Positions 1 through 64,000 of a DNA stretch of 64,000 bases are shown here, in pieces; within the stretch, counting starts at the first letter, position 1, and each line of letters opens with the position of its first letter. Under the pieces are notes generated by a model. It worked only from the letters and a program-made list of their open reading frames with translations. It was not told the DNA's origin and ran no database searches. The stretch is from Acholeplasmatales bacterium. GTDB lineage: Bacteria; Bacillota_I; Bacilli_A; Acholeplasmatales; JAEDCM01. The stretch spans positions 1 through 64,000 of the forward strand of contig JAGCWW010000020.1 in the NCBI GenBank assembly GCA_017961685.1, written 5' to 3'. Both the position numbers and the translations under genes were made by a program.

Positions 1-48
1 AATAAATTAAATGAAATAAGAGGATTTTTAAATAATGAAGAGGATTAG
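1..48 (+). CDS. C-terminal end of an unidentified gene (partial, cut by window start)
   Basis: Frame 1 is open from the first base to a TAG at 46-48, giving 15 residues that end in NNEED. The stop lies inside the stem of a terminator, an arrangement seen elsewhere in this window (for example 19268-19291), which suggests the real end of a gene. It is too short to identify, and a chance open frame cannot be excluded. Confidence 0.3.
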   Translation, partial: NKLNEIRGFLNNEED

Positions 49-65
49 AAAACTAATCCTTTTTA
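41..65 (+). terminator. Rho-independent terminator
   Basis: An 8-bp stem AGGATTAG/CTAATCCT with an AAAA loop is followed by TTTTT. It closes whatever gene enters the window from the left. Confidence 0.8.
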
Positions 66-114
66 ACTATAGTACCAAACGATAGTAAATATATCGATTT
101 TATGATATACTTAA

Positions 115-255
115 TTTACTCTTAAACCTTATATTTCTTTAAATGATCAAATTCAAAAAATAATTGTAATAAATAGTCCTATATCTGAACATAGAGACGA
201 AAATGGTTTTACAATAATTGGCGTGTCAAAATTTATGCTTAGATTAATTAAATAG
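115..255 (+). pseudogene. Degenerate gene remnant (3' end of an unidentified CDS)
   Basis: The frame from 115 to the TAG at 253-255 is open and reads like ordinary protein (it contains LNDQIQKIIVINSPISEHRD and GFTIIGVSKF). It has no start codon with a ribosome binding site, and a stop at 112-114 interrupts the frame upstream. I read it as the decayed 3' end of a gene; I do not recognise the family. It sits between two terminators with no functional CDS. Confidence 0.35.
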
Positions 256-323
256 TGGAGCACTTTTAAAAAATTTGGAGCGCACATCGAATCAGTTTGC
301 TTATTAAAATTAAAGAAATAAAG

Positions 324-347
324 ACTCGTTTTTAACGAGTTTTTTTC
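324..347 (+). terminator. Rho-independent terminator
   Basis: A 7-bp stem ACTCGTT/AACGAGT with a TTT loop is followed by a T-run. It would have served the remnant at 115-255 and it isolates the lipoprotein gene at 440. Confidence 0.75.
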
Positions 348-439
348 TTTTTCTCATACTTTTGAATGATTTTTTTGCTGAAATTTTACTATATAATAAA
401 GATAGATAAACTTTTATTCATATAAAGGAGATGTATTTT

Positions 440-2878
440 ATGAAGAAAAAAGCACTATATGCAATTCTATCATTTGCACTATTATTTTCTTTTGTTGGAT
501 GTAAAAAGAAGAATAATGATACAACAACAAAGAAAACAAATGATAAAACTACTTTAACTAGATCTAATACAACAAGTAGTAAACCTAATACTACAAGCAA
601 AAAAACAACACAAAGCATAACTACTACAAGTAAAAAAGATGATACATTTAAAGTTACTTTTAATACTAATGGTGGGTCAAATATTGATTCAGTTGATGTA
701 GCTAAAGGAGCTAAAGTAACTAAACCAAATGATCCAACAAGAGATGGTTATACATTTAGTGGTTGGTTTAAGGATCAAGGCTTAAATACAGAATTTGATT
801 TTAGCGAAGAAGTAATTAATAGTATTACAACTATTTATGCTAAATGGACTGCTAATGCAGATACAGCATATATTGTTGAACATTATTTACAAAATCTAAA
901 TGATGATAATTATGCAACTACTCCATTTAAGACTGATAACTTAACTGGTACTACTGATACATTAACTATGGCAGAAGCCAAAACATTTGATGGCTATACA
1001 TCACCAGAAGTAACTCAAGCAAAAATTAAAGGTGATGGTTCAACAGTTATTAAGCTATATTATGCAAGAAATACATATACAGTTAGTTTAACTAGTGATA
1101 TTACTAATGCAGGAACATTAAGTGGTGCTGGAAGCTATAAATTTGGTAGAAGCGTTACTATTACGGCAGAACCTAATTTAGGTTATGTATTTATAGGTTG
1201 GTATTTGGGAAGTACTGAATTATCAACATCACCATCATGTTCATTTACTATGTCAGCAAATGATATGGAGATTACTGCTAAATGGGCTATGCTTACAGCT
1301 TATAAGGTAGAACATTACCTACAAAATGTTGATAATGACTCTTACCCAAATACTCCATATGAAACTGATAATTTATCTGGTTTAAAAAATACATTAACTA
1401 GCGCAGAAGCTAATACATATAATGGCTTTACATCGCCATCTGTTACACAAGAAAATATTAAAGAAAATGGATCTACAGTTATAAAGTTATATTACACTAG
1501 AAATAGTTATGAACTATCTTTAACAAAAAGTATTGATATGTCACAAATAACTTTAACTGGCGCAGGATCTTATAAATATGAAAAGACTGTTACAGTTTCA
1601 ACTACGATAGATGAAAGTATGGCAGCTGGTTATACATTTAATGGTTGGTATTTAAATAATGAATTAGTTAATGAAGATGCTAGCTTTAATTATACAATTA
1701 CAGATAATGCTACACTTGAAGCTAGATACACTAGAAATCAATATACAGTTACTATTGTTAATAATTCAGAAGATGTAACTATAAGTGGTGTTACTAGTGG
1801 AACACAATATGGTTATCTAGAATATTTAACACTAACTGCATCCAATATTCCTACAGGTTATGTAGTTAAATGGAGTAGAAATGATGGTGTAATTCAATTT
1901 GGTGAAGAATATTCATTTAATGTAGTAGGTAATTTAACTATTACAGTTGATTCTTATAGTGTACCTTATACAAGAGATAATTTAAAAATTACTTTTGGTA
2001 CATATCCACAAATGAAAGTAGAAGCAACTTCAGCTAACGGCCTAACAGCTTATAATACTTTTAATTTAAATACATGGACAAGCTATAATTATTATAATGC
2101 ATCAGCTTCTACAAAAACTGATTTTATGTATTATAGAGATGTAGATACTAATGGTGATGGCGCTTATGATTATAGAGGTGTATATATTTCCTCATATAGG
2201 GCAAAATATGTTGGAGGAAGTCAAAATCAAAATGATTCATTCCAATATGCAAATGGTTATAGCACAGGTACTATTTATTGGTTTAAATATGAACCAATTG
2301 AATGGACTATTTTAGAAATAGATGGAGATAAAGCCTTAATATTTGCGAATCTAATACTTGATTCAAATGAATTTTATCAAAAACAATCATCAGGTGAATA
2401 TTCTCATAATGGTGGAACTGGTTATGGTAATAATTATGAATTATCTAATATAAGACAATTCTTAATTAATGATTTCTATAATATGGCATTCAATACTTTA
2501 GAAAAACAAATAATAAGAGATACACTAGTAGATAATAGTGCATCATCTACATTTACTGAGCCAAATCCTTATGCATGTAACAACACAAATGATAAGATTT
2601 TCTTATTATCTTATGAAGAAGCTAATAATTACTTCAAAAAAGATACTCAAAGAACAGCTAGACCTACAGATTATGCAAAATGTCAAGGTTTAGAATGCCA
2701 TAAAGACGCCTCAAATTATGACTGGGGAGGATATTTATTACGTTCACCTCATTGGAATACTAATTCAGATTATAGCTATGTAAAAAGTAATGTAGTTGAA
2801 TATGATGGAAGTATTGCTTATGGTGCTATATATTATACAAATTATGGTGTTCGCCCAGCTTGTTGGATTAATTTATAA
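440..2878 (+). CDS. Exported lipoprotein with Thr/Lys linker, InlB-type repeats and C-terminal DUF6273 domain
   Basis: A surface lipoprotein of 812 residues. The start is the ATG at 440, 9 bases after AAGGAG (425-430); the ATG at 431 abuts that site and is rejected. The signal peptide ends in a lipobox (SFVGC), followed by a Thr/Lys/Ser-rich linker of about 45 residues. Next come InlB/Flg_new-type repeats (TFNTNGGSN...GYTFSGWF) alternating with MucBP-like units that start VEHYLQN. The last 250 or so residues match DUF6273: ITFGTYPQ, WFKYEPIEWTIL, SNIRQFL, LLRSP and a final GVRPACWINL. Such domains occur in cell-surface proteins of gut Firmicutes, and their function is unknown. A TATAAT lies at 392-397. 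It is paralogous to the protein at 29315. Confidence 0.85.
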   Translation: MKKKALYAILSFALLFSFVGCKKKNNDTTTKKTNDKTTLTRSNTTSSKPNTTSKKTTQSITTTSKKDDTFKVTFNTNGGSNIDSVDVAKGAKVTKPNDPTRDGYTFSGWFKDQGLNTEFDFSEEVINSITTIYAKWTANADTAYIVEHYLQNLNDDNYATTPFKTDNLTGTTDTLTMAEAKTFDGYTSPEVTQAKIKGDGSTVIKLYYARNTYTVSLTSDITNAGTLSGAGSYKFGRSVTITAEPNLGYVFIGWYLGSTELSTSPSCSFTMSANDMEITAKWAMLTAYKVEHYLQNVDNDSYPNTPYETDNLSGLKNTLTSAEANTYNGFTSPSVTQENIKENGSTVIKLYYTRNSYELSLTKSIDMSQITLTGAGSYKYEKTVTVSTTIDESMAAGYTFNGWYLNNELVNEDASFNYTITDNATLEARYTRNQYTVTIVNNSEDVTISGVTSGTQYGYLEYLTLTASNIPTGYVVKWSRNDGVIQFGEEYSFNVVGNLTITVDSYSVPYTRDNLKITFGTYPQMKVEATSANGLTAYNTFNLNTWTSYNYYNASASTKTDFMYYRDVDTNGDGAYDYRGVYISSYRAKYVGGSQNQNDSFQYANGYSTGTIYWFKYEPIEWTILEIDGDKALIFANLILDSNEFYQKQSSGEYSHNGGTGYGNNYELSNIRQFLINDFYNMAFNTLEKQIIRDTLVDNSASSTFTEPNPYACNNTNDKIFLLSYEEANNYFKKDTQRTARPTDYAKCQGLECHKDASNYDWGGYLLRSPHWNTNSDYSYVKSNVVEYDGSIAYGAIYYTNYGVRPACWINL

Positions 2879-2900
2879 AAAAAGGCAATTGATAGTAAAG

Positions 2901-2928
2901 AGTCCTAATTATTATTAGGACTTTTTCT
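2901..2928 (+). terminator. Rho-independent terminator
   Basis: A 9-bp stem AGTCCTAAT/ATTAGGACT with a 4-base loop, followed by a T-run, just after the lipoprotein gene. Confidence 0.85.
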
Positions 2929-3027
2929 TTTATTATTTTTTTTTATTATCTAAGTGAAATTGTCATTTTTAAGTAGTATAATTAATATGTAAATATATTA
3001 ACTTTTAACTATGAAAGGAGGATTCAT

Positions 3028-4188
3028 ATGGATTATTACACTCCCATATCTATTTTAATTTGGATATCTTTAGCTGTTATGTGCATTTTAGTACATGAAA
3101 ATAATAGATTCACAAAAGAAAAAAAATATATTTTATATTTCACATATATAATTCTTGGGTGTGCATCATTATTTGAATGGCTTGGTGTTCAGTTAAATGG
3201 TAATATGGATTTTTCTCCTTGGTTACTTAGAGCAGTTAAATTATTTGATTATATATTAACTCCTATTGCTGGAGGTGTAGTAGTACTACAATTCCAGACA
3301 AAAGGTATATTTAAAAAATTAATATATATCTTTATTGGTTTTAATATCCTTTATCAATTTGTATCATTCTTCACAGGATGGATGATAGAGATAGATGATT
3401 TAAATGTTTATTCACATGGTAATGGATATAATGTATATGTTGTGACATATTTAATTATAACAGTATTAGTTATTATTGAATTCTTCATATATGGTAAGAA
3501 GTTTAGAAAACAAAATAGAATATCTTTACTTGCGATATTATTATTTGTTTTAACAGGTATAATAATGCAAGAAATATTAGGACGTTCTGTTAGAACAGCT
3601 TATATTTCTTTAGTTTTATGTTTAGCTTTACTTTATATTCATAATCAAGAGTTCTCTGAACTTGCGGCTGATGATAAGATGCATGAGCAATTAATTAAAA
3701 TATCTGTTGATCCTCTAACAGGTATATCTAGTAGATATGCATATAATCAAGAAGTAATGAATTTAGAATCATTAAAAACATTACCAAGTGATTTAGTAGC
3801 TATTTCAATTGATATAAACGGATTAAAGAAAGTCAATGATAATTTAGGACATTTAGCAGGTGACGAGCTTATATGTGGTGCATCACAATGTATTTCAAAT
3901 ATATTTAAAAATCATGGTAAATGTTATAGAACTGGTGGAGATGAATTTATTGTTTTCATTAATAGTAATAACGATGAAGAGATAGAGGAGTTAATGGCTA
4001 ATCTAAGGGATAATGCAGATAAATGGAAAGGAACATTAGCACCTAATTTATCCTTATCAATAGGCTATGAAAAAGCAATTGATAATGAAAAAATAAGTAT
4101 TGAAAATTTAATATCTTTAGCTGATAAAAAAATGTATATAGATAAAAATAGATATTATGTAGAACATAATTTAGATAGAAGAAAATAA
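3028..4188 (+). CDS. Membrane-bound GGDEF diguanylate cyclase
   Basis: Predicted to make cyclic di-GMP from two GTP at the membrane. The 386-residue protein has about seven hydrophobic segments in its first 215 residues, with no extracellular domain of note. A GGDEF domain follows: VDPLTGISSR at its start, AISIDINGLKKVND with the metal-binding Asp, HLAGDELI, and an intact GGDEF at residues 303-307. No RxxD inhibitory site lies before GGDEF, so product feedback may be absent. The start has a strong AAAGGAGGA site and a TATAAT at 2977-2982. It is followed by the related gene at 4343 and by a remnant of a DUF6273 gene. Confidence 0.9.
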   Translation: MDYYTPISILIWISLAVMCILVHENNRFTKEKKYILYFTYIILGCASLFEWLGVQLNGNMDFSPWLLRAVKLFDYILTPIAGGVVVLQFQTKGIFKKLIYIFIGFNILYQFVSFFTGWMIEIDDLNVYSHGNGYNVYVVTYLIITVLVIIEFFIYGKKFRKQNRISLLAILLFVLTGIIMQEILGRSVRTAYISLVLCLALLYIHNQEFSELAADDKMHEQLIKISVDPLTGISSRYAYNQEVMNLESLKTLPSDLVAISIDINGLKKVNDNLGHLAGDELICGASQCISNIFKNHGKCYRTGGDEFIVFINSNNDEEIEELMANLRDNADKWKGTLAPNLSLSIGYEKAIDNEKISIENLISLADKKMYIDKNRYYVEHNLDRRK

Positions 4189-4260
4189 TATGGAAACGGA
4201 ATTAATGTAAATAATACATCATTTGGCATTAGACCATCAATATTACTTTATAATATGTAA
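4189..4260 (+). pseudogene. Remnant of a DUF6273 C-terminus, in frame behind the GGDEF stop codon
   Basis: Directly after the TAA of the GGDEF gene, the same frame stays open for 23 codons and ends with TAA at 4258-4260. The residues include NTSFGIRPSILLYN. This matches the C-terminal signature of the two intact DUF6273 proteins in the window, GVRPACWINL and GIRPVLWLNLE. It is best read as the surviving 3' tail of a deleted DUF6273 gene whose terminator (4261-4284) is now used by the GGDEF gene. Confidence 0.6.
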
Positions 4261-4285
4261 ACCCACAAAACCGTGTGGGTTTTTC
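4261..4285 (+). terminator. Rho-independent terminator
   Basis: A 7-bp stem ACCCACA/TGTGGGT with a 6-base loop and T-run. Confidence 0.85.
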
Positions 4286-4342
4286 TTTTTTTCTTAAAAT
4301 GTTATAATATAAATATAATAAGACGATTTGGAGGTGATGGTA

Positions 4343-5419
4343 TTGGATGTATTGAAAGAATACATTTTACAAAACTGGGCACTGATATTAGTTTTAATGG
4401 CATTCATTATTATGCTTTTGATTACTGTTTTTTTAGATAGAAGCACAATTAAAAGAATGTATATCTTAATATGCTCAGTATTTGTATTATCAATTATTGT
4501 TTTTCTTGAATTCCATCTAGGAGAAGAGGGTAAGTATCATGAACTTAGAGAATGGCTAGTTGCCATAAGGTATAGTGCTACGCCAATTATTATTGCCCTA
4601 ATTATATATGCTTTAGTTAAAAGAACACATTGGTATGTGTTAGTTCCTGCGTTTGTTTTAACTATTATAAATATTATTTCAATATTCACTGGAATAGTAT
4701 TTAGCTTGGATAATGATGGAACTCTAGAGCGTGGTTTTTTAGGTTACCTACCTTATATAGGCGTAGGTGCGTATAGTGTTGCTTTAATTTATATTTTATA
4801 TAAACAAAGTAATAAACAAATTGCGGAAATATTACCTATTATCTTCTTAGCATTTGCCTTACTTACTGGTTTAATCTTCCCTCTAACTATAGGAAAAGAT
4901 TATTCTAAAATATTCTGTACAACTATAGCAATAGCTCTATTTGTATATTATGTTTTCTTAATATTACAATTAACGAAAAAAGACGCCCTTACGGGATTAT
5001 TGAATAGACAAGCATATTATGCTTTGCTTAAAAATAATGCAAAAGATATTACCGCAATTATATCAATTGATATGAATGGCCTAAAGGTAATTAATGATAC
5101 TGAAGGGCACTTAGCAGGTGATTTAGCAATTACTACTGTAGCCAATTGTTTCTTAGATGCTTCAAAATCAAGACAATCAGTATTTAGACTTGGTGGAGAT
5201 GAATTTATCATTGTTTGTAAGAAGACTAATGAAGATGAATTAAAAAGACTAGTAGAAGAAATTAAGAATAAAGTTAGTGAAACAAAGTATAGTGTATCTA
5301 TAGGTTATTGTTATAATGATAGTCAAAATAAAAACTTAGAAGAAATGGTTAAGATATCTGATCAAATGATGTATGCAGATAAAGCAGAATATTATAGATT
5401 AAAAGGTATAAAAAAATAA
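4343..5419 (+). CDS. Membrane-bound GGDEF diguanylate cyclase
   Basis: A second cyclic di-GMP synthase, 358 residues. The TTG at 4343 is preferred because GGAGGT (4330-4335) lies 7 bases upstream; the in-frame ATG at 4337 is only one base from it and the TTG at 4328 precedes it. Six to seven membrane segments fill residues 1-210. The GGDEF domain follows (DALTGLLNR, IISIDMNGLKVIND) with an intact GGDEF at residues 284-288 and no RxxD inhibitory site. It resembles the gene at 3028 in layout, so the two probably arose by duplication. A TATAAT lies at 4303-4308. The ligand of the membrane part is unknown. Confidence 0.88.
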   Translation: MDVLKEYILQNWALILVLMAFIIMLLITVFLDRSTIKRMYILICSVFVLSIIVFLEFHLGEEGKYHELREWLVAIRYSATPIIIALIIYALVKRTHWYVLVPAFVLTIINIISIFTGIVFSLDNDGTLERGFLGYLPYIGVGAYSVALIYILYKQSNKQIAEILPIIFLAFALLTGLIFPLTIGKDYSKIFCTTIAIALFVYYVFLILQLTKKDALTGLLNRQAYYALLKNNAKDITAIISIDMNGLKVINDTEGHLAGDLAITTVANCFLDASKSRQSVFRLGGDEFIIVCKKTNEDELKRLVEEIKNKVSETKYSVSIGYCYNDSQNKNLEEMVKISDQMMYADKAEYYRLKGIKK

Positions 5420-5458
5420 CATTTTTTATGGTATAATAAATTAAGGAGTGATAAACAT

Positions 5459-5878
5459 ATGGATTATTTTATTAAGCAAAAGATTGAAAACAGAATTGAG
5501 AAATTTAAAGCATATTTAGCTAGCGGGGTATTTGCTGATTATAAGTATCATTTTATTCTAGACTTTAACGGCAAACGTACTGAAATTGTTAGTAAGGTTC
5601 CTATTGATCAATTAAAGAAGACTTTACATAGTGCAATTAAATCAAACGAAGTATTTGTTGATTTAATGGTATGCATTACTCGTGATGAAGGTGAAGATGT
5701 ATCTTTCTACATGGAATCACTAAATGTAAATGTAATTTATTCTATTTATGATGATTCTAAATTCAAAGGTGTTGTACCTATGGTTGAAAGTATGCTAGAA
5801 GCATCAGAAATCGAATTAAAGAAAAATGAAGATAAACCAAATGATTTCGATACATTCACAAGAGGTCGTTGGGAATAA
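5459..5878 (+). CDS. Small soluble protein of unknown function
   Basis: A 139-residue protein that I do not recognise. It has no signal peptide or membrane segment. The first 30 residues look helical and basic, the middle alternates like an alpha/beta fold (YHFILDFNGK, EVFVDLMVCI), and the C-terminus is charged, ending TFTRGRWE. It has its own TATAAT (5432-5437) and an AAGGAG site (5443-5448), and a terminator follows, so it is probably a single-gene unit. Confidence 0.7.
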   Translation: MDYFIKQKIENRIEKFKAYLASGVFADYKYHFILDFNGKRTEIVSKVPIDQLKKTLHSAIKSNEVFVDLMVCITRDEGEDVSFYMESLNVNVIYSIYDDSKFKGVVPMVESMLEASEIELKKNEDKPNDFDTFTRGRWE

Positions 5879-5879
5879 G

Positions 5880-5904
5880 AGGTTATGATTTCATAACCTT
5901 TTTG
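5880..5904 (+). terminator. Rho-independent terminator
   Basis: A stem GGTTATG/CATAACC with an ATTT loop, extended by an A-T pair and followed by a T-run. Confidence 0.8.
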
Positions 5905-5920
5905 TTTAGAAGGTGATTAT

Positions 5921-6787
5921 ATGAAAAGAGAACTAGGAATCGCTAGATGTGGACTTGCTTGTTGTCTTTGTAGTGAAAATGAATTTTGTAAAGGATGTAG
6001 ACGTGATGGCTTTAAAGAGTTATCTTGGTGTAAGGATGCTGAATGGTGCGTTAATAGAAAATGTGTTCTAGAAAGAAACTTAAGGGGTTGTTATGAATGC
6101 CATCCAAAAGAATGCTTTAAAGGTATCTATGATAAAAACATAAAAGCAAAAGCCTTTGCTGAATTTGCAAAAAGATATGGTGTGGATACATTACTAGATC
6201 GTCTAGAAGAAAATGAGAAAAATGGTATAATATATCACCGTATTGGTATTATTGGTGATTATGATGGCTTTAGTAATATAGAAGATTTAATACAATTTAT
6301 TAAAACTGGTGAAAAGAAAGAAATAGTTTATGAACTAGCTAGATTAAGTGATATCAATGATTTAGTTAGATTAAGATTAGATTATTTAGTTGAAGATTTT
6401 AAAGAAGAAGCAACAAATGAACTTGATTATTATGATGAGCAAGTAAGAAGTCATTTAAAAAATAACTTAGGTAAAAACCTAATAGGTTTTATCGCTAGAA
6501 AAAACGGAACTATTATTGCGACTGCTTATCTATTAATTATAGAAAAAATACCTAATCCAACAGTTAGAAATGGGCGTTGTGGAGAGGTTTTAAGTGTTTA
6601 TACTGATCCTCATTATAGGGGCCAAGGCATTGCTAAAACACTTTTAGAAGATTTAATAGAATATGCTAGAGAAAAGAATTTAACAAAGATAGATTTAAAG
6701 GCTACTGAAAGTGGACTTAACTTATATAAAAAGGTTGGTTTTAAAGAATTAAAACAAAAATATACGAATATGAGATTATATTTATAA
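5921..6787 (+). CDS. DUF3795-like Cys-rich domain fused to a GNAT acetyltransferase
   Basis: A two-domain protein of 288 residues. The first 100 or so residues are rich in cysteine (C10, C14, C15, C17, then KGC, SWC, WCVNRKC, GCYECHPKEC), the pattern of DUF3795 proteins, which probably bind metal. From about residue 140 a GNAT N-acetyltransferase domain follows: an N-terminal arm, the strand LSVYTDPHYRGQGIA with the acetyl-CoA loop (RGQGIA), and a closing LYKKVGFKEL. GNAT domains transfer acetyl from acetyl-CoA to amines; the acceptor is unknown. The fusion suggests that the Cys-rich part chooses the substrate or senses metal or redox state. The start is supported by AAGGTG. Confidence 0.8.
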   Translation: MKRELGIARCGLACCLCSENEFCKGCRRDGFKELSWCKDAEWCVNRKCVLERNLRGCYECHPKECFKGIYDKNIKAKAFAEFAKRYGVDTLLDRLEENEKNGIIYHRIGIIGDYDGFSNIEDLIQFIKTGEKKEIVYELARLSDINDLVRLRLDYLVEDFKEEATNELDYYDEQVRSHLKNNLGKNLIGFIARKNGTIIATAYLLIIEKIPNPTVRNGRCGEVLSVYTDPHYRGQGIAKTLLEDLIEYAREKNLTKIDLKATESGLNLYKKVGFKELKQKYTNMRLYL

Positions 6788-6796
6788 TCTAACTTT

Positions 6797-6822
6797 AAAG
6801 GGAGAAATCCCTTTTAATTTTT
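6797..6822 (+). terminator. Rho-independent terminator
   Basis: A 7-bp stem AAAGGGA/TCCCTTT with a GAAA loop, then T-rich sequence. Confidence 0.75.
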
Positions 6823-6831
6823 TTAAAAAAC

Positions 6832-6880
6832 ACATTGACAATCATCAATGTATTGTGTTAACATATTGATAGACATCAAT
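6832..6880 (+). promoter_or_regulatory. arsR promoter with two ArsR-type operators
   Basis: A consensus -35 TTGACA (6835-6840) precedes a weak -10 TAACAT (6859-6864) at 18 bases. Two palindromes of the form ATTGA-N6-TCAAT cover it: site 1 at 6834-6849 overlaps the -35, and site 2 at 6865-6880 lies just after the -10. They start 31 bp apart, about three helical turns. The TTGA-N6-TCAA shape fits ArsR/SmtB-family operators, so the downstream regulator probably represses its own promoter. Confidence 0.75.
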
Positions 6881-6898
6881 GTGATGGGGGCGTAAATT

Positions 6899-7213
6899 AT
6901 GACAAATCAAGATTTTATAAAAAGAGTAAAATTAATAAGTGATGAAACTAGATTACAAATACTACAATACTTATCTGATAACGGAACAAAGTGTGCTTGT
7001 AGAATATTAGAAGCGCTAAATATTACACAAGGTACTTTATCTCATCATATGAAGTTACTTTGTGAAGCAAACATTACTTCATGCAAAAAAGAAGGTAAGT
7101 GGTGTTATTATACTTTAAACAAGGAAGCAATTTGTGATCTAACTTATTTCTTACATGAGATTTGTAAAACTAAAGAAAATGATGAACAAAAATGTTGTTG
7201 CTGTGGTGAATAA
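6899..7213 (+). CDS. arsR: ArsR-family metalloregulator, arsenite-type thiol site
   Basis: A winged-helix repressor of 104 residues. The DNA-reading helix is ITQGTLSHHMKLL, and the wing lies around KKEGKWCYYTL. Cys32 and Cys34 (KCACRIL) sit where ArsR has its ELCVCDL arsenic(III)/antimony(III) thiol site, and the C-terminus adds four consecutive cysteines. Binding of a thiophilic ion should release it from the twin operators at 6834-6880. It is co-transcribed with the Cys-rich protein two bases downstream. No arsenite pump or arsenate reductase is present in the window, which is unusual for an ars operon. Confidence 0.88.
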   Translation: MTNQDFIKRVKLISDETRLQILQYLSDNGTKCACRILEALNITQGTLSHHMKLLCEANITSCKKEGKWCYYTLNKEAICDLTYFLHEICKTKENDEQKCCCCGE

Positions 7214-7215
7214 TT

Positions 7216-7650
7216 ATGGAAAATAAAGATAAAGCTTTAGAATATTTTAGTAAAAGATATCACTGTTCACAAGCTGTATTAGCTGCTTACGCTAATGAGT
7301 GCGGTATAAGTGAAGAACAAGCATTGAAGCTTGGTGCATGCTTTGGCTCAGGTATGCGTAAAGGTGAAGTATGCGGTGCTGCTACAGGTGCACTAATGGT
7401 TTTAGGATTATTATTTGGTAAAACTGAACCACTAGATAGAGAGCTAGCTAATAAAGTAAATGATGAATTCTTAAATAGGTTTAGTAGAAGAAATGGTTCT
7501 TACTTATGCAATAATTTACTAGGTTGTGACGTAAGAACAGTAGAAGGAATTAATTATGCTAGAAGTAATAATTTATTTACAGAATTCTGCCCAAAAATGG
7601 TATATTCAGCTTGTGAAATAATAGATGAACTAATTAAAGAATTAAAGTAA
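7216..7650 (+). CDS. C_GCAxxG_C_C family protein (putative redox/metal protein)
   Basis: A 144-residue protein of the family named for its conserved cysteine pattern. Visible here are HCSQAV near residue 13, LGACFGSGMRKGEVCGAATGAL in the middle, and later LCNNLLGC and FCPKM. Members are thought to be redox-active or metal-binding, with no settled function. The ATG at 7216 follows the arsR stop by two bases, so the two genes are translated as one unit and this protein is probably induced by the ion that ArsR senses. It is a likely candidate for metalloid handling in place of a pump. Confidence 0.85.
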   Translation: MENKDKALEYFSKRYHCSQAVLAAYANECGISEEQALKLGACFGSGMRKGEVCGAATGALMVLGLLFGKTEPLDRELANKVNDEFLNRFSRRNGSYLCNNLLGCDVRTVEGINYARSNNLFTEFCPKMVYSACEIIDELIKELK

Positions 7651-7685
7651 ATTGATGTCTAAAAAGTAAACAAAACAGTAAAAAG

Positions 7686-7710
7686 GAGTAGATTTTTCTA
7701 CTCTTTTTTT
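7686..7710 (+). terminator. Rho-independent terminator
   Basis: Stem GAGTAGA/TCTACTC with a TTTT loop and a run of seven T, ending the arsR operon. Confidence 0.85.
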
Positions 7711-7870
7711 ATTCAAAAAATCTCTTAGTTACGCGATAAAACAAGATATGGAAAAAATTTTATTATTTTTTTTGTAAAAATTTACATTTACTTAATTAAA
7801 TGTATGTATAATAAACTCATAATAGACATATTGCATTAATTTAATAAAACATTTTAAAGGATGTGATTAT

Positions 7871-9292
7871 ATGGCAAAAGTGAAAAGACCACTTAATAGA
7901 AGTATCATCTTAGTTTGTTCATTATTCGTTGGGCTACTTTGTGCTATATCTAGTGTATTGATTTATTTTGTATACACTACAAATATGTTTAAGCGATATA
8001 AAAAGCAATTAGATAGTGTTGTTACATATGTTGAAGCTAATATTGATCATGATGATATGGCTATATGTGCTGATACATTTGTTGAATCAGAAACATATAA
8101 AGAATTTCAAACTTTTTTCAATAATTTAATAGATAATTATCCTGATATGCATTACTTATACATCATGAAGGTAGTAGATGAAGGACAAGAAGTTGATGGA
8201 GTTGCTGTATTTGAAATATGTGCCGCAAATGCTAAAGATGAAATTGGTACTGATATGGAAATGCATTTAGGTGATGGTGAGGCTGATTGGTTTGAAGAAT
8301 CAGAAATAAAAGAATATAGAGAAATATTAAAGGGTAGGAAAGATGTTTATTTTAGAAATACAACTACATGGGGTGTTGATTACACTCTAGCTCGCCCTAT
8401 ATGTGATTCAAACGGAAATTATTATGGACTTTTATGTGCTGATATAGCAATTGATGAAGTTAACACAACGATTTATCGAAATATCATCATTAATATTTCC
8501 GTAATGATTGCTGCTGGTATATTATTTATCGTTTTATTAATTATGTGGATGAGAAAGAATGTTACAAAGCCTTTAAAGAAGTTAGAAAACTCTGTTACAG
8601 ACTTTGCTAATTCATCTGCAGGTTTACGTGATCCAAATGAATTAAAATATATTAGCTTACAAATTAATACTAAAAATGAAGTTGAATCTTTAGCTAATGC
8701 TTATGAAAAGCTATCAATCAACATGAAAGAATATATTAAAGGTATTGTTGAAGCTGAAAAAGAAGCTAAAGGTTTAAAGAAGCACGTTAGTGAAATCAAT
8801 GCGATAGCTTATCATGATGCTTTAACTCATGTTAAGAATAAAGCTGCATTTGATGAAAAGCGTGAAGAAATAGCTAATGATATTCAAAATGGGAATAATC
8901 AATTTGGTTTTGTTATGGCTGATATCAACTCATTAAAAGATATTAATGACAAATATGGTCATGAAAAAGGTGATGAATATATCATTGGTGCTTGTAAGAT
9001 TATTTGTGATATATATGCTCACTCTAACGTTTATCGTATAGGTGGAGATGAATTTGTTGTCCTACTTCAAGGTCGCGACTATGAAAATAGAGAATCACTT
9101 TTGGAAAATGCTAGAAGAGAATTTAGATTAACTATGAATGATGAAAAGAAGCACCCTTGGAATAGGTATTCTGCAGCTGTAGGTATGGCAATATATACTG
9201 ATGGTGATGATGTAGATAAAGTATTTAGTCACGCAGATCATCAAATGTATGAAAATAAGAAAAAAATCAAAGAAACTTACAAAGTATTATAA
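7871..9292 (+). CDS. Transmembrane sensor diguanylate cyclase (extracytoplasmic domain, HAMP, GGDEF)
   Basis: A cyclic di-GMP synthase of 473 residues with an external sensor. A membrane helix at residues 11-33 precedes an extracytoplasmic domain of about 170 residues (Cache-like by position and length). A second helix near residues 200-222 leads into a HAMP linker (RKNVTKPLKKLENSV). The GGDEF domain shows ALTHVKNKAAFDE, MADINSLKDIND and an intact GGDEF at residues 391-395, without an RxxD inhibitory site. It is the only one of the three cyclases here with a large external domain, so it probably senses a small molecule outside the cell. A TATAAT lies at 7807-7812 and an AAAGGATG site precedes the start. 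Confidence 0.9.
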   Translation: MAKVKRPLNRSIILVCSLFVGLLCAISSVLIYFVYTTNMFKRYKKQLDSVVTYVEANIDHDDMAICADTFVESETYKEFQTFFNNLIDNYPDMHYLYIMKVVDEGQEVDGVAVFEICAANAKDEIGTDMEMHLGDGEADWFEESEIKEYREILKGRKDVYFRNTTTWGVDYTLARPICDSNGNYYGLLCADIAIDEVNTTIYRNIIINISVMIAAGILFIVLLIMWMRKNVTKPLKKLENSVTDFANSSAGLRDPNELKYISLQINTKNEVESLANAYEKLSINMKEYIKGIVEAEKEAKGLKKHVSEINAIAYHDALTHVKNKAAFDEKREEIANDIQNGNNQFGFVMADINSLKDINDKYGHEKGDEYIIGACKIICDIYAHSNVYRIGGDEFVVLLQGRDYENRESLLENARREFRLTMNDEKKHPWNRYSAAVGMAIYTDGDDVDKVFSHADHQMYENKKKIKETYKVL

Positions 9293-9299
9293 TAATAGA

Positions 9300-9331
9300 A
9301 TAGAAGAATTGAAAAAATTCTTCTATTTTTT
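9300..9331 (+). terminator. Rho-independent terminator
   Basis: A stem of about 11 bp, TAGAAGAATT/AATTCTTCTA plus an A-T pair, with a GAAAA loop and T-run. Confidence 0.85.
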
Positions 9332-9367
9332 AGTTATATATATTATAATAAAAATAGGTGATAACAT

Positions 9368-9703
9368 ATGAAATTGATATTAGAATATGATGGTGAAAAA
9401 GAGATTAAGGACATTAAAAGCATTGATATTCTTAAGGATGAATTATTAGAATTTGCTGGGTATTTCATTCCTGATGATGATGTTGATGCACCTGAATTAT
9501 TAGAAAAAGGATTCTTTGATGACTTGATTAATGACATTGAAGAATATTATGTTAAATCTTTCTTTTTAGTTGCAAAAAGCTTCTTTACAGCAATTAAAAC
9601 AATATATTCTACAAATGATATCGAAGTAATAAAAAGCGAATTAGTTACTATTAACAAAGCATTTGACGATGCTGGTTATAGTGTTAAGTATATTTTAGAA
9701 TAA
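9368..9703 (+). CDS. Small acidic protein of unknown function
   Basis: A 111-residue acidic protein that I do not recognise. There is no signal peptide or membrane helix. The sequence looks like a short beta start (MKLILEYDG) followed by helices, with an acidic stretch IPDDDVDAPELLEKG. An AGGTGA site precedes the ATG. It ends 13 bases before the phosphatase gene at 9717 and probably shares its transcript, so a role as partner or regulator of that phosphatase is possible but unproven. Confidence 0.65.
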   Translation: MKLILEYDGEKEIKDIKSIDILKDELLEFAGYFIPDDDVDAPELLEKGFFDDLINDIEEYYVKSFFLVAKSFFTAIKTIYSTNDIEVIKSELVTINKAFDDAGYSVKYILE

Positions 9704-9716
9704 GTGTGGTGATTAT

Positions 9717-11357
9717 ATGAGTAAATTTAAGAAGGTTATAAGTAGTTTATCATTTAATATTATTTCAGCAATAGTTATTTTACTTTTAGTTTTTAGTTTA
9801 ATAGTTAGTTCAATAGGATATGTTAGTTTTACTGATACTCTAAAAAGAGAATATAAAACAACAACTTATCATATGACTGAAGCCGCAAAGGCGTTAGTTG
9901 ATGAAACTAAAATTGATGACTATTTAAATGATACTATGCGTGCAGATTATGAATATAGAAGAACAAATCTAAAGAGTTATTGTAACTACATGGATGTAAC
10001 TTTAATTCATATTTTCAAAGTAGATCAAATGGAATATTTAAATGGTACTAACATATTCAATGTCGTTAATGATAAAGATTTAGAAATCAATGGCGGAACA
10101 TATACTGAATGGGATTTAGGATTTAAATATGGTGAAAAATATACAGGAAATTATAGAGACTACTATGAACAAATATATACTAAAGAAATAGATTATGCTG
10201 TAGCTTATAGAACAAAAAATCTTAGAGGAAAAGAACCACACATTACCGTAATGGTTCCTATTTTAGATGAAGATGGGGATGTTACTGCTATTTTAAGTAT
10301 TCAAAGACCAATGAGTGAGTTAGTTAGTGGACGTAGACCTTATATGATTACTATAGCTATTTCAACAGTTATAACTCTTCTATTTGTTTGTACAATAGCT
10401 GCTTTATATATAAAGTTCCAATTTGTTAAACCAATAGGAAACATTATTGATGAAACAAGAAACTTTGCTAAAGATAATACAAAGGGTGAATTAAGTCAAT
10501 CAAAGAAGAGTAGAATTTTAGAAATCAATGAATTATCATATGCTGTTGATAAAATGGAAGATGATATGATTAAATACATTGATAGCTTAACTCAAGCAAC
10601 AACAGAACAAAAGCGTATAAGCGTTGAGTTAAACATCGCCAAGAGTATTCAAGAAGCATCTGTTCCAAATGTCTTCCCTGCATTCCCAGATAGAACTGAT
10701 TTCAATTTATTTGCTTATATGCATCCAGCAAAAGAAGTTGGTGGAGATTTCTATAACTTTGCTTTGATTGATGAAAACCATTTAGCCTTAGTTATGGCTG
10801 ATGTTGCTGGTAAAGGTATTCCAGCTGCTCTATTTATGATGGTATCTAATATCTTACTTACAGAAAGATTAAGAGGTGGTGATTCACCGGCTGATGCCTT
10901 AACTTATGTTAATGATCGAATTTGTGCTAGAAACCCACTTAATATGTTTGTAACTATTTGGGTCGGTATATTAGATTTAGAAACAGGCGTAATTACTGCA
11001 TCTAATGCAGGACATGATGATCCAGTTGTTTATTCAAATAATACATTTGAAATATTTAAAGATAAGCATGGATTAATTGTTGGAGCTATGGGTGAAGCAG
11101 AGTATTCTAACTATGATATTAAGTTAGAAAAAGGTGATAAGATATTCTTATACACTGATGGTGTACCAGAGGCAACTAATGGTAATAACGAATTATTTAA
11201 GATTGAAAGAATGGTTGAAGTCTTAAATAAACATAAGAATAAATCACCAAATGAAATCATTAAAACAGTTAAAAAGGCTGTTGATGAATTTGTAGGTGAT
11301 GCACCTCAATTTGACGATATTACAATGCTTTGCTTAGAATATAACGGAAAAGAATAA
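9717..11357 (+). CDS. Membrane-bound SpoIIE/RsbU-type PP2C phosphatase with HAMP domain
   Basis: A 546-residue signalling phosphatase. A membrane helix at about 15-38, an extracytoplasmic region to about 205 and a second helix precede a HAMP linker and a short coiled coil. The C-terminal PP2C domain keeps the metal-binding and catalytic motifs: VGGDFYN at 341-347, MADVAGKGIPAALFM, SNAGHDDP, LYTDGVPEATNG and FDDITML. In other Bacilli, enzymes of this class dephosphorylate anti-sigma-factor antagonists. No antagonist or anti-sigma partner is next to it here, so its target is unknown. It sits beside three diguanylate cyclases, which makes this a local cluster of membrane signal outputs. Confidence 0.88.
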   Translation: MSKFKKVISSLSFNIISAIVILLLVFSLIVSSIGYVSFTDTLKREYKTTTYHMTEAAKALVDETKIDDYLNDTMRADYEYRRTNLKSYCNYMDVTLIHIFKVDQMEYLNGTNIFNVVNDKDLEINGGTYTEWDLGFKYGEKYTGNYRDYYEQIYTKEIDYAVAYRTKNLRGKEPHITVMVPILDEDGDVTAILSIQRPMSELVSGRRPYMITIAISTVITLLFVCTIAALYIKFQFVKPIGNIIDETRNFAKDNTKGELSQSKKSRILEINELSYAVDKMEDDMIKYIDSLTQATTEQKRISVELNIAKSIQEASVPNVFPAFPDRTDFNLFAYMHPAKEVGGDFYNFALIDENHLALVMADVAGKGIPAALFMMVSNILLTERLRGGDSPADALTYVNDRICARNPLNMFVTIWVGILDLETGVITASNAGHDDPVVYSNNTFEIFKDKHGLIVGAMGEAEYSNYDIKLEKGDKIFLYTDGVPEATNGNNELFKIERMVEVLNKHKNKSPNEIIKTVKKAVDEFVGDAPQFDDITMLCLEYNGKE

Positions 11358-11379
11358 AAACGGCTAATTTAGCCGTTTT
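11357..11379 (+). terminator. Rho-independent terminator
   Basis: Stem AAAACGGCT/AGCCGTTTT with an AATTT loop; the T-run is partly inside the stem. Confidence 0.7.
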
Positions 11380-11397
11380 ATCATAAGGAGTGATTAA

Positions 11398-11901
11398 ATG
11401 GAAATAAAATTAATTAAAGGCGATATAACTAAGTGTGATACTGATGCAATAGTTAATGCAGCCAATAAACAATTAATGGGTGGAAGTGGTGTATGTGGTG
11501 CTATCTTTCATGCATCAGGACACTATAAAGCACTACAAGATGAATGTAATAAAGTAGGACCAATTGAAACAGGAGAAGCCGCAATTACAAGTGGTTATAA
11601 TTTAAAGGCTAAATATATTATTCATGCAGTAGGGCCTAAATATTTCTTATGTAAGAGTGATTCTGAAGCAGAAGAACTACTAAGAAAAGCATATGTTAGT
11701 AGTTTAGAATTAGCCGATAAATATAATTTAAAAAGTATAGCTTTCCCATCAATTTCAACAGGTGTATATGGTTATCCTAAAGATAAAGCATGTAAGGTTG
11801 CGCTAAAAGCAATTAAGGAATATGATCCTAGTAGTGTAGAATTAGTTTTAATTGTTTGTTTTGATGATGAAACATATGATTTATATAATAATTTAATATA
11901 A
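11398..11901 (+). CDS. Macrodomain protein, ADP-ribose / O-acetyl-ADP-ribose deacetylase type
   Basis: A single macrodomain of 167 residues, close to the length of YmdB. It starts with the typical strand and Asp (IKLIKGDITKCDTDAIVNAAN) and keeps the NAAN motif, the glycine loop (GGSGVCGAIF) and the second ligand loop (SISTGVYGYP). YmdB-type enzymes release acetyl from O-acetyl-ADP-ribose and can remove ADP-ribose from proteins. It is a single gene between two terminators with an AAGGAG site. It lies near no obvious ADP-ribosyltransferase, so a general metabolic role is more likely than an antitoxin role. Confidence 0.9.
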   Translation: MEIKLIKGDITKCDTDAIVNAANKQLMGGSGVCGAIFHASGHYKALQDECNKVGPIETGEAAITSGYNLKAKYIIHAVGPKYFLCKSDSEAEELLRKAYVSSLELADKYNLKSIAFPSISTGVYGYPKDKACKVALKAIKEYDPSSVELVLIVCFDDETYDLYNNLI

Positions 11902-11904
11902 GAA

Positions 11905-11934
11905 AAAAAGACTTAGTTTTCGCTAAGTCTTTTT
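11905..11934. terminator. Bidirectional terminator between convergent genes
   Basis: A 12-bp stem AAAAAGACTTAG/CTAAGTCTTTTT with a TTTTCG loop. The A-run and T-run allow use from both strands. Confidence 0.85.
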
Positions 11935-11946
11935 CATATCTAATTG

Positions 11947-13752
11947 TTAATCATTTGGTACAAACTCAATTTGTGCATTTGTAAGGTCATTATCTAAACA
12001 AACAATTATTCTTATCTCTCCACCTTGGTACCAAATTTCACCAATAAATTCTAGGCCGTCCTCATCATCTATTAAAGAATAATAATAACCGCCTTCATCA
12101 CAAACATAAACATCACTATTACCAAAATGATATAATCCAACAAGGAATTCTCCACTACCAAATCTGTCTTCATCGAAGTAGAATTCAATATATTTACCTG
12201 CACCATTAGTTGTTGAAATATTAGAAGTGACAGTGCTTGTTAATTCAATTCTATCACTATAACTTAAATCTTGAATAAATGGTCTGTCAACAAAATCATC
12301 ATTTGCTGTAACTTTAATAAGTAATTTTATGTTTTTGCTACATTCATAGATATAATTACCAATAACAGGCTTTGCTTTGTCACTATAATATCCTGTATTA
12401 CCATTAAAACACCATATTTCTGTATCAGCATCGATATAGTAACCAATTTGATATAAGTGATTAGCAGGTGCTGTAAATGAATATACTACGTAGTCGCCTT
12501 CATTAAGTGTAACTGTAGATGATGTTGTTGCAGCAATTGTTTCTTTAGGACTAAATGTAATTGTATATGAATTGCTTCCTTGAATTGCATAATTTGAATT
12601 TTCTTTAGGTGTAATAGTATATATTAAATGATATGAACCTGCATGTGTGCATGCAAATTGAGATTGTTGTCCAAAATTTCCTTCAAGTTCTACCCAATTT
12701 TCTGAATCTTCGTCAAACATTTCGATTGTATGAGCTGTATTCCAAGTATAAGCGGATTCTCCAATATAACCAAAGCCAAAATTCATTGCAGGAATAGAAG
12801 AACTTGCATTTAACCAAATATTATTATATGCATTAGCGTTTATTGGCCCGCCTGCTAATGATAGATATTTTGGTGTAACATCAATTCTAATGTTTAATGG
12901 ATTATTTAAACAATAGTTTTCGCCACCAACTTCAATATGAAGATCTGCAATTGTTTTGTTTTCACCTACATATGCAATATTGCCATAATCAGGAGCTAAT
13001 GTTACATTTATTTGAACATTATCACCTTGGCATAATCCCCAGTTAGTATTAGCTGAATTTCCAGCTACTATAACTGATAAATTGTTTGTCCCAAATTCCT
13101 TTTCTTCATAGACATTTGTAAGTTCTTTCTTTTTGATTTTAAAGTCTACTTCCTCATCGATGCCTGTATATAAGGCATTACCTTCTACAATTATTCTTGC
13201 TGTATAGTTACCAGCATTCTTTGGTTCAGTTAGTGTATATGTTGAATCATCAGCACCTTTAGTTTTGTAGTAAATAGTAGGTTCTATTCCACTATTAGTT
13301 ATGAAATCAACTCCATCAACTAAACCTTGTTTCTCACCATTATAAGTTCTATCTTCTACATCAAAAAGAATACCATTTTCATTTGGTGTTCTTACATAGC
13401 CACAAACATTACATGTAGTATCATCGTCATCATCGTAAACGTGAGCTCCTTGATCTTTCTTTACGTCATGACCACATGTAGCTTCATGCCAGTGTTCAGT
13501 TTCACTTGTTGACCAAGCAGTTTCAAATTGATGTACATGAGCAGCAGTAGTTATTTTTTGTGTAGTTGCTTTTTGTGTTGTTACTTTACTAGTAGTAACA
13601 TTACTTTTTGTTGTCGCACCACTTTTAGTTGTGACTTGACTTTGTGTAGTTGTAGTTTCTTTTGTTGTAGTTTTCTTTTTAGACTTACACGCTGTAAATG
13701 CTAAAGCAGCAGTAGCTACCATTAAGAAACTTAATACAGTTCTTTTTTTCAT
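11947..13752 (-). CDS. Exported lipoprotein with His-rich and Ig-like (MBG-type) domains
   Basis: A surface lipoprotein of 601 residues. The signal peptide ends at the lipobox LAFTAC, followed by a Thr/Lys/Ser linker of about 50 residues like those of the DUF6273 proteins. Next is a His/Trp/Cys module (HVHQFETAWSTSETEHWHEA, then TCGHD and CNVCGY) that looks metal-binding. An Ig-like MBG-type domain follows (RTYNGEKQGLV...NAGNYTARIIVEGNALYTG), then beta-rich repeats to the end. No catalytic motif is evident; adhesion or carbohydrate binding is plausible. The start follows a strong GAGGGGG site. Confidence 0.8.
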   Translation of the reverse strand: MKKRTVLSFLMVATAALAFTACKSKKKTTTKETTTTQSQVTTKSGATTKSNVTTSKVTTQKATTQKITTAAHVHQFETAWSTSETEHWHEATCGHDVKKDQGAHVYDDDDDTTCNVCGYVRTPNENGILFDVEDRTYNGEKQGLVDGVDFITNSGIEPTIYYKTKGADDSTYTLTEPKNAGNYTARIIVEGNALYTGIDEEVDFKIKKKELTNVYEEKEFGTNNLSVIVAGNSANTNWGLCQGDNVQINVTLAPDYGNIAYVGENKTIADLHIEVGGENYCLNNPLNIRIDVTPKYLSLAGGPINANAYNNIWLNASSSIPAMNFGFGYIGESAYTWNTAHTIEMFDEDSENWVELEGNFGQQSQFACTHAGSYHLIYTITPKENSNYAIQGSNSYTITFSPKETIAATTSSTVTLNEGDYVVYSFTAPANHLYQIGYYIDADTEIWCFNGNTGYYSDKAKPVIGNYIYECSKNIKLLIKVTANDDFVDRPFIQDLSYSDRIELTSTVTSNISTTNGAGKYIEFYFDEDRFGSGEFLVGLYHFGNSDVYVCDEGGYYYSLIDDEDGLEFIGEIWYQGGEIRIIVCLDNDLTNAQIEFVPND

Positions 13753-13829
13753 TTTTTATCCCCCTCTTTTTTAAACTACAAAACTATTATAGTTCTTTAT
13801 GATTAAAATATCTATATATTTTAGACATT

Positions 13830-14294
13830 TTATTCAACTTTTGTAAATTCTTCTTTAGAAGAATCAATTGATTTTATATCAACAGTTCTATATGTTAATC
13901 TATCAATTATGATTGTAAGTCTAATATTAAGTATGCTATGTCTGATAATAAATTTATGATAATTTTCTGATTCATATGAACTACTAATATTATACTTTTC
14001 ATAGCATTTAGTCACATACAATTTAGATTCAATATATGTTTGTTTTCTTGAATAAATTGTTTTGTGTTTATTAATTAATTCAATATCAGCGGATAAAGAT
14101 AATTGCTTTATTTCGCCACTTTCTTTAACAACCAATCTTAAAAAAGGTGTAGGCATTAAACGATTTCCTTCGCTATCAATACCATTAATAACAAATATCC
14201 AGCTTTCTTTACTTTCAAGAATACTAAATATCTCTAATTTTTTAAAATTAGGGTTATCCATTACTAATTCTTTAGCTTCCCTCAAACTAACCAT
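13830..14294 (-). CDS. Conserved-looking protein of unknown function, operon partner of the U32 gene
   Basis: A 154-residue protein without signal or membrane segments; I do not recognise it. It looks like an alpha/beta fold with several short strands. Its GGTGAT site overlaps the gap after the U32 gene, whose stop is 11 bases upstream, so the two genes are probably co-expressed. Nothing in the sequence points to a reaction. Confidence 0.65.
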   Translation of the reverse strand: MVSLREAKELVMDNPNFKKLEIFSILESKESWIFVINGIDSEGNRLMPTPFLRLVVKESGEIKQLSLSADIELINKHKTIYSRKQTYIESKLYVTKCYEKYNISSSYESENYHKFIIRHSILNIRLTIIIDRLTYRTVDIKSIDSSKEEFTKVE

Positions 14295-14305
14295 TATATC
14301 ACCTT

Positions 14306-16537
14306 CTATAAGATCTCTCTTTTATAATATCCTCTAGTTTCATTATATTCGTTAAAATATTTCTTGCAACTATCTAAGTTGCTTAACTTTTCCTTATAGT
14401 TATTAATAACTTTAATAACTTCATCACTATTTTCTGCTGTAAATTGTAATCTTATTCTATTAGTGTATTTTAATATTTCTTTTAATTCATCAATTAGATT
14501 TAATTTTTTTTCATTATAGATATAAGTTATACAATTTTCTCTATATGTTAAGAACTTATTCTTATCATCCTTTAAGTAGTATAAGTGCTTATCACATTTA
14601 CCACATTCACCAAACTTTTTAATCATACAATATTTTGTGGTCATAAGAAGTTGATTACCATATGTAATAATTTCTATATTTGGTTTATTGTTATATTTTT
14701 TAACATAACCATTATATAAATCTCTAATATTATTAATTGATAATTCATATGATAATGTGACAATATCTACTCCTGAATTTAAAAGATTATATACAGCCTC
14801 ACTATTACCAACATTTAGCGAATAATCAGAAACTAATCTCTTACATTTATTCTTATAATTATAGATTCCACCATAATTAGAAACTAATACTAAATTAGAT
14901 TCATTTGTATATTCTGGATTAACATATTTAATATGGTTAGAACCATAATAAATGTCTTTAATACCACATTTTACGCATGCATCGTATTGCTCTTTTGTAG
15001 TACAATATGCTGAAATTGTAAGTGGTTCATTATTATATAAAATATTATTAGTTTCTTCAAATTCAATAAAGTCATTTTTCTTATTTTGATAATAATTATT
15101 TATATTATTAACTAAATCTCTTCTAGCTTCATTTATACTTTTAATAGTCATAAATAAATTAGGAGCTAAATAGTTTTCTATCTTTTTTAAGATAAAAGAA
15201 GATTCACCTAATTTTTTTAGTTGATTAAAAAGCACTTCATTATCTATTGGTTTATTTGAAGCTTCAACAAAATTAGTATCACTAAAACCATTAAATTCAA
15301 TTCCATCAATTCTACATACTAATTTTAATGGTTTATCAATTGATCCATAACATTTAATTATAATTTCTTTTTTAGCACTATTTGGAATAGTTAAATCAAT
15401 AGAAGAATCAACCATCTTATAAATTAAACTATCCTCTTTCATATCTTTATAAATATTAACTAAACAAGAAGAACTTGATTTATTAATTTCTTTATTGTTT
15501 AAATCATATAATTTATCAATAGTAAAATAATAATCTAATTCATCATTAATCCTAATTCTATCTCCAACCTTTAATTCCTTATCTAGTTTAAGAATAGTTA
15601 GATCTTTATTTTTCTTTCCAATTTTACCAATTAAAGCGCCTTCATTAGTATGCTTATTTATATCAACAATATTACCTCTATCTTCATTAAATAGAAAACC
15701 TTTAGTGTAATTTCTGTGGAATATGGTATCTAAATATTTAGGATTATAGTTATTATCATCTAATTTTTTTCGATATTCAGAAGTGACCATTTTAACATAT
15801 TCACTATCTTTCATTCTTCCTTCAATCTTAAAGGAATCAACAAATGCATTCTTTAATTCTTTTAAATTATTTGATGCATTTAAATCTCTCATAGAAAGGA
15901 AATATCCCTTACCTAAAAGATTATCATCTTTGTAAAGTGAATACTCTCTACGGCAGTTTTGACTGCATCTACCCCTATTACCTGAGCGTAGGCTTAACAT
16001 TGAACTAAATAAGCATCCACCTGAATAACTTACGCAAAGCGCTCCATGTATAAATACCTCTAGAGGCATATCTATATTTTCTTTAATTTTTTTAATTTCA
16101 TCTATATTTGTTTCTCTAGCAATAACGCATCTATTAGCGCCATACTCTTTAAAAAAAGATACGTCTAATAAATCTTTTAAACCAGCTTGTGTTGAAATAT
16201 GAGCTTCCATATTAGGGCAATGTTTAATGACATAATTAATCATGGATAAATCGGATAATATTAATCCATCTACACCCATTTCATATAAAGTTTTAATTAA
16301 ACTTTTACAGTCATTTAATTCATTTTCTTTTAGCATTGTATTAACTGTAACATATATTTTCTTTTTTAATTCATGAGCTAAAATTAATGCTTTTTCTAAA
16401 TCTTCTAAACTAAAGTTTTTCGCATAAGCTCTAGCACCAAATTTATCTACAGCTAAATATACGGCATCCGCACCATTATATATAGCTTGTAGAAAGCATG
16501 AATAGTCTCCTGCAGGAGAAAGTAATTCATATTTCAT
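14306..16537 (-). CDS. U32-family peptidase / RNA hydroxylase-like protein
   Basis: A 743-residue U32 protein. The ATG at 16537 is chosen because GGTGATG lies 3-4 bases upstream (16540-16546); an upstream ATG at 16549 has no such site. The N-terminus is typical (LLSPAGDYSCFLQAIYNGADAVYLA). The family signature is exact: EVFIHGALCVSYSGGCLFSS, followed by NRGRCSQNCRREY with cysteines that may bind an iron-sulfur cluster. Related proteins include collagenase-like peptidases and RlhA, which hydroxylates a 23S rRNA cytidine; the long C-terminal part suits the RlhA-type architecture better than a short peptidase. The exact activity is not settled from sequence. Confidence 0.8.
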   Translation of the reverse strand: MKYELLSPAGDYSCFLQAIYNGADAVYLAVDKFGARAYAKNFSLEDLEKALILAHELKKKIYVTVNTMLKENELNDCKSLIKTLYEMGVDGLILSDLSMINYVIKHCPNMEAHISTQAGLKDLLDVSFFKEYGANRCVIARETNIDEIKKIKENIDMPLEVFIHGALCVSYSGGCLFSSMLSLRSGNRGRCSQNCRREYSLYKDDNLLGKGYFLSMRDLNASNNLKELKNAFVDSFKIEGRMKDSEYVKMVTSEYRKKLDDNNYNPKYLDTIFHRNYTKGFLFNEDRGNIVDINKHTNEGALIGKIGKKNKDLTILKLDKELKVGDRIRINDELDYYFTIDKLYDLNNKEINKSSSSCLVNIYKDMKEDSLIYKMVDSSIDLTIPNSAKKEIIIKCYGSIDKPLKLVCRIDGIEFNGFSDTNFVEASNKPIDNEVLFNQLKKLGESSFILKKIENYLAPNLFMTIKSINEARRDLVNNINNYYQNKKNDFIEFEETNNILYNNEPLTISAYCTTKEQYDACVKCGIKDIYYGSNHIKYVNPEYTNESNLVLVSNYGGIYNYKNKCKRLVSDYSLNVGNSEAVYNLLNSGVDIVTLSYELSINNIRDLYNGYVKKYNNKPNIEIITYGNQLLMTTKYCMIKKFGECGKCDKHLYYLKDDKNKFLTYRENCITYIYNEKKLNLIDELKEILKYTNRIRLQFTAENSDEVIKVINNYKEKLSNLDSCKKYFNEYNETRGYYKREIL

Positions 16538-16656
16538 AAACATCACCATATAAATTATATCTTAATTTATAAAAAAATAAAATTAGTTTACCAAAAATAA
16601 TCTTTTTCGTTATATAATTATAAGCGAAGTATACGATATAGATAGAAGGTGTTTAA

Positions 16657-19272
16657 ATGATAAAAGTTGAACACTTAAACAAAACTTATAATTTAAATAA
16701 GAAAAATTCGACACATGCCGTTAAAGACATTTCTTTTACTTTGCCTGATAGTGGTATGATTTTTATTGTTGGAAAAAGTGGTTCAGGTAAATCAACAATC
16801 CTAAATATTTTAGGTGGACTAGATGATTTTGAATCAGGTAGTGTAATAGTTGATGGTAATGATTTATCAAAGATGAAGCACTCTGATTATAATAAATATA
16901 GAAGTACTTATGTAAGCTTTATTTTTCAAGACCATTTTTTAATTGATGATTATAATGTTAAAGATAATGTTATGTTAAGCTTAAACATTTTAAATGAAAA
17001 TAATGAAGATAAGGTAAAAGAAGTTTTAAGAAAAGTAGAACTAGAAGATAAGATAGATAGTTTCCCATTAGAACTATCTGGAGGACAACGTCAAAGGGTT
17101 GCGGTAGCTCGTGCAATTATAAAAGATCCAAAGCTTATCTTATGTGATGAGCCTACAGGTAACCTAGATACAAAAACAACACTTTTGATTTTTGATTTAT
17201 TAAAAGAATTATCTAAAACAAAGCTAGTAATAGTCGTATCTCATGATTTAGATAATGCAAAAATCTATGCCGATAGAATAATAGAAATCTTTGATGGAAA
17301 AGTTTTAACAGATAAGGTAAAAAACGCTTATTATAGCGATAAATTAAGTGTTATGAACGATGTAATATCTATACCTGATGAAAAGATTTTAAGTAAAGAA
17401 GATTATGATTATATTAATAAACATATTAATGAAAATACAAAGCTTGAAGTAGGTAGTTTGAAATACATTGATACTGATAATGTTAGAGAATCTAATAGAG
17501 TAGTAAAGTTAGAAAAGAAGAAATTTTATAAAAAAGGTGTAGATCATTTATCAAGATTATTTATTAAAAAAAGACTTAAAAAAATGTTTTTAACATCTTT
17601 AATCGTCGCATTAATTATTTCATGTTTTTCTATATTCTTATCATTACTTTCCTTTGATGGAAATAGAGAAATAATAAATAAACTAAAGAAAAGCGGAAAT
17701 AGCGAAGTCTTAATTAGAAGTAACTGTTATATAGATGCAGATGAAGATTCCGCAATTAAATATCAAAATAAGATGTATAGTGTCCTACCGGAAGATGAAA
17801 AATACTTTAAGGAACATTATGATGGTGAATTATATAAACTATATAATGTTAGTTTAGGTTATTCATCAAGTAACTCTATACGTAATGAAAATTATAATCT
17901 ACCTGAAAGAAATTTAGTTAATTTCTATATAAAGGAATCTTATGGTACATTATGTTGTAATAAGGAGTACTTAGAAAAGAAGTTTGGAACTTTAAAAGCT
18001 ATTAAAGGTGATATAAATGATACTAAAGGTTTAATTATCACAGATTACTTAGCTGATAGTTTAATTTATCATAATTTATACCGTAATAGTTATGATGAAA
18101 TAATAGGTAAGTATTATCTAAATACAACAACTTATGATTGGTTTTATGTTAGTGCCATAATAGAAACTGATTATAAGGAAAAGTTTAAAGATATAATGGA
18201 TAAATATGATTTTAATGATAGATCTAAAAATGATTTAACTAAAGTTATTTCATCTGATGAATTTGATAAATTCGCATATGAAATAAAGATGAAATACGGC
18301 TTAGCTTATTCATTTTCTAAGGATTTCTTAAATGATTATATTAATGAAGAATGTATAGGTTATATCCCATTTAGATATAGCCATTTAGAATATGATGGAC
18401 AAGACTATTATATGGAACAAAATGCAAGTGTTTGTGTCTTACCTGATAGAGATTTACATCCTGGGGAAGTAATCGCAAATTTAAAATATTTTAATAGAAT
18501 ATTTGGAACTAATTTAACTGAAGATGATATAGCTGATTTTAAACCTATGAAGATAAAGTTTAAGAAGTATTATGATTATACAACTAAACGTTCTGATTTA
18601 GTTTTAGCAGAAGTTGAAGTAACTATTGTAGCTATTGAAAATAGACCAAATTCTAACCATGATTTTTACTGTTTATTAGAAGATTATTCAAGATATAAAG
18701 ATATATCAGCAATACAATATGGTTATATTTTAGATAATGTTGATAGCGCTATTAAAGCATTAAAGAAAAAAGATGTTAATAATTTTATTGTTGATGATAA
18801 TAGTGTTAAAACAATTACTCTAATTACTAAATACGTTCAAGTATTTAAAAAGTTATCTATTTTAATTAGTGTTGTTTTAGGCTTAATAGGTTTAATTTAT
18901 TTAGTATTCTATGAAGTAAGTAATATTTCATCAATGAAAAAAGAAATAGGTATTTTGAAGGCTTGCGGAGCAAGACAAAGGACGATATCTAAGATATTTA
19001 TATACCAGCAATTTATAGTTTGTTTAATGGTAGTAATATTATCAATGATACTAAGTTATTTCTTAATAATGTTTGCGAATAGTTTGATGATTACATCAAT
19101 TGATAAATACGCCCATGTATTTATTAATGGACTTGATATTATTAGATTCATTCCACTAGATATCGTAACTATTTTAGTTTTAACTATAATAATAATTATG
19201 GCATCATGTACAATTCCAATATTATTATTAATTAAAGTTAAACCAATGAATATTATAAAAGCAAAAGAATAG
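16657..19272 (+). CDS. ABC transporter, ATPase fused to FtsX/MacB-type permease
   Basis: A single-chain ABC transporter of 871 residues. The N-terminal ATPase (about 230 residues) has Walker A GKSGSGKST, signature LSGGQRQRVAVARA, Walker B LILCDEPTGNLD and a switch His in VVSHDL. A membrane helix near residue 310 opens the permease half, followed by a large extracytoplasmic domain of about 390 residues. Three C-terminal helices carry the FtsX pattern (KKEIGILKACGARQRTISKIF). This layout is that of MacB/BceAB-like mechanotransmission or peptide-export and resistance systems. No sensor kinase or peptide precursor is adjacent, so the substrate is unknown. Confidence 0.88.
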   Translation: MIKVEHLNKTYNLNKKNSTHAVKDISFTLPDSGMIFIVGKSGSGKSTILNILGGLDDFESGSVIVDGNDLSKMKHSDYNKYRSTYVSFIFQDHFLIDDYNVKDNVMLSLNILNENNEDKVKEVLRKVELEDKIDSFPLELSGGQRQRVAVARAIIKDPKLILCDEPTGNLDTKTTLLIFDLLKELSKTKLVIVVSHDLDNAKIYADRIIEIFDGKVLTDKVKNAYYSDKLSVMNDVISIPDEKILSKEDYDYINKHINENTKLEVGSLKYIDTDNVRESNRVVKLEKKKFYKKGVDHLSRLFIKKRLKKMFLTSLIVALIISCFSIFLSLLSFDGNREIINKLKKSGNSEVLIRSNCYIDADEDSAIKYQNKMYSVLPEDEKYFKEHYDGELYKLYNVSLGYSSSNSIRNENYNLPERNLVNFYIKESYGTLCCNKEYLEKKFGTLKAIKGDINDTKGLIITDYLADSLIYHNLYRNSYDEIIGKYYLNTTTYDWFYVSAIIETDYKEKFKDIMDKYDFNDRSKNDLTKVISSDEFDKFAYEIKMKYGLAYSFSKDFLNDYINEECIGYIPFRYSHLEYDGQDYYMEQNASVCVLPDRDLHPGEVIANLKYFNRIFGTNLTEDDIADFKPMKIKFKKYYDYTTKRSDLVLAEVEVTIVAIENRPNSNHDFYCLLEDYSRYKDISAIQYGYILDNVDSAIKALKKKDVNNFIVDDNSVKTITLITKYVQVFKKLSILISVVLGLIGLIYLVFYEVSNISSMKKEIGILKACGARQRTISKIFIYQQFIVCLMVVILSMILSYFLIMFANSLMITSIDKYAHVFINGLDIIRFIPLDIVTILVLTIIIIMASCTIPILLLIKVKPMNIIKAKE

Positions 19273-19291
19273 GCTTATGGCCTATTTTTTT
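19268..19291 (+). terminator. Rho-independent terminator overlapping the ABC transporter stop codon
   Basis: Stem AATAGGC/GCCTATT with a TTATG loop and a T-run; the left arm contains the TAG stop. Confidence 0.8.
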
Positions 19292-19299
19292 CATATTAT

Positions 19300-19328
19300 T
19301 TGAAATACAATTTATAATAAATTATAAT
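19300..19328 (+). promoter_or_regulatory. Sigma-A-type promoter of the ZIP transporter
   Basis: TTGAAA (19300-19305) and TATAAT (19323-19328) are 17 bases apart, 19 bases before the start codon at 19348. Confidence 0.8.
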
Positions 19329-19347
19329 ATAAATTGAAGGTGATAAT

Positions 19348-20118
19348 ATGGTAGGAATGGTCATACTATGTTTAATTATACCTTTTATAGGTACAAGCCT
19401 AGGTGCAATGATGGTTTTCTTCATGAAAAAGGAAATGAACGAAAAGCTTCAAAAAATACTTTTAGGTTTTGCATCAGGTGTCATGATAGCCGCAGCCATT
19501 TGGAGTTTACTAGAACCTGCAATAGGTAGTTATACAGATTACCGTATGTGGTTAGCTCCATCAATTGGTTTTATTATTGGTGTAATATTCTTATTACTTA
19601 TTGATAAATTAACACCACATATGCATATGAATAATATAGAAGAAGGCTTAAAAACAGATAGTGTTAGTAAATCATTTAAAATGTTTTTAGCTGTAACTAT
19701 TCATAATATTCCTGAGGGTTTAGCTGTTGGTGTAATTATAGGTAGTTTTATTACAGGTAATATTAATCAAGAAGCAATGCTTGCTTTATCTATTGGTATA
19801 GCAATTCAAAACTTCCCAGAAGGTGCTATCATCTCAATGCCTTTAAAGGAAACAGGTTTATCAAAAATAAAGTCATTTTTATATGGGGTAGCTTCGGGTG
19901 TAGTAGAACCTATTGCAGGTGCACTTGCAATACTTTTAGCAACACTAGTTACAACAATATTACCATACACTTTAAGCTTCGCAGCTGGTGCAATGTTATA
20001 TGTTGTATTTGAAGAATTAATACCAGAAGCGAATGAAGGAAAACATTCTAATCTAGCCACTATCGGCTTTTCGTTAGGATTTATTATAATGATGATTTTA
20101 GATATTGCATTAGGATAG
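19348..20118 (+). CDS. ZIP-family divalent metal transporter
   Basis: An integral membrane protein of 256 residues with about eight helices, the normal size for bacterial ZIP proteins. The metal-binding helices carry HNIPEG (in TIHNIPEGLAVG) and QNFPEG (in IAIQNFPEGAIIS), the hallmark of the GufA-like branch. A His-rich loop (PHMHMN) lies between helices 3 and 4. ZIP proteins bring zinc or other divalent ions into the cytoplasm. It is transcribed from a near-consensus promoter with the small tautomerase gene 10 bases downstream. I see no Zur or Fur box. Confidence 0.9.
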   Translation: MVGMVILCLIIPFIGTSLGAMMVFFMKKEMNEKLQKILLGFASGVMIAAAIWSLLEPAIGSYTDYRMWLAPSIGFIIGVIFLLLIDKLTPHMHMNNIEEGLKTDSVSKSFKMFLAVTIHNIPEGLAVGVIIGSFITGNINQEAMLALSIGIAIQNFPEGAIISMPLKETGLSKIKSFLYGVASGVVEPIAGALAILLATLVTTILPYTLSFAAGAMLYVVFEELIPEANEGKHSNLATIGFSLGFIIMMILDIALG

Positions 20119-20128
20119 GAGGGATATA

Positions 20129-20356
20129 ATGCCATACATTGAAATTAAAGCTTATCCAAAGGATGAGGAAATAAAAAAGGATGTCGCAAGTGACATTCTA
20201 GAAGTATTTGCCAAAAAGTGGGGATGCAAAAAAGAAGCTATTACTATTTCTTTTAAAGAAGTAGATCCTGCTAACTGGCAAAGCGATGTAGAAGATAAAA
20301 TTATTAGTAAAAATACTAATGATATGTATATCTTACATGGTAATAAGAATAAATAA
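20129..20356 (+). CDS. 4-oxalocrotonate tautomerase family protein
   Basis: A 75-residue protein of the tautomerase superfamily. It starts MPYIEIKAYP, so Met removal would expose the catalytic Pro1. The length matches the 60-75-residue 4-oxalocrotonate tautomerase type that assembles into oligomers, and ITISFKEVDPANW fits the family's second strand. The natural substrate is unknown, since no aromatic degradation genes are nearby. It follows the ZIP gene by 10 bases with an AGGAGGG site. Confidence 0.82.
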   Translation: MPYIEIKAYPKDEEIKKDVASDILEVFAKKWGCKKEAITISFKEVDPANWQSDVEDKIISKNTNDMYILHGNKNK

Positions 20357-20386
20357 GTAAGTTTGTACTTACTTTTTATTTTTTTT
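20355..20386 (+). terminator. Rho-independent terminator
   Basis: An 8-bp stem AAGTAAGT/ACTTACTT with a TTGT loop and T-rich tail. Confidence 0.85.
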
Positions 20387-20417
20387 GTTATATAATTATA
20401 GCGTCGGAGGTTTTATT

Positions 20418-21338
20418 ATGGAGTGGTATTATTATTTAATAATAGGTTTAGTAATTTTATTCATACCTTACTATATTCTATCAATAATTACATATAATCA
20501 CTTAATCCCAAGAGGAGTAGAAAAACCTCTAAATAAATGTGATTTAACTAATACACAATATAAACCATATATTAATGTCTTATATCAAGATATGAAGGAT
20601 ATGGAAGAAAAAGAATATAAAGAAATTGAGATCAAAGCATTTGATGGAATAACTTTAAAAGCTAATTATTATGATAATAAACAAAATAAAACAGCAATAC
20701 TTATTCATGGTTATAAAGCAACCCCTTTAAATAACTTTTCAACTATTGGAAAGTATTTAACTGAAATGGGTTATAACTTATTAATGATTTATCAAAGAAC
20801 ACATGGAAAAAGCGAAGGAAAATATATTACTTTTTCTAAAAGAGAAGGACTAGATCTATTAGAATGGATTAATTATGTTGATTCTAATAAAAAAATAGAT
20901 GAAATAATACTTTATGGTGTATCTATGGGTTCATCAACATTAATGAGTATATCTGATAAAATTTATTCAGAAAAGGTTAGACTTTTAGTATTTGAATCAG
21001 GTTTTATTAAGATGAATAGAATGGTTAAAGATTCACTAAAAAGAAAGAATAAATTATTACTTATATTCTACCCATTAGTTAAAGTTCATTCCCTATGCTT
21101 TGCGCATTTTAGATTATCAGGTTATGATATATCAAACAAACTTAAAGATTGTCATTATAAGAGTTTATTTATCCACGGAAAAGAAGATAGATTAATTAAT
21201 TATAAAGATAGTGTTCATGCTTTTAATAAAAAGGTAGATAATAAAGAATTATTATTAATTGATGGTGCTGGGCACAATATGTGTAACTTATATAATAGGA
21301 AAATAATCGAAGAAAAAATAAAAGAAATGACTAAATAA
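20418..21338 (+). CDS. Membrane-anchored alpha/beta hydrolase
   Basis: A serine hydrolase of 306 residues. The ATG at 20418 is chosen because GGAGG (20406-20410) lies 7 bases upstream; the frame opens earlier at a TTG inside the promoter, whose TATAAT is at 20391-20396. One N-terminal membrane helix anchors the enzyme. The fold shows the oxyanion loop ILIHGYKA, the nucleophile elbow GVSMGSS, the acid Asp in HGKEDRLI and the His in GAGHNMC. Substrate unknown; lipid or peptide esters are possible. A homologue at 32649 has a cysteine at the nucleophile position. Confidence 0.85.
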   Translation: MEWYYYLIIGLVILFIPYYILSIITYNHLIPRGVEKPLNKCDLTNTQYKPYINVLYQDMKDMEEKEYKEIEIKAFDGITLKANYYDNKQNKTAILIHGYKATPLNNFSTIGKYLTEMGYNLLMIYQRTHGKSEGKYITFSKREGLDLLEWINYVDSNKKIDEIILYGVSMGSSTLMSISDKIYSEKVRLLVFESGFIKMNRMVKDSLKRKNKLLLIFYPLVKVHSLCFAHFRLSGYDISNKLKDCHYKSLFIHGKEDRLINYKDSVHAFNKKVDNKELLLIDGAGHNMCNLYNRKIIEEKIKEMTK

Positions 21339-21359
21339 AAAGGCTCAACCGAGCCTTTT
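21337..21359. terminator. Bidirectional terminator between convergent genes
   Basis: Stem AAAAGGCTC/GAGCCTTTT with an AACC loop, between the hydrolase and the minus-strand DegV gene. Confidence 0.85.
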
Positions 21360-21360
21360 A

Positions 21361-22290
21361 TTATTTTTGTAGAACTTCATTCATTATATCAGTTTCAGCT
21401 TTTAAATCTTCACTAATTGGCCTACCCATATAGAAAGCAGCCATTAAGCCTGGACCAACATTTATACCACATGATGGGAATACATCATTAATGATAATCT
21501 CTTTTGGATGGAACTTTTCATTAAGCATTTCCTTAAATTGTAATGCTTGCTTCATATGGTTAGTTTGAGCAATTAAAATGATTTGTTCACTAGGGTTTTC
21601 AATAGTTTTATCAATATAATTCATGATAGCTTGATAAGCTTTCTTTTCACCCTTGGCTTTACCTAAAACTGTAGTTAAACCTTGATGGTTAAATTCACCA
21701 AGTGGTTTAATACCAATTAATGTTCCAAAGAATGCTTTAGAGTTTGATAGTCTACCCTTTTTAGCAATAAATGATAGATCATCTAACCATCCCATTTCAT
21801 GGAAGCAGTTTTTCTTTTCTTCAATTAAGCTAGCAACTTCTTCAAGTGATTTTCCTTCACTTCTAAGTACGCTTGCCCAAATAGCAATAAGTCCAAATCC
21901 ATTTGAATATCTTTGTGAGTCGATACAAATGATTTTTGCATCAGGATATTCTTCTAAAACTAAATCACGAGCTTTTAAAGCAAAGTTATAAGTTCCTGAT
22001 AAAGCAGAAGAAATAGTTAGTGATAGAACATCATAACCTTCTTTAACATATTTAGTAAATGCTTCTTTAAATTCATCTATGTTTGCTGGACTTGTTGAAT
22101 AACCATTTGGATTACTCTTTAAAGCCTTATAAAATTCTTCTCTAGTACAATATTTCCATTCTAGAACTCCATCGCGTTCAACCTTATCAGGGAAAACGAT
22201 ATGCCCCTTAACATATTCAATGTCAAATCTTGTTCTTAATTCTTCACTTAAGTCACATGTTACATCTGGTAAAATAACAAATTTTTTCAT
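21361..22290 (-). CDS. fakB: DegV/FakB-family fatty-acid-binding protein
   Basis: A DegV-fold protein of 309 residues, the usual family length. The start at 22290 follows AGAGG by 8 bases; a GTG nine bases upstream is less likely. Seen are the N-terminal VILPDVTCDLSEEL, the ligand-loop motif SISSALSGTYNFA, and a C-terminal PSCGINVGPGLMAAFYMG. FakB proteins hold a free fatty acid while FakA phosphorylates it to acyl-phosphate. The gene is divergent from fakA, with only 123 bases between start codons, which supports this role over a general DegV role. It has its own near-consensus promoter. Confidence 0.88.
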   Translation of the reverse strand: MKKFVILPDVTCDLSEELRTRFDIEYVKGHIVFPDKVERDGVLEWKYCTREEFYKALKSNPNGYSTSPANIDEFKEAFTKYVKEGYDVLSLTISSALSGTYNFALKARDLVLEEYPDAKIICIDSQRYSNGFGLIAIWASVLRSEGKSLEEVASLIEEKKNCFHEMGWLDDLSFIAKKGRLSNSKAFFGTLIGIKPLGEFNHQGLTTVLGKAKGEKKAYQAIMNYIDKTIENPSEQIILIAQTNHMKQALQFKEMLNEKFHPKEIIINDVFPSCGINVGPGLMAAFYMGRPISEDLKAETDIMNEVLQK

Positions 22291-22313
22291 ATTTAACACC
22301 TCTCACTTTTAAA

Positions 22314-22342
22314 ATTATATAACATTTCCATATTTTTGTAAA
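22314..22342 (-). promoter_or_regulatory. Promoter of the DegV/FakB gene
   Basis: On the minus strand, TTTACA (22342-22337) and TATAAT (22319-22314) are separated by 17 bases. Confidence 0.78.
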
Positions 22343-22372
22343 CAAAATGAGTGTTTTAGTCTTTTTTTATGA

Positions 22373-22402
22373 TATAATTATTATATTATGAGAATAATAT
22401 AA
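22373..22402 (+). promoter_or_regulatory. fakA -10 element and operator-like palindrome
   Basis: TATAAT at 22373-22378 is followed at 22381-22402 by a perfect 9-bp inverted repeat, TTATATTAT-GAGA-ATAATATAA, which covers the expected transcription start and ends just before the AGAGG site. It could be a repressor operator or a 5' mRNA hairpin. It does not match the FapR consensus I know. Confidence 0.5.
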
Positions 22403-22413
22403 GAGGTACTATT

Positions 22414-23970
22414 ATGGATGTTAAAATGCTTGATGGCCTACTATTTGAAAAAATGGTTTATAATGGTTTAAAAAATTTAAAACAAAATATTGATTTAATA
22501 AATTCTTTAAATGTTTTCCCTGTACCAGATGGTGATACAGGCATCAATATGTTTTTAACTTTAGAAAACGGATATTTAAAAAGTAATAGAGAAAGAAATC
22601 TAGGTTTATATTTAAAATCTTTATCTAAGGGTATGTTACTAGGAGCACGTGGTAACTCTGGAGTTATTTTATCTCAACTATTTAGAGGTTTAGCTAAGTC
22701 ACTAGCTGATAAACAAGAAGCAAATACTACTGATTTAGTTAATGCGTTTATCGCAAGCTACCGTGCCGCTTATAGTGCTGTAGTTAACCCGCAAGAAGGC
22801 ACAATGCTTACTACATCTAGAGAAGGTATAGAGTTAATTAAGAAAAACATCAATAATGATACAACAATAGATCAGCTTATTGTGATGTATCATAATCAGT
22901 TAAGAATATCTTTAGCTGAAACTCCAAAGCACTTAATTACTTTAAGAGAAGCGGGAGTAGTAGATAGTGGCGCTTATGGTTTAATGATAATCTATGAAGG
23001 CTTTGTAAAATACTTAGAAGGTATTATTTTAGATGATTTTGATATTGATGATAAATCATGTCAAATAAATGAGAATAATTTTACCGTTAATAATTCTAAC
23101 TATAAATATCTAGTTACTTTTAAGCTTCAACTAGAATATATTAAGATTGATTTTATTGAAGAAAACATTCCTTTAATAAAGGATGAATTACTATTAATTG
23201 GCGATATTATGTCATTTTCTAATGTTGATAATAATATAGATGTAGTTATTGCTACTGATAGCCCAGGGGTAGTAGTTAATACTTCTCAAAAGTATGGTGA
23301 ATTTATAGATATCAAAATAGATACAATTAAAAATGATGAATCACTAGAAGAACTTGCTTTCTTTGCTATTACACAAGGTGAAGGTTTAATAAACACATTA
23401 AAAGAATTAGGCTGTAAATATGTTTTAGAGCGTGGTAGTAATACAACTATTTCTACAGATGAAATAATTGATATTTTTAAAGATATTAACGCTAAAAATA
23501 TTATATGTCTTCCTAATAATGTTTCATCAGGTATTATCATTAAATGTGCAAGTGAAAAAATAAAAGATAAAAACGTTTATGTAATTGAATCTAAAACACC
23601 AGTTGAATCATATCTAGCCATGTCTATGGTAGTAGGAGATAACTTTGATTCACAGTTTCAAGTTAAACAAATGAATAATGGTATTAAAGATGTAAAAACA
23701 ATATTCTTAAAATGTGATGAAGAAGTTTATGCCTTATTAGATGGTAAAAAATATTCTTCAAATGAATATTTAGATACTTTAAAACAAGTATTTAATAAAG
23801 TACCTCAAATGGATAAAAGAGAAATTGTTATTTTATTTAAGGGTATAAATATGGATGATGATTTATTAGATGAAATAACTAACTTTATATATGATGAATA
23901 TCCTGATATCGAAGTAGGTGTAATTGATGCGATGCAGGATGATTATGAATTAATTATAGGGGTGAATTAA
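22414..23970 (+). CDS. fakA: Fatty acid kinase FakA (DAK2/YloV family)
   Basis: The ATP-dependent kinase that phosphorylates FakB-bound fatty acids to acyl-phosphate. The 518-residue chain has the N-terminal DhaL-like domain with the metal/ATP motif DGDTG at residues 39-43, followed by RGNSGVILSQLFRG, a middle domain, and a C-terminal part ending AMQDDYELIIGV. The length fits the family (about 550). It is divergent from fakB and one base ahead of plsX, so acyl-phosphate made here can pass directly to the next enzyme. This supports growth on exogenous or recycled fatty acids. Confidence 0.92.
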   Translation: MDVKMLDGLLFEKMVYNGLKNLKQNIDLINSLNVFPVPDGDTGINMFLTLENGYLKSNRERNLGLYLKSLSKGMLLGARGNSGVILSQLFRGLAKSLADKQEANTTDLVNAFIASYRAAYSAVVNPQEGTMLTTSREGIELIKKNINNDTTIDQLIVMYHNQLRISLAETPKHLITLREAGVVDSGAYGLMIIYEGFVKYLEGIILDDFDIDDKSCQINENNFTVNNSNYKYLVTFKLQLEYIKIDFIEENIPLIKDELLLIGDIMSFSNVDNNIDVVIATDSPGVVVNTSQKYGEFIDIKIDTIKNDESLEELAFFAITQGEGLINTLKELGCKYVLERGSNTTISTDEIIDIFKDINAKNIICLPNNVSSGIIIKCASEKIKDKNVYVIESKTPVESYLAMSMVVGDNFDSQFQVKQMNNGIKDVKTIFLKCDEEVYALLDGKKYSSNEYLDTLKQVFNKVPQMDKREIVILFKGINMDDDLLDEITNFIYDEYPDIEVGVIDAMQDDYELIIGVN

Positions 23971-23971
23971 A

Positions 23972-24910
23972 ATGAAAATTGTAATTGATACTCTAGGTAG
24001 TGACGATAAACTTAATGAAATATTAGATGGTGTTATTGATGCTTTAAATATGGTAAATAATTACGATTTCGTTTTAGTTGGAGATAGTAATTATATTACT
24101 AACTATCTAGATAAAAAAGTTGATCTTAATAGAATAGAATTAATTAATGCGAATACAGAAGTTGATGATTCAACTAACCCTATGGGAATGCTTAGAGATT
24201 TAGATGATACAGCTTTAGTTAAATCTTTAAAAAGATTAAAAGAAAGTGATGCAATAGGCTTAATCACTTCATCAAATACAGGCTGTGTATTTGTTGGATC
24301 TATTATGCATATAGGTTTAGTTAATAAAAAACTAATGACTCCTGTTTTATGTTGCTTAATTAAAAGTGATAAATATAAAGATATTTGCTTAGCTGATTGT
24401 GGAGCAAATATTAATTCAACTAGTGAGAATTTATTAACTTACGCAAAGCTTGCAAATGCCTTTGTTATGAGCTATTTTAATGTTGATAGACCTAAAATAG
24501 GCTTACTATCTAATGGTAGTAGTGATAAAAAAGGAGATAACGTTATAAAAGGTGCAAACAAATTACTTCGTGAATCTAATTTAAATTTTGTTGGTAATAT
24601 TGAAGCTAATAATATCTTTAATAGTGATATTGATGTTTTAGTTACTGATGGTATGCTAGGTAATGTCGTATTAAAGAATAGTGAAGGTGTTGCTAAAACA
24701 ATAATGAAGCTAATTAATAACGAAGAAGCTAATAAAATAATCACAAAATATTATGATTATTCTAATTTAGGTTGTTCATTTTTCTTAGGTACAAATAAAA
24801 TGATTGCTAAAAATCATGGTACTTTAAGTAGAAGTACAATCACATCTACAGTAAGTAGATTAATCACTATATATGAAAATGATTTTATTTCTAAAATTAA
24901 AGATATTTAG
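23972..24910 (+). CDS. plsX: PlsX-type acyl-ACP:phosphate acyltransferase
   Basis: PlsX exchanges acyl groups between acyl-phosphate and acyl carrier protein. The 312-residue protein matches the family in outline: DTLGSDD replaces the usual DAMGGD start, and STNPMGMLRDLDDTALVKSLKRLKE, SSNTGCVFVGS, DCGAN, and FVGNIEANNIF...VTDGMLGNVVLKNSEG follow. It is a divergent member and slightly short. It lies between fakA (one base) and the acyl ligase (11 bases), and so links the fatty-acid kinase to the carrier-based genes that follow. With a free ACP in the same operon, acyl-ACP formation from acyl-phosphate is plausible. Confidence 0.88.
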   Translation: MKIVIDTLGSDDKLNEILDGVIDALNMVNNYDFVLVGDSNYITNYLDKKVDLNRIELINANTEVDDSTNPMGMLRDLDDTALVKSLKRLKESDAIGLITSSNTGCVFVGSIMHIGLVNKKLMTPVLCCLIKSDKYKDICLADCGANINSTSENLLTYAKLANAFVMSYFNVDRPKIGLLSNGSSDKKGDNVIKGANKLLRESNLNFVGNIEANNIFNSDIDVLVTDGMLGNVVLKNSEGVAKTIMKLINNEEANKIITKYYDYSNLGCSFFLGTNKMIAKNHGTLSRSTITSTVSRLITIYENDFISKIKDI

Positions 24911-24921
24911 GAGTTGATATA

Positions 24922-26826
24922 ATGGTTAATGTAAGAAAAATTGTTAATTCAAGATGTAAGGCATTAGAAAATAGTAAAATGGATTTAGAAGCTATCTATA
25001 ATGTTATGTTTAGTAATGAAAAATATTATTTTGCTGAAGAAAATAATGGTTATAAAATTACTAAACATACTTATGGTGAAGTTGATAAAAAAATTAAAGA
25101 CTATGCTTATTCTATAAATAAAATATATCCCAATTTAAAAGATGAATATATAGGTATTTCTATAGATTCATCACTTGAATGGATATATATGTTTTGGGCT
25201 ACAATTTTATCTAATAATAAACCATTTTTAATTAATTTAAGACATCCAAAAGAATTAACTAATAATCTTTTAGATGATTTGGGTTGTAAATATTTAATTG
25301 GAAAAGATTTAGGTTATAATGGTACTTTAATTAAAATAGAAGATTTAAATTTAAAAGTAGAAGATAATTATAAATTTAATTATTCTAATGAATTATGCTT
25401 ATCAACAAGTGCCACAACACTAAAACGTAAGATAGTATTTTATACAGGATTAGAATTATCTAATCAAATATTAAACGTAAAAGAAGTACTTAGATGTAAT
25501 AAAAGAGTTAAAAAGCATTATAAAAATCAAATTAAGTTATTAGTATTCTTACCACTATATCATATCTTTGGACTTATTGCGGTATATATTTGGTTCTGTT
25601 TCTTTGGTAGAACATTAGTATTCTTAAAAGATTATTCATCTAATACTATACTTAATACTATTAAGATGAATAAAGTTACCCATGTTTTTGGTGTGCCACT
25701 ATTCTGGCATTCTATTGAAAAAGAAATATTAAAAGAAGTAAGTAAAAAACCTAAGAAGATTCAAGATAAGTTTTATAATGGTATGGAAAAAACGCTTAAA
25801 CTTCAAAAGAAATTTCCTAATCTAGGATTAAGACTTTCTATGAAGGGAATGAAGGAAATCACAGATAACTTATTTGGTAGACAAATTAAGTTTTTAATTA
25901 GTGGTGGATCATATATTAAAGATTCTACATTAAAACTAATAAATGCCTTAGGTTACCCACTTTACAATGGTTATGGTATGAGCGAAATAGGTGTTACATC
26001 AGTTGAATTAGGTAATATTACAGATAGACTTAAAAACTCTATTGGTAAACCATTACCATCAGTTGAATATAAAATAGTTGATGATATTTTATATGTAAAA
26101 GGTAAATCAATTAGTCATAAGATAATGATTAATAGAAATATAGAAATAATTGATGATTTCTTTAAAACAAATGATGTTGTAAAAAAAGATAATGATAATA
26201 GATATTATATTTTAGGTAGAGCGGATGATTTATTTATTTCAACTAATGGAGAAAACATTAGCCCTGATGAAATAGAAAAATTAATCAATGTTGAAAATAT
26301 TGAAAATTATTCTATTATAAATTATCAAAATGAATTATCATTAATCATTCAAGTTAAAAAATATTTAACAAATATTCAAAAGGATAGGATTAATGAAAGT
26401 GTAATTGATAATATTAACAAACTTGATAATTCCTTTAAACCAACAAAGATTTATTATACTTTTGATTCTTTAATGAGTGAAAATGCGATAAAGGTTAGTA
26501 GAAAATATTTACTTGATAAATTAGAGAAAAAAGAAGTAAATCTATTAGAATTTAAGGAAATTAAAACAGAAGAGAATAGTGAAATTGATTGTGATATCAA
26601 CATCTTAAATAAAGTAGTAGATATTATGGCAAGTATTTTAGATAAGAAAAATGATGAAATTGGTATTGATGCGAACTTTTTCTTTGATTTAGGTGGATCT
26701 AGCTTAGATTATTATAATCTAATTAGTATGATTACTACAGAATTTAAAGTAGAAATAAATTTAGATAATAATTCAAGTTTTTATACAGCTAGAAGTATAG
26801 CAAAAATGCTAGAGGAATTAGTATAA
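24922..26826 (+). CDS. AMP-forming acyl ligase fused to a C-terminal acyl carrier domain
   Basis: An adenylating enzyme of 634 residues that should activate a fatty acid or other carboxylate and load it on a carrier. The adenylation domain shows LPLYHIFGL, NGYGMSEIG, GRADDLFISTNGENISPDEIE and a late catalytic-type Lys in NAIKVSRKYL. The phosphate loop is atypical: STSATTLKRK at about 160-169 in place of TSGTTGxPK. Residues from about 555 form a carrier domain with FFDLGGSSLDY; Ser594 is the likely phosphopantetheine site. Its stop overlaps the next start by one base. Self-loading ligase-carrier fusions are known from lipid and polyketide pathways, but the product here is unknown. Confidence 0.83.
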   Translation: MVNVRKIVNSRCKALENSKMDLEAIYNVMFSNEKYYFAEENNGYKITKHTYGEVDKKIKDYAYSINKIYPNLKDEYIGISIDSSLEWIYMFWATILSNNKPFLINLRHPKELTNNLLDDLGCKYLIGKDLGYNGTLIKIEDLNLKVEDNYKFNYSNELCLSTSATTLKRKIVFYTGLELSNQILNVKEVLRCNKRVKKHYKNQIKLLVFLPLYHIFGLIAVYIWFCFFGRTLVFLKDYSSNTILNTIKMNKVTHVFGVPLFWHSIEKEILKEVSKKPKKIQDKFYNGMEKTLKLQKKFPNLGLRLSMKGMKEITDNLFGRQIKFLISGGSYIKDSTLKLINALGYPLYNGYGMSEIGVTSVELGNITDRLKNSIGKPLPSVEYKIVDDILYVKGKSISHKIMINRNIEIIDDFFKTNDVVKKDNDNRYYILGRADDLFISTNGENISPDEIEKLINVENIENYSIINYQNELSLIIQVKKYLTNIQKDRINESVIDNINKLDNSFKPTKIYYTFDSLMSENAIKVSRKYLLDKLEKKEVNLLEFKEIKTEENSEIDCDINILNKVVDIMASILDKKNDEIGIDANFFFDLGGSSLDYYNLISMITTEFKVEINLDNNSSFYTARSIAKMLEELV

Positions 26827-28088
26827 TGTTTATCCTATATTTGCTTGGATATATCCTCGCATGGCCCGTGCAGTTTATATATTTTAAGAAGAAAATATAT
26901 TATGAGGATAGGAAAAGCCAAGGAAGAAGAATTAAGGGCGGAGCCATAATAATATCTAATCATAGATCTTTTAAAGATTATATGATGTATATGTATGTTT
27001 TCTATTTTAGGAAAATGTATTGTTTAATGTCGGAACTTATTTATAAGAAAGGGCGTATTTTAGCCTTTTTAGTAACATGCTTAGGCGGAATAAAAGTTGA
27101 TAGATTTTCTTTTGATATGTCTTTTATAGGTAAATCAGTAGATTTACTTGAAAGAAAAAAGAAAGCTATTGTAATATTCCCTGAAGCTAAAATTAATAAA
27201 GAAAAAAGATTACAACGTTTTACAACAAGTTATATTCTAATGGCTTTAAAAGCTAACGTTCCAATTATACCAGTTTATACACTTGGTAAATATGGTTTAT
27301 TTAGACGTAGTAGAATGGCTATAGGTAAAAAGATATATTTATCTGATTATTGTAATAATACTAATCCTACAAAAGAAGAATTAGAATATTTAAATAAAAT
27401 AGTTGTAGATAAAATATATGAACTAGAGAAAATGGTTAAAGAAAAAATGCTTATTGAAGAATATGGTAAAGCATTTTCTCTTAAAAAGTTTAGTTTTGAT
27501 TTAGGTAGATTATTAGTCTTTATAATGAACTTACATTTTAGAGTAAAAGTAATTAATAAGAAAAATAAGAAAATTAAGGGTGGCTATATTATTGTTGCTA
27601 ACCATTCTATGTTTAAAGATCCATTGATTTTAATTAATGCTTTTAAAAATAGAAGAATTAGAATTTTGGCTGCGGAAATAGTTTTTGATGGGCATAAGGT
27701 TAGAAGTCATTTAATGAAGAAGATGGGCATTATTAGAATTGATAGATCTAAATATGATATTGATGCAGTAACAAAATGTATTGATGTTTTAAAAGGACAT
27801 GGTGTTTTAGTAATTTTCCCTGAAGGACATATCGATAGGGAAAATGGTATTAATGCCTTTAAGGGTGGTGCAGCCTTTATGGCTCAACAGGCAAATGTAC
27901 CTATTTTACCTGTATTTATAGAACCAAAAAGGCGCCATTTAAGATACCGTGTTAATATCGGTAATATGATAGATACAAGAAGTATTTGTACTAATAAATA
28001 TTCAACTACAGAACTAGATAAATTATCAGAAATGATATTTGATAGTATGAAGAAATTAGAAGAAAGTGTGGTAAATAAAAATGGATAA
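26826..28088 (+). CDS. Double-domain PlsC-like acyltransferase
   Basis: Two complete LPLAT/PlsC domains in one chain of 420 residues. The first has a membrane segment, the catalytic NHRSFKD (His46, Asp51) and VIFPEAKIN. The second has NHSMFKD (His260, Asp265), VIFPEGHIDRENG and PILPVFIEP. PlsC enzymes move an acyl chain from acyl-ACP or acyl-CoA to lysophosphatidate. Two domains in one protein could acylate both glycerol positions or two acceptors; the first domain has a less typical second motif (PEAK). It overlaps its neighbours by one and eight bases, which couples its translation to the ligase and the ACP. Confidence 0.85.
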   Translation: MFILYLLGYILAWPVQFIYFKKKIYYEDRKSQGRRIKGGAIIISNHRSFKDYMMYMYVFYFRKMYCLMSELIYKKGRILAFLVTCLGGIKVDRFSFDMSFIGKSVDLLERKKKAIVIFPEAKINKEKRLQRFTTSYILMALKANVPIIPVYTLGKYGLFRRSRMAIGKKIYLSDYCNNTNPTKEELEYLNKIVVDKIYELEKMVKEKMLIEEYGKAFSLKKFSFDLGRLLVFIMNLHFRVKVINKKNKKIKGGYIIVANHSMFKDPLILINAFKNRRIRILAAEIVFDGHKVRSHLMKKMGIIRIDRSKYDIDAVTKCIDVLKGHGVLVIFPEGHIDRENGINAFKGGAAFMAQQANVPILPVFIEPKRRHLRYRVNIGNMIDTRSICTNKYSTTELDKLSEMIFDSMKKLEESVVNKNG

Positions 28089-28317
28089 TACGTTTGATAG
28101 ATTAAAAGTTATCCTAGAAAGGATTAAACCAGATTGTGATTACTCAAATATTACAGAAGATTCAGATATTAAAAATGATTTAAATCTTAATTCTATTGGC
28201 TTCTTATATTTAGTATTAGGTATAGAAGAAGAATTTATGGTTGAAATACATAATGTTAATTCTGATGAATTTAAAACAGTAAAAGATGTAATTACTTATC
28301 TAGAAAATAATAAATAA
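28081..28317 (+). CDS. Acyl carrier protein
   Basis: A free carrier protein of 78 residues, acidic, with the usual four-helix pattern. The attachment motif is LNLNSIGFLYL, with NSI in place of the common DSL; the Ser of this motif should carry phosphopantetheine. It starts inside the PlsC gene (8-base overlap) and its stop overlaps the next start (TAATG). It is probably a dedicated carrier for this operon and not the general fatty-acid ACP, since no fab genes are nearby. Confidence 0.85.
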   Translation: MDNTFDRLKVILERIKPDCDYSNITEDSDIKNDLNLNSIGFLYLVLGIEEEFMVEIHNVNSDEFKTVKDVITYLENNK

Positions 28318-28694
28318 TGAAATTTGTTATTAAAGAACCTAAAAGAGGAGATATTGTAAAAGTTCTAATTTCAAATAATATTTACCATTTTGGTATTTAT
28401 TTAGGAAATGATGAAGTTGTTGAATATGGTAGTCAGCGTGATTTTGTTAAAGCAAATAAAGAAAACGTTGTGGTACAAAAAAGCAGTATGACTGATTTTT
28501 TAGATGGAAAGAATGTATTAGTTGCTAAATTATCATTATTAGAAAAGATAAAAAGAAATAGTGTAAATAAAACAATTAAAATTGCTTTATCTAGATTAGG
28601 TGAGGCTAAATATGATTTATTTAAAAATAACTGCGAACATTTTGTAAATGAATGTGTATTTAATAAGCATATATCATATCAATTAAAGAAATAG
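28317..28694 (+). CDS. LRAT-family (NCEHF) acyltransferase or hydrolase
   Basis: A 125-residue thiol enzyme of the LRAT/HRASLS type within the NlpC/P60 superfamily. Motifs are RGDIVKV, YHFGIYLGNDEVVEYG with the first catalytic His (His24), and the hallmark NNCEHFVNEC with Cys106 as nucleophile. The usual second His (VVH) is replaced by Glu (VVE). Eukaryotic members transfer acyl chains from phospholipids to retinol or amines, or hydrolyse phospholipids. This gene ends a translationally coupled operon of acyl-activating and acyl-transferring genes, so an acyl transfer to or from lipid is likely. There is no signal peptide. The stop overlaps the -35 of the next promoter. Confidence 0.82.
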   Translation: MKFVIKEPKRGDIVKVLISNNIYHFGIYLGNDEVVEYGSQRDFVKANKENVVVQKSSMTDFLDGKNVLVAKLSLLEKIKRNSVNKTIKIALSRLGEAKYDLFKNNCEHFVNECVFNKHISYQLKK

Positions 28695-28696
28695 TT

Positions 28697-28725
28697 TTGC
28701 ATTCTTATTAATATTATAGTATAAT
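28697..28725 (+). promoter_or_regulatory. Plus-strand promoter P1 of the putative antisense unit 1
   Basis: TTGCAT (28697-28702) and TATAAT (28720-28725) are 17 bases apart. Transcription would start near 28732 and run into hairpin A with no protein gene ahead of it. Confidence 0.7.
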
Positions 28726-28743
28726 ATAGGTGACAGTAGAGTG

Positions 28744-28790
28744 AAAAAAAGAAGGTAGAGTTGGTGGCTCTACCTTCTTTGCTTTTGGTG
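28744..28790 (+). repeat. Tandem repeat unit 1 (hairpin A)
   Basis: This 47-base unit is repeated at 28851-28897 (period 107 bases) with only a few differences. It contains a perfect 13-bp hairpin, AAAGAAGGTAGAG/CTCTACCTTCTTT, at 28748-28780 with a TTGGTGG loop. The A-run to the left makes it a strong terminator for minus-strand transcripts. Confidence 0.8.
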
Positions 28791-28798
28791 GGAGACTG

Positions 28799-28827
28799 TT
28801 GATTTTTTTGTGATAATATTATATAAT
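28799..28827 (+). promoter_or_regulatory. Plus-strand promoter P2 of the putative antitoxin RNA
   Basis: TTGATT (28799-28804) and TATAAT (28822-28827) are 17 bases apart. The predicted RNA starts near 28834 and is antisense to the 3' end of the minus-strand toxin mRNA. Confidence 0.7.
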
Positions 28828-28833
28828 GATAAT

Positions 28834-28932
28834 GGCAGTATGTTAGATAAAAAAAAAGAAGGTAGAGTTCGTGGCTCTGCCTTCTTTGCTTTTGGAGGTG
28901 GCAGAATGTTAGATAGTTCTAGCTAGAACTAG
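28834..28932 (+). ncRNA. Putative antitoxin RNA (antisense to the toxin mRNA 3' end)
   Basis: RNA predicted from promoter P2. It carries hairpin B (28855-28887), and if it reads past that, a second self-complementary stretch AGTTCTAG/CTAGAACT (about 28916-28931). It is convergent with and overlaps the toxin transcript, the arrangement of BsrG/SR4 and TxpA/RatA. Its 3' end is uncertain because the plus-strand T-run (GCTTTT) is modest. Confidence 0.45.
28849..28887 (-). terminator. Shared hairpin B, terminator of the toxin mRNA
   Basis: A 13-bp stem (one G-U pair) with a TTCGTGG loop. Read on the minus strand it is followed by nine T, an ideal terminator; read on the plus strand it is followed by GCTTTT. 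Hairpin A at 28748-28780 is a second copy. Confidence 0.75.
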
Positions 28933-28943
28933 AACAGACAAAC

Positions 28944-29015
28944 CTATTTTTTAGGCTTATCAAGAAAGTGTGCGATGACAACGAGTATCACCACAAGGAT
29001 TACTAGGTAATCCAT
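28944..29015 (-). CDS. 23-residue hydrophobic peptide, putative type I toxin
   Basis: A short gene with a perfect AAGGAGG site four bases before its ATG (29013-29015). The peptide starts MDYLVILVVILVVIAHF and ends DKPKK: one membrane helix with a charged tail, the profile of Fst/TxpA/BsrG-type toxins that damage the membrane. It follows the leader peptide ORF by one base (TAG-T-ATG), so translation is probably coupled. In the mRNA, GGTGGCAG in the 5' leader (29042-29035) is complementary to CTGCCACC in the 3' UTR (28904-28897), and the adjacent CCTCC could also cover a GGAGG site. Such 5'-3' pairing is typical of type I toxin mRNAs. Toxicity is inferred. Confidence 0.7.
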   Translation of the reverse strand: MDYLVILVVILVVIAHFLDKPKK

Positions 29016-29016
29016 A

Positions 29017-29061
29017 CTACCTCCTTATCATATGCTGCCACCCTTTTTTGATAGTAATCAT
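29017..29061 (-). CDS. 14-residue leader peptide coupled to the toxin gene
   Basis: An ORF of 14 codons starting MITIKKGWQH with GGAGG (29074-29070) 8 bases upstream. Its stop TAG lies inside the toxin's ribosome binding region and one base before the toxin ATG. This resembles mok-hok coupling, where translation of a leader controls toxin translation. Confidence 0.55.
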   Translation of the reverse strand: MITIKKGWQHMIRR

Positions 29062-29083
29062 ACTGTCAACCTCCGGCATTTTT

Positions 29084-29112
29084 ATTATACCAAAATCAAT
29101 CAATCAAAACAA
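29084..29112 (-). promoter_or_regulatory. Toxin promoter
   Basis: On the minus strand, TTGTTT (29112-29107) and an extended -10 TGGTATAAT (TATAAT at 29089-29084) are 17 bases apart. The transcript would start near 29077, giving a leader of about 60 bases before the toxin. Confidence 0.65.
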
Positions 29113-29119
29113 CAAAAAA

Positions 29120-29145
29120 ACGGCTAAAACTAGCCGTATTTTTTG
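29120..29145. terminator. Bidirectional terminator beside the toxin promoter
   Basis: A 7-bp stem ACGGCTA/TAGCCGT with an AAAC loop, A-run on the left and T-run on the right. It separates the toxin locus from what follows. Confidence 0.75.
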
Positions 29146-29219
29146 AAAAATTCAGTTATCAACATTTTATCAAATTCAGTTTATTTTTATACTTTTTTTA
29201 TCAAAAAAATATTACTAAA

Positions 29220-29247
29220 GTTTAGTTGTTTTTAACTAAACCTTTTT
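29220..29247 (+). terminator. Terminator without an obvious upstream gene
   Basis: An 8-bp stem GTTTAGTT/AACTAAAC with a GTTTTT loop, followed by CCTTTTTA. No gene lies between it and the terminator at 29120. The stretch 29146-29219 shows no gene. Confidence 0.6.
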
Positions 29248-29314
29248 ATTTTATACTATTTGTTTTATAATAAGAATGTATGAAACAATATGTATAAATT
29301 AGGGAGAGTATTTT

Positions 29315-32300
29315 ATGAAGAAAGTATTACCATACTTTTTTTCCTTAGTAACAGTTGGGCTTTCTATTTTTTTGATTATGTATTTTAAGCCATTTACTAA
29401 GAAGGAAAAAACAACGACAAAAGTTAATACTACAACTACTATTGTTAATCAAACAACAGCTAATCAAACTACTGTTAAACCACACACAACAATTAAGCAA
29501 AACACTACTGTTAAGCAAACTACAACAATTAAGCAAACAGAAGAAAAGGAATATAAAGTGTTGTTTGATTCAGATGGTGGAGACTTAGTTGATAGTCAAA
29601 TAGTAAAAGAAGGAAGTAAGCTTACTAAACCAAAGGATCCAACAAAAGAAGGACATACTTTCTTAGGTTGGTATTTAGATGAAACATTAGTTGATTTAGA
29701 TACTTATTGTGTTACTAAAGATGTAACATTAAAAGCAAACTGGAGTGTTAATAGTTATACTGTTACATTCATATCTTATGTATTTGATACAGATTATTCA
29801 TCTACTCATCAACGTGAATATGGATCACTTGCAAAGTATTCAGCAGAAGAACCACTTGAAGCTATGACATTTGAAGGTTGGTATTTAGATGGTGAATTAA
29901 TTTCTACAGAATTAAGTTGTGAATTTATTATGCCTAGTAAAGATGTTACTATCAGAGCTGTTTATCAATTAATAGATTGCAAATTAGAATTTGTTAATTT
30001 AGGTGATGGAACAGGTACTGTTCAGGGATTAGGAACTTATAAAAGTTATAAAGAATTTACTGTTACAGCTGTTGCTGATGAAGGCTCATATTTTGCTGGT
30101 TGGTACTCTAGTCCAAATGCAACTAGTGCCTTTAATTACTATCCTACTCGATGCGAAAGTATATATGATGATAGAGTTTTATATGGTGCTTTTATAAAGG
30201 ATAATAGAGATTATACCGTAGAACACTATTTAGAAAACTTAGATGGAACATATAGTGAGGCATATTATACTGAAACATTATATGGTCAATATGAAAAAAT
30301 GACTAATGCTACTCCAAAAGAATATGTAGGATTTACTCCAAAGGAATTCAGTCAAGAAAAACTATCATTACTTGAAGATACAACAATTAAAATATATTAT
30401 GAGAGAAACGAATATAATTTAATTATAAACGTATTAGATGAAGCATTAGGTAGTGTTAGTGGAGAAGGAACTTATAAGTTTGGTGAAGAAATAGAGGCTG
30501 TTGCAACCCCAACAAATGGTCATAGAGTTGAAGGATGGTATGTTGATGGTATATTCCTACATAAAAACACAAATTATCTCATAACTATGCCAAATTATGA
30601 TTTAGCATTTTGTGTTAAATTTGAGATTAGAGATGATATAGGATATAAGGTTAATCATTATTTATGGCAAGAAGATAGAACATATGAATTAATTGATACT
30701 GAAACACTTATTGGTCCATATTTAGGGACAACAAATGCAGTTGCTAAAACATCTGAATATTATAAAGCAATTGAATTTGATCAAATTATAATTGATCCAA
30801 GTAAGAATATGTGTGTTAATATTTATTACTATCCAACAAATTATGAACTAAGAGTTGCGGTAAGTAATAATTATCATACAAATGAGTTTGCTGATAAAGT
30901 GGCTATTATAACTGCTGCTAGTAAAGAGATGAAAAGTGGATTTGAAGAAGAGACTGTGAAATATTTTGACTATTATAACTTTAGTTTAAATGGTTATTCT
31001 ACAAGTGCACTATATAATAGTTATTATGGTATAGGGAAGACTTATCAAGAATGGATAGACTTTTATGAGATGCCTAATGATAATCTAGATTATCCATATT
31101 TTGTTGATGAAAATGGTTATTTTAATCCATCGTTTTATGGATATGGTAGAGATGTTACACGTAAAATTCCAAAAGATATGAATAGTGTTGCTGGAAAATG
31201 CTATTCTTATATATGTGATTATCTTTTTGATAATTATTATGATTATGAGTTAAATATTTATCATTTAACAACTTCATCTGGAGAATTCTATTTTTATGCA
31301 AACGTAGGTAAATATACTCCTGGATTTTATGTGACAGACTTTGAGAATAGCTCTTTAACAGTAGAAATAGAGATTAGTGTGGATGGTATTATTAGAACAG
31401 GTGCAAAGAAATATGATGAAAATGGCTTTGTTAGCGAATATAACGGTTCACAAATGAGTCATACGATTTCGATTTATATGCCTTATGATGAATTCTGCGA
31501 AAGATTTGTTGCAAATGCAGATTATTCAAGTAGTTGTATTGATTCATACTCTAGAGGATATAGTGACAAAGTATTCTACCAATATGGTGAAGAAGCAGTT
31601 TTAACTGCTATTCCTAGCTCAGGAAATCTTTTTGTTGGATGGTATGAAGGAGATAATTTATTATCTGATTTGCCAAATTACACTTATCATATGAGTAATC
31701 ATGATACAATTATTAGAGCCGTATTTGAACCTAATATTAGTGAAATTATATCTGATATCATAAATGAAATAGAAGAAAGTGAAGATAACACATTCTACTT
31801 TGGATATTATCCTCAATCAAGAGTTGATAGTTCATATGAAACTTATATAAATAGTTTTGGAATAGAAAAACCAATAGTAGGTGATTTAAAGGGTTGGCAA
31901 ATAAACTATTATTATATAGATGCCGATTATAATACAATGGCTTATTATAACCTTGATACAAATAATGACGGCCAATATGATTTTATGGGTATAAGTGATG
32001 TTGTTGATAAGGACTATAGTTTTTTAAATCCTATCTGGTTTAAATATGAACCAATTAAATGGAACATACTTAAAAAAGAAGATGGAAAAGTAATGGCTAT
32101 TACAGATTTAATTATTGATTGTACATGGTTCTATTGGGGAAATAAACCTGGAAATAAGGATCATAATGGTGGAGAAGGCTATAATAGTAATTATGAATTC
32201 TCAGATATAAGAAAATGGCTAAATGATTATTTCTATAATGTTGCATTTAAGGAATATGAAAAAGAGTTAATAGAAGAGGTAGAAGTTAATAACGGAAGAG

Positions 32301-32617
32301 AAACTGCTAATAATGTAGGTGAACAATATATTTGTAATAATACATTTGATAAAGTATTCCTTTTATCATACAGTGAAGTAGGAGAATTCTATCCAACTAG
32401 TAATAGTAAATTATGTTACTATTCAGATTATTCAGCAATTACTGCTGGACGACGAATTGTTGGAGATCATACTGATGTTACAGCAAATTGGCTAACTCGT
32501 TCACCAGCTGGAAATAATTATGTTTACTCTGTATTATATAATGGTACATTAAGTTCGCTTAAAGCAGAGGCTCATGGCGGTGGAATTAGACCAGTATTAT
32601 GGTTAAATTTAGAATAA
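29315..32617 (+). CDS. Large surface protein with Thr-rich linker, InlB-type repeats and DUF6273 domain
   Basis: An exported protein of 1100 residues. The N-terminal signal-anchor (residues 5-25) has no lipobox Cys, unlike the paralogue at 440, so the protein is either membrane-anchored or processed by signal peptidase I. A Thr/Lys/Gln linker of about 50 residues follows, then several InlB/Flg_new-type repeats (FDSDGGDLV...GHTFLGWYLD) and VEHYLENLDGTY-type MucBP-like units, and a long unassigned middle. The end matches DUF6273 (YFGYYPQSR, WFKYEPIKWNIL, FSDIRKWLNDYF, LTRSPAGN, GGGIRPVLWLNLE). Function unknown; adhesion or glycan binding is plausible. The start has a GGGAG site and a TATAAT at 29266-29271. 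Confidence 0.82.
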   Translation: MKKVLPYFFSLVTVGLSIFLIMYFKPFTKKEKTTTKVNTTTTIVNQTTANQTTVKPHTTIKQNTTVKQTTTIKQTEEKEYKVLFDSDGGDLVDSQIVKEGSKLTKPKDPTKEGHTFLGWYLDETLVDLDTYCVTKDVTLKANWSVNSYTVTFISYVFDTDYSSTHQREYGSLAKYSAEEPLEAMTFEGWYLDGELISTELSCEFIMPSKDVTIRAVYQLIDCKLEFVNLGDGTGTVQGLGTYKSYKEFTVTAVADEGSYFAGWYSSPNATSAFNYYPTRCESIYDDRVLYGAFIKDNRDYTVEHYLENLDGTYSEAYYTETLYGQYEKMTNATPKEYVGFTPKEFSQEKLSLLEDTTIKIYYERNEYNLIINVLDEALGSVSGEGTYKFGEEIEAVATPTNGHRVEGWYVDGIFLHKNTNYLITMPNYDLAFCVKFEIRDDIGYKVNHYLWQEDRTYELIDTETLIGPYLGTTNAVAKTSEYYKAIEFDQIIIDPSKNMCVNIYYYPTNYELRVAVSNNYHTNEFADKVAIITAASKEMKSGFEEETVKYFDYYNFSLNGYSTSALYNSYYGIGKTYQEWIDFYEMPNDNLDYPYFVDENGYFNPSFYGYGRDVTRKIPKDMNSVAGKCYSYICDYLFDNYYDYELNIYHLTTSSGEFYFYANVGKYTPGFYVTDFENSSLTVEIEISVDGIIRTGAKKYDENGFVSEYNGSQMSHTISIYMPYDEFCERFVANADYSSSCIDSYSRGYSDKVFYQYGEEAVLTAIPSSGNLFVGWYEGDNLLSDLPNYTYHMSNHDTIIRAVFEPNISEIISDIINEIEESEDNTFYFGYYPQSRVDSSYETYINSFGIEKPIVGDLKGWQINYYYIDADYNTMAYYNLDTNNDGQYDFMGISDVVDKDYSFLNPIWFKYEPIKWNILKKEDGKVMAITDLIIDCTWFYWGNKPGNKDHNGGEGYNSNYEFSDIRKWLNDYFYNVAFKEYEKELIEEVEVNNGRETANNVGEQYICNNTFDKVFLLSYSEVGEFYPTSNSKLCYYSDYSAITAGRRIVGDHTDVTANWLTRSPAGNNYVYSVLYNGTLSSLKAEAHGGGIRPVLWLNLE

Positions 32618-32618
32618 T

Positions 32619-32648
32619 AAAAGATGCAAGTTAATTCTTGCATCTTTT
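32619..32648. terminator. Bidirectional terminator between convergent genes
   Basis: A 12-bp stem AAAAGATGCAAG/CTTGCATCTTTT with a TTAATT loop. Confidence 0.88.
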
Positions 32649-33599
32649 TTATAAGTTATTTTCTTTTAAAAATTCTTTTATCGATTCATCATATTTTTCT
32701 AAATTATTTATTCTAATATGTGAATGAGCACCATGATCAAACCATACTATTTTTTTCTTATTGCTCTTACATTTGTTATATAGTATTTCTGATTTAGCTG
32801 GAAGAGAAAATTTATCTTCCTTACTATATAAGAATAGTATTGGCTTTTCATATTTATCAATTAGATTAAGTGGACCTTTTTTAATATTTACATGAGCCTT
32901 TAATCGCATAATAAAGGCAATTTCCCTTAAGAATGGGAATATTGGTCTGTGATCTACTATCATATGGTTTTTAAATGTTTCATAGAAGTTTATATACATT
33001 CCATCAGTTACAACACCTTTAATATAATCAGGACCATAATATGATGCATATAAGGCGGTAGATGCGCCTATACATATACCATGAATAATGATTTCTTCTT
33101 GACTAAATTCATCGTGTATATATTTAGCCCAAGCTATAATATCTTTATATTCTTTTAAGCCAACACAGTTATATATTCCATCACTTAAACCATGAGCACG
33201 TGAATCAACAACTAAGATATTATATCCTAAATCTTTATAAGGTTTAGCATAATAATAACAGTATAAAAGTGATTCTGTTCTACCTTGAAGAAGTATAGCT
33301 GTTTTATTACTTTTAAAATCAAAGAATTCACCATATAAGTTTAATCCTTCATTAACTATTTTAACTTCTTTTATAGAATCTTTATAAGGCTCGGCCCATT
33401 CTAAACCTGTATTATGCATTCTAAGTTGTTCCTCATTATCTGGAGCACTACATTCTCTATTCCATTTTGATTTATCAGTTCTAACTAATTCTTTTTTAAA
33501 TACTTTAAGTGCTATAAAGAATGGTGGTACAAATATCATAATAAATATTAGTAGAAGTACACCTATAACAATTAAAGCAATCACCCATGCATCTAACAT
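32649..33599 (-). CDS. Membrane-anchored alpha/beta hydrolase with a cysteine nucleophile elbow
   Basis: A protein of 316 residues with an N-terminal membrane helix (about 5-30) and an alpha/beta hydrolase domain. The elbow reads HGICIGAST, with Cys where most members have Ser; the acid (SKEDKFS) and His (HGAHSHIR) are in place. A Cys nucleophile is known in dienelactone hydrolases. The homologue at 20418 has the normal GVSMG. It overlaps the glycosyltransferase by seven bases, so the two are co-translated, and it could process the lipid- or glycan-linked product of that enzyme. Substrate unknown. Confidence 0.82.
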   Translation of the reverse strand: MLDAWVIALIVIGVLLLIFIMIFVPPFFIALKVFKKELVRTDKSKWNRECSAPDNEEQLRMHNTGLEWAEPYKDSIKEVKIVNEGLNLYGEFFDFKSNKTAILLQGRTESLLYCYYYAKPYKDLGYNILVVDSRAHGLSDGIYNCVGLKEYKDIIAWAKYIHDEFSQEEIIIHGICIGASTALYASYYGPDYIKGVVTDGMYINFYETFKNHMIVDHRPIFPFLREIAFIMRLKAHVNIKKGPLNLIDKYEKPILFLYSKEDKFSLPAKSEILYNKCKSNKKKIVWFDHGAHSHIRINNLEKYDESIKEFLKENNL

Positions 33600-34633
33600 A
33601 AATATATCTCCTTTTTAAATGATGAAAATGTATTAATTAAATTATATGATATAACAGTTATAATTAAAGCAATAAACATTGCGGCTATGCTTGGTATGCA
33701 TAAATCAAATAATAAATATAATCCACTATTTAAAGCTATATAGGCAAATATTTTATTAAAATAGAATGCCGAATAACGCTCAATATACCTTGTACCTTTA
33801 AAGAGATTTAATCTATTTAATATATATGGTAAATATATAAATATTAAAGTAGATGTAATTAAAGAAAAGTGCGTAAATAAAGGATTTTTTATTAATGTTT
33901 CAAATAATATAAAACTAATTATATAAATAAGTAAACTTATTGTATATGGTAAGTGATATGTTAGAATTGTTGAACAGATTTTTAAGAAATCCTTAATAGG
34001 GCGAAAATGCGTTTTCGCATTATTATCAAAGTATACTGTATCTATTTTCATTTCAGTTAACTCTATTCTAGCTTTTATAATATCAATTATCATATTCATT
34101 TCATATTCAAATCTCTTACCCTTTACCTTTAGTAAGAAAGGAAGAAGTTCATCATTAAATACTCTTAAGCCTGTTTGTGAATCATATACATATTTATTCA
34201 TACAACATCTAATTAAATAACGTGAAGAATTATTTCCTATTTTACTTTTAATAGGAACATCTCCTTCAAACATACGAGATCCAAGTAATAATCCATTATT
34301 AATTGTTTTATAGAAGTTTATACACCTATATATATCTTTAACTAAATGTTGGCCATCTGAATCAATTGTTGCAATAATCATTTTTTCATTTAAATCTTTT
34401 AAATATTTAAAAGCTGTTTTTAGTGCACAACCTTTACCTTTATTTACTTCATGAGTTAATACTACTACGTTTTTCATTTTTTTTGCTTCATCAAAAATAG
34501 AAGTATCAGTAGTTCCATCATTAACAATTACAATATTTATAGACTTAAAAAAACTATTAAGATCTTTGATTAAATCTAATAGTCTAAAGTTAGGTTCATA
34601 AGATGGAATTACAATATAAGTTTTATAGTCCAT
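33593..34633 (-). CDS. Family 2 glycosyltransferase with C-terminal membrane domain
   Basis: A 346-residue enzyme that probably moves a sugar from a nucleotide or polyprenol donor to a lipid. The GT2 domain starts YIVIPSYEPN and has IVNDGTTDTS, NKGKGCALKTA, the DxD-like DSDGQH and a SQTGLRVF acceptor motif, as in DPM1/GtrB enzymes. The last 130 residues hold about four membrane helices resembling GtrA, as often found fused to or beside such enzymes. It is translated with the hydrolase at 32649. The promoter is near consensus. Confidence 0.85.
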   Translation of the reverse strand: MDYKTYIVIPSYEPNFRLLDLIKDLNSFFKSINIVIVNDGTTDTSIFDEAKKMKNVVVLTHEVNKGKGCALKTAFKYLKDLNEKMIIATIDSDGQHLVKDIYRCINFYKTINNGLLLGSRMFEGDVPIKSKIGNNSSRYLIRCCMNKYVYDSQTGLRVFNDELLPFLLKVKGKRFEYEMNMIIDIIKARIELTEMKIDTVYFDNNAKTHFRPIKDFLKICSTILTYHLPYTISLLIYIISFILFETLIKNPLFTHFSLITSTLIFIYLPYILNRLNLFKGTRYIERYSAFYFNKIFAYIALNSGLYLLFDLCIPSIAAMFIALIITVISYNLINTFSSFKKEIYLC

Positions 34634-34656
34634 AAATATTACCTCTTAACATTATA

Positions 34657-34685
34657 ATTATAGCAAATAAAACAATATTTCTCAA
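34657..34685 (-). promoter_or_regulatory. Promoter of the glycosyltransferase/hydrolase operon
   Basis: On the minus strand, TTGAGA (34685-34680) and TATAAT (34662-34657) are 17 bases apart. Confidence 0.78.
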
Positions 34686-34842
34686 TTGATAAACACCTAT
34701 AAAAAAGAAAATATATATAAATATATAAAAATGTATTGCAATTAAAATATATATGTGTTATTTTTATTTATGTGATTTATTAAAAAGCTTAGGCGCAGTA
34801 ACAAAAAATAAGGATTAGAAGCAATATATATGCCTTATATGT

Positions 34843-34957
34843 TATAGGTTATCCTATATAATCATGAACATGGCTAAAAAAAGCATATAATCACGAAATT
34901 TGGATATGCCTCCCGGCAAATCAAAATTTAAATTTATAAGGAGTATAGTAGGATAAC
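34843..34957 (+). promoter_or_regulatory. Candidate structured leader of the PLP decarboxylase gene
   Basis: The 326-base gap before the decarboxylase has no gene. It holds a hairpin TATAGG-TTAT-CCTATA at 34843-34858 and a longer-range pair, GTTATCCTA (34848-34856) with TAGGATAAC (34949-34957). The second arm lies between the AAGGAG site and the start codon. The two pairings exclude each other, as in a translational switch. Two TATAAT boxes (34857-34862 and 34886-34891) lie between the arms; if either is the promoter, the left arm is not in the RNA. I see no match to a riboswitch class I know. Confidence 0.35.
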
Positions 34958-34959
34958 AA

Positions 34960-36276
34960 ATGAAAAAGCTAATAGAAGAAAAAGATGGTAAATTATACTA
35001 CAATGGTTATTGCTTAGTTGATCTAGCAAAACGTTTTGGAACACCTTTAACAATTACATTCTTAGATGTAATCAAAGAACGTATATTATCGCTTAAGGAT
35101 GCGTTTTTAAAGAGTAAGAATGAAGTTAATTATGATGGTAATTTCTATTATTTAAATGCTAATAAAGCAAATTATGGAAAGGATGAAATTGAATCAGCTT
35201 TCATCTATTCAGATGGACTTGAAACTTCATCATTTTATGATTTAGTTTTATCTTTAAAGATGTATGAAAAGTACCCAGAATTTAAAGATAAATTAATTGT
35301 TTGTAATGGATTAAAACCTGATGATTATCTTGATGCAATTGCACTTGCTCATAGTAAAGGATATAATATCATAACTATCATTGATGATATTTATGAATAT
35401 GAATACTTAAAGAAAAAAGATATCAACTTAAGAATTGGTTTTAGAATTCATTTATCATCTTTATATGAACCAGAAGTAAAGGATGATAGATTTGGTTTAA
35501 TGGATGATGAAATCAATTATATTTTAGATGATGTTAAAAATACAAAATTAATCTTAGATACAATTCATTATCATCAAAGAGGATTTGATTTTGAAGAAGA
35601 TAAATTCTTTAAAAACTTTGATATAGCATTTGCTTATTACATTAAAGCAAAGAAATTATATGATTCAGTAAAATACTTCGATTTTGGTGGAGGTACACCA
35701 CTACCAATTGAAGGTGAATATGATTATGATGCATATACAAAAGCTATTTTAGCTCATGTTAAAGATTTATGTATTAAAAATGATGTTAAACAACCAGATT
35801 TAATTGGTGAAAATGGTAAATATAGCCAAAAAGATTCAACAGTTAATATTTATAAGGTTGTTGGAACTAAAAATACAGGACAATATCCTTGGTATATTGT
35901 AGATTCATCACTACTTATTGCTATGCCTGAAATGTATGCATTAGGTGAACCTATTTTAGTTAAGCCAATCAATAACTTAAATGAAAAGATGGTTGAAGCT
36001 AGACTTGCTGGTATTACATGTGACTGTGATGATGTATACTTTGATAAAGAAAAAGGTTATTTCTTAATCCCTGAATGTGATGATGACTACATCGCATTAC
36101 TTGGTACAGGATCTTACCAAAACTCTATGAATGGTAAGGGCGGAGTACATCATTGTATGTTACCAGAAGAAAAAGATGTTATTATTTATAATAAGAATGG
36201 CACAGAATTAGTTAAGGTTAGAAAAGAACTACAAACAATCGAAAATATATACGATTTATTAAATATTAAACATTAA
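34960..36276 (+). CDS. PLP-dependent decarboxylase, fold type III (Orn/DAP/Arg decarboxylase family)
   Basis: A 438-residue alanine-racemase-fold decarboxylase that acts on a basic amino acid. Family motifs are recognisable but altered: YLNANKANYG (PLP lysine), DGLETSSFYDLVL, IHYHQRGFDF, FDFGGGTPLP (phosphate loop), ENGKYSQKDS in place of EPGRxxV, TCDCDD in place of CDSGD, and LLGTGSYQNSM in place of GAGAY. These changes resemble arginine decarboxylase SpeA more than diaminopimelate decarboxylase, but the substrate cannot be fixed from sequence. Polyamine synthesis is the best guess. It is a single gene with an AAGGAG site and a possible structured leader. Confidence 0.78.
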   Translation: MKKLIEEKDGKLYYNGYCLVDLAKRFGTPLTITFLDVIKERILSLKDAFLKSKNEVNYDGNFYYLNANKANYGKDEIESAFIYSDGLETSSFYDLVLSLKMYEKYPEFKDKLIVCNGLKPDDYLDAIALAHSKGYNIITIIDDIYEYEYLKKKDINLRIGFRIHLSSLYEPEVKDDRFGLMDDEINYILDDVKNTKLILDTIHYHQRGFDFEEDKFFKNFDIAFAYYIKAKKLYDSVKYFDFGGGTPLPIEGEYDYDAYTKAILAHVKDLCIKNDVKQPDLIGENGKYSQKDSTVNIYKVVGTKNTGQYPWYIVDSSLLIAMPEMYALGEPILVKPINNLNEKMVEARLAGITCDCDDVYFDKEKGYFLIPECDDDYIALLGTGSYQNSMNGKGGVHHCMLPEEKDVIIYNKNGTELVKVRKELQTIENIYDLLNIKH

Positions 36277-36277
36277 G

Positions 36278-36300
36278 GCAATCAAATGATTGCTTTTTTT
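36278..36300 (+). terminator. Rho-independent terminator
   Basis: Stem GCAATC/GATTGC with an AAAT loop and a run of seven T. Confidence 0.85.
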
Positions 36301-36345
36301 GTAAATTTAAAGTAAAATGATAGTGTAGTTAATGGAGGTATATTT

Positions 36346-36798
36346 ATGTACTGTAAGAAATGTGGTATGCAAGTAGAAGAAGGAAGTAGATTCTGTCCTA
36401 CATGCGGAAATGATTTAACTAAAGATATTTATCAAGAAAAAGAAGATGACTTTTTTAAAGAATATGATAAAAAAGAAGAAGTTGAATCTAATAATACAAA
36501 TGTTCAAGAACCAATGTCTTATAAAGTATTTGCGATAATTGGTTTTGTATCAGGAATAGTATCAATTTGCTTATGCTGGATTCCTTGGATGTTTAATGTA
36601 TCTATTCCAGGTATGATTTTTTCTAAGGTTGGTTATAAATCAAAAACAAAATCTAGTAATGCTAAAACAGGTTTTGCTTTATCATTAGTTGCTACAATCA
36701 TTAATATCATAATCACAATTGCTTTATTAGTTTTTATTATTATTTATGCTAAAGATCATCCAGATGCTGATTTAATTTTTGGTTTTGATTTTGATTAG
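36346..36798 (+). CDS. Zinc-ribbon membrane protein (DUF4190-like)
   Basis: A 150-residue protein. The N-terminal zinc ribbon is MYCKKCGMQVEEGSRFCPTCGNDL, with two CxxC pairs. An acidic linker of about 30 residues follows, then two membrane helices around 60-90 and 107-135 with the DUF4190-like pattern (FAIIGFVSGIVS...SNAKTGFALSLVATI). Function unknown. The next gene has the same zinc ribbon, so the two are probably paralogues in one operon. Confidence 0.82.
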   Translation: MYCKKCGMQVEEGSRFCPTCGNDLTKDIYQEKEDDFFKEYDKKEEVESNNTNVQEPMSYKVFAIIGFVSGIVSICLCWIPWMFNVSIPGMIFSKVGYKSKTKSSNAKTGFALSLVATIINIIITIALLVFIIIYAKDHPDADLIFGFDFD

Positions 36799-36810
36799 GG
36801 GGATTAAAAA

Positions 36811-37176
36811 ATGTATTGTGTTAATTGTGGGGAAAAAATAGAAGATGATGCAAAAGTTTGCCCTAAGTGCGGTAATGAAATAAACCCTAGTAGATTACCT
36901 ATGATATTCTCTATTATCGCGTTTATTTTATGCGTTGATGCGATAGCTAATGTCTTTATGCTTATGATTATGAGTGAGGGTGATGTATATCAAACAACAA
37001 CTCATTACATTTTCATGATAATGGCTATAATAAGCGCTATTGCAAGCATTGTATTGGCTTCAATAAGTTTAAAAATGAAGTGTAAATATAAGACTTTACC
37101 TATTATTACACTTCCCATTTCAACTATTTGTTTAGCGTGTGAAATATTTGCGCTAATCATTGCAGCAACTAATTAA
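36811..37176 (+). CDS. Zinc-ribbon membrane protein
   Basis: A 121-residue protein with an N-terminal zinc ribbon (MYCVNCGEKIEDDAKVCPKCGNEI) and three membrane helices. It follows the similar gene at 36346 by 12 bases with an AGGGGGA site. Function unknown. Confidence 0.78.
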   Translation: MYCVNCGEKIEDDAKVCPKCGNEINPSRLPMIFSIIAFILCVDAIANVFMLMIMSEGDVYQTTTHYIFMIMAIISAIASIVLASISLKMKCKYKTLPIITLPISTICLACEIFALIIAATN

Positions 37177-37188
37177 TAATAAAAAAAT

Positions 37189-37216
37189 AAGAGGATGTTT
37201 ATTCATCCTCTTTTTG
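37189..37216. terminator. Bidirectional terminator between convergent genes
   Basis: A 9-bp stem AAGAGGATG/CATCCTCTT with a TTTATT loop; it overlaps the stop codon of the minus-strand gene. Confidence 0.82.
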
Positions 37217-38080
37217 TTCGTTATTTGTAATATTTTCTTCAACTTTTTTATTCTTTTTTTCTTTCTTTGTCTTTTCTTTTTTGTGATAAAAATAAGTTGA
37301 ATGTTCATTAAAAAATGATTCCATAGTATCATGAATATCTGTCATTGCTCTATTAATTCTTTCGGCATGACTTCCTTCATTTGTTGGATAATAAGGTTCT
37401 AGGAAGTTTATAGTTAAACATGGCTTTCTTCTCCATATTCTATATAAACCCTTAGGCTTTCTATAAGTAAATACGATAGGTAATATTGGTGTATCATCAA
37501 CTAAAGCTAATCTAAATGCTCCCTTTTTAAAAGGTCTAATGTGATCACAATAAGGAAGAAGTGCTGCTTCAGGATAAACTGTTATTTTTCTACCCCTTGC
37601 TAAATCTTCTAAGAACTGTGCTCTAAATCTAGGCATTTGACTTTTCTTTTCTGGAATAGGGACGGCACCTAATATTCTAATAAGCTTACCAAAACCAAAG
37701 GGTAGACCTAAGTTTGATTGTAGACTTGTAAAATAAACTCTTTTTCTCATTAAAGTCCAACCAATAAAGAAGGCATCACCTGGATTTACATGGTTAGATA
37801 CTAATATACAACCTTTTTTCTTAATTTTCTTCCAGTTCTTTTTACCTTTGATTCTAAAACCGTTTATGCATATAATCCAAGGCATCGCAAAAATACCAAA
37901 GAAAATGATTAAGAATCTTGACCAAAAATACTTAAACTTACTACGGTAGAAGAAGTTATAGTTATCTTTTAACTCTACTTTCTTCGCATCTACAGTATGA
38001 TAAGTATGTTCATTTTCATCAACTACTTTAGGTTCTTCATTATTAAGATTTTCTTCTGTTTTTTTCTCTAAATCTTCCAT
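37199..38080 (-). CDS. plsC: 1-acyl-sn-glycerol-3-phosphate acyltransferase (PlsC family)
   Basis: A single-domain LPLAT of 293 residues that should add the second acyl chain to lysophosphatidate at the membrane. The catalytic NHVNPGD (HX4D) follows KKGCILVS; the acceptor motif is GAVPIP and the third motif is ITVYPEAALLPY in place of the usual FPEGTRS. A membrane segment precedes the catalytic motif near residue 55-75. The C-terminal 35 residues are almost all Lys and Glu. It is a stand-alone gene, and so may be the housekeeping PlsC, in contrast to the double-domain enzyme at 26826. Confidence 0.82.
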   Translation of the reverse strand: MEDLEKKTEENLNNEEPKVVDENEHTYHTVDAKKVELKDNYNFFYRSKFKYFWSRFLIIFFGIFAMPWIICINGFRIKGKKNWKKIKKKGCILVSNHVNPGDAFFIGWTLMRKRVYFTSLQSNLGLPFGFGKLIRILGAVPIPEKKSQMPRFRAQFLEDLARGRKITVYPEAALLPYCDHIRPFKKGAFRLALVDDTPILPIVFTYRKPKGLYRIWRRKPCLTINFLEPYYPTNEGSHAERINRAMTDIHDTMESFFNEHSTYFYHKKEKTKKEKKNKKVEENITNNEQKEDE

Positions 38081-38196
38081 AATTTTTACCTCTAAATGAG
38101 ATTATATCATTTTTGAGTTAATTTTTAAATATTTTTTAAAAATAACGATATACCTATATTATTATTATGTGATATAATAATAATGGAGTGATATGT

Positions 38197-38748
38197 ATGA
38201 ATATAGTTTATGGTGGTTCCTTTAACCCGCCTACAAAGGCACACAAATTAATAATTGATAAGTTATTTATGGTATTCCGTCCAGATAATATTATCGTTGT
38301 CCCTGTTGGAGATAGTTATGGTAAAGCTTCCTTAATCGAGTATGACCATAGACTAGAAATGGCTAAATTACTTGATAATCGAATTATCGTTAGTAATTTA
38401 GAAAATAATGATAAGTATCTTGGAACTTATAATTTATTAAAAAAATTATCTGAAGATTTTTCTGATTTGTATTATGTTATTGGTTCAGATAATTTAATAA
38501 ATTTAGATAAGTGGATTGATTATAAGAACTTACTAAGAGATTTTAAATTCATTGTCTTTAATAGACATAATTTAGATTTGATGGATATCATTTTGGATAA
38601 ATATCCTGAATTTAAGGATCATTTTTTAGTTATCGAAATTGATTATGATATTTCATCAACTGAATTTAGAAATACCAAGAATAAAGATTTAATTCCAGAA
38701 GATGTATATGATTATATCGTTAAAAATAATTTATACGAGGTGAAGTAA
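38197..38748 (+). CDS. nadD: Nicotinate-nucleotide adenylyltransferase
   Basis: NadD adenylates nicotinate mononucleotide with ATP to give deamido-NAD. The ATG at 38197 is chosen because GGAG lies 8 bases upstream; a GTG at 38188 inside that site is rejected. The 183 residues show YGGSFNPPTKAH (the nucleotidyltransferase HxGH-type motif, here TKAH), DNLINLDKW and the late ISSTEFR motif. The next gene, nadE, starts directly after its stop, so the last two steps of NAD synthesis are made from one transcript. A TATAAT lies at 38173-38178. Confidence 0.92.
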   Translation: MNIVYGGSFNPPTKAHKLIIDKLFMVFRPDNIIVVPVGDSYGKASLIEYDHRLEMAKLLDNRIIVSNLENNDKYLGTYNLLKKLSEDFSDLYYVIGSDNLINLDKWIDYKNLLRDFKFIVFNRHNLDLMDIILDKYPEFKDHFLVIEIDYDISSTEFRNTKNKDLIPEDVYDYIVKNNLYEVK

Positions 38749-40584
38749 ATGAAAAATGGATTTATAAAATTAGCTAACGTTACTCCTAGAGTTTATCTAG
38801 GCGATGTTAAAGAAAACTTAAATGAAATCAAAAAAGCTATTAAAAAAATAGATGCTGATATCATAACTTTTCCTGAACTTGCTTTAACAGGCTATTCATT
38901 AGGTGATGTGTTTTTCCAAAACGATATCATAAATGAAGTAGAAGAATCAGTTGAAGAATTCTTAAAGGCTAATAGTTTTGAAGGTGTAATTATTTTAGGT
39001 GCTCCAGTTAAAGTAGAAAATTCTTTATATAACTGTGCATTAGTTATTCAAAAGGATATAATTCTTGGAATTGTACCTAAAACATTCTTACCTAATTCAG
39101 GAGAATTTAGAGAAAAACGTTGGTTTAAATCTGATTATGATTTTGATAGTATTTGTTATGCAAATTTAGAAGTACCATTTGGTAGTATTAAATTTATTGA
39201 CCAATTAAATAAAGTAAACTTCGCAGTTGAAATTTGTTATGACATGTTTGCGCCTATTTCTATGTCAAGTATTTATTCAATTAATGGATGCAATATGATT
39301 TTTAACATTGCCGCTAGTGATGAAGTAATTGGTAAGGATGAAATGAGAAGAAACTTTATCTCAGCTAAATCAAAAGAATGCTGCGCAATTTATTCATACA
39401 CATCAACTGGTGTAACTGATTCAACAAGTAGTGTACTATTTGGTGGTGCTAAAGTAGTAGCACAAAATGGTGAATTATTAAATAATGCTGAATTATACAA
39501 AATGGATACAGATATAATGTATACAATTTGTGATATTGATAGAATTAATTATGCTAGGGATAAATTTATTGCGCTAAATGATTCTTTAGGTGTAGTAGAT
39601 GCATACATCCAAGATGTATACTTCTCACTACCTGAAAAAGAATATTTACCAGCTATTGATAAAGATCCATTTATTCCAAAAAATAATCCAAAAGAAGCTT
39701 ATAAGACAATTTCAAATATCTTAGAGCTTGCTTTAGCTAGAAGAATAGAGGTAAGCCATTCTAAAACAGTAGTAGTAGGCATATCAGGTGGACTTGATTC
39801 TACACTTACACTATTAGTTGCTTATAAAGCGTTTAAGAGATTAAAAATGGATGTTAAAAATATAATTGCGATAACTATGCCTGGTTTAGGTACTAGTGAA
39901 AGAACAAAAACTAATGCGGATGTTTTAATGGAAACTCTAGGTGTTACACGTAGAGAAATCTCTATTGAAAAATCAGTATTAGGTCATTTTAGAGATATCA
40001 ATCATAAGAAAGATAATATGAATATCACTTATGAAAATGCTCAAGCAAGAATGCGTACATTAATCTTAATGGATGTAGCTAATGATAATCAAGGTATCGT
40101 TTTAGGTACAGGAGATATGTCTGAGATTGCTTTAGGTTGGGCAACTTATAATGGAGATCAAATGAGTATGTATAATACTAACTGTAATATTCCAAAGACT
40201 TTAGTTAGATTTATGGTTAAAGCTTATGCTGATTATGAATTTAAAAATGCTAAGGATACTTTATATGATATTATTGATACTCCTATTTCTCCAGAATTAA
40301 AGAAAGATCAAAAAACAGAAGATACAGTTGGTAAATATGAAATTAATGATTTCATCTTATACAACTATTTAATGAATGGTTATTCAGCTGAAAAGATTGC
40401 TTATCTTTTAAGTAAAGCTTATGAAATTGATGGGGCTGAAGATGTTAAAAAATTCTTTAACAGATTCTACAGCCAACAATTTAAAAGAGAAGCAAGCCCA
40501 GATGGTATTAGAGTATTTTCTGAATCACTAGATCCAAGAAATGGATTTGTAATTCCAAGTGATATTTTAAGGAGATTAAAATAA
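38749..40584 (+). CDS. nadE: Glutamine-dependent NAD synthetase
   Basis: NadE amidates deamido-NAD to NAD using glutamine. The N-terminal nitrilase-type glutaminase (1-280) carries the Glu-Lys-Cys triad in FPELALTGY, VPKTFLPN and AVEICYDMF. The C-terminal synthetase has the pyrophosphate loop GISGGLDST and GTGDMSEIALGW. The 611-residue length fits the fused type. It follows nadD with no gap and overlaps mnmA by one base (TAATG). Confidence 0.93.
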   Translation: MKNGFIKLANVTPRVYLGDVKENLNEIKKAIKKIDADIITFPELALTGYSLGDVFFQNDIINEVEESVEEFLKANSFEGVIILGAPVKVENSLYNCALVIQKDIILGIVPKTFLPNSGEFREKRWFKSDYDFDSICYANLEVPFGSIKFIDQLNKVNFAVEICYDMFAPISMSSIYSINGCNMIFNIAASDEVIGKDEMRRNFISAKSKECCAIYSYTSTGVTDSTSSVLFGGAKVVAQNGELLNNAELYKMDTDIMYTICDIDRINYARDKFIALNDSLGVVDAYIQDVYFSLPEKEYLPAIDKDPFIPKNNPKEAYKTISNILELALARRIEVSHSKTVVVGISGGLDSTLTLLVAYKAFKRLKMDVKNIIAITMPGLGTSERTKTNADVLMETLGVTRREISIEKSVLGHFRDINHKKDNMNITYENAQARMRTLILMDVANDNQGIVLGTGDMSEIALGWATYNGDQMSMYNTNCNIPKTLVRFMVKAYADYEFKNAKDTLYDIIDTPISPELKKDQKTEDTVGKYEINDFILYNYLMNGYSAEKIAYLLSKAYEIDGAEDVKKFFNRFYSQQFKREASPDGIRVFSESLDPRNGFVIPSDILRRLK

Positions 40585-41702
40585 TGAAAGTTTTATTAGG
40601 ACTATCAGGTGGTGTTGATTCCGCTGTTGCGGCTATAAACTTAATAAATGATGGCTATGAAGTAGAAGCCTGCTTTATGCGCAATTGGGATTCAATGCTT
40701 AATAATGATGTGCTTGGTAATCCTAATGATTTTAATGATGTGTGTCCACAAGAAAAAGATTATATGGATGCACTAGATGTTGCAAATAAATTAGGTATAA
40801 AACTTCATCGTATTGATTTTGTACAAGAATATTGGGATAGAGTTTTCTCTTATTTTCTTGATGAATATAAGCGTGGTAGAACACCTAATCCTGATATTTT
40901 ATGCAATAAAGAAATCAAGTTTAAGTGTTTCTTAGATTATGCAATGAAAATAGGTGCTGATTATATTGCGATGGGTCACTATGCAAATGTAAAGCACACT
41001 GATCATGGATCATACTTACTTAGAGCAAAAGATAATAATAAAGATCAAACATACTTTCTATGCCAATTAACAAGCGATCAGCTTGATAAAGCCTTATTTC
41101 CAATCGGAAATATGGTTAAAAAAGATGTTAGAGAAGTTGCACTTAAATATAATTTAAATGTCGCAAAGAAAAAAGATTCTACAGGTATTTGTTTTATAGG
41201 TGAAAGACGCTTCAATGAATTTTTAACAAATTACCTTCCAGCAAAACCAGGTAATATGGTTTTACTTGATGGAACTATTATGGGACATCACGATGGTTTA
41301 ATGTATTACACTATAGGACAAAGAAAAGGTATAAAAATAGGTGGATTAAATAATTTTGATAATGATGCTTGGTTTGTTCTAGGAAAAAATATAGAAAAAA
41401 ATGAATTAATCATTGGTCAAGGATTTGATAATCCTTACCTTTACTCAAATAAATGTATTTTAGAAAATGTTAATTTTATTAACGGTGAATATTTAGGTAA
41501 GTGCACCGCAAAATTTAGATACCGTCAACCTGATAATGATGTAGAAATATCTAAACTTAATGATAATGAATATGTTGTTACATATAATAACGTTAGAGCG
41601 GTTACTCCAGGACAAGCTTGTGTACTTTATAATGGTGAAATTTGTCTTGGTGGAGGTACTATAAAAGAAGTATTTTTTAACGAAGAAAAAAGAATGTATT
41701 AG
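40584..41702 (+). CDS. mnmA: tRNA-uridine 2-sulfurtransferase
   Basis: MnmA thiolates U34 in the wobble position of Lys, Glu and Gln tRNAs. The 372-residue protein has the PP-loop LGLSGGVDSAVAA, the catalytic cysteines in NPDILCNKEIKF and STGICFIGERRF, and a C-terminal beta-barrel part (PAKPGNMV, TPGQACVLYN). It is co-translated with nadE and lies 10 bases before sbcD. Confidence 0.95.
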   Translation: MKVLLGLSGGVDSAVAAINLINDGYEVEACFMRNWDSMLNNDVLGNPNDFNDVCPQEKDYMDALDVANKLGIKLHRIDFVQEYWDRVFSYFLDEYKRGRTPNPDILCNKEIKFKCFLDYAMKIGADYIAMGHYANVKHTDHGSYLLRAKDNNKDQTYFLCQLTSDQLDKALFPIGNMVKKDVREVALKYNLNVAKKKDSTGICFIGERRFNEFLTNYLPAKPGNMVLLDGTIMGHHDGLMYYTIGQRKGIKIGGLNNFDNDAWFVLGKNIEKNELIIGQGFDNPYLYSNKCILENVNFINGEYLGKCTAKFRYRQPDNDVEISKLNDNEYVVTYNNVRAVTPGQACVLYNGEICLGGGTIKEVFFNEEKRMY

Positions 41703-41712
41703 GAGGGAGAAA

Positions 41713-42804
41713 ATGAAGGTATTGCATACAGCTGACCTACATCTTGGTAAAACCTTAAATGGTTATTCATTACTTGATGATCAAAAATATATCTTAGAGA
41801 AAATTGAAGAAATCATTATTAGCCAAAATGTAGATGTATGCATTTTAGCTGGTGATATCTTCGATAGGGCTATCACAAGCCAAGAAGCCCTAGATTTATT
41901 CTGCGATTTCCTAGATTTTATATATAAGAATGACATTCATTTAATTGCTATTTTAGGTAATCATGATGGTGAAAGAATAGCTTTTACTAGTAGAATTTTA
42001 AGAAATAGTAAAATTCATATTATTAAAAATCCAGAAAAAGTAAAAATAGATAATGTATGCTTCTCATGTATACCATATTTAGATATACATGAATTTAGAG
42101 ATTTCTATAATGAAGACTTTAAAACAGTAGATGAGGCATATCTTTATACTTTAGAAGATTTTGGATTAAATGAAAATAATTATAATATAATGGTTGCGCA
42201 TGATTATTTTACACACAATAGGGAATCTTTAATTGAATCAGATTCAGAAATCAAAAATTTAATTGGTGGTTTAGAATATCTAGAAGTAGATATGTTTAAA
42301 GGTTATAATTATGTAGCATTAGGACATCTTCATAACCCACAAAAAGTAGGTTATGAGAATATAAGATATAGTGGATCTATATTAAAATATTCTTTTAGTG
42401 AAGCTAAAAGTAATAAAAGTGTCGTTATTTTAGATACAGAAACTGATGAATTTATAAAATGTCCATTAGTTCCTAAACGTGATTTAGTTGATATAACTGG
42501 AAGTGTTGATGAATTAACTAATCCAGTATTCTATCATAACTATAACTATAATAACGATTATTTTAGAGCTATTTTAACTAAAATAGATGGTGATGCTTAT
42601 CAAAGATTAAAAGCAATCTACCCTAATTTAATGGAAATTAAAATAGATGTAGAAAATGATATTAGAGTAGTAGAACGTAGGAAAATTAAAGAAAATGATT
42701 ATCTTGAACTATTCAAGATGTTTTATCATGAAATGGAAAAAGAAGAAATATCAAGTGATGAATTAATGATAGTTAAAGATTATTTAATAGGAGGTATAGA
42801 ATGA
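41713..42804 (+). CDS. sbcD: Exonuclease SbcCD nuclease subunit
   Basis: SbcD is the Mn-dependent nuclease of the SbcCD complex, which opens hairpins and trims DNA ends. Phosphodiesterase motifs are all present: HTADLHLG, LAGDIFD, ILGNHDGERI, MVAHDYF and ALGHLHNPQ. The 363-residue length is normal. It ends in TGA within ATGA, four bases shared with the sbcC start; this is one of two clear uses of TGA as stop in the window. Confidence 0.95.
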   Translation: MKVLHTADLHLGKTLNGYSLLDDQKYILEKIEEIIISQNVDVCILAGDIFDRAITSQEALDLFCDFLDFIYKNDIHLIAILGNHDGERIAFTSRILRNSKIHIIKNPEKVKIDNVCFSCIPYLDIHEFRDFYNEDFKTVDEAYLYTLEDFGLNENNYNIMVAHDYFTHNRESLIESDSEIKNLIGGLEYLEVDMFKGYNYVALGHLHNPQKVGYENIRYSGSILKYSFSEAKSNKSVVILDTETDEFIKCPLVPKRDLVDITGSVDELTNPVFYHNYNYNNDYFRAILTKIDGDAYQRLKAIYPNLMEIKIDVENDIRVVERRKIKENDYLELFKMFYHEMEKEEISSDELMIVKDYLIGGIE

Positions 42805-45800
42805 AATTTACGAAATTAGTAATGCAAGCATTTGGTACCTTCAAAGATAGAATCGAACTTGATTTTACTAACTTAAATAATGGAGGTATCTTCTTAATAA
42901 CTGGCCCTACAGGTGGAGGTAAAACAACCATCTTTGATGCGATTTGTTTTGCGCTTTATGGTAAGGTTAGTTCAAATGATAATCAAGGTAAAATTAGAAG
43001 TAATTTTGCTGATCCTAATCTAATTACTTATGTTGAATTAGAATTTACAATTAGTAATAAAAATTATTACATTAAGCGTATTCCAGCTCAATCTAATGTC
43101 TTAACTAAAAAAGGTAATATTGGCTCAATAGCGCATGATGTAGTATTTAAAACTGATGAATTTACAATAAGTGATGTAAATCCAGTTCAATCTAAAATTT
43201 ATGAAATACTTGGTTTAAATTATGATATGTTTAGACAAGTTGTTATGCTTCCACAAAATGACTTTAGAAGGTTATTAGTAGCTAATACAAAAGAAAAAGA
43301 AGAAATATTCAGAAATATCTTTAATACATCATTTATAAAATCTTTCCAAGAAAGAATTTATGAAGAATGTAAGAAAAAGATTAGCGAAATAGAAGAAAAA
43401 ACAACTATTTTAAACACGCTTATATCGCAAATAGATGAGAAATATAAAGATATAAACACTAAAGATTTCCAAAATTATGATGATATAATTGAAGATTTAA
43501 GTTTAAGTATTTTTGAAAAGAATAAAAATCTTAAAAATAAAGAAGAAGAATATAAAACTTCAACAAATAAATTAAATGAATTAAAAGATAAATTAAATGA
43601 GGCAACTCATCTTAATGATGACATTAATTCATTTAATGAATATAAATTAGAATTAGAAAAACTTAATAATGACGAAAATATTTCTAATTACCGTATGGTA
43701 TTAGATAAATATAATAATGCGATTAAATTAAATGATGCGATAACTAATAAAGATTTAATCGAAAGTAACATTAAAGAATTAAATGAAGAAATAATTAATC
43801 TTCATAATTTAGAAAAAAACAAAAACTTAGAAAAAGATAATGCGAAAGTTAAAAGAGAAGAATTAAATAATAATAAACCTGTTATTGAAGGTTATAGACA
43901 AGATAGACTTAGTCTAACTCAAGAGCTTCAAGCATCATCTTCAAAAGAACATGTAAGAAAAGAATTACTTAAACTTGATGAAGAATTAAATGACTATAAT
44001 ATTGATAAAGAAAACTTAATTGCGGAAAAAGATGAATTAATCTTAAATAAAGCAGATTTAGAAATAGAAGTTAATTCTTTAAAAGAGAGACTAGAAGATG
44101 TTTCTTCTTTATACATGGAAAAAGAGCGAATCACTGAAACTTTAGCAGACCTAGATTTAATAAGTGAAAAACTAGAACGTAAGGAACAATTAATTATTTT
44201 AATTGAAGACTGTGATTTAGAATTTGATAGATTAAAAGAAGAAAATATAAAACTTTCTGGTGAAAAAGCTCAAGTTTCAAGAAAGTTACAACTTAATCTT
44301 GCTTCGCGTTTAGCGTCTAGTTTAACTGATGGTACACCTTGTCCAGTGTGTGGATCTAAGGATCATCCAAATTTAGCTCATTTTACGGATGATATTAATG
44401 ATACAACACTTGAAACTGTTGTATCTAAGCTTGCTAAAAATAGCGTAGATACTGATCAAATAATTCAAGATAAAAGAAATTATGCCATTGAACGTAGTGA
44501 AATCGAAGATTTTCTTGCGACTAACGAATTAGTTATAACTAATGAGTTAAATAAAGAAAATATTAACGATTTTATTAATGAAATAAAAACAAAAAGAGAT
44601 AGTGTAATTTATCGTATTGAAAACTGTAAAGCTATAACTGATGAATTTAATCAAAAAAATGATTCATTAACTGAAATGAATAATAGAATTATGGAAATTA
44701 ATTTTGAGGTTGATAAACTTACTAATGATAATTTAGAAAGAGTTGAAAAATTAAATGAAGCGAAAGCTCAACTTAAAATTTACTCTGAAACTCGTGATTT
44801 AAATATCATTCAAAGTGAAATAGATAATTTAACAGTAAAAATAGAAGAATATGAAAAAGAAGTAGATAAATATACTAATTTAGAAGTATCACTTTTAAAT
44901 GATATTATTGAAATATCTAAACAAGTATCTAACATTAATTCAACTATTAGTCAAAATGAAGGAAAATTAGCTATTTATTTAGAAGAAATAAAGAAATATA
45001 AAGAATTATTTAATAGTGATGAAGAATTTAATTTATGCTTAAATACTAATATAAGTGATATTAGTGATTATGTTAAAAATTATGATTCAAGATTAGCTAT
45101 AGTAAATAATAGAATTGATGAATTAAGAGTTAAAGTAGAAGGAAAAGAATTAATTGATTTATCAATTATAGAAAATGAAATAGATAATAAACAAGCAGAA
45201 GTAGAAGAATTAAATAGATTAGTTATTGAAGGTAATTCAATAATTAATTCTAAGAATAAGCAACTTGATGAAATTAAGCTTAGCTATGAATCTATGAAAG
45301 ATAAAATAATTGAAAAAAATAGAATCAAGAAATTAAGTGATTTAGCTAATGGACAATCCATTAACAAAATCACCTTTGAACAATATATTTTATCAATCTA
45401 TTTTGAAGATGTAATAGATGAAGCTAATATTTTACTTGATGATTTAAGTAAAAATAGATTCCATTTAGTTAGAAAGACTTCCCTTCAAGGAAGAGGTTAT
45501 CAAGGCTTAGAAATCAATTTATTTGATAACTTAACCGCATCAATTAGAGATGTTAATACCTTCTCTGGAGGAGAATCCTTTATCGCAAGTTTATCACTTG
45601 CCTTAGGTTTATCTAATGTAATTAGAAGAAACTCAAGTTTAGTTTCTATTGATACATTATTTATTGATGAAGGATTTGGATCTCTTGATTTAGAATCATT
45701 AGATCAAGCTTATAATATTTTATGTAGCTTAAGAACAAATGATAGAGTAATAGGTATCATATCACATGTTTCCGAGCTTAAAAATAGAATACCTAACCAA

Positions 45801-45851
45801 ATCATTGTATCTAAATCGGAATTTGGTTCTAAAATTAAAGTATTAGATTAG
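42801..45851 (+). CDS. sbcC: Exonuclease SbcCD ATPase subunit
   Basis: SbcC is the Rad50-like SMC-type ATPase partner of SbcD. The 1016 residues show Walker A GPTGGGKT (35-42) and two long coiled-coil arms broken by the zinc hook GTPCPVCGSKDHP near 514. The signature is FSGGESFIASLSLALGLS and Walker B is TLFIDEGFGSLD. The complete domain order suggests that it is functional. Confidence 0.95.
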   Translation: MKFTKLVMQAFGTFKDRIELDFTNLNNGGIFLITGPTGGGKTTIFDAICFALYGKVSSNDNQGKIRSNFADPNLITYVELEFTISNKNYYIKRIPAQSNVLTKKGNIGSIAHDVVFKTDEFTISDVNPVQSKIYEILGLNYDMFRQVVMLPQNDFRRLLVANTKEKEEIFRNIFNTSFIKSFQERIYEECKKKISEIEEKTTILNTLISQIDEKYKDINTKDFQNYDDIIEDLSLSIFEKNKNLKNKEEEYKTSTNKLNELKDKLNEATHLNDDINSFNEYKLELEKLNNDENISNYRMVLDKYNNAIKLNDAITNKDLIESNIKELNEEIINLHNLEKNKNLEKDNAKVKREELNNNKPVIEGYRQDRLSLTQELQASSSKEHVRKELLKLDEELNDYNIDKENLIAEKDELILNKADLEIEVNSLKERLEDVSSLYMEKERITETLADLDLISEKLERKEQLIILIEDCDLEFDRLKEENIKLSGEKAQVSRKLQLNLASRLASSLTDGTPCPVCGSKDHPNLAHFTDDINDTTLETVVSKLAKNSVDTDQIIQDKRNYAIERSEIEDFLATNELVITNELNKENINDFINEIKTKRDSVIYRIENCKAITDEFNQKNDSLTEMNNRIMEINFEVDKLTNDNLERVEKLNEAKAQLKIYSETRDLNIIQSEIDNLTVKIEEYEKEVDKYTNLEVSLLNDIIEISKQVSNINSTISQNEGKLAIYLEEIKKYKELFNSDEEFNLCLNTNISDISDYVKNYDSRLAIVNNRIDELRVKVEGKELIDLSIIENEIDNKQAEVEELNRLVIEGNSIINSKNKQLDEIKLSYESMKDKIIEKNRIKKLSDLANGQSINKITFEQYILSIYFEDVIDEANILLDDLSKNRFHLVRKTSLQGRGYQGLEINLFDNLTASIRDVNTFSGGESFIASLSLALGLSNVIRRNSSLVSIDTLFIDEGFGSLDLESLDQAYNILCSLRTNDRVIGIISHVSELKNRIPNQIIVSKSEFGSKIKVLD

Positions 45852-45862
45852 GAGTGTTAATT

Positions 45863-46525
45863 ATGGACAATATAAAAGATAAATATTCAATGCGTTTCTT
45901 CTTATCAACAGGAGCGTTTCTACTATGCTTTGCATGCGTATTTTTAGCTATTTGGTATTTAGAGACTATTTTAATAATCATACCTTTAGTTTTACTTGAT
46001 GTTATTTTATTCTTTACATCTTATCAAAGCTTAATGTATCGTTTAGCTTTAAGAAAGAAGTTTGAAGTAAAATATGAAGGTAAAATAAAACTAAATGAAT
46101 ACTTTGATAATAAGGTTAAAAAAAGAGATTCAAATTTAAAAGTTATTGATAAGCTTTTAACTTATAGCTTATATGCTTCACCTATTATTTTAATTTTAAG
46201 TATAGCTTTAGGTATATTTGTGACTAAAAGTGTTGTTTTAGCTATAGTTATACCTTCACTTGTTTTAGTTTATTTAATTGCGTTATTCTTCATTAAAGAT
46301 ATTTATTCAAGCATAGATTATATTGAAGAAAAAGAACTAAAAGAAATCGTTTATATAAATAGTAAAACTATTACATATAAAGGATGTACATATATCTTTA
46401 ATTACTGTGGTTTCCACTTTAAAGGTGATAGTTATAAATTCTTATTTATTCCACTATCTAAGCCAAAATTTAGTGATGAAGTTAAGGAAAAAATAGAGGG
46501 TGCAAGAAGTGATAGCAGTAAGTAA
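45863..46525 (+). CDS. Four-helix membrane protein of unknown function
   Basis: A 220-residue protein. The ATG at 45863 follows AGGAG (45850-45854) by 8 bases. Four membrane helices fall in two pairs (about 12-52 and 105-150), and the C-terminal soluble part of about 65 residues has short strands (KTITYKGCTYIFNYCGFHFK). It lies in the sbcCD-rlmD run and its end overlaps the DUF523 gene. I do not recognise the family. Confidence 0.7.
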   Translation: MDNIKDKYSMRFFLSTGAFLLCFACVFLAIWYLETILIIIPLVLLDVILFFTSYQSLMYRLALRKKFEVKYEGKIKLNEYFDNKVKKRDSNLKVIDKLLTYSLYASPIILILSIALGIFVTKSVVLAIVIPSLVLVYLIALFFIKDIYSSIDYIEEKELKEIVYINSKTITYKGCTYIFNYCGFHFKGDSYKFLFIPLSKPKFSDEVKEKIEGARSDSSK

Positions 46526-46934
46526 ATGCTTATGCGGTTATAACTGTAAATATAATGGTGAAAATAACTTAAGAGATTACTTAAAAAAGTTAGAAGATAA
46601 TAATGAAGTATTACTTATCTGTCCTGAAGTTTTTGGAGGACTTCCTATTCCTAGAATCCCATTTGAACTTAAAAATGGTAGAGCCATTAATAAAGATGGA
46701 GTAGATGTGACAGATAAAGTAATAGATGGTTGTAATAAAGCTTTAAAGTTAATTAAAGAAAACAATATTACAAAAGTTATTTTAAAAGAAAATAGTCCAA
46801 CGTGCGGTGTAAATTACATCTATGATGGCACATTTACTCACACAAAAATAAAAGGGTGTGGACTATTAACTAAGATGTTAAAAGATGAAAACATAAAAGT
46901 TTATTCAGATGAGGAATTTTATGAAGAAAAATGA
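46509..46934 (+). CDS. DUF523 family protein
   Basis: A 141-residue protein of the DUF523 family, of unknown reaction. The GTG at 46509 is preferred over the GTG at 46500: GAGGG lies 8 bases upstream and the resulting start MIAVSKCLCGYNCKYNG matches the usual family start. Further motifs are CPEVFGGLPIPR and ENSPTCG; the cysteines suggest metal or cluster binding. It overlaps both neighbours and ends in TGA. Confidence 0.83.
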   Translation: MIAVSKCLCGYNCKYNGENNLRDYLKKLEDNNEVLLICPEVFGGLPIPRIPFELKNGRAINKDGVDVTDKVIDGCNKALKLIKENNITKVILKENSPTCGVNYIYDGTFTHTKIKGCGLLTKMLKDENIKVYSDEEFYEEK

Positions 46935-48246
46935 TTACATTGATTTAACATGTACATATTTATCAACTGATGCAAAAGGCGTTTGTAATAAACGCGATTT
47001 TTGTTTTTATGTTGATTATCTACTACCTAACGAAAAAGCAAACGTCATAGTTGAAAAAATAAATGGTAAAACAGTATATGCTAGATTAATGGATATAATG
47101 GAAAAATCGGTTGACAGAATTGATTCTAATTGTTCATCTTACATGAAATGTGGTAGTTGTAAACTACTACATTTAAAGTATACTAAACAATTAGAATTTA
47201 AAAAAAATAATATTTCTTTATTATTTAAAAATAAAGGTATTAAAGCGATTATTAATGATGTTATTGGTATGAATAATCCCTTTAATTACCGTAATAAAGT
47301 TATCGCAAGCATCTCACTAGATAATAAAAAAATAGTTTATGGGATGTATGAAGAAAATAGTCATGAAGTAGTTTATAATAAGAACTGTTTAATTCAAAAT
47401 AAATTACTTAATGAAATATTAATTTCTATTAAAGAAGAACTAGATAAATTAAAAATAAAACCTGAAGGCTTTGGTGGAGTATTAAGGCACATAATGCTTA
47501 GAGTAGGAATAAAGACAAATGAAGTTTTAGTTGTTTTTGTGACTAATAATGACTTATTTCCTGGACGTAATGAATTAGTAAAAGCTTTAACTAAAAAACA
47601 TAAAGAAATAAAAACTATTATTCAAAATACTAATCCAAGAATTACACCAATTGTTTTTGGAAATAAAGATAGAATTTTATTTGGTCAAGGTTTTATTAAT
47701 GATGAATTACTAAGTATTAAATATAAAATAAGTCATAAATCATTTTATCAGGTTAATCCAATCCAAACAGAAATACTTTATTCTAAAGCCATAAATATGG
47801 CTAAATTAAAAGAAACTGATACAGTTTTAGATTGTTATTCAGGAATAGGTACTATTTCTTTAACAATCTCTAAAAAAGTTAAAGAAGTAATAGGAGTAGA
47901 AATAGTAAAAGAAGCGGTAAATGATGCGATAAATAACGCTAAAATAAATAATATTAAAAACGTTAGATTTATTTTAGATGATTGTAAGAAATTTATGAAT
48001 AATTATCATTCTAATATTGATTGTTTATTTGTAGATCCACCTAGAAGTGGACTAGATAGGGAATTCATAAATTCTGTTAAAAGATTAAAACCTAAAAAAA
48101 TAGTTTATATTTCATGTAATCCTATAACTCAAGTAGATGATATATATCAATTACTTGAATTATATGAAATAAAAGAAATACAACCAGTAGATTTGTTCCC
48201 ACATACAATTCATTGTGAGAATATAGTGTTATTAGAAAAGAAATAG
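46921..48246 (+). CDS. 23S rRNA uracil-5 methyltransferase (RlmD/RlmCD type)
   Basis: A SAM-dependent rRNA methyltransferase of 441 residues. The ATG at 46921 follows GAGG by about six bases; an ATG at 46909 has no site. An N-terminal TRAM-like beta domain precedes an iron-sulfur cysteine set (CSSYMKCGSCKLLH and later NKNCLIQ). The SAM motif is LDCYSGIGTISL, then DPPRSGLD and ISCNPITQ with the catalytic Cys. Bacilli use enzymes of this type for U747 and/or U1939. Confidence 0.9.
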   Translation: MKKNDYIDLTCTYLSTDAKGVCNKRDFCFYVDYLLPNEKANVIVEKINGKTVYARLMDIMEKSVDRIDSNCSSYMKCGSCKLLHLKYTKQLEFKKNNISLLFKNKGIKAIINDVIGMNNPFNYRNKVIASISLDNKKIVYGMYEENSHEVVYNKNCLIQNKLLNEILISIKEELDKLKIKPEGFGGVLRHIMLRVGIKTNEVLVVFVTNNDLFPGRNELVKALTKKHKEIKTIIQNTNPRITPIVFGNKDRILFGQGFINDELLSIKYKISHKSFYQVNPIQTEILYSKAINMAKLKETDTVLDCYSGIGTISLTISKKVKEVIGVEIVKEAVNDAINNAKINNIKNVRFILDDCKKFMNNYHSNIDCLFVDPPRSGLDREFINSVKRLKPKKIVYISCNPITQVDDIYQLLELYEIKEIQPVDLFPHTIHCENIVLLEKK

Positions 48247-48256
48247 GAGGAATATT

Positions 48257-49240
48257 ATGAAGAAAATACTCATTTTTATCTTAATGCTTTTTACTATATG
48301 TGGATGTTCAAATAGTAAAACAAGCGATATAGTTATGTATGGAGATAGTAAGAGTGTTTCTTTTGATAATTTTACTTTATCCATTGGTAATTATTATTGT
48401 AGCGGATATGATAATTATTCTCTTTCTGTTTATCTTTATGTTTTAAATAATTCTTATTCAACTAAAACTTGCAATATAAATAATGTGTCTTTAACAAAAG
48501 AAGATACAAAAGCTAACTATACTGTTTACTATACAAAAAAAGTTGAAATAGAAGCAGAGTTGTCTAGCTTAATAGATTTTAGATCTACTATTCCAACAGA
48601 TATAGAAGATTCAAATTATAAGTTAAGTTTCAGCATAAATAATACAAAAATAATCTTTTATTTATATGATATGCCAGATGAATTAAGGGAACAAAGAACA
48701 GTTAATTACTATATTAACGGTGAAGTAGTTTATACTGAAAAAGCGTTTGTTGGAAGGGAATATGAGGTTTCTTATATTCATGAATCAAGTGATTATACGA
48801 GTTATTGTGATGTTTGGCATAAAGATAGTTCTTTAAAAAATAGAATTGACGGCAGAGTTATGGTTGAAGAAGATATAAATCTTTATGGGATATTAAAATC
48901 TAATTTCTTTATAATGACATCAGCAACTGATAATCTCTCATATGTTAACATGATAAATCATGTACCAAAAAGTAAAATATTAGCCATCCCTGATACGTAT
49001 CAAGGCAAAGAAATGTGCATTGGTAATTACGCAATCAATAAGTTTATTGGGGGGAAGATTTACGTTCCTAAAACAGTCCGCAAAATTTATAGTGGTAATT
49101 TCACAAATATTGGTAGTGAAACTATAATATACTATGAAGGAACAAAGGAAGAGTGGAAAGCTTTATTTTATAATAGCGAAGATTCAACTAAGATAACAAA
49201 TAGAATTGTTTTTAATGCGAAAAAGTCGGATTTGAAATAG
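48257..49240 (+). CDS. Lipoprotein with BspA/LRR_5-like C-terminus
   Basis: A 327-residue lipoprotein. The signal peptide ends at the lipobox FTICGC. The middle is unassigned and beta-rich with a YINGEVVYTEKAFVGREYEV unit. The C-terminus reads IYVPKTVRKIYSGNF...IYYEGTKEEWKALF, the pattern seen at the end of BspA-like LRR_5 surface proteins. Function unknown; it may bind a host or glycan ligand. The start has an AGGAGG site; the gene follows the methyltransferase by 10 bases. Confidence 0.75.
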   Translation: MKKILIFILMLFTICGCSNSKTSDIVMYGDSKSVSFDNFTLSIGNYYCSGYDNYSLSVYLYVLNNSYSTKTCNINNVSLTKEDTKANYTVYYTKKVEIEAELSSLIDFRSTIPTDIEDSNYKLSFSINNTKIIFYLYDMPDELREQRTVNYYINGEVVYTEKAFVGREYEVSYIHESSDYTSYCDVWHKDSSLKNRIDGRVMVEEDINLYGILKSNFFIMTSATDNLSYVNMINHVPKSKILAIPDTYQGKEMCIGNYAINKFIGGKIYVPKTVRKIYSGNFTNIGSETIIYYEGTKEEWKALFYNSEDSTKITNRIVFNAKKSDLK

Positions 49241-49267
49241 TTGATGATTTAATAGGGGGCGATATTT

Positions 49268-50257
49268 ATGATAATTGATGAAATTAAATACACAATGGAA
49301 TATGTAGAAGAGATAACTAAGAAATTAGGCGATGTAATTACAAAAGATGATTATTATATCGAAGATATGGGCTGCCCTCATAAGCAACCAAGCAGTCTAC
49401 CTACTGGTTATGCTGCAGTATATATGTTTGCTTATGGAAACGATAATGAATATGAATTCTTAAAGATAGGAAAAGTAAACGCAGGAAGTAGTGCAAGATT
49501 TACAAGCCAACATTATGGATTTGATTCCATAAGTACGCTTGCTAAATCAATTTGTTTTGATAAGGAATTTCAAAATAAAGGTATTGCCCCTAATAATGTA
49601 AAAGATTGGATGCTTAACAATTTAAGAAGAATAAATATTTATATTAAAACAAACTGTGGCATGAAAGCTACAGAACTAGTTGAATCTTTAATGCACTATA
49701 AATTTAATCCTAGATTTGAAGGAAGTATTAATAGTAAAAGTAGTAAAAAAGAAGTAATAGAACTGAAAAAAGGAGATAGCAAGCCTATTTCTATTACTCC
49801 TAAGAAATCAGCTGGCGGTGCAGCTAGTCAAAGAATATTTGAACTTTTAAAAGCAAAAGGTGGAAAAGCAATGTGCCCAATGCTAAAAGGAGAACCAACT
49901 ACTTTATATTTATCTGAATTTGGCGTTTATAATTCTGGATATATGGATTTATTATGTGAATGGCATATATTAGATGCTATTGTTGAAAAGGCTAGAGAAT
50001 TAGGCGGAGTAATGTATAAAGGTGATTCGGCTTCACAAAGTGGAGCAAAAATTGGTTCTGATGCTCTGCCACTTGATACAATAGATGCGTATATAAGTAT
50101 TAATTTCTATGGTAATAAAGTTGGTAATTCAACACTTAGAAGATCTACATACTATTCTGCTATTCTTGCTTGGGCTGGTATATGCACAAATAATAGCGCA
50201 AGAAAAGCACCATATGGTAGAGGTGGATTTATTAAGTTGTTTCCAGAATGGAGATAG
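49268..50257 (+). CDS. GIY-YIG nuclease-like protein
   Basis: A 329-residue protein. Residues 47-150 fit a GIY-YIG fold: GYAAVYMFAYG, FLKIGKVNAGSSARFTSQHYG with Arg77, and TELVESLMHYKFNPRFEG with candidate catalytic Glu and Asn. After a Lys/Ser linker, a C-terminal domain (about 185-329) contains RIFELLKAKGG and ends in a basic patch with KAPYGRGGFIKLFPEW; I do not recognise it. It is the first gene of an island of nuclease-like genes and pairs with the DUF2075 helicase at 50371. Its start has an AGGGGGCG site. Confidence 0.72.
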   Translation: MIIDEIKYTMEYVEEITKKLGDVITKDDYYIEDMGCPHKQPSSLPTGYAAVYMFAYGNDNEYEFLKIGKVNAGSSARFTSQHYGFDSISTLAKSICFDKEFQNKGIAPNNVKDWMLNNLRRINIYIKTNCGMKATELVESLMHYKFNPRFEGSINSKSSKKEVIELKKGDSKPISITPKKSAGGAASQRIFELLKAKGGKAMCPMLKGEPTTLYLSEFGVYNSGYMDLLCEWHILDAIVEKARELGGVMYKGDSASQSGAKIGSDALPLDTIDAYISINFYGNKVGNSTLRRSTYYSAILAWAGICTNNSARKAPYGRGGFIKLFPEWR

Positions 50258-50261
50258 ATTA

Positions 50262-50384
50262 TTGAAAAATGTTTTTGTCCTAGGGCTTGATAAAAAACTT
50301 ATAAAAAATGCAAATAAAACGAGTTTGTATTTAGCTTTTTATAAAATCTTATTTAAGGTGGTGAACATCTATGATAGTTTATGA
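50262..50384 (+). CDS. Possible 40-residue small protein between the GIY-YIG and DUF2075 genes
   Basis: A TTG-started frame with GGAG about 8 bases upstream encodes a basic peptide containing LGLDKKLIKNANKTSLYLAF. Its TGA stop lies 14 bases inside the DUF2075 gene, so reading it would carry ribosomes over that gene's start. The frame continues an overlapping frame of the upstream gene, so it could also be chance. Confidence 0.3.
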   Translation: MKNVFVLGLDKKLIKNANKTSLYLAFYKILFKVVNIYDSL

Positions 50385-52245
50385 AGGAAATAAAAAGACT
50401 TTTCTTGATGATGTATCTAACGGATTAATGGTTAGAAAAATAGAAGAAATGTTTGATAAATTAGGTATAAAAAAAGAGCAACAAGCAGAAATGAATTCAT
50501 GGAAAAATTCTCTACCAAGAATGGGAAATATTATATCTGATAATAGAATTGATGATGAAGTTGGAATTGCTGTTGAATTTCAAATTCCTTTTACAAGCAA
50601 GAGAGTAGATTTTATGGTTGCTGGCAAGAATGATGAAAGTGATAATGTTGTTGTTATAGAATTGAAACAATGGGAAACTTGTCAAGCAACATCTAGAGAA
50701 AATGTAGTTACTGCCTTTACTGGTGGAGCAAATAGAGATGTTGCACATCCATCACAACAAGCTTATTCTTATGCCAAATTAATTCAAAACTTTAATGAGT
50801 CAATAGAAGAAGAAAAAATAGATATGATTCCTTGTGCATATTTGCATAACTATGAGGAAAAGAATAGGGGACAAATATGTCATCAGAAATATAGTGACAT
50901 CATTAAATTGTCACCTGTATTTCTAATGGAAGATGGAAAGAATCTAAAAGATTTTCTAGTTAAATATGTATCTAAACCATCAAATAAAAAACTATTTGAA
51001 ATAATTGAATATGGAAAATTAAAACCATCTAAATCGCTTCAAAGTGCGGTTGGTTCAATACTAAACGGAAATCAAGAGTTTGAACTTATTGATGAGCAAT
51101 TAGTTGCTTATTCAACAATATTAAAGCTAGTTCAAAACTCTATTAATAGTGATGAAAAGCATACAGTTATAGTTAAAGGTGGACCAGGTACTGGTAAAAG
51201 TGTAATTGCGATTAATCTTTTAACTAAGATTTTAAATAATGGTTATTCTTGTTGCTATGTAACAAAAAATTCAGCTCCACGTGCTGCTTTTTCTCAAAGC
51301 TTAGTAAAGGGAAAATATTCACTATCTTATTTGAAAGGTTTATTCAAAGGATCGGGTTCATTTATAGATACTCCAAATAATACGTTTGATTGTATTATCA
51401 CAGATGAGTCACATAGATTAAATGAAAAATCTGGATTATTTGGCAATAAAGGTCAAAACCAAATTATGGAAATTATAAAGTCATCAAAGATTAGTGTATT
51501 CTTCATTGATGAAGATCAAGTAGTCACTACTAAAGATATTGGATCAGTTGGAGAAATTAAAGCATGGGCAAAAATACTTGGCAGTAAAGTACACTGTAAT
51601 GAATCATTAGAATTAAAGAGTCAATTTAGATGTAATGGTTCTGATGGATACTTAGCTTTTTTAGATGATGTATTAGAAATAAGACAGACGGCAAATTATA
51701 ATTTCTTTGACTTAGATTATGATATAGAAATATTTGATAATCCAAACAAAATGAAAGAAGCACTAAGAAAAACTAATACAAGCAATAAATCTAGAATGAT
51801 AGCAGGTTATTGCTATCCTTGGAACAGCCAAAAAGATAAGAGTAAATATGACATTTTCTTAGAAAACGGATTTAAAGCTCAATGGAATTTTTCAACAGAC
51901 GGATTTGCAATAGATCCTAATTCGTTTGAACAAGTTGGATGTATTCATTCGACACAAGGATTAGAATTTGATTATGTTGGTATCATAATTGGATTAGACT
52001 TAAGATATGAGAATGGTCATATAATAGCTGACACATCAAAAAGAGCTGACACTGACTATTCTATTAGAGGCTTAAACGGCAATGTAAAATTAGGAGAAAG
52101 AATCATAAAAAATACTTATAAAACTCTATTATCTAGAGGACAAAAAGGATGCTTTATCTATTGTGAGGATAAGGCTTTAGCAGCATATTTAAAAGAAAGA
52201 TTGGCTAAAGCCCTAGGGGAAAGAGACAAAGCAAAAATCAGTTAG
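50371..52245 (+). CDS. DUF2075 (Schlafen-3-type) helicase with N-terminal PD-(D/E)XK-like domain
   Basis: A 624-residue protein. The first 200 or so residues contain FTSKRVDFMVAG...NVVVIELKQW, an Asp80...Glu97-x-Lys99 pattern of PD-(D/E)XK nucleases. The rest is the SF1-like DUF2075 helicase: Walker A VKGGPGTGKS (270-277), IITDESHRLN, VFFIDEDQVVT, SQFRCNGSDGYLAFL and IHSTQGLEFDYVGIIIG. Such helicases occur in phage-defence and repair contexts. The start has AAGGTGGTG. With the upstream GIY-YIG gene this forms a likely two- or three-gene unit with two nuclease activities and a motor. Confidence 0.85.
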   Translation: MIVYEGNKKTFLDDVSNGLMVRKIEEMFDKLGIKKEQQAEMNSWKNSLPRMGNIISDNRIDDEVGIAVEFQIPFTSKRVDFMVAGKNDESDNVVVIELKQWETCQATSRENVVTAFTGGANRDVAHPSQQAYSYAKLIQNFNESIEEEKIDMIPCAYLHNYEEKNRGQICHQKYSDIIKLSPVFLMEDGKNLKDFLVKYVSKPSNKKLFEIIEYGKLKPSKSLQSAVGSILNGNQEFELIDEQLVAYSTILKLVQNSINSDEKHTVIVKGGPGTGKSVIAINLLTKILNNGYSCCYVTKNSAPRAAFSQSLVKGKYSLSYLKGLFKGSGSFIDTPNNTFDCIITDESHRLNEKSGLFGNKGQNQIMEIIKSSKISVFFIDEDQVVTTKDIGSVGEIKAWAKILGSKVHCNESLELKSQFRCNGSDGYLAFLDDVLEIRQTANYNFFDLDYDIEIFDNPNKMKEALRKTNTSNKSRMIAGYCYPWNSQKDKSKYDIFLENGFKAQWNFSTDGFAIDPNSFEQVGCIHSTQGLEFDYVGIIIGLDLRYENGHIIADTSKRADTDYSIRGLNGNVKLGERIIKNTYKTLLSRGQKGCFIYCEDKALAAYLKERLAKALGERDKAKIS

Positions 52246-52284
52246 TTCTTGATTAAAATTGAAAACTAAATTGGAGGTGGATTT

Positions 52285-53367
52285 ATGAATACTATATTTA
52301 ATATTATAGATTTTGGTGCGGTAGGTGATAACTCTACCGATAACACAAAAGCTATCCAAAAAGCGCTAGATGAAGCCTCTTTATGTGAAGGTAAGGTTAT
52401 TGTTCCACCTGGAAAATACTTAACTGGTAAACTTAAACTTAAAGGTAAAGGTGTAACTATTGAAGGTTCAGCTTCATGGAGTTATAGAGGTGTAGGTGGA
52501 TCAGTATTAATCTTAAATGATGATAAAGCTGAATGCTTAATAGATATTACTGGTTCATTTGGTTGTTCAATTATAAATCTTAATTTAACAACCAGCCTAA
52601 ACACAAATAATATAATTCATGGAATTAAATTATATTGGGATAAATATAATGGTGGATCAGAAGAAGATACACCTAAAATAGATGGATGTAAAATATGTAA
52701 TTTTACAGGAGATGGCATACACTTTGAACACGTATGGTGTTTTAGTGTAAGACATTCTATGATTGCTTATAATAAAGGTAATGGAATCTTTATTGATGGC
52801 TGGGATGGATTTATCCTTGATAACTGGTTCTCATATAACGAAGGATATGGATTACTTGGTGGAAATGTAGTCGCATCTATTTCTTTAACTGGAAATAGAG
52901 TAGAGTGGAATACTAAAGGAGGATTCAAGATTCCTTTTGGTGATTCCTTTAATATTACAGGTAATTTCTTTGATAGAGGAGAAGGACCTGCCTTGGATTT
53001 AGGTGGAGAAAAACAAGTAAGTCTAGCTACTATTACATCTAATATTTTTAGAAGACCTGGGGCTTCTAATAATCCAAATGATAAATATGATAGTTGTCAT
53101 TTAAGACTAACTAATTGTAAAAATATAACTGTAATTTCTAATACAATGAGACTAGGTAGAAATGATGGAGGTGGAGGTATACTATCTCCAAATTATGGCT
53201 TAGTTATACGAAATTGTGAATGTTGCACAATTAGTTATAACACAATGGATAAGTCTGTTTTAAAAGAATTATTTGTATTAGAAAACAATAATAATTGTAT
53301 TATAGATAATAATATAGGTTCAATTTCAGATGAATCATTTTCAACAGGTTCTGATTTGTTAAATTAA
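52285..53367 (+). CDS. Pectate-lyase-3-like right-handed beta-helix protein
   Basis: A 360-residue parallel beta-helix protein. The N-terminal signature IIDFGAVGDNSTDNTKAIQKALDEA is that of Pectate_lyase_3/glycosyl-hydrolase-28-like proteins, followed by helix rungs with repeated Asn and Gly (ISNTM, ISYNTM, LTGNRVEWN). No signal peptide is seen, so a cytoplasmic or phage-tailspike-like role is possible; polysaccharide binding or cleavage is the family norm. It sits inside the nuclease island but ends with its own terminator, so it may be an unrelated insertion. Confidence 0.8.
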   Translation: MNTIFNIIDFGAVGDNSTDNTKAIQKALDEASLCEGKVIVPPGKYLTGKLKLKGKGVTIEGSASWSYRGVGGSVLILNDDKAECLIDITGSFGCSIINLNLTTSLNTNNIIHGIKLYWDKYNGGSEEDTPKIDGCKICNFTGDGIHFEHVWCFSVRHSMIAYNKGNGIFIDGWDGFILDNWFSYNEGYGLLGGNVVASISLTGNRVEWNTKGGFKIPFGDSFNITGNFFDRGEGPALDLGGEKQVSLATITSNIFRRPGASNNPNDKYDSCHLRLTNCKNITVISNTMRLGRNDGGGGILSPNYGLVIRNCECCTISYNTMDKSVLKELFVLENNNNCIIDNNIGSISDESFSTGSDLLN

Positions 53368-53380
53368 TAATTGAAAGAGA

Positions 53381-53410
53381 GGAGCATTGTAGAATAATGC
53401 TCCTTTTTTA
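53381..53410 (+). terminator. Rho-independent terminator
   Basis: Stem GGAGCATT/AATGCTCC with a GTAGAAT loop and a run of six T. Confidence 0.87.
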
Positions 53411-53427
53411 AAATTTATAAAGATCTG

Positions 53428-53617
53428 TTGACTAAAAATAAAACATATGATAAATTTAAAGTAGGCGTATAGTTAATCTTTAGGTCATAAATTATTTAGG
53501 TATGATGAATCTTATGCAAGTGAGCCCATTATATATGGATAACTTATGTTTTAAAAATTAATTAATAATGTCTAACAATATAATAGGACAACTATATATT
53601 TTTGTTAGATTTTTTTT
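53428..53617 (+). ncRNA. Candidate small RNA between two terminators
   Basis: TTGACT (53428-53433) and TAAATT (53451-53456) are 17 bases apart. From about 53462 there is no gene until a terminator, TCTAACAA/TTGTTAGA (53571-53609) with a 23-base loop and a run of eight T. The span is about 155 bases. An open stretch of 20 codons, including KLFRYDESYASEPIIYG and lacking a start, may be a gene remnant, so the RNA could also be what is left of a decayed gene. Confidence 0.35.
53571..53617 (+). terminator. Rho-independent terminator
   Basis: An 8-bp stem TCTAACAA/TTGTTAGA with a long loop, followed by eight T. No protein gene lies directly upstream. Confidence 0.7.
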
Positions 53618-53663
53618 GCGCCATCATTTTGTCAAATGTTTTTGAAGAAAGGTGGTATTTTTT

Positions 53664-54674
53664 ATGACAGAGAAAGATTATTACGATATTGAATTAATGA
53701 TAGGTTATGAGTTTAGTAATAAAAGTTTATTAAAACAAGCTTTTACTAGAAAATCATATTCTATGGAAAATGGTGGAGAAGATAATGAAGTTCTTGAGTT
53801 TTATGGGGATACAGTATTATCAGGCAGTGTTATAAGAATTTTTGATATTTTATTCTGTGAAAGCAGGAAAGATTATTATGTATCAAAAAAAACAGAAGCT
53901 GAATTAACTGAATTGAAGAAAAATCTTGTTAGTAGAACTATGCTTTCTAAAAGAATTGATTACCTAGGACTTAGTGAGTATTTAATAATGGGTAAAAGTG
54001 ATATTTTAAATAATGTCCAAAATGAAGCTTCTGTAAAAGAGGACCTTTTTGAAGCCATAATTGGAGCGGTTGCTATTGATTGTAAGTTTGAATCAAGTAT
54101 TATTGATGGAGTAATCAATACAATGCTTGATCCAGTATATTATATTTATTGTGGATTTGATTTTGATGTTATTAACTATATCCAAAAAGTTCAAGAATGG
54201 AATCAAAAATTTAATGGTGAACTTCCAGAATATATTTATTCTATTGATGATTATTCAGATAAAATAGAATGTACAATACTTATTCCAAATCCAAGTGGTG
54301 AAGGTATTCTTGATTTTGAAGATATATCAAGAAATAAAGCAGATGCATTTATGAAAGCGGCAGAAAAAGCATACTGGTATTTATATAGAAACGGCTTTAT
54401 CAAAGAAGAAAAGATGATAGATGTTGCGGGAAAACCAGATATGCATAATCCTGTTGAACAACTAAATATTCTAGCAACAAAAGGTTATATTGAATCTCCA
54501 GATTACACCTTTATCGAAACATTTGATGATAATGGAAATCCTAAATGGGAATGTATTTGTAAAATCAAAGGATATGAATTTGAAGTACATAATCATGCTT
54601 CTAGCAAAAAAGAAGCAAAGAAATTATGTGCATATCAAGTTTATAAGTTATTATTAAATGAAAAAAAGAAGTAA
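53664..54674 (+). CDS. Ribonuclease III family protein with C-terminal dsRNA-binding domain
   Basis: A 336-residue RNase III. The ATG at 53664 is chosen over the GTG at 53652, which lies inside the AAAGGTGG site. The catalytic set is intact: NEVLEFYGDTVL (Glu42, Glu45, Asp49) and KEDLFEAIIGA (Asp127, Glu130). A dsRNA-binding domain ends the protein (NPVEQLNILATKGYI...SSKKEAKKLCAYQVYKLL), and residues 165-240 may be a degenerate second one. Housekeeping RNase III is about 230 residues; this is longer and lies among nuclease genes, not with smc or rpm genes. An accessory or defence role against double-stranded RNA is possible. Confidence 0.82.
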   Translation: MTEKDYYDIELMIGYEFSNKSLLKQAFTRKSYSMENGGEDNEVLEFYGDTVLSGSVIRIFDILFCESRKDYYVSKKTEAELTELKKNLVSRTMLSKRIDYLGLSEYLIMGKSDILNNVQNEASVKEDLFEAIIGAVAIDCKFESSIIDGVINTMLDPVYYIYCGFDFDVINYIQKVQEWNQKFNGELPEYIYSIDDYSDKIECTILIPNPSGEGILDFEDISRNKADAFMKAAEKAYWYLYRNGFIKEEKMIDVAGKPDMHNPVEQLNILATKGYIESPDYTFIETFDDNGNPKWECICKIKGYEFEVHNHASSKKEAKKLCAYQVYKLLLNEKKK

Positions 54675-54684
54675 AGGAGAATAA

Positions 54685-56169
54685 ATGATAATAAAATTAA
54701 ATAAACTATCCAATTTTAAGGAAAAGGAATATCTTTTAAAAGAATGGGACTATGAAAAAAACGGAGAATTAACTCCTGATAAAATTAGTTATGCTAGCAA
54801 TATAAAGGTATGGTGGAAGTGCAAAAATGGTCATTCATGGGCAACTTCACCATCACATAGAACTCTTCAAACAGGTAATTGCCCTTATTGTTCTAATAAG
54901 AAATTAGCAAAAGGAGAAAATGATTTAGAAACAGTTTTTCCAGATATTGCTAGAGAGTGGAATTATGAGAAAAATGGCTTATTAAAGCCGTCTGATGTTG
55001 TTTATGGTTCATCAAAAAAAGTGTGGTGGAAATGCAAGCTAGGACATGATTACGAAATGAAAGTATGTGTAAGAGCATATAAACTTACTAACTGCCCAAT
55101 ATGTCAAAAGGAAAGGCATACATCATTTATTGAACAAACAATTTTATTCTATTCAATGAAAGTATTTAAAAGTACTAAAAGCCAAGTTAAATTTGATTGG
55201 CTAGGAAAAGGTGAAATAGATATTTTTATTCCTGAACTGAATCTAGGAATAGAATATGATGGAGGATACTGGCATAAGGATATTAATAGGGATTTAAAAA
55301 AAGATATTTTATGCCAAGAACATAATATTGATTTGATTAGAATAAGAGGATCTAAATGTCCTATTTATGAAACAAATATTAAGTTAATAAGAATAGAAAA
55401 CGAATATAAAAACAGTATAATCGAAGAAGTTTTAAAATCTGTTTTCGATTATATAAAAGAAAAATATAATCTATATTTTTTTATTGATATAAATATTGAT
55501 AGAGATTATATCGAAATAACAGAGAAATTTGTTCTTGGTGAAAAAGTAGGTAATTTAGAGGAATTATTTCCAAACGTTTCTAAAGAATGGGACTATAGTA
55601 AAAATGGCACTATAACACCAAAAATGGTAAGTGCACATTCAAAAAAAGATTTTTGGTGGAAATGTAGTAAATGCGGTTATAGCTATAAAGCAACTGTAAA
55701 TAGAAGAACAGGTAGTAATAAAACAGGATGCCCTTTATGTAGTGGTAATATTGTTGTGAAAGGGAAAAACGATATTGAAACACTATTTCCTGAAATTCTA
55801 AAAGAATGGGATTATGATAAGAATATAATGCTTCCATCAGAAGTCTCAAAAGGATCAAATAAAAAAGTTTTTTGGAAATGTCCATTTGGTCATTCTTGGG
55901 AAGCATCAGTAGTAAATAGGATTAATCTTAAGGCTGGATGCCCAGTATGTAATCATAAAATAGTTGGTGAAAATAATAGTCTAGCTGATTTGTATCCAAA
56001 TTTACTAGAGGAATGGGATTATAGAAAAAATGAACGCAATCCATATACATTACTACCAAAATCTAATCTATTATTTTGGTGGAAGTGCAAAAAATGTGGT
56101 AATGAGTTTCAAAAGCGCATAAGCGAAGTCACAAGATTAGGTTATCCTTGTGTGAAATGTCATAAATAA
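54685..56169 (+). CDS. DUF4379 zinc-ribbon repeat protein with embedded Vsr-like endonuclease
   Basis: A 494-residue protein built of five treble-clef zinc-ribbon repeats, each starting near EWDYEKNG and holding WWKC..GH and CPxC pairs. Two lie before and three after a nuclease-like domain at about 150-250: EIDIFIPELNLGIEYDGGYWHKD and HNIDLIRIRGSKCP, the pattern of Vsr-type short-patch-repair endonucleases. Proteins of this type occur in mobile and defence regions, and the ribbons probably bind DNA. It follows the RNase III gene by 10 bases with AAAGGAG. Confidence 0.83.
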   Translation: MIIKLNKLSNFKEKEYLLKEWDYEKNGELTPDKISYASNIKVWWKCKNGHSWATSPSHRTLQTGNCPYCSNKKLAKGENDLETVFPDIAREWNYEKNGLLKPSDVVYGSSKKVWWKCKLGHDYEMKVCVRAYKLTNCPICQKERHTSFIEQTILFYSMKVFKSTKSQVKFDWLGKGEIDIFIPELNLGIEYDGGYWHKDINRDLKKDILCQEHNIDLIRIRGSKCPIYETNIKLIRIENEYKNSIIEEVLKSVFDYIKEKYNLYFFIDINIDRDYIEITEKFVLGEKVGNLEELFPNVSKEWDYSKNGTITPKMVSAHSKKDFWWKCSKCGYSYKATVNRRTGSNKTGCPLCSGNIVVKGKNDIETLFPEILKEWDYDKNIMLPSEVSKGSNKKVFWKCPFGHSWEASVVNRINLKAGCPVCNHKIVGENNSLADLYPNLLEEWDYRKNERNPYTLLPKSNLLFWWKCKKCGNEFQKRISEVTRLGYPCVKCHK

Positions 56170-56196
56170 GGTATAATAATACTTGGGTGGAGTATT

Positions 56197-56595
56197 ATGA
56201 TTGAAAAAAGGAAAGTTATTCTAACCAAAGAAGAAAATGATAATTATATTGATGATTTATTATGCTTTGGTTATGAAGTAACTTATAAAGAAAAAGAGAA
56301 AGTCAATAAAGAAACTTTAAGAGTCTTTATGTTAGAAAGAGATACTGATATTCCTAATTATGATAAATTAGTAGAACTTGAAAAAGAATATGAAGATAAT
56401 AAAAAAGAATTAGTAATGTATCCAAAAATAAATGGATGGTTAGTATTCTTTTTATGGTGCTTAATCATACCAGGAATGATTTATTATGATCTTAAAAGTA
56501 ATGATATAAAGGCAATAGATCAGCATAATGAACCATTACTTATAAAGATGTATGATTTAACGGAAGAAGCTAGAAAATTAAAAGAAGAAAAATAG
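56197..56595 (+). CDS. Single-helix membrane protein of unknown function
   Basis: A 132-residue protein, charged, with one hydrophobic segment at about 83-100 (INGWLVFFLWCLIIPGMIYY). I do not recognise it. A TATAAT lies at about 56172-56177 and a GGTGGAG site precedes the ATG. It is followed by the HEPN-like gene after 12 bases and may be its membrane partner. Confidence 0.65.
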   Translation: MIEKRKVILTKEENDNYIDDLLCFGYEVTYKEKEKVNKETLRVFMLERDTDIPNYDKLVELEKEYEDNKKELVMYPKINGWLVFFLWCLIIPGMIYYDLKSNDIKAIDQHNEPLLIKMYDLTEEARKLKEEK

Positions 56596-56607
56596 GGGGA
56601 AAAATAA

Positions 56608-57645
56608 ATGTCAAATTTCAGTGATATGGTCGCATATTTGCAACATAGCAATGCAAATTCGTTATATACTACAAGTGGAAAGTATGATTTTACAAAAGAT
56701 GCAAGACTACTGAATTTTTTAACAAATAATTTATGGTATACTTATAATAAGGAAAGTGAACAATATCCTTATTCTAATCCAGCAAGTATTCCAACTTACT
56801 TGATTAACAAAAGATTAGATAATCTTTTTGAATTACTATTGTGTGTTATTTTAAGGATTGCTCCATCTAATTTTTATTGCAAGGACAAAAAAATTGATGT
56901 GTGTTCAGCTTTAAATAAGATTAATAGTACTACTTTTGATACTTCCAGTACTTTTTGTATATTTTATGACAAAAGTAATACGGGTATTTACAATTCTTTT
57001 ATCATGAAGTTTTTACAGTCGTTAAGAAATTCATTAGCGCATGGCGGATTTAATAAACTATCAATTAATAATAGATATAACGAGGTGTATTTTAATAATG
57101 ATGATATAAACGATACAAAAAAAGTTTCAATGTCTTTAAGATTAATAGGTAATGCAAATGATAATTTTTTAGAAAAGGCATATAACGAAATTACTAGTTT
57201 AGGATCGGCAACCGTTTTTTCTTTATTTAGAAAAATAGCAAATTATTATTCTAGAAGAACAAACAATGGAAATAATCTTAACTTGAACAGGTATAATGAT
57301 AAAGTAGAAGTTTATGAATATAATAAAGAAAATGGCCATAAAATAATATATGTAATTGATTCAGATGACTTTAACGAAATAAGAGAAATAATATCTTACA
57401 TAATAATCAGTTTAAAAAAGCCAAAATTAGATGGAGTAAATGATTATGCCGATATAAATAATAGTATTTTTTATTTACCAGTGTATTTTAGGTCTGTTGC
57501 GAAAGATAAAATGCTTGAGTATTATATTGGAGCTGTTAAGAAAGAATATGGCTTAGATAATAATGATAAGACAAATGATGAAATAATAAAAGGGAATATA
57601 GATATAAAAATTTTATATAAATTAGAATTAATGGATTTATTATAA
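56608..57645 (+). CDS. HEPN-like protein (putative ribonuclease)
   Basis: A 345-residue soluble helical protein. The segment FLQSLRNSLAHGGF holds the Rx4H motif of HEPN ribonucleases (Arg140, Asn141, His145) at the C-terminal end of a helix, as in that superfamily. The rest has no motif that I recognise. HEPN proteins often act as the toxin or RNase effector of defence or toxin-antitoxin modules. The next gene (57676) is 30 bases downstream and could be its partner. AT content is even higher than that of the neighbours. Confidence 0.6.
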   Translation: MSNFSDMVAYLQHSNANSLYTTSGKYDFTKDARLLNFLTNNLWYTYNKESEQYPYSNPASIPTYLINKRLDNLFELLLCVILRIAPSNFYCKDKKIDVCSALNKINSTTFDTSSTFCIFYDKSNTGIYNSFIMKFLQSLRNSLAHGGFNKLSINNRYNEVYFNNDDINDTKKVSMSLRLIGNANDNFLEKAYNEITSLGSATVFSLFRKIANYYSRRTNNGNNLNLNRYNDKVEVYEYNKENGHKIIYVIDSDDFNEIREIISYIIISLKKPKLDGVNDYADINNSIFYLPVYFRSVAKDKMLEYYIGAVKKEYGLDNNDKTNDEIIKGNIDIKILYKLELMDLL

Positions 57646-57675
57646 TACAAGAAAGTTTTTTAGGGGAAAATAATA

Positions 57676-58386
57676 ATGATACATAAAAAAAAGGCAATCA
57701 AAATAAATAATAATGGGATATTTACTTTTGTTAATGGAATTTGTGAAGACCAATTTGTAGGATACTTTCATTTTAATAATGGCTCATTTTATAGCGTGAA
57801 CAAAGATGATGTATTTGATTTAGCATGTGATAAGAATATTAATGGGCAGGGAAGAATTTCGCTTGATTATGATAATAAAAACATTCACGTATCTCAAACC
57901 ACAAGCAAAAAAATGGTTATTTTATTAGAAAGCCCTCATATAAATGAATTTAATGTACAAAATAAAAAATATAAAACAGCACCAGCATGGGGAAAAACTG
58001 GTGCTAGGTTTAATTCCTTTTTTATTAAAATACTTAATTATAATCTAAAGAATATAGGAAATTGTTTTAAAAATAATGATGTTATTGATGTTTATTTTGT
58101 GAATGCAATTAGATATCAATGCAGTTTAGGTATTAGCCCAATCAATAAATCTTTAAGGGATTTTATATTTTATGCTTTGTGGGATAAACAAAATGATAGC
58201 TTTAAGGATGATTTATTAGAAAGAGTCCAAATGATTGATCCTGATTATCTTATAATTGCTCCTACAAAAAATATTAAGGAAAAATGTTTTAGGTCGAATC
58301 CAATCCCAACTAGTGCAGGAAGACCCGTATTTTTTACTGCAGAAACTCATCCATCTTGTTGGAATAAAAATACAACAATAATATAA
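57676..58386 (+). CDS. Uracil-DNA-glycosylase-like protein
   Basis: A 236-residue protein. Motifs in order are VILLESPH (81-88), PAWGKTGARFNSF (103-), YFVNAIRYQCSLG (140-152) and ETHPSCW (223-229). The last resembles the HPS motif and the first the substrate loop of the UDG superfamily, so a glycosylase-like fold is inferred; the canonical GQDPY is missing. It may act on nucleotides or DNA as the partner of the HEPN-like gene. It starts with an AGGGGA site. Confidence in the fold is moderate and in the function low. Confidence 0.5.
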   Translation: MIHKKKAIKINNNGIFTFVNGICEDQFVGYFHFNNGSFYSVNKDDVFDLACDKNINGQGRISLDYDNKNIHVSQTTSKKMVILLESPHINEFNVQNKKYKTAPAWGKTGARFNSFFIKILNYNLKNIGNCFKNNDVIDVYFVNAIRYQCSLGISPINKSLRDFIFYALWDKQNDSFKDDLLERVQMIDPDYLIIAPTKNIKEKCFRSNPIPTSAGRPVFFTAETHPSCWNKNTTII

Positions 58387-58407
58387 CGGACTCAATAAAT
58401 AAAAGGT

Positions 58408-58440
58408 AAGCATTTGTTTCTATATTAATGCTTTTCTTTT
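58408..58440 (+). terminator. Rho-independent terminator
   Basis: A 7-bp stem AAGCATT/AATGCTT with a 12-base loop and a T-rich tail. Confidence 0.7.
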
Positions 58441-58474
58441 TTATGTTAAAATATAATTGTGTTGAGGTGATAAT

Positions 58475-59560
58475 ATGGAAGAATCTCTAACAAAAGAAAA
58501 ACTCCAAGAACTAATGAATAAATACTATAAAAAAGAAGATACATCATTATCTTTCTTTGATATTATCAATAAATCGCATGATGAGAATTTGATTTCGTTG
58601 ATGATTAGATATTTATTTGAAAATGATAGTGAATGTTTAAAAAATGTCTTAAATAAGGCATATAAAGACAATATTCATTATTTAGAAATAATTGAAATTA
58701 CTCCAGAATATTCTATAAAAGATAAAAAGAGAATAGATATTCTTATAAAAGCTCTTATAGATAAAAAAGAAAGTATTATTGTGATTGAAAATAAGGTTTA
58801 TTCAAAAGAACATGGTGAACAATGCAAATTATATTATGAATATATAGACAAAGAATTCCCTAATTTCATTAAGTATTATTTATTCCTAAAGCCTGAATAT
58901 AATAAAGCAACTTCAGGATGTAAGAAATTTATGGTTATTAATTATAGAGATTTATGTGACTCTATAACAAATGAAGATGATATTTATATCAAGGATTTCA
59001 AAAAAACAATTAATAATAATTTGGTGGTGGGTAAAATGGATGAATTAAAAAAATATATTTTAGATCATTTTAGTGAATTATATGGATTAGTAAGTGATTT
59101 GGATAAACAATTATCAAATTTTCTTGAGAATGAATATGGTAAGGAAATGCAAGAATTCTTAAAATGTGAAAGAGTAGAGGTGTATAAACCAAACTATTCA
59201 ATTAGATTTTATAACGCTAATTGTTGGGGTGGTTATAATGTTTCAAATGACGAAAAATATTATTTTTATGTTGAATTAGTCGGTCATGATAAAAACATTA
59301 AATATCCTAAGTTTCAGTATATAATTAATAGATATTCTGACAATCCTGAAACAAAAATATCAAAATACGTTATTAATAAAGATAGGGATAGTAGATTTGG
59401 CAAGAATTGTTTCGTTATAAGAACAGTTTCATTTATTTCAGATAAAGATGTTTTATCGCCAGAATGGAAAAGGGAATTAATAGAGAAAAGTAAGGAAGTT
59501 TTAAAGCCTTTTTATGATCAAATGCTTGAAGATGTTAAAAACTTCCTAGGAGAAAAATAA
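58475..59560 (+). CDS. PD-(D/E)XK nuclease superfamily protein
   Basis: A 361-residue protein. The nuclease core lies at about 70-150: an early Glu (LEIIEITPEY), KRIDILIKALI with the metal Asp, SIIVIENKVYSKEHGEQCKLYYEYI with the Glu-x-Lys pair, and YYLFLKP. This is the PDDEXK_4 arrangement. The C-terminal 200 residues, with NCWGGYNV and a domain of strands, may bind a target. Related proteins occur beside restriction and defence genes. It has a TATAAT at 58452-58457, a GAGGTG site and its own terminator upstream. Confidence 0.82.
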   Translation: MEESLTKEKLQELMNKYYKKEDTSLSFFDIINKSHDENLISLMIRYLFENDSECLKNVLNKAYKDNIHYLEIIEITPEYSIKDKKRIDILIKALIDKKESIIVIENKVYSKEHGEQCKLYYEYIDKEFPNFIKYYLFLKPEYNKATSGCKKFMVINYRDLCDSITNEDDIYIKDFKKTINNNLVVGKMDELKKYILDHFSELYGLVSDLDKQLSNFLENEYGKEMQEFLKCERVEVYKPNYSIRFYNANCWGGYNVSNDEKYYFYVELVGHDKNIKYPKFQYIINRYSDNPETKISKYVINKDRDSRFGKNCFVIRTVSFISDKDVLSPEWKRELIEKSKEVLKPFYDQMLEDVKNFLGEK

Positions 59561-59562
59561 TC

Positions 59563-59967
59563 ATGAACCTAACATATAAAGACACACATGATTTCACAAA
59601 AGAAGAACTAGAAGATTTATTTTTATCAGTAGAATGGTCTAGTGGTAAATATCCTGAAAAGTTAGTTATTTCTATGAAAAACTTTAAAACTGTTTATAGT
59701 GCATATGATAATGATAAATTAGTTGGTTTAATATGTGTTATGGATGATGGAATAATGAATGCTTATATTCACTATTTATTAGTTAATCCAAAATACCAAA
59801 AATATGGTATTGGAAAAGATTTAGTAGAAAAAGTAAAAGTAAAATATAAAGACTATTTAAGAATAGCTGTTATAGGCTATGGTAGGGCATTAGGATTCTA
59901 TGAAAAGTGTGGATTTACTAAATCTAATGAATCTTATCCAATGTTTATTACTAGCTTATGGACATAA
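59563..59967 (+). CDS. GNAT-family N-acetyltransferase
   Basis: A 134-residue GNAT enzyme. The acetyl-CoA motif is VNPKYQKYGIGKDLVEKV, and the C-terminal ALGFYEKCGFTK completes the fold. It probably acetylates a small amine or amino group; the substrate is unknown. It follows the PD-(D/E)XK gene by two bases, with AGGAG about 10 bases before its ATG. Confidence 0.88.
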   Translation: MNLTYKDTHDFTKEELEDLFLSVEWSSGKYPEKLVISMKNFKTVYSAYDNDKLVGLICVMDDGIMNAYIHYLLVNPKYQKYGIGKDLVEKVKVKYKDYLRIAVIGYGRALGFYEKCGFTKSNESYPMFITSLWT

Positions 59968-59970
59968 AAA

Positions 59971-60001
59971 AAAGGACTGTTATTTTAACTAACAGTCCTT
60001 T
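59971..60001. terminator. Bidirectional terminator between convergent genes
   Basis: A 12-bp stem AAAGGACTGTTA/TAACAGTCCTTT with a TTTTAAC loop. Confidence 0.88.
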
Positions 60002-60007
60002 GCTTTT

Positions 60008-61366
60008 TTATTCAACTTCTTCAAATCTTATATTAGTGATATAAATATTTGCAGTAGATGTTGTATTACCCATGTTGAACTCAAATCTGGCTTCATTATT
60101 AGATTTTCTATTCATTGTGAATGTTCCTTCAACATGTTGAACGGAAGTAGTTACATCTACCTTCTTACTCCAATATCTAGTCCATCCATCACCATTACCA
60201 CCATCAATACATACTTCATTGATAGTTCTAGCGGCATCAGCTTTAATGTCAAAGCTTACTTTATAAGTCTTACCATTTAATACTGGCATTTGAGTATGGA
60301 ATAATTGAACTGAATAATCTTTTTCACCATTCTTACTTGAAGTAATCTTAAATCCATTTTCAATAGCTTCAACTGATCCATTACCTGTATCTTCTTTATG
60401 GAAGATCCATCCAAGATTAGAATTATTTGTAATTACATTATTAGTAATATAGTTACCAGTTTCATCTGGATCACGGAAACTCTTTTCAGGTTTAGTTACA
60501 TTTTCATCATAACTATCTTTTTGATATACTCTAACATAATCGATTTCAAATTCAGCTTTCTTCATATACTTAGCATTGTATTCAGGATTTCCTGGCCATT
60601 TACCACCAATTGCTAAATTGATTTGAATACAGAAATCTTGGTTAAATGGTGCTGGATAAGGTTTTTCTTCTTCACCATCAACAGCTGTGAACCAGTCATT
60701 AACCTTTAAATATTGTACATCATCAATAAACCATCTAATTTCTCCTGGTTCCCATTCAATTGCGAATGTATGGAAATCATCAGCAAAAGTAGTATCAGTT
60801 AATGTTACAGTTCCTTGCTTTTCAGCATGTGGTTCACCCCAGTGTAGAGTTCCATATGCTTTTTCTGTAGCATCTCCTAAAATTTCCATGATATCAATTT
60901 CACCGCACTTTGGCCATTGACCATATACATCTTCATCTAGAGGCATCATCCAAATTGCTGGCCATAAACCTTTACCAGCAGGAACCTTAGCTCTAGCTTC
61001 AACTCTACCATATTTAAATGCGTATGCTTCTTGGTTTCTTAACTTACAAGAAGTATATACGTGGTTATTATCTATTTCTTCTTCAATACCTTTGATAACG
61101 AATTTACCTTTTTTAACATATCCGTTTCTTTCATCTTTTACATACTTTTGTAATTCTGCGTTTGTCCAGCCTGCAGGACGAACCTCTCTCATCCAAATTT
61201 CATCATTTAAGGCATCACCATTAAATTCATCTGCCCAAAGAAGATTATATCCTTCTTTTTCAGGTGTAACCTCATCATAATTCTTTTTCTTACAACCAGT
61301 CATCGATAATGCTGCAATACCAGAAAGTAAGAATAAACCTAATGTTTTCTTTAAAAGTCCTTTCAT
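60008..61366 (-). CDS. Glycoside hydrolase family 16 lipoprotein (laminarinase-type beta-glucanase)
   Basis: A surface enzyme of 452 residues. The ATG at 61366 follows GGAGAGGA; the frame continues 20 codons upstream without a site. The lipobox is LSMTGC. The GH16 domain (about 35-285) starts LLWADEFNGDALNDEIW and keeps the catalytic EIDIMEILG (ExDxxE with the bulge Met typical of laminarinases) and GLWPAIWMMP. The C-terminal 150 residues look like a CBM4/9-type carbohydrate-binding module. It should cut beta-1,3 or mixed-linkage glucans outside the cell. The GH3 glucosidase at 62495 would finish the breakdown. Confidence 0.9.
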   Translation of the reverse strand: MKGLLKKTLGLFLLSGIAALSMTGCKKKNYDEVTPEKEGYNLLWADEFNGDALNDEIWMREVRPAGWTNAELQKYVKDERNGYVKKGKFVIKGIEEEIDNNHVYTSCKLRNQEAYAFKYGRVEARAKVPAGKGLWPAIWMMPLDEDVYGQWPKCGEIDIMEILGDATEKAYGTLHWGEPHAEKQGTVTLTDTTFADDFHTFAIEWEPGEIRWFIDDVQYLKVNDWFTAVDGEEEKPYPAPFNQDFCIQINLAIGGKWPGNPEYNAKYMKKAEFEIDYVRVYQKDSYDENVTKPEKSFRDPDETGNYITNNVITNNSNLGWIFHKEDTGNGSVEAIENGFKITSSKNGEKDYSVQLFHTQMPVLNGKTYKVSFDIKADAARTINEVCIDGGNGDGWTRYWSKKVDVTTSVQHVEGTFTMNRKSNNEARFEFNMGNTTSTANIYITNIRFEEVE

Positions 61367-61582
61367 TTTTTCCTCTCCTTTTTTAAAGATTTTACATTTT
61401 GTTATAAAGTTGTATAAAATTGACATGTCGTTACCTTCATTGTATTATAAAAATTTCTAATTTCAATTACCCAAGGGCTATACACCATAAAAATGTTACA
61501 AAATTTAAATACTTTTAATATAATTTTTATTATCGATTTATCAAAAAAATTAGATTATAATAAAGGTAGATAGGTGATTATT

Positions 61583-62377
61583 ATGACTAATGATATTTAT
61601 TCAATAAAAGTTAATAATAAAACAACAAACTATTTTAAATTTGGCTGTGGGAAAAATATAATGGTTATTATTCCAGGCTTAAGTATTAAAAGTGTGATTG
61701 AATCAAAAGATATCATAATTAATGATTATCACACTTTTGAAGAAGAATACACTGTTTACTGTTTTGATAGAATAAGGGATGTAGATAATAACTACTCTAT
61801 TTTTGATATGGCTAAAGATTTAGAAGATGTTTTAATTGAATTAAAGCTAGATAATATCTATCTATTTGGTACTAGCCAAGGTGGAATGATATCTATGATT
61901 ATGGCTATTAATAAAGTAATAAATATCAAAAAATTAGTCTTAGGATCAACTACATATATAATAGATAATAATAAATTTAACCAAATTAATGAATGGATTA
62001 ATTTAGCAATTAACCGTAAATCTGAGGATTTATGTTTAAGCTTTTCTAAATTAATATATCCTGAAGAAGTATTTAATAAATCACTTAATTTAGTACGTGA
62101 TTTAGCAAAAACTATTACAGATGAAGAACTAGATAGATTTATTGTTTTTGCTAAAGCACTAAAAGATTTTAATATAATATCTAAACTTAAAGAAATAAAC
62201 TGTGATACTTTATTTATAAATGATAAAACAGATAAACTACTTGGAGATATGAGTAGTTTAATAAATAATATAAACTTACCTAAAATATCTTCATATACTT
62301 ATGAAGGATATGGACATGCCGCTTATGATTTAGCTCCTGATTATAAAGAAAAAATAAAAGAATTTTTTGAAAAATAA
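61583..62377 (+). CDS. Alpha/beta hydrolase
   Basis: A soluble serine hydrolase of 264 residues. The ATG at 61583 follows AGGTGA; the GTG at 61574 is inside that site. The nucleophile elbow is LFGTSQGGMIS, the acid is in FINDKTDKLLG and the His is in GYGHAAYDLAPDY. No signal peptide. It lies between two glycan hydrolases, so an ester of a sugar or a lactone is possible, but the substrate is unknown. It has its own terminator. Confidence 0.83.
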   Translation: MTNDIYSIKVNNKTTNYFKFGCGKNIMVIIPGLSIKSVIESKDIIINDYHTFEEEYTVYCFDRIRDVDNNYSIFDMAKDLEDVLIELKLDNIYLFGTSQGGMISMIMAINKVINIKKLVLGSTTYIIDNNKFNQINEWINLAINRKSEDLCLSFSKLIYPEEVFNKSLNLVRDLAKTITDEELDRFIVFAKALKDFNIISKLKEINCDTLFINDKTDKLLGDMSSLINNINLPKISSYTYEGYGHAAYDLAPDYKEKIKEFFEK

Positions 62378-62403
62378 CGGATTTATTTAAGTCCGTTTTT
62401 TTC
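62376..62403 (+). terminator. Rho-independent terminator
   Basis: A stem of about nine pairs, AACGGATTT/AAGTCCGTT with one G-U, with an ATTT loop and a T-run. Confidence 0.8.
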
Positions 62404-62494
62404 TTACTTAAAATTTCAATAATCTGCTTATATTTTTGATATAAAAAAAATTTAGATTTATTATATAATTAGGGTGTACTAGGAGGGGATATTT

Positions 62495-64000
62495 ATGTTT
62501 GATTATGAAAAAATAAACATCGAAAGAGTTAAAGAAAATTTAAGTGAATGTATGGTTTTATTAAAAAAGGATGGGAAATTCCCACTTGATAGGCCATGTA
62601 GAATTGCTTGTTTTGGTAATGGTGTGAGAAAAACACTTAAAGGTGGAACAGGATCAGGAGAAGTAAATTCCCACTTTTTTAAAAATATTGAAGAAACTTT
62701 AGCCGATTATGGTTTTACTGTAACTACAAAATACTTTTTAGATGAATATGATTTAGTTTATAAAAAAGCTAGAAAAGAATTTATTAAAGGAATTAAAAAA
62801 GAAGCTAAGAAAGTTAAAGAATCTAGTGTATGGGTAGGTATGGGTGCTGTAATGCTAGAACCTGATTATGAAATAATGCTAGATTATAATGCTGAAGCTT
62901 GTATCTATGTATTATCTAGAATTTGTGGTGAAGGTAATGATAGATTAAATGAAAAAGGTGATTTTAAACTAACTGATACTGAAATTAGAGATATAAATAA
63001 ACTAAATTCAAAATATGAAAAGTTTATGTTAGTTTTAAATGTAGGTGGACCTGTTGATTTAACTTATGTTTTAGATGTTAAAAATATTCTTATATTATCC
63101 CAACTAGGTGTTGAAACTTCAAGTGCTTTATGTGATGTAATCTTAGGTAAAACTAACCCAAGTGGAAAGTTAACCACAACTTGGGCAAGCTTTGAAGAAT
63201 ATAACAAAGACATTGATTTTGGTGATTATGCGGAAACTAACTACTTTGAAGGTATATATGTAGGGTATCGTTATTTTGATAGCGCAAATGTTAAACCATT
63301 ATATCCATTTGGTTATGGTTTAAGTTATTCTGAATTTAGTTATGAATTTATAGATTATAAAATAAATGATAGTATTATTACTATTAATGTTAAAGTTAAA
63401 AATATAGGTAGCTTTAAAGGTAAAGAAGTTATTCAAACTTACCTATCAAGTCCAAGTAAAAAATTAGATAAAGCATATCAAGAATTATGTGGTTTTAAGA
63501 AAACTAGATTACTTGAAGTAGATGAAGAAGAAACTTTATCAATTGAATTTGATTTATTAGATTATGCATCATTTGATACAGATAATTCATATTATATTTT
63601 AGAAGAAGGTAAATATAATATTTATATGGGTAATAGTAGTAGAAATACTATTAATATATTAACTATAAATCTAGTTAAAGATTTAATTGTTTCAAAAGTG
63701 AAAAATATCACAACAAAGCCACAATTTACTGATAAAGTATATAATAATTATGAAAGAACTTATTCAAAAAATATTATAGATTTAGATTTATCTAATATTA
63801 AAACAAAAGAATTTAATTATGAATATAATACTGATATTAATGAAAAAGCAAATATGTTATCTAATGAAGAATTAGTATTACTATCTATGGGTAAATTTGA
63901 TGAAAAAGGATTAATTTCTGTAATTGGAAATGCAGGTAGAACTGTTGCGGGTTCAGCTGGTGAAACTAGAGGCTTAGATGGTATTTTACCTATTACAATG
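62495..64000 (+). CDS. GH3 beta-glucosidase with permuted domain order (partial, runs off the window)
   Basis: Open for 502 codons to the window edge. The start follows AGGAGGGG by about six bases. The order is unusual: the GH3 C-terminal domain comes first (GGTGSGEVNS, RICGEGNDRLNE, QLGVETSSALCDVILGKTNPSGKLTTTW), then YPFGYGLSYSEF and a fibronectin-III-like domain, and at the end the beginning of the N-terminal catalytic barrel (AGSAGETRGLDG). Such permuted GH3 enzymes are known from ruminal and gut Firmicutes. There is no signal peptide, so it probably hydrolyses imported beta-glucosides. The catalytic Asp lies beyond the window. Confidence 0.88.
   Translation, partial: MFDYEKINIERVKENLSECMVLLKKDGKFPLDRPCRIACFGNGVRKTLKGGTGSGEVNSHFFKNIEETLADYGFTVTTKYFLDEYDLVYKKARKEFIKGIKKEAKKVKESSVWVGMGAVMLEPDYEIMLDYNAEACIYVLSRICGEGNDRLNEKGDFKLTDTEIRDINKLNSKYEKFMLVLNVGGPVDLTYVLDVKNILILSQLGVETSSALCDVILGKTNPSGKLTTTWASFEEYNKDIDFGDYAETNYFEGIYVGYRYFDSANVKPLYPFGYGLSYSEFSYEFIDYKINDSIITINVKVKNIGSFKGKEVIQTYLSSPSKKLDKAYQELCGFKKTRLLEVDEEETLSIEFDLLDYASFDTDNSYYILEEGKYNIYMGNSSRNTINILTINLVKDLIVSKVKNITTKPQFTDKVYNNYERTYSKNIIDLDLSNIKTKEFNYEYNTDINEKANMLSNEELVLLSMGKFDEKGLISVIGNAGRTVAGSAGETRGLDGILPITM

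Follow-up and report, generated by a model that had tools for sequence, protein, structure and literature searches.

Animal PLAAT enzymes remodel phospholipids. N-acylation of PE by PLAATs is documented (PMC7387801); BtrH, an ACP:aminoglycoside acyltransferase of the papain-like superfamily, is described as drawing on an acyl carrier protein for its acyl group (PMC10318531), and LnsA of S. aureus, which acts in bacterial N-acylation, belongs to the NlpC/P60 superfamily and has HRASLS/PLAAT proteins among its remote relatives (PMC7387801). Three further systems handle acyl chains with components resembling those described here: (i) the FakAB fatty acid kinase, whose FakA in S. aureus loses about 100-fold or more of its activity when Cys240, His282 or His284 is mutated (PMC9136124); (ii) PlsX-AcpB of Lactobacillales, in which a second ACP encoded with plsX is charged from exogenous acyl-phosphate, as PlsX does for AcpB in E. 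faecalis (PMC6509188); and (iii) LplT-Aas re-acylation, also represented by the PRK08633/PRK06814 fusions, which brings together an MFS transporter, a PlsC-type acyltransferase and an AMP-forming acyl-ACP ligase (PMC11416262). The gene set reported here was not described in any paper retrieved by literature searches on FakB/PlsX/PlsC, on gut Firmicutes and on LRAT together with acyl carriers, in keeping with a preliminary description of the locus that had not recognised it as known.

The set lies in a 64,000-nucleotide stretch of DNA, referred to here in its entirety as the window, which is contig 61 in an 84-contig, 2.04-Mb genome, 82% complete, whose nearest named relatives are rumen/gut MAGs labelled Acholeplasmatales, Bacillales or Erysipelotrichaceae. 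The operon and its surroundings comprise the following features:

20385..21338, + strand: alpha/beta hydrolase, a conserved neighbour (Pfam Hydrolase_4 1e-15; neighbour cluster in 67/81 loci)
21361..22299, - strand: divergent DegV/FakB-type fatty-acid-binding protein just upstream of the operon (Pfam DegV 1e-61; 28/28 conserved columns kept; DegV/FakB in 63/81 ligase loci)
22414..23970, + strand: FakA-like protein (Pfam Dak2 2e-33, FakA_C 2e-28; ATP-site Asp pair kept, FakA_L Cys-His-His triad lost)
23972..24910, + strand: PlsX, a second, diverged copy (Pfam 3e-52; 38/43 near-invariant residues kept; G103S, E186S; a higher-scoring copy lies at G000:C22)
24922..26826, + strand: AMP-forming acyl ligase with built-in carrier domain, or ligase~carrier (Pfam AMP-binding 2e-29, PP-binding 4e-10)
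26611..26805, + strand: carrier domain of the ligase (Pfam PP-binding, residues 564-628), phosphopantetheine Ser594 (codon 26701-26703)
26826..28088, + strand: double PlsC acyltransferase, N-terminal domain of clade PlsC-A, C-terminal domain of clade PlsC-B (PF01553 twice, 2e-45)
28081..28317, + strand: free acyl carrier protein, NSIG motif, Ser38 (codon 28192-28194) (PP-binding 4e-4, NCBIfam ACP 1e-13)
28317..28694, + strand: predicted LRAT/PLAAT-type cysteine acyltransferase (Pfam LRAT 2e-22; His24, Glu36, and Cys106 in NCEHF)
28748..28780, + strand: intrinsic terminator at the operon end (strong hairpin, 15-pair stem)
32649..33599, - strand: second alpha/beta hydrolase, placed by neighbour clustering with the 20385..21338 gene
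33593..34633, - strand: GT2 polyprenyl-phosphate-type glycosyltransferase, a conserved neighbour of PlsX-bearing loci (neighbour clustering)

The six ORFs of the operon share the + strand and are separated by 1 and 11 bases or overlap by 1, 8 and 1; these coordinates agree exactly with those of the preliminary description, as do the Pfam matches with its six family assignments. The residues it had named were likewise all found, namely two NHxxxxD motifs (NHRSFKD/FPEA and NHSMFKD/FPEG in the window PlsC), NCEHF with Cys106, and a phosphopantetheine serine in the standard motif of both carriers. An Sfp-type PPTase encoded elsewhere in the genome (G000:C77) could activate these carriers.

A species-level scan (one genome per species) by ligase alignment yielded 169 relatives; every relative examined is a draft genome, mostly metagenome-assembled. 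HMM annotation of the loci of the window and of the best 80 of these 169, all labelled MAG or uncultured, revealed PlsC in nearly all, an alpha/beta hydrolase in 67/81, FakA in 66, DegV in 63, ACP in 52 (NSIG being the commonest ACP motif), PlsX in 43, GT2 in 41, LRAT in 38, PPTase in 23, a lysophospholipase-L2-like hydrolase (match 1e-35) in 22 and MFS_2 in 20. FakA/DegV (about 65/81), the lysophospholipase-L2-like hydrolase and MFS_2 thus share a neighbourhood, an observation in line with salvage of lipids; the hydrolase was not found within the window. The gene set spans Bacilli, Lachnospiraceae, Oscillospiraceae and other Clostridia in gut/rumen genomes, and since the order ligase-PlsC(-PlsC)-ACP-LRAT recurs in dozens of further species, the operon represents more than a chance arrangement. 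Lys524, the motif residues and the carrier serine of the ligase are invariant among 10 relatives. Within the order of the window genome the spread is patchy (any ligase match in 15/120 relatives), and a plasmid collection interrogated with the ligase returned only distant 20-29% matches, none reaching 80% query coverage. The gene set is a real, dedicated module, repeatedly conserved in gut/rumen bacteria.

Comparison of loci suggested how this module is built. A tree of PlsC domains separated first, N-terminal or single domains from second, C-terminal domains (support 100/100), so that both clades are represented, by one domain each, in the double PlsC of the window. Loci with a single PlsC (13 scored) contain neither ACP (0/13) nor LRAT (0/13), and 12/13 carry MFS_2; those with two PlsCs (57 scored) contain ACP in 49/57 and LRAT in 35/57, the eight lacking ACP belonging mostly to Acholeplasmatales family f2 and including one (L178) whose second PlsC is encoded at another place in the locus. 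ACP and PlsX occur together in 37 loci, ACP only in 5, PlsX only in none and neither in 14 (p=2e-9, ignoring shared ancestry), a second ligase being present in 3 of the 5 loci with ACP only; GT2 and PlsX also co-occur (p=7e-6, again ignoring shared ancestry). From these counts we read the module as two layers: a core of ligase~carrier and PlsC-A, frequently accompanied by FakAB and an MFS_2 transporter, and an extension in which PlsC-B and free ACP are joined by PlsX or a second ligase and, in some loci, by LRAT. The fullest form comprises ligase~carrier, MFS_2, PlsC, PlsC, ligase-2, ACP and LRAT (L217, L162 and L184; the ACP frame of L217 being defined by HMM), whereas in family f2 an Sfp-type PPTase lies between FakA and the ligase, and the operon lacks PlsX and free ACP. 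The 186-aa gene seen in relatives is this PPTase, and was rejected as another lipid enzyme replacing PlsX. The last four genes had previously been proposed to form a dedicated path; the dedication holds, given a recurring set and separate copies of FakA and PlsX elsewhere in the genome, but the division into two genes and four does not, the natural units being ligase~carrier/PlsC-A and PlsC-B/ACP/PlsX(/LRAT).

The predicted LRAT is tied to this module by several kinds of evidence. It scores 79.9 bits against PF04970 (curated cut-off 24.3); its profile matches in the PDB are confined to PLAAT/HRASLS proteins and one HRASLS3/LRAT chimera, and PLAAT3, PLAAT2 and PLAAT4 are the closest folds to its AlphaFold (AF2) model (pLDDT 95). 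His24, Cys106 and His108 are invariant in an alignment of 44 sequences. The third triad position, Glu36 in the window and Gln in most relatives, is not the His of the eukaryotic enzymes, and varies across the wider superfamily (PMC10318531, PMC7387801); we therefore call the protein a PF04970 member with a PLAAT-like fold, not a PLAAT. It shares the predicted fold, His...Cys core and NCEHF motif with PLAAT/HRASLS and LRAT acyltransferases but is a 125-aa bacterial protein, in which inspection by eye revealed neither signal peptide nor membrane helix, encoded beside ACP or PlsC. The gene follows ACP or PlsC-B, in most loci at -28 to +16 bases, with an ACP filling an apparent 0.2-kb gap in several others. 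Among the 120 relatives above it lies about 1.3-1.6 kb 3' of the ligase, with gene order conserved, where contigs allow (in G114 the two are on separate contigs). All module-type LRATs with readable neighbours stand beside ligase, PlsC and/or ACP genes. A ligase~carrier was present in each of the 9 genomes, among 120 relatives, that contain a module-type LRAT (Fisher p=5e-12, ignoring shared ancestry), and LRAT and ligase distances are correlated (Mantel r=0.84, n=38, 0/2000 permutations), shared species history contributing to this value; LRAT as a chance neighbour was rejected on these grounds. The preliminary description had held that the module idea would fail if LRAT genes occurred without the others. 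Such LRATs exist, but they form a separate subfamily: a single branch (support 94/96) divides module-type from lone bacterial LRATs, so that the two were rejected as the same thing, and the window genome itself encodes one of each type.

A ketoacyl synthase was not found in 3/3 genomes of the window genus, though their incompleteness (72-83% complete) weakens this absence, and on this basis the genus probably imports fatty acids. The enzyme is also missing from 14/16 other module genomes versus 131/295 in the order to which one of them belongs (p=0.001, ignoring ancestry and with a background that may include module genomes). Module genomes of family f2, in contrast, encode complete FASII, its ketoacyl synthase being a fused double enzyme. 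A strict tie to loss of FASII was accordingly rejected, 44% of the order searched lacking ketoacyl synthase anyway, and the module fits users of exogenous acyl chains in general. As f2 combines FASII with a module devoid of operon PlsX and free ACP, the ACP is not indispensable to LRAT, nor is import the sole source of acyl groups.

The operon FakA departs from its described counterparts. Like FakAB kinases (PMC9136124), the locus pairs DegV/FakB and FakA homologues with ATP-site residues kept (by alignment, Mg/ATP-site Asp38 and Asp40 in DGDTG), but Cys240, His282 and His284 (S. aureus numbering) are replaced by Leu, Val and Ala in the window, and by Ser, Val and Ala in the operon of a congeneric genome (G002). 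Each triad residue is intact in 56-57 of 68 aligned FakA copies, including the other FakAs of the window genome (C22, C11). Of the motif previously taken to indicate fatty-acid phosphorylation, the ATP site is thus confirmed while the triad needed for Fak activity is absent, which makes doubtful the earlier view that FakAB-PlsX supplies acyl-phosphate in this operon. The acyl-phosphate used by PlsX would, given the missing triad, probably come from the other FakAs of the genome.

We favour, with slightly better than even confidence, a role for the operon in capturing exogenous acyl chains or lysolipids and writing them into glycerolipids, a salvage and remodelling function resembling LplT-Aas combined with PlsX-AcpB. 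From motifs and co-occurrence we infer its substrates, direction and product as follows. The ligase would adenylate a fatty acid and load its own carrier domain, from which PlsC-A may esterify a glycerolipid acceptor such as lysophospholipid or glycerol phosphate. In a second arm PlsX, or in some relatives the second ligase, would charge the free ACP, PlsX doing so from acyl-phosphate; this ACP is the putative donor for PlsC-B in view of their strict co-occurrence; with separate carriers, the two PlsC domains could place two chains from two sources. The LRAT, as a cysteine acyltransferase, would form an acyl-Cys106 intermediate from acyl-ACP or a lipid ester and re-deposit the chain on a lipid, remodelling it or adding a chain. 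The Aas-type PlsC, lysophospholipase-L2-like hydrolase, MFS_2 and FakAB neighbours all point towards glycerolipids and exogenous acyl chains.

The likeness to known systems is partial. The best full-protein match of PlsC-A/B is the LplT-Aas fusion PRK08633, yet the PlsC HX4D and AMP-ligase domains and motifs here reside in separate proteins, with scores far below the Aas curated cut-offs. Compared with LplT-Aas (PMC11416262), in which transporter, acyltransferase and ligase are also associated, the ligase has its own carrier domain, PlsC is of two clades, an ACP/PlsX arm and LRAT are added, and MFS_2, present in some loci, takes the place of LplT. No MFS gene, and hence no LplT-type transporter partner, was found in the window operon. 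The evidence does not establish MFS_2 as a lysolipid carrier: its alignment revealed no solved lysolipid transporter or relative in the PDB, and NCBIfam classes it as GPH symporter-like. Relative to PlsX-AcpB (PMC6509188), where charging by PlsX is established and here it is proposed by analogy, the second ACP has an NSIG motif, other genes separate its gene from plsX in the window, and both are joined to ligase~carrier, a PlsC pair and LRAT.

An alternative close to the preliminary description is biosynthesis of an unusual lipid, with LRAT as the committed enzyme moving a carrier-bound chain to an amine or a hydroxyl group on a specialised acceptor (N-acyl-PE, acyl-PG or an aminolipid) and PlsC adding O-acyl chains. 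It draws on the confinement of LRAT to loci with PlsC-B, on compact ligase2-ACP-LRAT runs in four genomes (G099, G266, G285 and G340, with PPTase next in G099), on N-acylation of PE by PLAATs, and on BtrH as a precedent for papain-like, ACP-dependent acyl transfer, although BtrH is of another family and its acceptor is an antibiotic (PMC10318531). Against this, no amine-, ether- or head-group enzymes are conserved in the island, many loci contain the same genes without LRAT, and a source of 3-hydroxyacyl groups is not apparent in the FASII-less window genus. We regard this alternative as somewhat unlikely; nothing tested points to the amine, plasmalogen or signal acceptors suggested earlier, and the neighbours point instead to glycerolipids. 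It is possible, though less likely than not, that the module contains the first PLAAT/LRAT-type enzymes to depend on a carrier protein, its LRATs using acyl-ACP and not phospholipid as donor to make a third-chain or N-acyl phospholipid undescribed in gut Bacillota.

Decay of the kinase arm (FakA, PlsX) of the window operon, leaving ligase~carrier, PlsC, ACP and LRAT alone still functional, would be compatible with the salvage function we favour. Loss of the FakA triad in both congeneric genomes and the changes in PlsX at G103 and E186 are as such decay would predict. Both operon genes, however, are full-length and 79-80% identical between the two species of the genus (FakA 79%; DegV 91%) and so look maintained, leaving decay of the arm rather doubtful; the operon FakA itself may be regulatory, perform other chemistry or be decaying.

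A plain housekeeping operon for phosphatidic-acid synthesis would account for PlsX, PlsC and ACP, which are housekeeping parts, but is very improbable: the genome encodes a further FakA and PlsX close together in housekeeping-type gene order outside the operon, along with another ACP and other PlsCs, ligase~carrier and LRAT fall outside that pathway, and the spread within the order is patchy. Least probable of all is a role for LRAT in N-acylating lipoproteins or the cell envelope in the manner of LnsA, to which HRASLS/PLAAT proteins are remotely related: the module protein stands beside cytoplasmic carrier enzymes, neither a signal sequence nor a membrane segment is evident in it, and none of the conserved neighbour clusters was recognised as an LnsB-like partner.

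These findings show that genomes can retain a FakA homologue whose catalytic triad is gone. If the favoured function is correct, many uncultured gut/rumen Bacillota, often without detectable ketoacyl synthase, would have a defined route to outside fatty acids, and PLAAT-like enzymes of bacteria would be linked to acyl carrier proteins. Separate annotations of "AMP-binding", "PlsC", "ACP" and "LRAT family" would thereby become one testable system.

Downstream of the operon, the window contains two consecutive, near-identical hairpins at 28748-28900 (AAGAAGGTAGAG...CTCTACCTTCTT or similar), followed by the first of two features listed here; the second lies on a contig of the window's own genome.

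window:29315-32617, apparently secreted protein of 1100 aa that carries InlB-type repeats as well as a DUF6273 domain
G000:C84:51813-52148, lone LRAT gene (L001) of a separate subfamily

Members of this lone LRAT subfamily occur in many relatives, without module genes alongside. Two gene runs include an ACP: a small, NRPS-like set of three, adenylation-ACP-condensation (genome G003, L068:5395-8523), and the order ligase-ACP-LRAT-PPTase, after which an HD-domain protein is encoded (genome G099, L064:3592-8298).

Module FakAs at seven loci (L112, L114, L126, L131, L137, L147 and L157) show an alignment gap across the FakA_L catalytic residues, the domain being shortened or missing; in the L173 FakA the triad is likewise lost.

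Two family f2 relatives each encode one protein of ~800 aa with two ketoacyl-synthase matches (L249:8660-11047 and L250:7886-10321), embedded in a FASII gene run of otherwise standard appearance that includes ORFs resembling FabD, Acc, FabZ and FabG in sequence. Ketoacyl synthase was not found in ~44% of 295 genomes from the order to which G475, the genome carrying L141, belongs, which suggests that FASII absence is common among these gut Clostridia.

Follow-up and report, generated by a model that had tools for sequence, protein, structure and literature searches.

A predicted base-excising glycosylase of a little-known UDG-superfamily clade, encoded next to a probable HEPN RNase in an Acholeplasmatales bacterium

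Within a window of 64,000 nucleotides (positions 1 to 64,000 of contig JAGCWW010000020.1, assembly GCA_017961685.1, Acholeplasmatales bacterium), three closely spaced genes on the forward strand encode a small single-helix membrane protein (56197..56595, a 132 aa ORF), a probable HEPN RNase (56608..57645, 345 aa) and a UDG-superfamily protein of the LESPH clade, a predicted base-excising glycosylase (57676..58386, 236 aa). Gaps of 12 nt and 30 nt separate the membrane gene from the HEPN-like gene and the HEPN-like gene from the UDG-like gene, and none of the three ORFs matches a Pfam, NCBIfam or PADLOC model at an accepted score. An A+T-rich hairpin followed by T residues lies 3' of the UDG-like gene on the same strand (58401..58440; RNA fold -11 kcal/mol, z -2.5) and is a possible weak terminator, unlisted by a terminator scan that requires three G-C pairs. 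Sigma-70 promoters are as numerous in the region as in shuffles.

Does the transcription unit comprise only these three genes? It may exceed them, since two co-directional genes stand close upstream: the gene for a long RNase III-like protein (53652..54674, + strand, identified by Pfam) ends 10 nt before that of a DUF4379 protein with five treble-clef repeats (54685..56169, + strand; PF14311 in five stretches), which in turn ends 27 nt before the membrane gene. A conserved five-gene operon including these two was rejected, as no DUF4379, HEPN or UDG homologue was found in nine regions, eight of them around long RNase III homologues from other genomes and one around an own-genome paralogue. The RNase III-like protein is of an accessory type with Dicer-dimerisation-like and dsRBD parts; its gene is one of four RNase III-domain genes detected by a search of its own genome, and its homologues occupy varied contexts within the order. 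A stretch among the repeats of the DUF4379 protein resembles, by eye, a Vsr-type endonuclease. A Schlafen group 3 helicase is encoded at 50371-52245, with partial PADLOC matches to PDC-S41, AbiO and Nhi, while 88 nt downstream of the UDG-like gene a PD-(D/E)XK nuclease-like protein (58475..59560, + strand) matches the PADLOC candidate PDC-S26. The 50-60 kb stretch is an accessory mix that includes the Schlafen-type helicase, the accessory RNase III, DUF4379 and PDDEXK_4. In two genomes from its genus that were compared to see whether the region is an insertion, the contigs that match it stop too early.

The first-pass annotation had likened the third protein to uracil-DNA glycosylases on account of the segments LLESPH, PAWGKTG and THPSCW, while noting that GQDPY was missing. 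All three segments are present, GQDPY is indeed missing, and the likeness is strongly borne out by fold (Z 8-10) and by profile comparison with controls. The AlphaFold2 model, built with a 34-member alignment (pLDDT 78, pTM 0.81; model m1f396c994535), was matched by VIA-align to UdgX (6l6s, Z 9.7), the S. tokodaii family-4 UDG (4zbx, Z 9.2) and TDG (3uo7, Z 8.2), on a scale where, by the tool's own statement, models lacking a clear match commonly reach Z values of 7 to 8. All 50 of the matches listed are UDG-superfamily entries. Foldseek against the PDB also ranked UdgX first, but with an E value of 7e-3 only. At the sequence level, hhalign joined a clade profile of 48 sequences (the window protein, 45 loci from two contig collections and two plasmid records) to a profile of 18 family-4 UDGs with a probability of 93.4 and an E value of 2.6e-7 over 129 columns, whereas all 12 controls (the reversed profile, five column-shuffled profiles and six unrelated profiles) had probabilities of at most 0.6. 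A search of PDB chains with the UDG-like profile gave no meaningful match, and a BFVD search gave nothing better than E 0.012. On the evidence of the model and the profile comparison, the third protein is a true UDG-superfamily protein. It is a member of a real, little-known protein family, and its clade is one with LESPHxxE in place of GEAPG or GQDPY and without a Pfam or NCBIfam model.

All 34 aligned homologues agree in nine columns (E85, S86, P87, H88, E91, N143, Q148, S150 and H225), so that the UDG-like motifs are not a matter of chance. In the hhalign alignment, motif 1, LESPHINE (residues 84-91; 57925..57948, + strand), falls at the position of GEAPGxxE, and PAWGKTG (residues 103-109; 57982..58002, + strand) at that of PFVGxAG. 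NAIRYQCS (residues 143-150; 58102..58125, + strand) takes the position of N(A/V)VKxR, with Asn143 at the base-reading Asn, and HPSCW (residues 225-229; 58348..58362, + strand) forms motif 2 with the catalytic His. Across the 45 clade sequences, E85, N143, Q148 and S150 occur in all and H225 in 44. The aromatic residue used for base stacking in family 4 (F54) is missing: Ala104 stands where family-4 UDG has the stacking Phe, and Ala is found there in 41/45 clade sequences. The window protein itself may be a drifted copy, since it carries Pro196 where 41/45 have Cys and Arg146 where 39/45 have Gln.

Could the clade be an iron-sulfur UDG? In family-4 UDG and UdgX, four Cys carry an iron-sulfur cluster. 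Cys is widely conserved in the clade only at positions 23, 149 and 196 (34, 36 and 41 of 45), a pattern that does not fit the four-Cys requirement, and the candidate was rejected. For the T. thermophilus UDGa, the available part of the paper gives a pocket of E41, G42, E47, F54, N80 and H155, and N89 as also mattering for catalysis (PMC5387724). By alignment and spacing, the first six correspond to E85, S86, E91, A104, N143 and H225, and N89 is without a clear partner in the alignment. From the Glu, Asn and His that it has kept, the protein is predicted to be a working glycosylase. The missing stacking Phe and the altered motif 1 point to a different base, or to a different way of holding the base. 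Because the aromatic shelf is Ala and motif 1 is LESPH, we expect a preference for a base different from plain uracil, perhaps for a phage-modified pyrimidine.

The second gene had been read as a HEPN RNase from an Rx4H motif, RNSLAH at Arg140-His145, and that motif is present (residues 140-145, codons at 57025..57042, + strand). In 20,000 shuffles of the protein, Rx4H arose in 10% and RNx3H in 1.4%. The full-length protein has no Pfam match; the best match of a crop of residues 55-181, which includes RNSLAH, is pEK499_p136 HEPN (E 0.0057), scoring 16.8 bits against a cut-off of 26.6. A single-sequence AlphaFold2 model places RNSLAH at a predicted helix end; its pLDDT of 38 makes it unusable, and a HEPN bundle from this alignment-free model was not used as evidence. 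The HEPN reading thus keeps its motif and has a HEPN family as its top Pfam hit, but that score lies under the curated cut-off and the model is too poor to add to it. From its sequence, we regard the second gene as a probable HEPN RNase with predicted activity. The small membrane protein before it turned out as described, with one hydrophobic segment (residues 78-96, mean Kyte-Doolittle 1.82).

Homologues of the HEPN-like protein were found in its own genome only among 160 genomes of the order. Among 392 genomes of the phylum there was one further match (L010, E 1e-4), rejected as spurious since three stops interrupt it and it falls within no ORF. None was found in the plasmid, phage and viral collections, nor in two weak searches for which no genome was known to match: 391 genomes from the class to which the closest UDG-like relative belongs, and 35 genomes with a UDG-like relative (0/35). 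Homologues of the membrane protein were likewise absent from the ORFs near UDG-like relatives (best E 0.13). The proposal of a three-gene set is therefore left with the tight spacing in its favour, the partner genes not having been found beside UDG-like relatives; with no conservation of the trio in the genomes searched, a three-gene system stays hypothetical.

The LESPH clade is more widespread, occupying about 50 loci across diverse bacteria and in prophages. A profile search returned 37 loci in genome contigs and 11 in viral contigs, the plasmid collection held two matching records, and phage records held no match to the UDG-like protein. Within the order, 5 of 160 genomes match, the own genome included, and this sporadic occurrence supports the reading of the locus as a defence operon. 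Might the protein instead have nothing to do with defence and deal with deaminated bases, in repair or in the nucleotide pool? Members of the UDG superfamily are mostly repair enzymes, and in one relative (L022:5804-8615) the LESPH glycosylase follows directly, after a 259 nt gap, a dCTP-deaminase-like gene identified by Pfam, which would raise dU. Yet dCTP deaminase is itself a PADLOC defence family, and a distribution this patchy speaks against a repair role. Moreover, another contig of the same genome carries an ordinary UDG (PF03167), and the UDG-like protein is therefore not the genome's repair copy. We consider this explanation very improbable.

What surrounds the glycosylase gene elsewhere? 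After removal of near-identical loci, 36 non-redundant loci of 45 supplied 128 near ORFs, whose PADLOC matches comprise RtcR with CARF (5, best E 6e-186), LeoA/LeoBC (2), AbiEi (2), HamB, a type I MTase, dCTPase and LmuB. An equal number of far ORFs, sampled from 275 at the same loci, matched GajA, DpdF, LmuA, HamA and PsyrT. Strong defence matches at both distances indicate defence islands with no enrichment at close range: the LESPH clade frequently lies in defence islands, and the near/far contrast is without close-range enrichment. Several members sit among housekeeping-type genes (L016, L024 and L039, for example). Counts of an R[ND]x3H motif in near and far ORFs (10/128 vs 8/275) were dropped as evidence, the occurrences being mostly chance by eye.

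Twenty neighbour proteins of clade members were also scanned singly against Pfam; seven matched no family and one proved to be a phage portal protein. PycTM lies beside the glycosylase in L014, and DUF5677 near it in L056. DUF3644 is divergent to the glycosylase in L023, and in L018, from Myxococcus, the DUF4209 ORF overlaps that of the glycosylase by 4 nt; both are HEPN families in the available portion of the source (PMC3710099). At L049:2636-12618, type I restriction genes are followed by a LESPH glycosylase and then by GTPase genes, a GTPase of this locus being among the proteins identified in the Pfam scan. The LeoA/LeoBC matches of the tally, which carries no member names, probably come from this locus, an assignment that we infer. 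Beside the closest relative of the window protein, the product of L011:6572-7435 contains LLIGESHY, reminiscent of a motif-1-like stretch from another UDG-like protein; this product has no Pfam match.

These neighbourhoods bear on whether the window genes belong together at all. The glycosylase could be a stand-alone defence gene, with the HEPN and membrane genes as unrelated neighbours drawn from the same variable region. The neighbours of its relatives are diverse and include no copies of the HEPN-like or membrane gene, and the 50-60 kb stretch holds mixed accessory genes, both as such an arrangement would have it. Against it, the three genes share a strand with gaps of 12 and 30 nt and have a possible terminator only behind the last of them, which points to a single transcript, and HEPN families adjoin two other relatives, those with DUF4209 (L018) and DUF3644 (L023). 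We think it possible, though on the whole unlikely, that the glycosylase acts alone. In the survey of neighbours, relatives often lay among defence genes, but the neighbours vary and the exact trio was seen only in the window. Defence, which the first-pass annotation had suggested, is favoured for the glycosylase family by neighbours elsewhere and is putative at the window locus. With relatives often found among anti-virus genes, the UDG-like protein is probably a phage-defence enzyme.

One neighbourhood recurs with unusual regularity. In ten Burkholderiales-type loci (L030, L033, L034, L035, L036, L038, L040, L051, L053 and L057; eight from genome contigs or their MAGs and two from viral contigs), a gene for an RtcR-type CARF activator lies directly upstream of the glycosylase gene, on the same strand, with a gap of 128-156 nt. 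The RtcR-like sigma54 activator of L030 was confirmed singly by Pfam. About 48 nt before the glycosylase start, a sigma54-type promoter, TGGCA(C/T)(A/G)N4TNGC, is present in 10/10 of these loci and in 0/42 others; the distance in L033 uses a mechanically called start that is probably placed too early. The background for this pattern is 0.004 per 310 nt, with 17 matches in 1.29 million positions, the ten RtcR loci included. Several of the ten are close relatives, and at 75% identity they reduce to five. Near three of the RtcR-glycosylase pairs (L034:8557-9531, L057:8643-9617 and L036:4984-6012) are genes for proteins of about 320-350 aa that share HAN(C/F)DSLPLR(F/Y)GMHF.

Salmonella RtcR, according to the part of the report available, is activated by tRNA fragments that carry a cyclic phosphate at their end (PMC7790460). 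The clade could accordingly serve an RNA-damage response, in which tRNA is first cut by RNases, of the HEPN type or others, before the glycosylase acts on the damaged RNA or on phage DNA. The RtcR activator and the sigma54-type promoter would fit such a role, as would the position of the window glycosylase after a probable HEPN RNase. The link is nevertheless limited to the Burkholderiales-type loci, ten that count as five; no RtcR-like gene was seen by eye among the ORFs of the window, and RNA as a substrate is a supposition only. We regard an RNA-damage role as doubtful. A broader version would make the LESPH clade a separate defence-glycosylase branch tied to RNA cleavage, through an RtcR-CARF switch that senses broken tRNA in Burkholderiales and through pairing with HEPN proteins elsewhere (the window and Myxococcus L018). 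RNA cutting would then be the alarm, and base excision from phage DNA, or else from RNA, the second strike. This generalization is speculative, and we would be surprised to see it hold. In open-licence literature, RtcR, a glycosylase and RNA repair were combined only in a text on another system, to the extent that this text is available.

The best reading of the window locus, in our estimate with a probability of about one half, is a compact defence operon in which two enzymes that attack nucleic acids, a predicted glycosylase and a probable HEPN RNase, are brought together. How might it work? We infer catalysis, substrate, HEPN activity, phage defence and the joint action of the three genes, as follows. 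The LESPH glycosylase would flip a base out of nucleic acid into its pocket, where Asn143 and Glu91 would read the base and His225 would stabilise it as it leaves. The abasic sites left behind would block phage replication. The HEPN RNase would cut RNA and arrest the cell or the phage, with the small membrane protein perhaps serving as its anchor or regulator. To our knowledge, very few families of phage-fighting glycosylases have been described (Brig1 and Brig3). Enzymes that may excise unusual phage bases can be drawn directly from the LESPH clade, a broad group that keeps its predicted catalytic residues, has an altered pocket and lies beside defence genes. The pairing of RtcR with a sigma54 promoter makes it possible to test whether RNA damage and base excision are connected.

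How do these genes compare with systems already known? The closest HEPN relation of the second protein is pEK499_p136, the best Pfam match of its cropped sequence, although the match is below cut-off and the remainder of the protein is unmatched. CoCoNuT operons have a CARF sigma54 activator before defence genes, as is found before the Burkholderiales glycosylases; the likeness covers only the glycosylase neighbours read, with no RtcR in the window, and the main text of the CoCoNuT paper makes no mention of a glycosylase or UDG (PMC11090510). A figure legend, the available part of the DefensePredictor paper, names a predicted, unvalidated UDG system, which may be the LESPH clade or another (PMC13092281). 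Open-licence literature held no text that combines uracil-DNA glycosylase, defence island and HEPN, and none that combines dCTP deaminase, uracil-DNA glycosylase and phage defense. With family-4 UDG and UdgX, the LESPH clade shares the fold, the order of motifs, the motif-1 Glu, a Glu four residues after the Pro, the base-reading Asn and the motif-2 His. It differs in having LESPH rather than GEAPG, Ala rather than a stacking Phe and a conserved QxS after the Asn, and in being without the set of four conserved Cys for the iron-sulfur cluster. Brig1 and Brig3, in the available parts of the two reports, are DNA glycosylases of the UDG superfamily directed against T-even phages (PMC11078745, PMC13160076), so that enzymes of this superfamily can be phage defences. 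Both share with the LESPH clade their superfamily and a place among defence genes, Brig3 within an operon. Compared by the residues named in those parts alone, motif 1 of Brig3 is N50-P51-S52-R53 and Brig1 uses Y121/E147, unlike LESPH. In Brig3, E55 contacts the hydroxymethyl group of hmC and its loss ends defence (PMC13160076, in the part available), and this residue stands four positions after the motif-1 Pro, as does E91 of the window protein.
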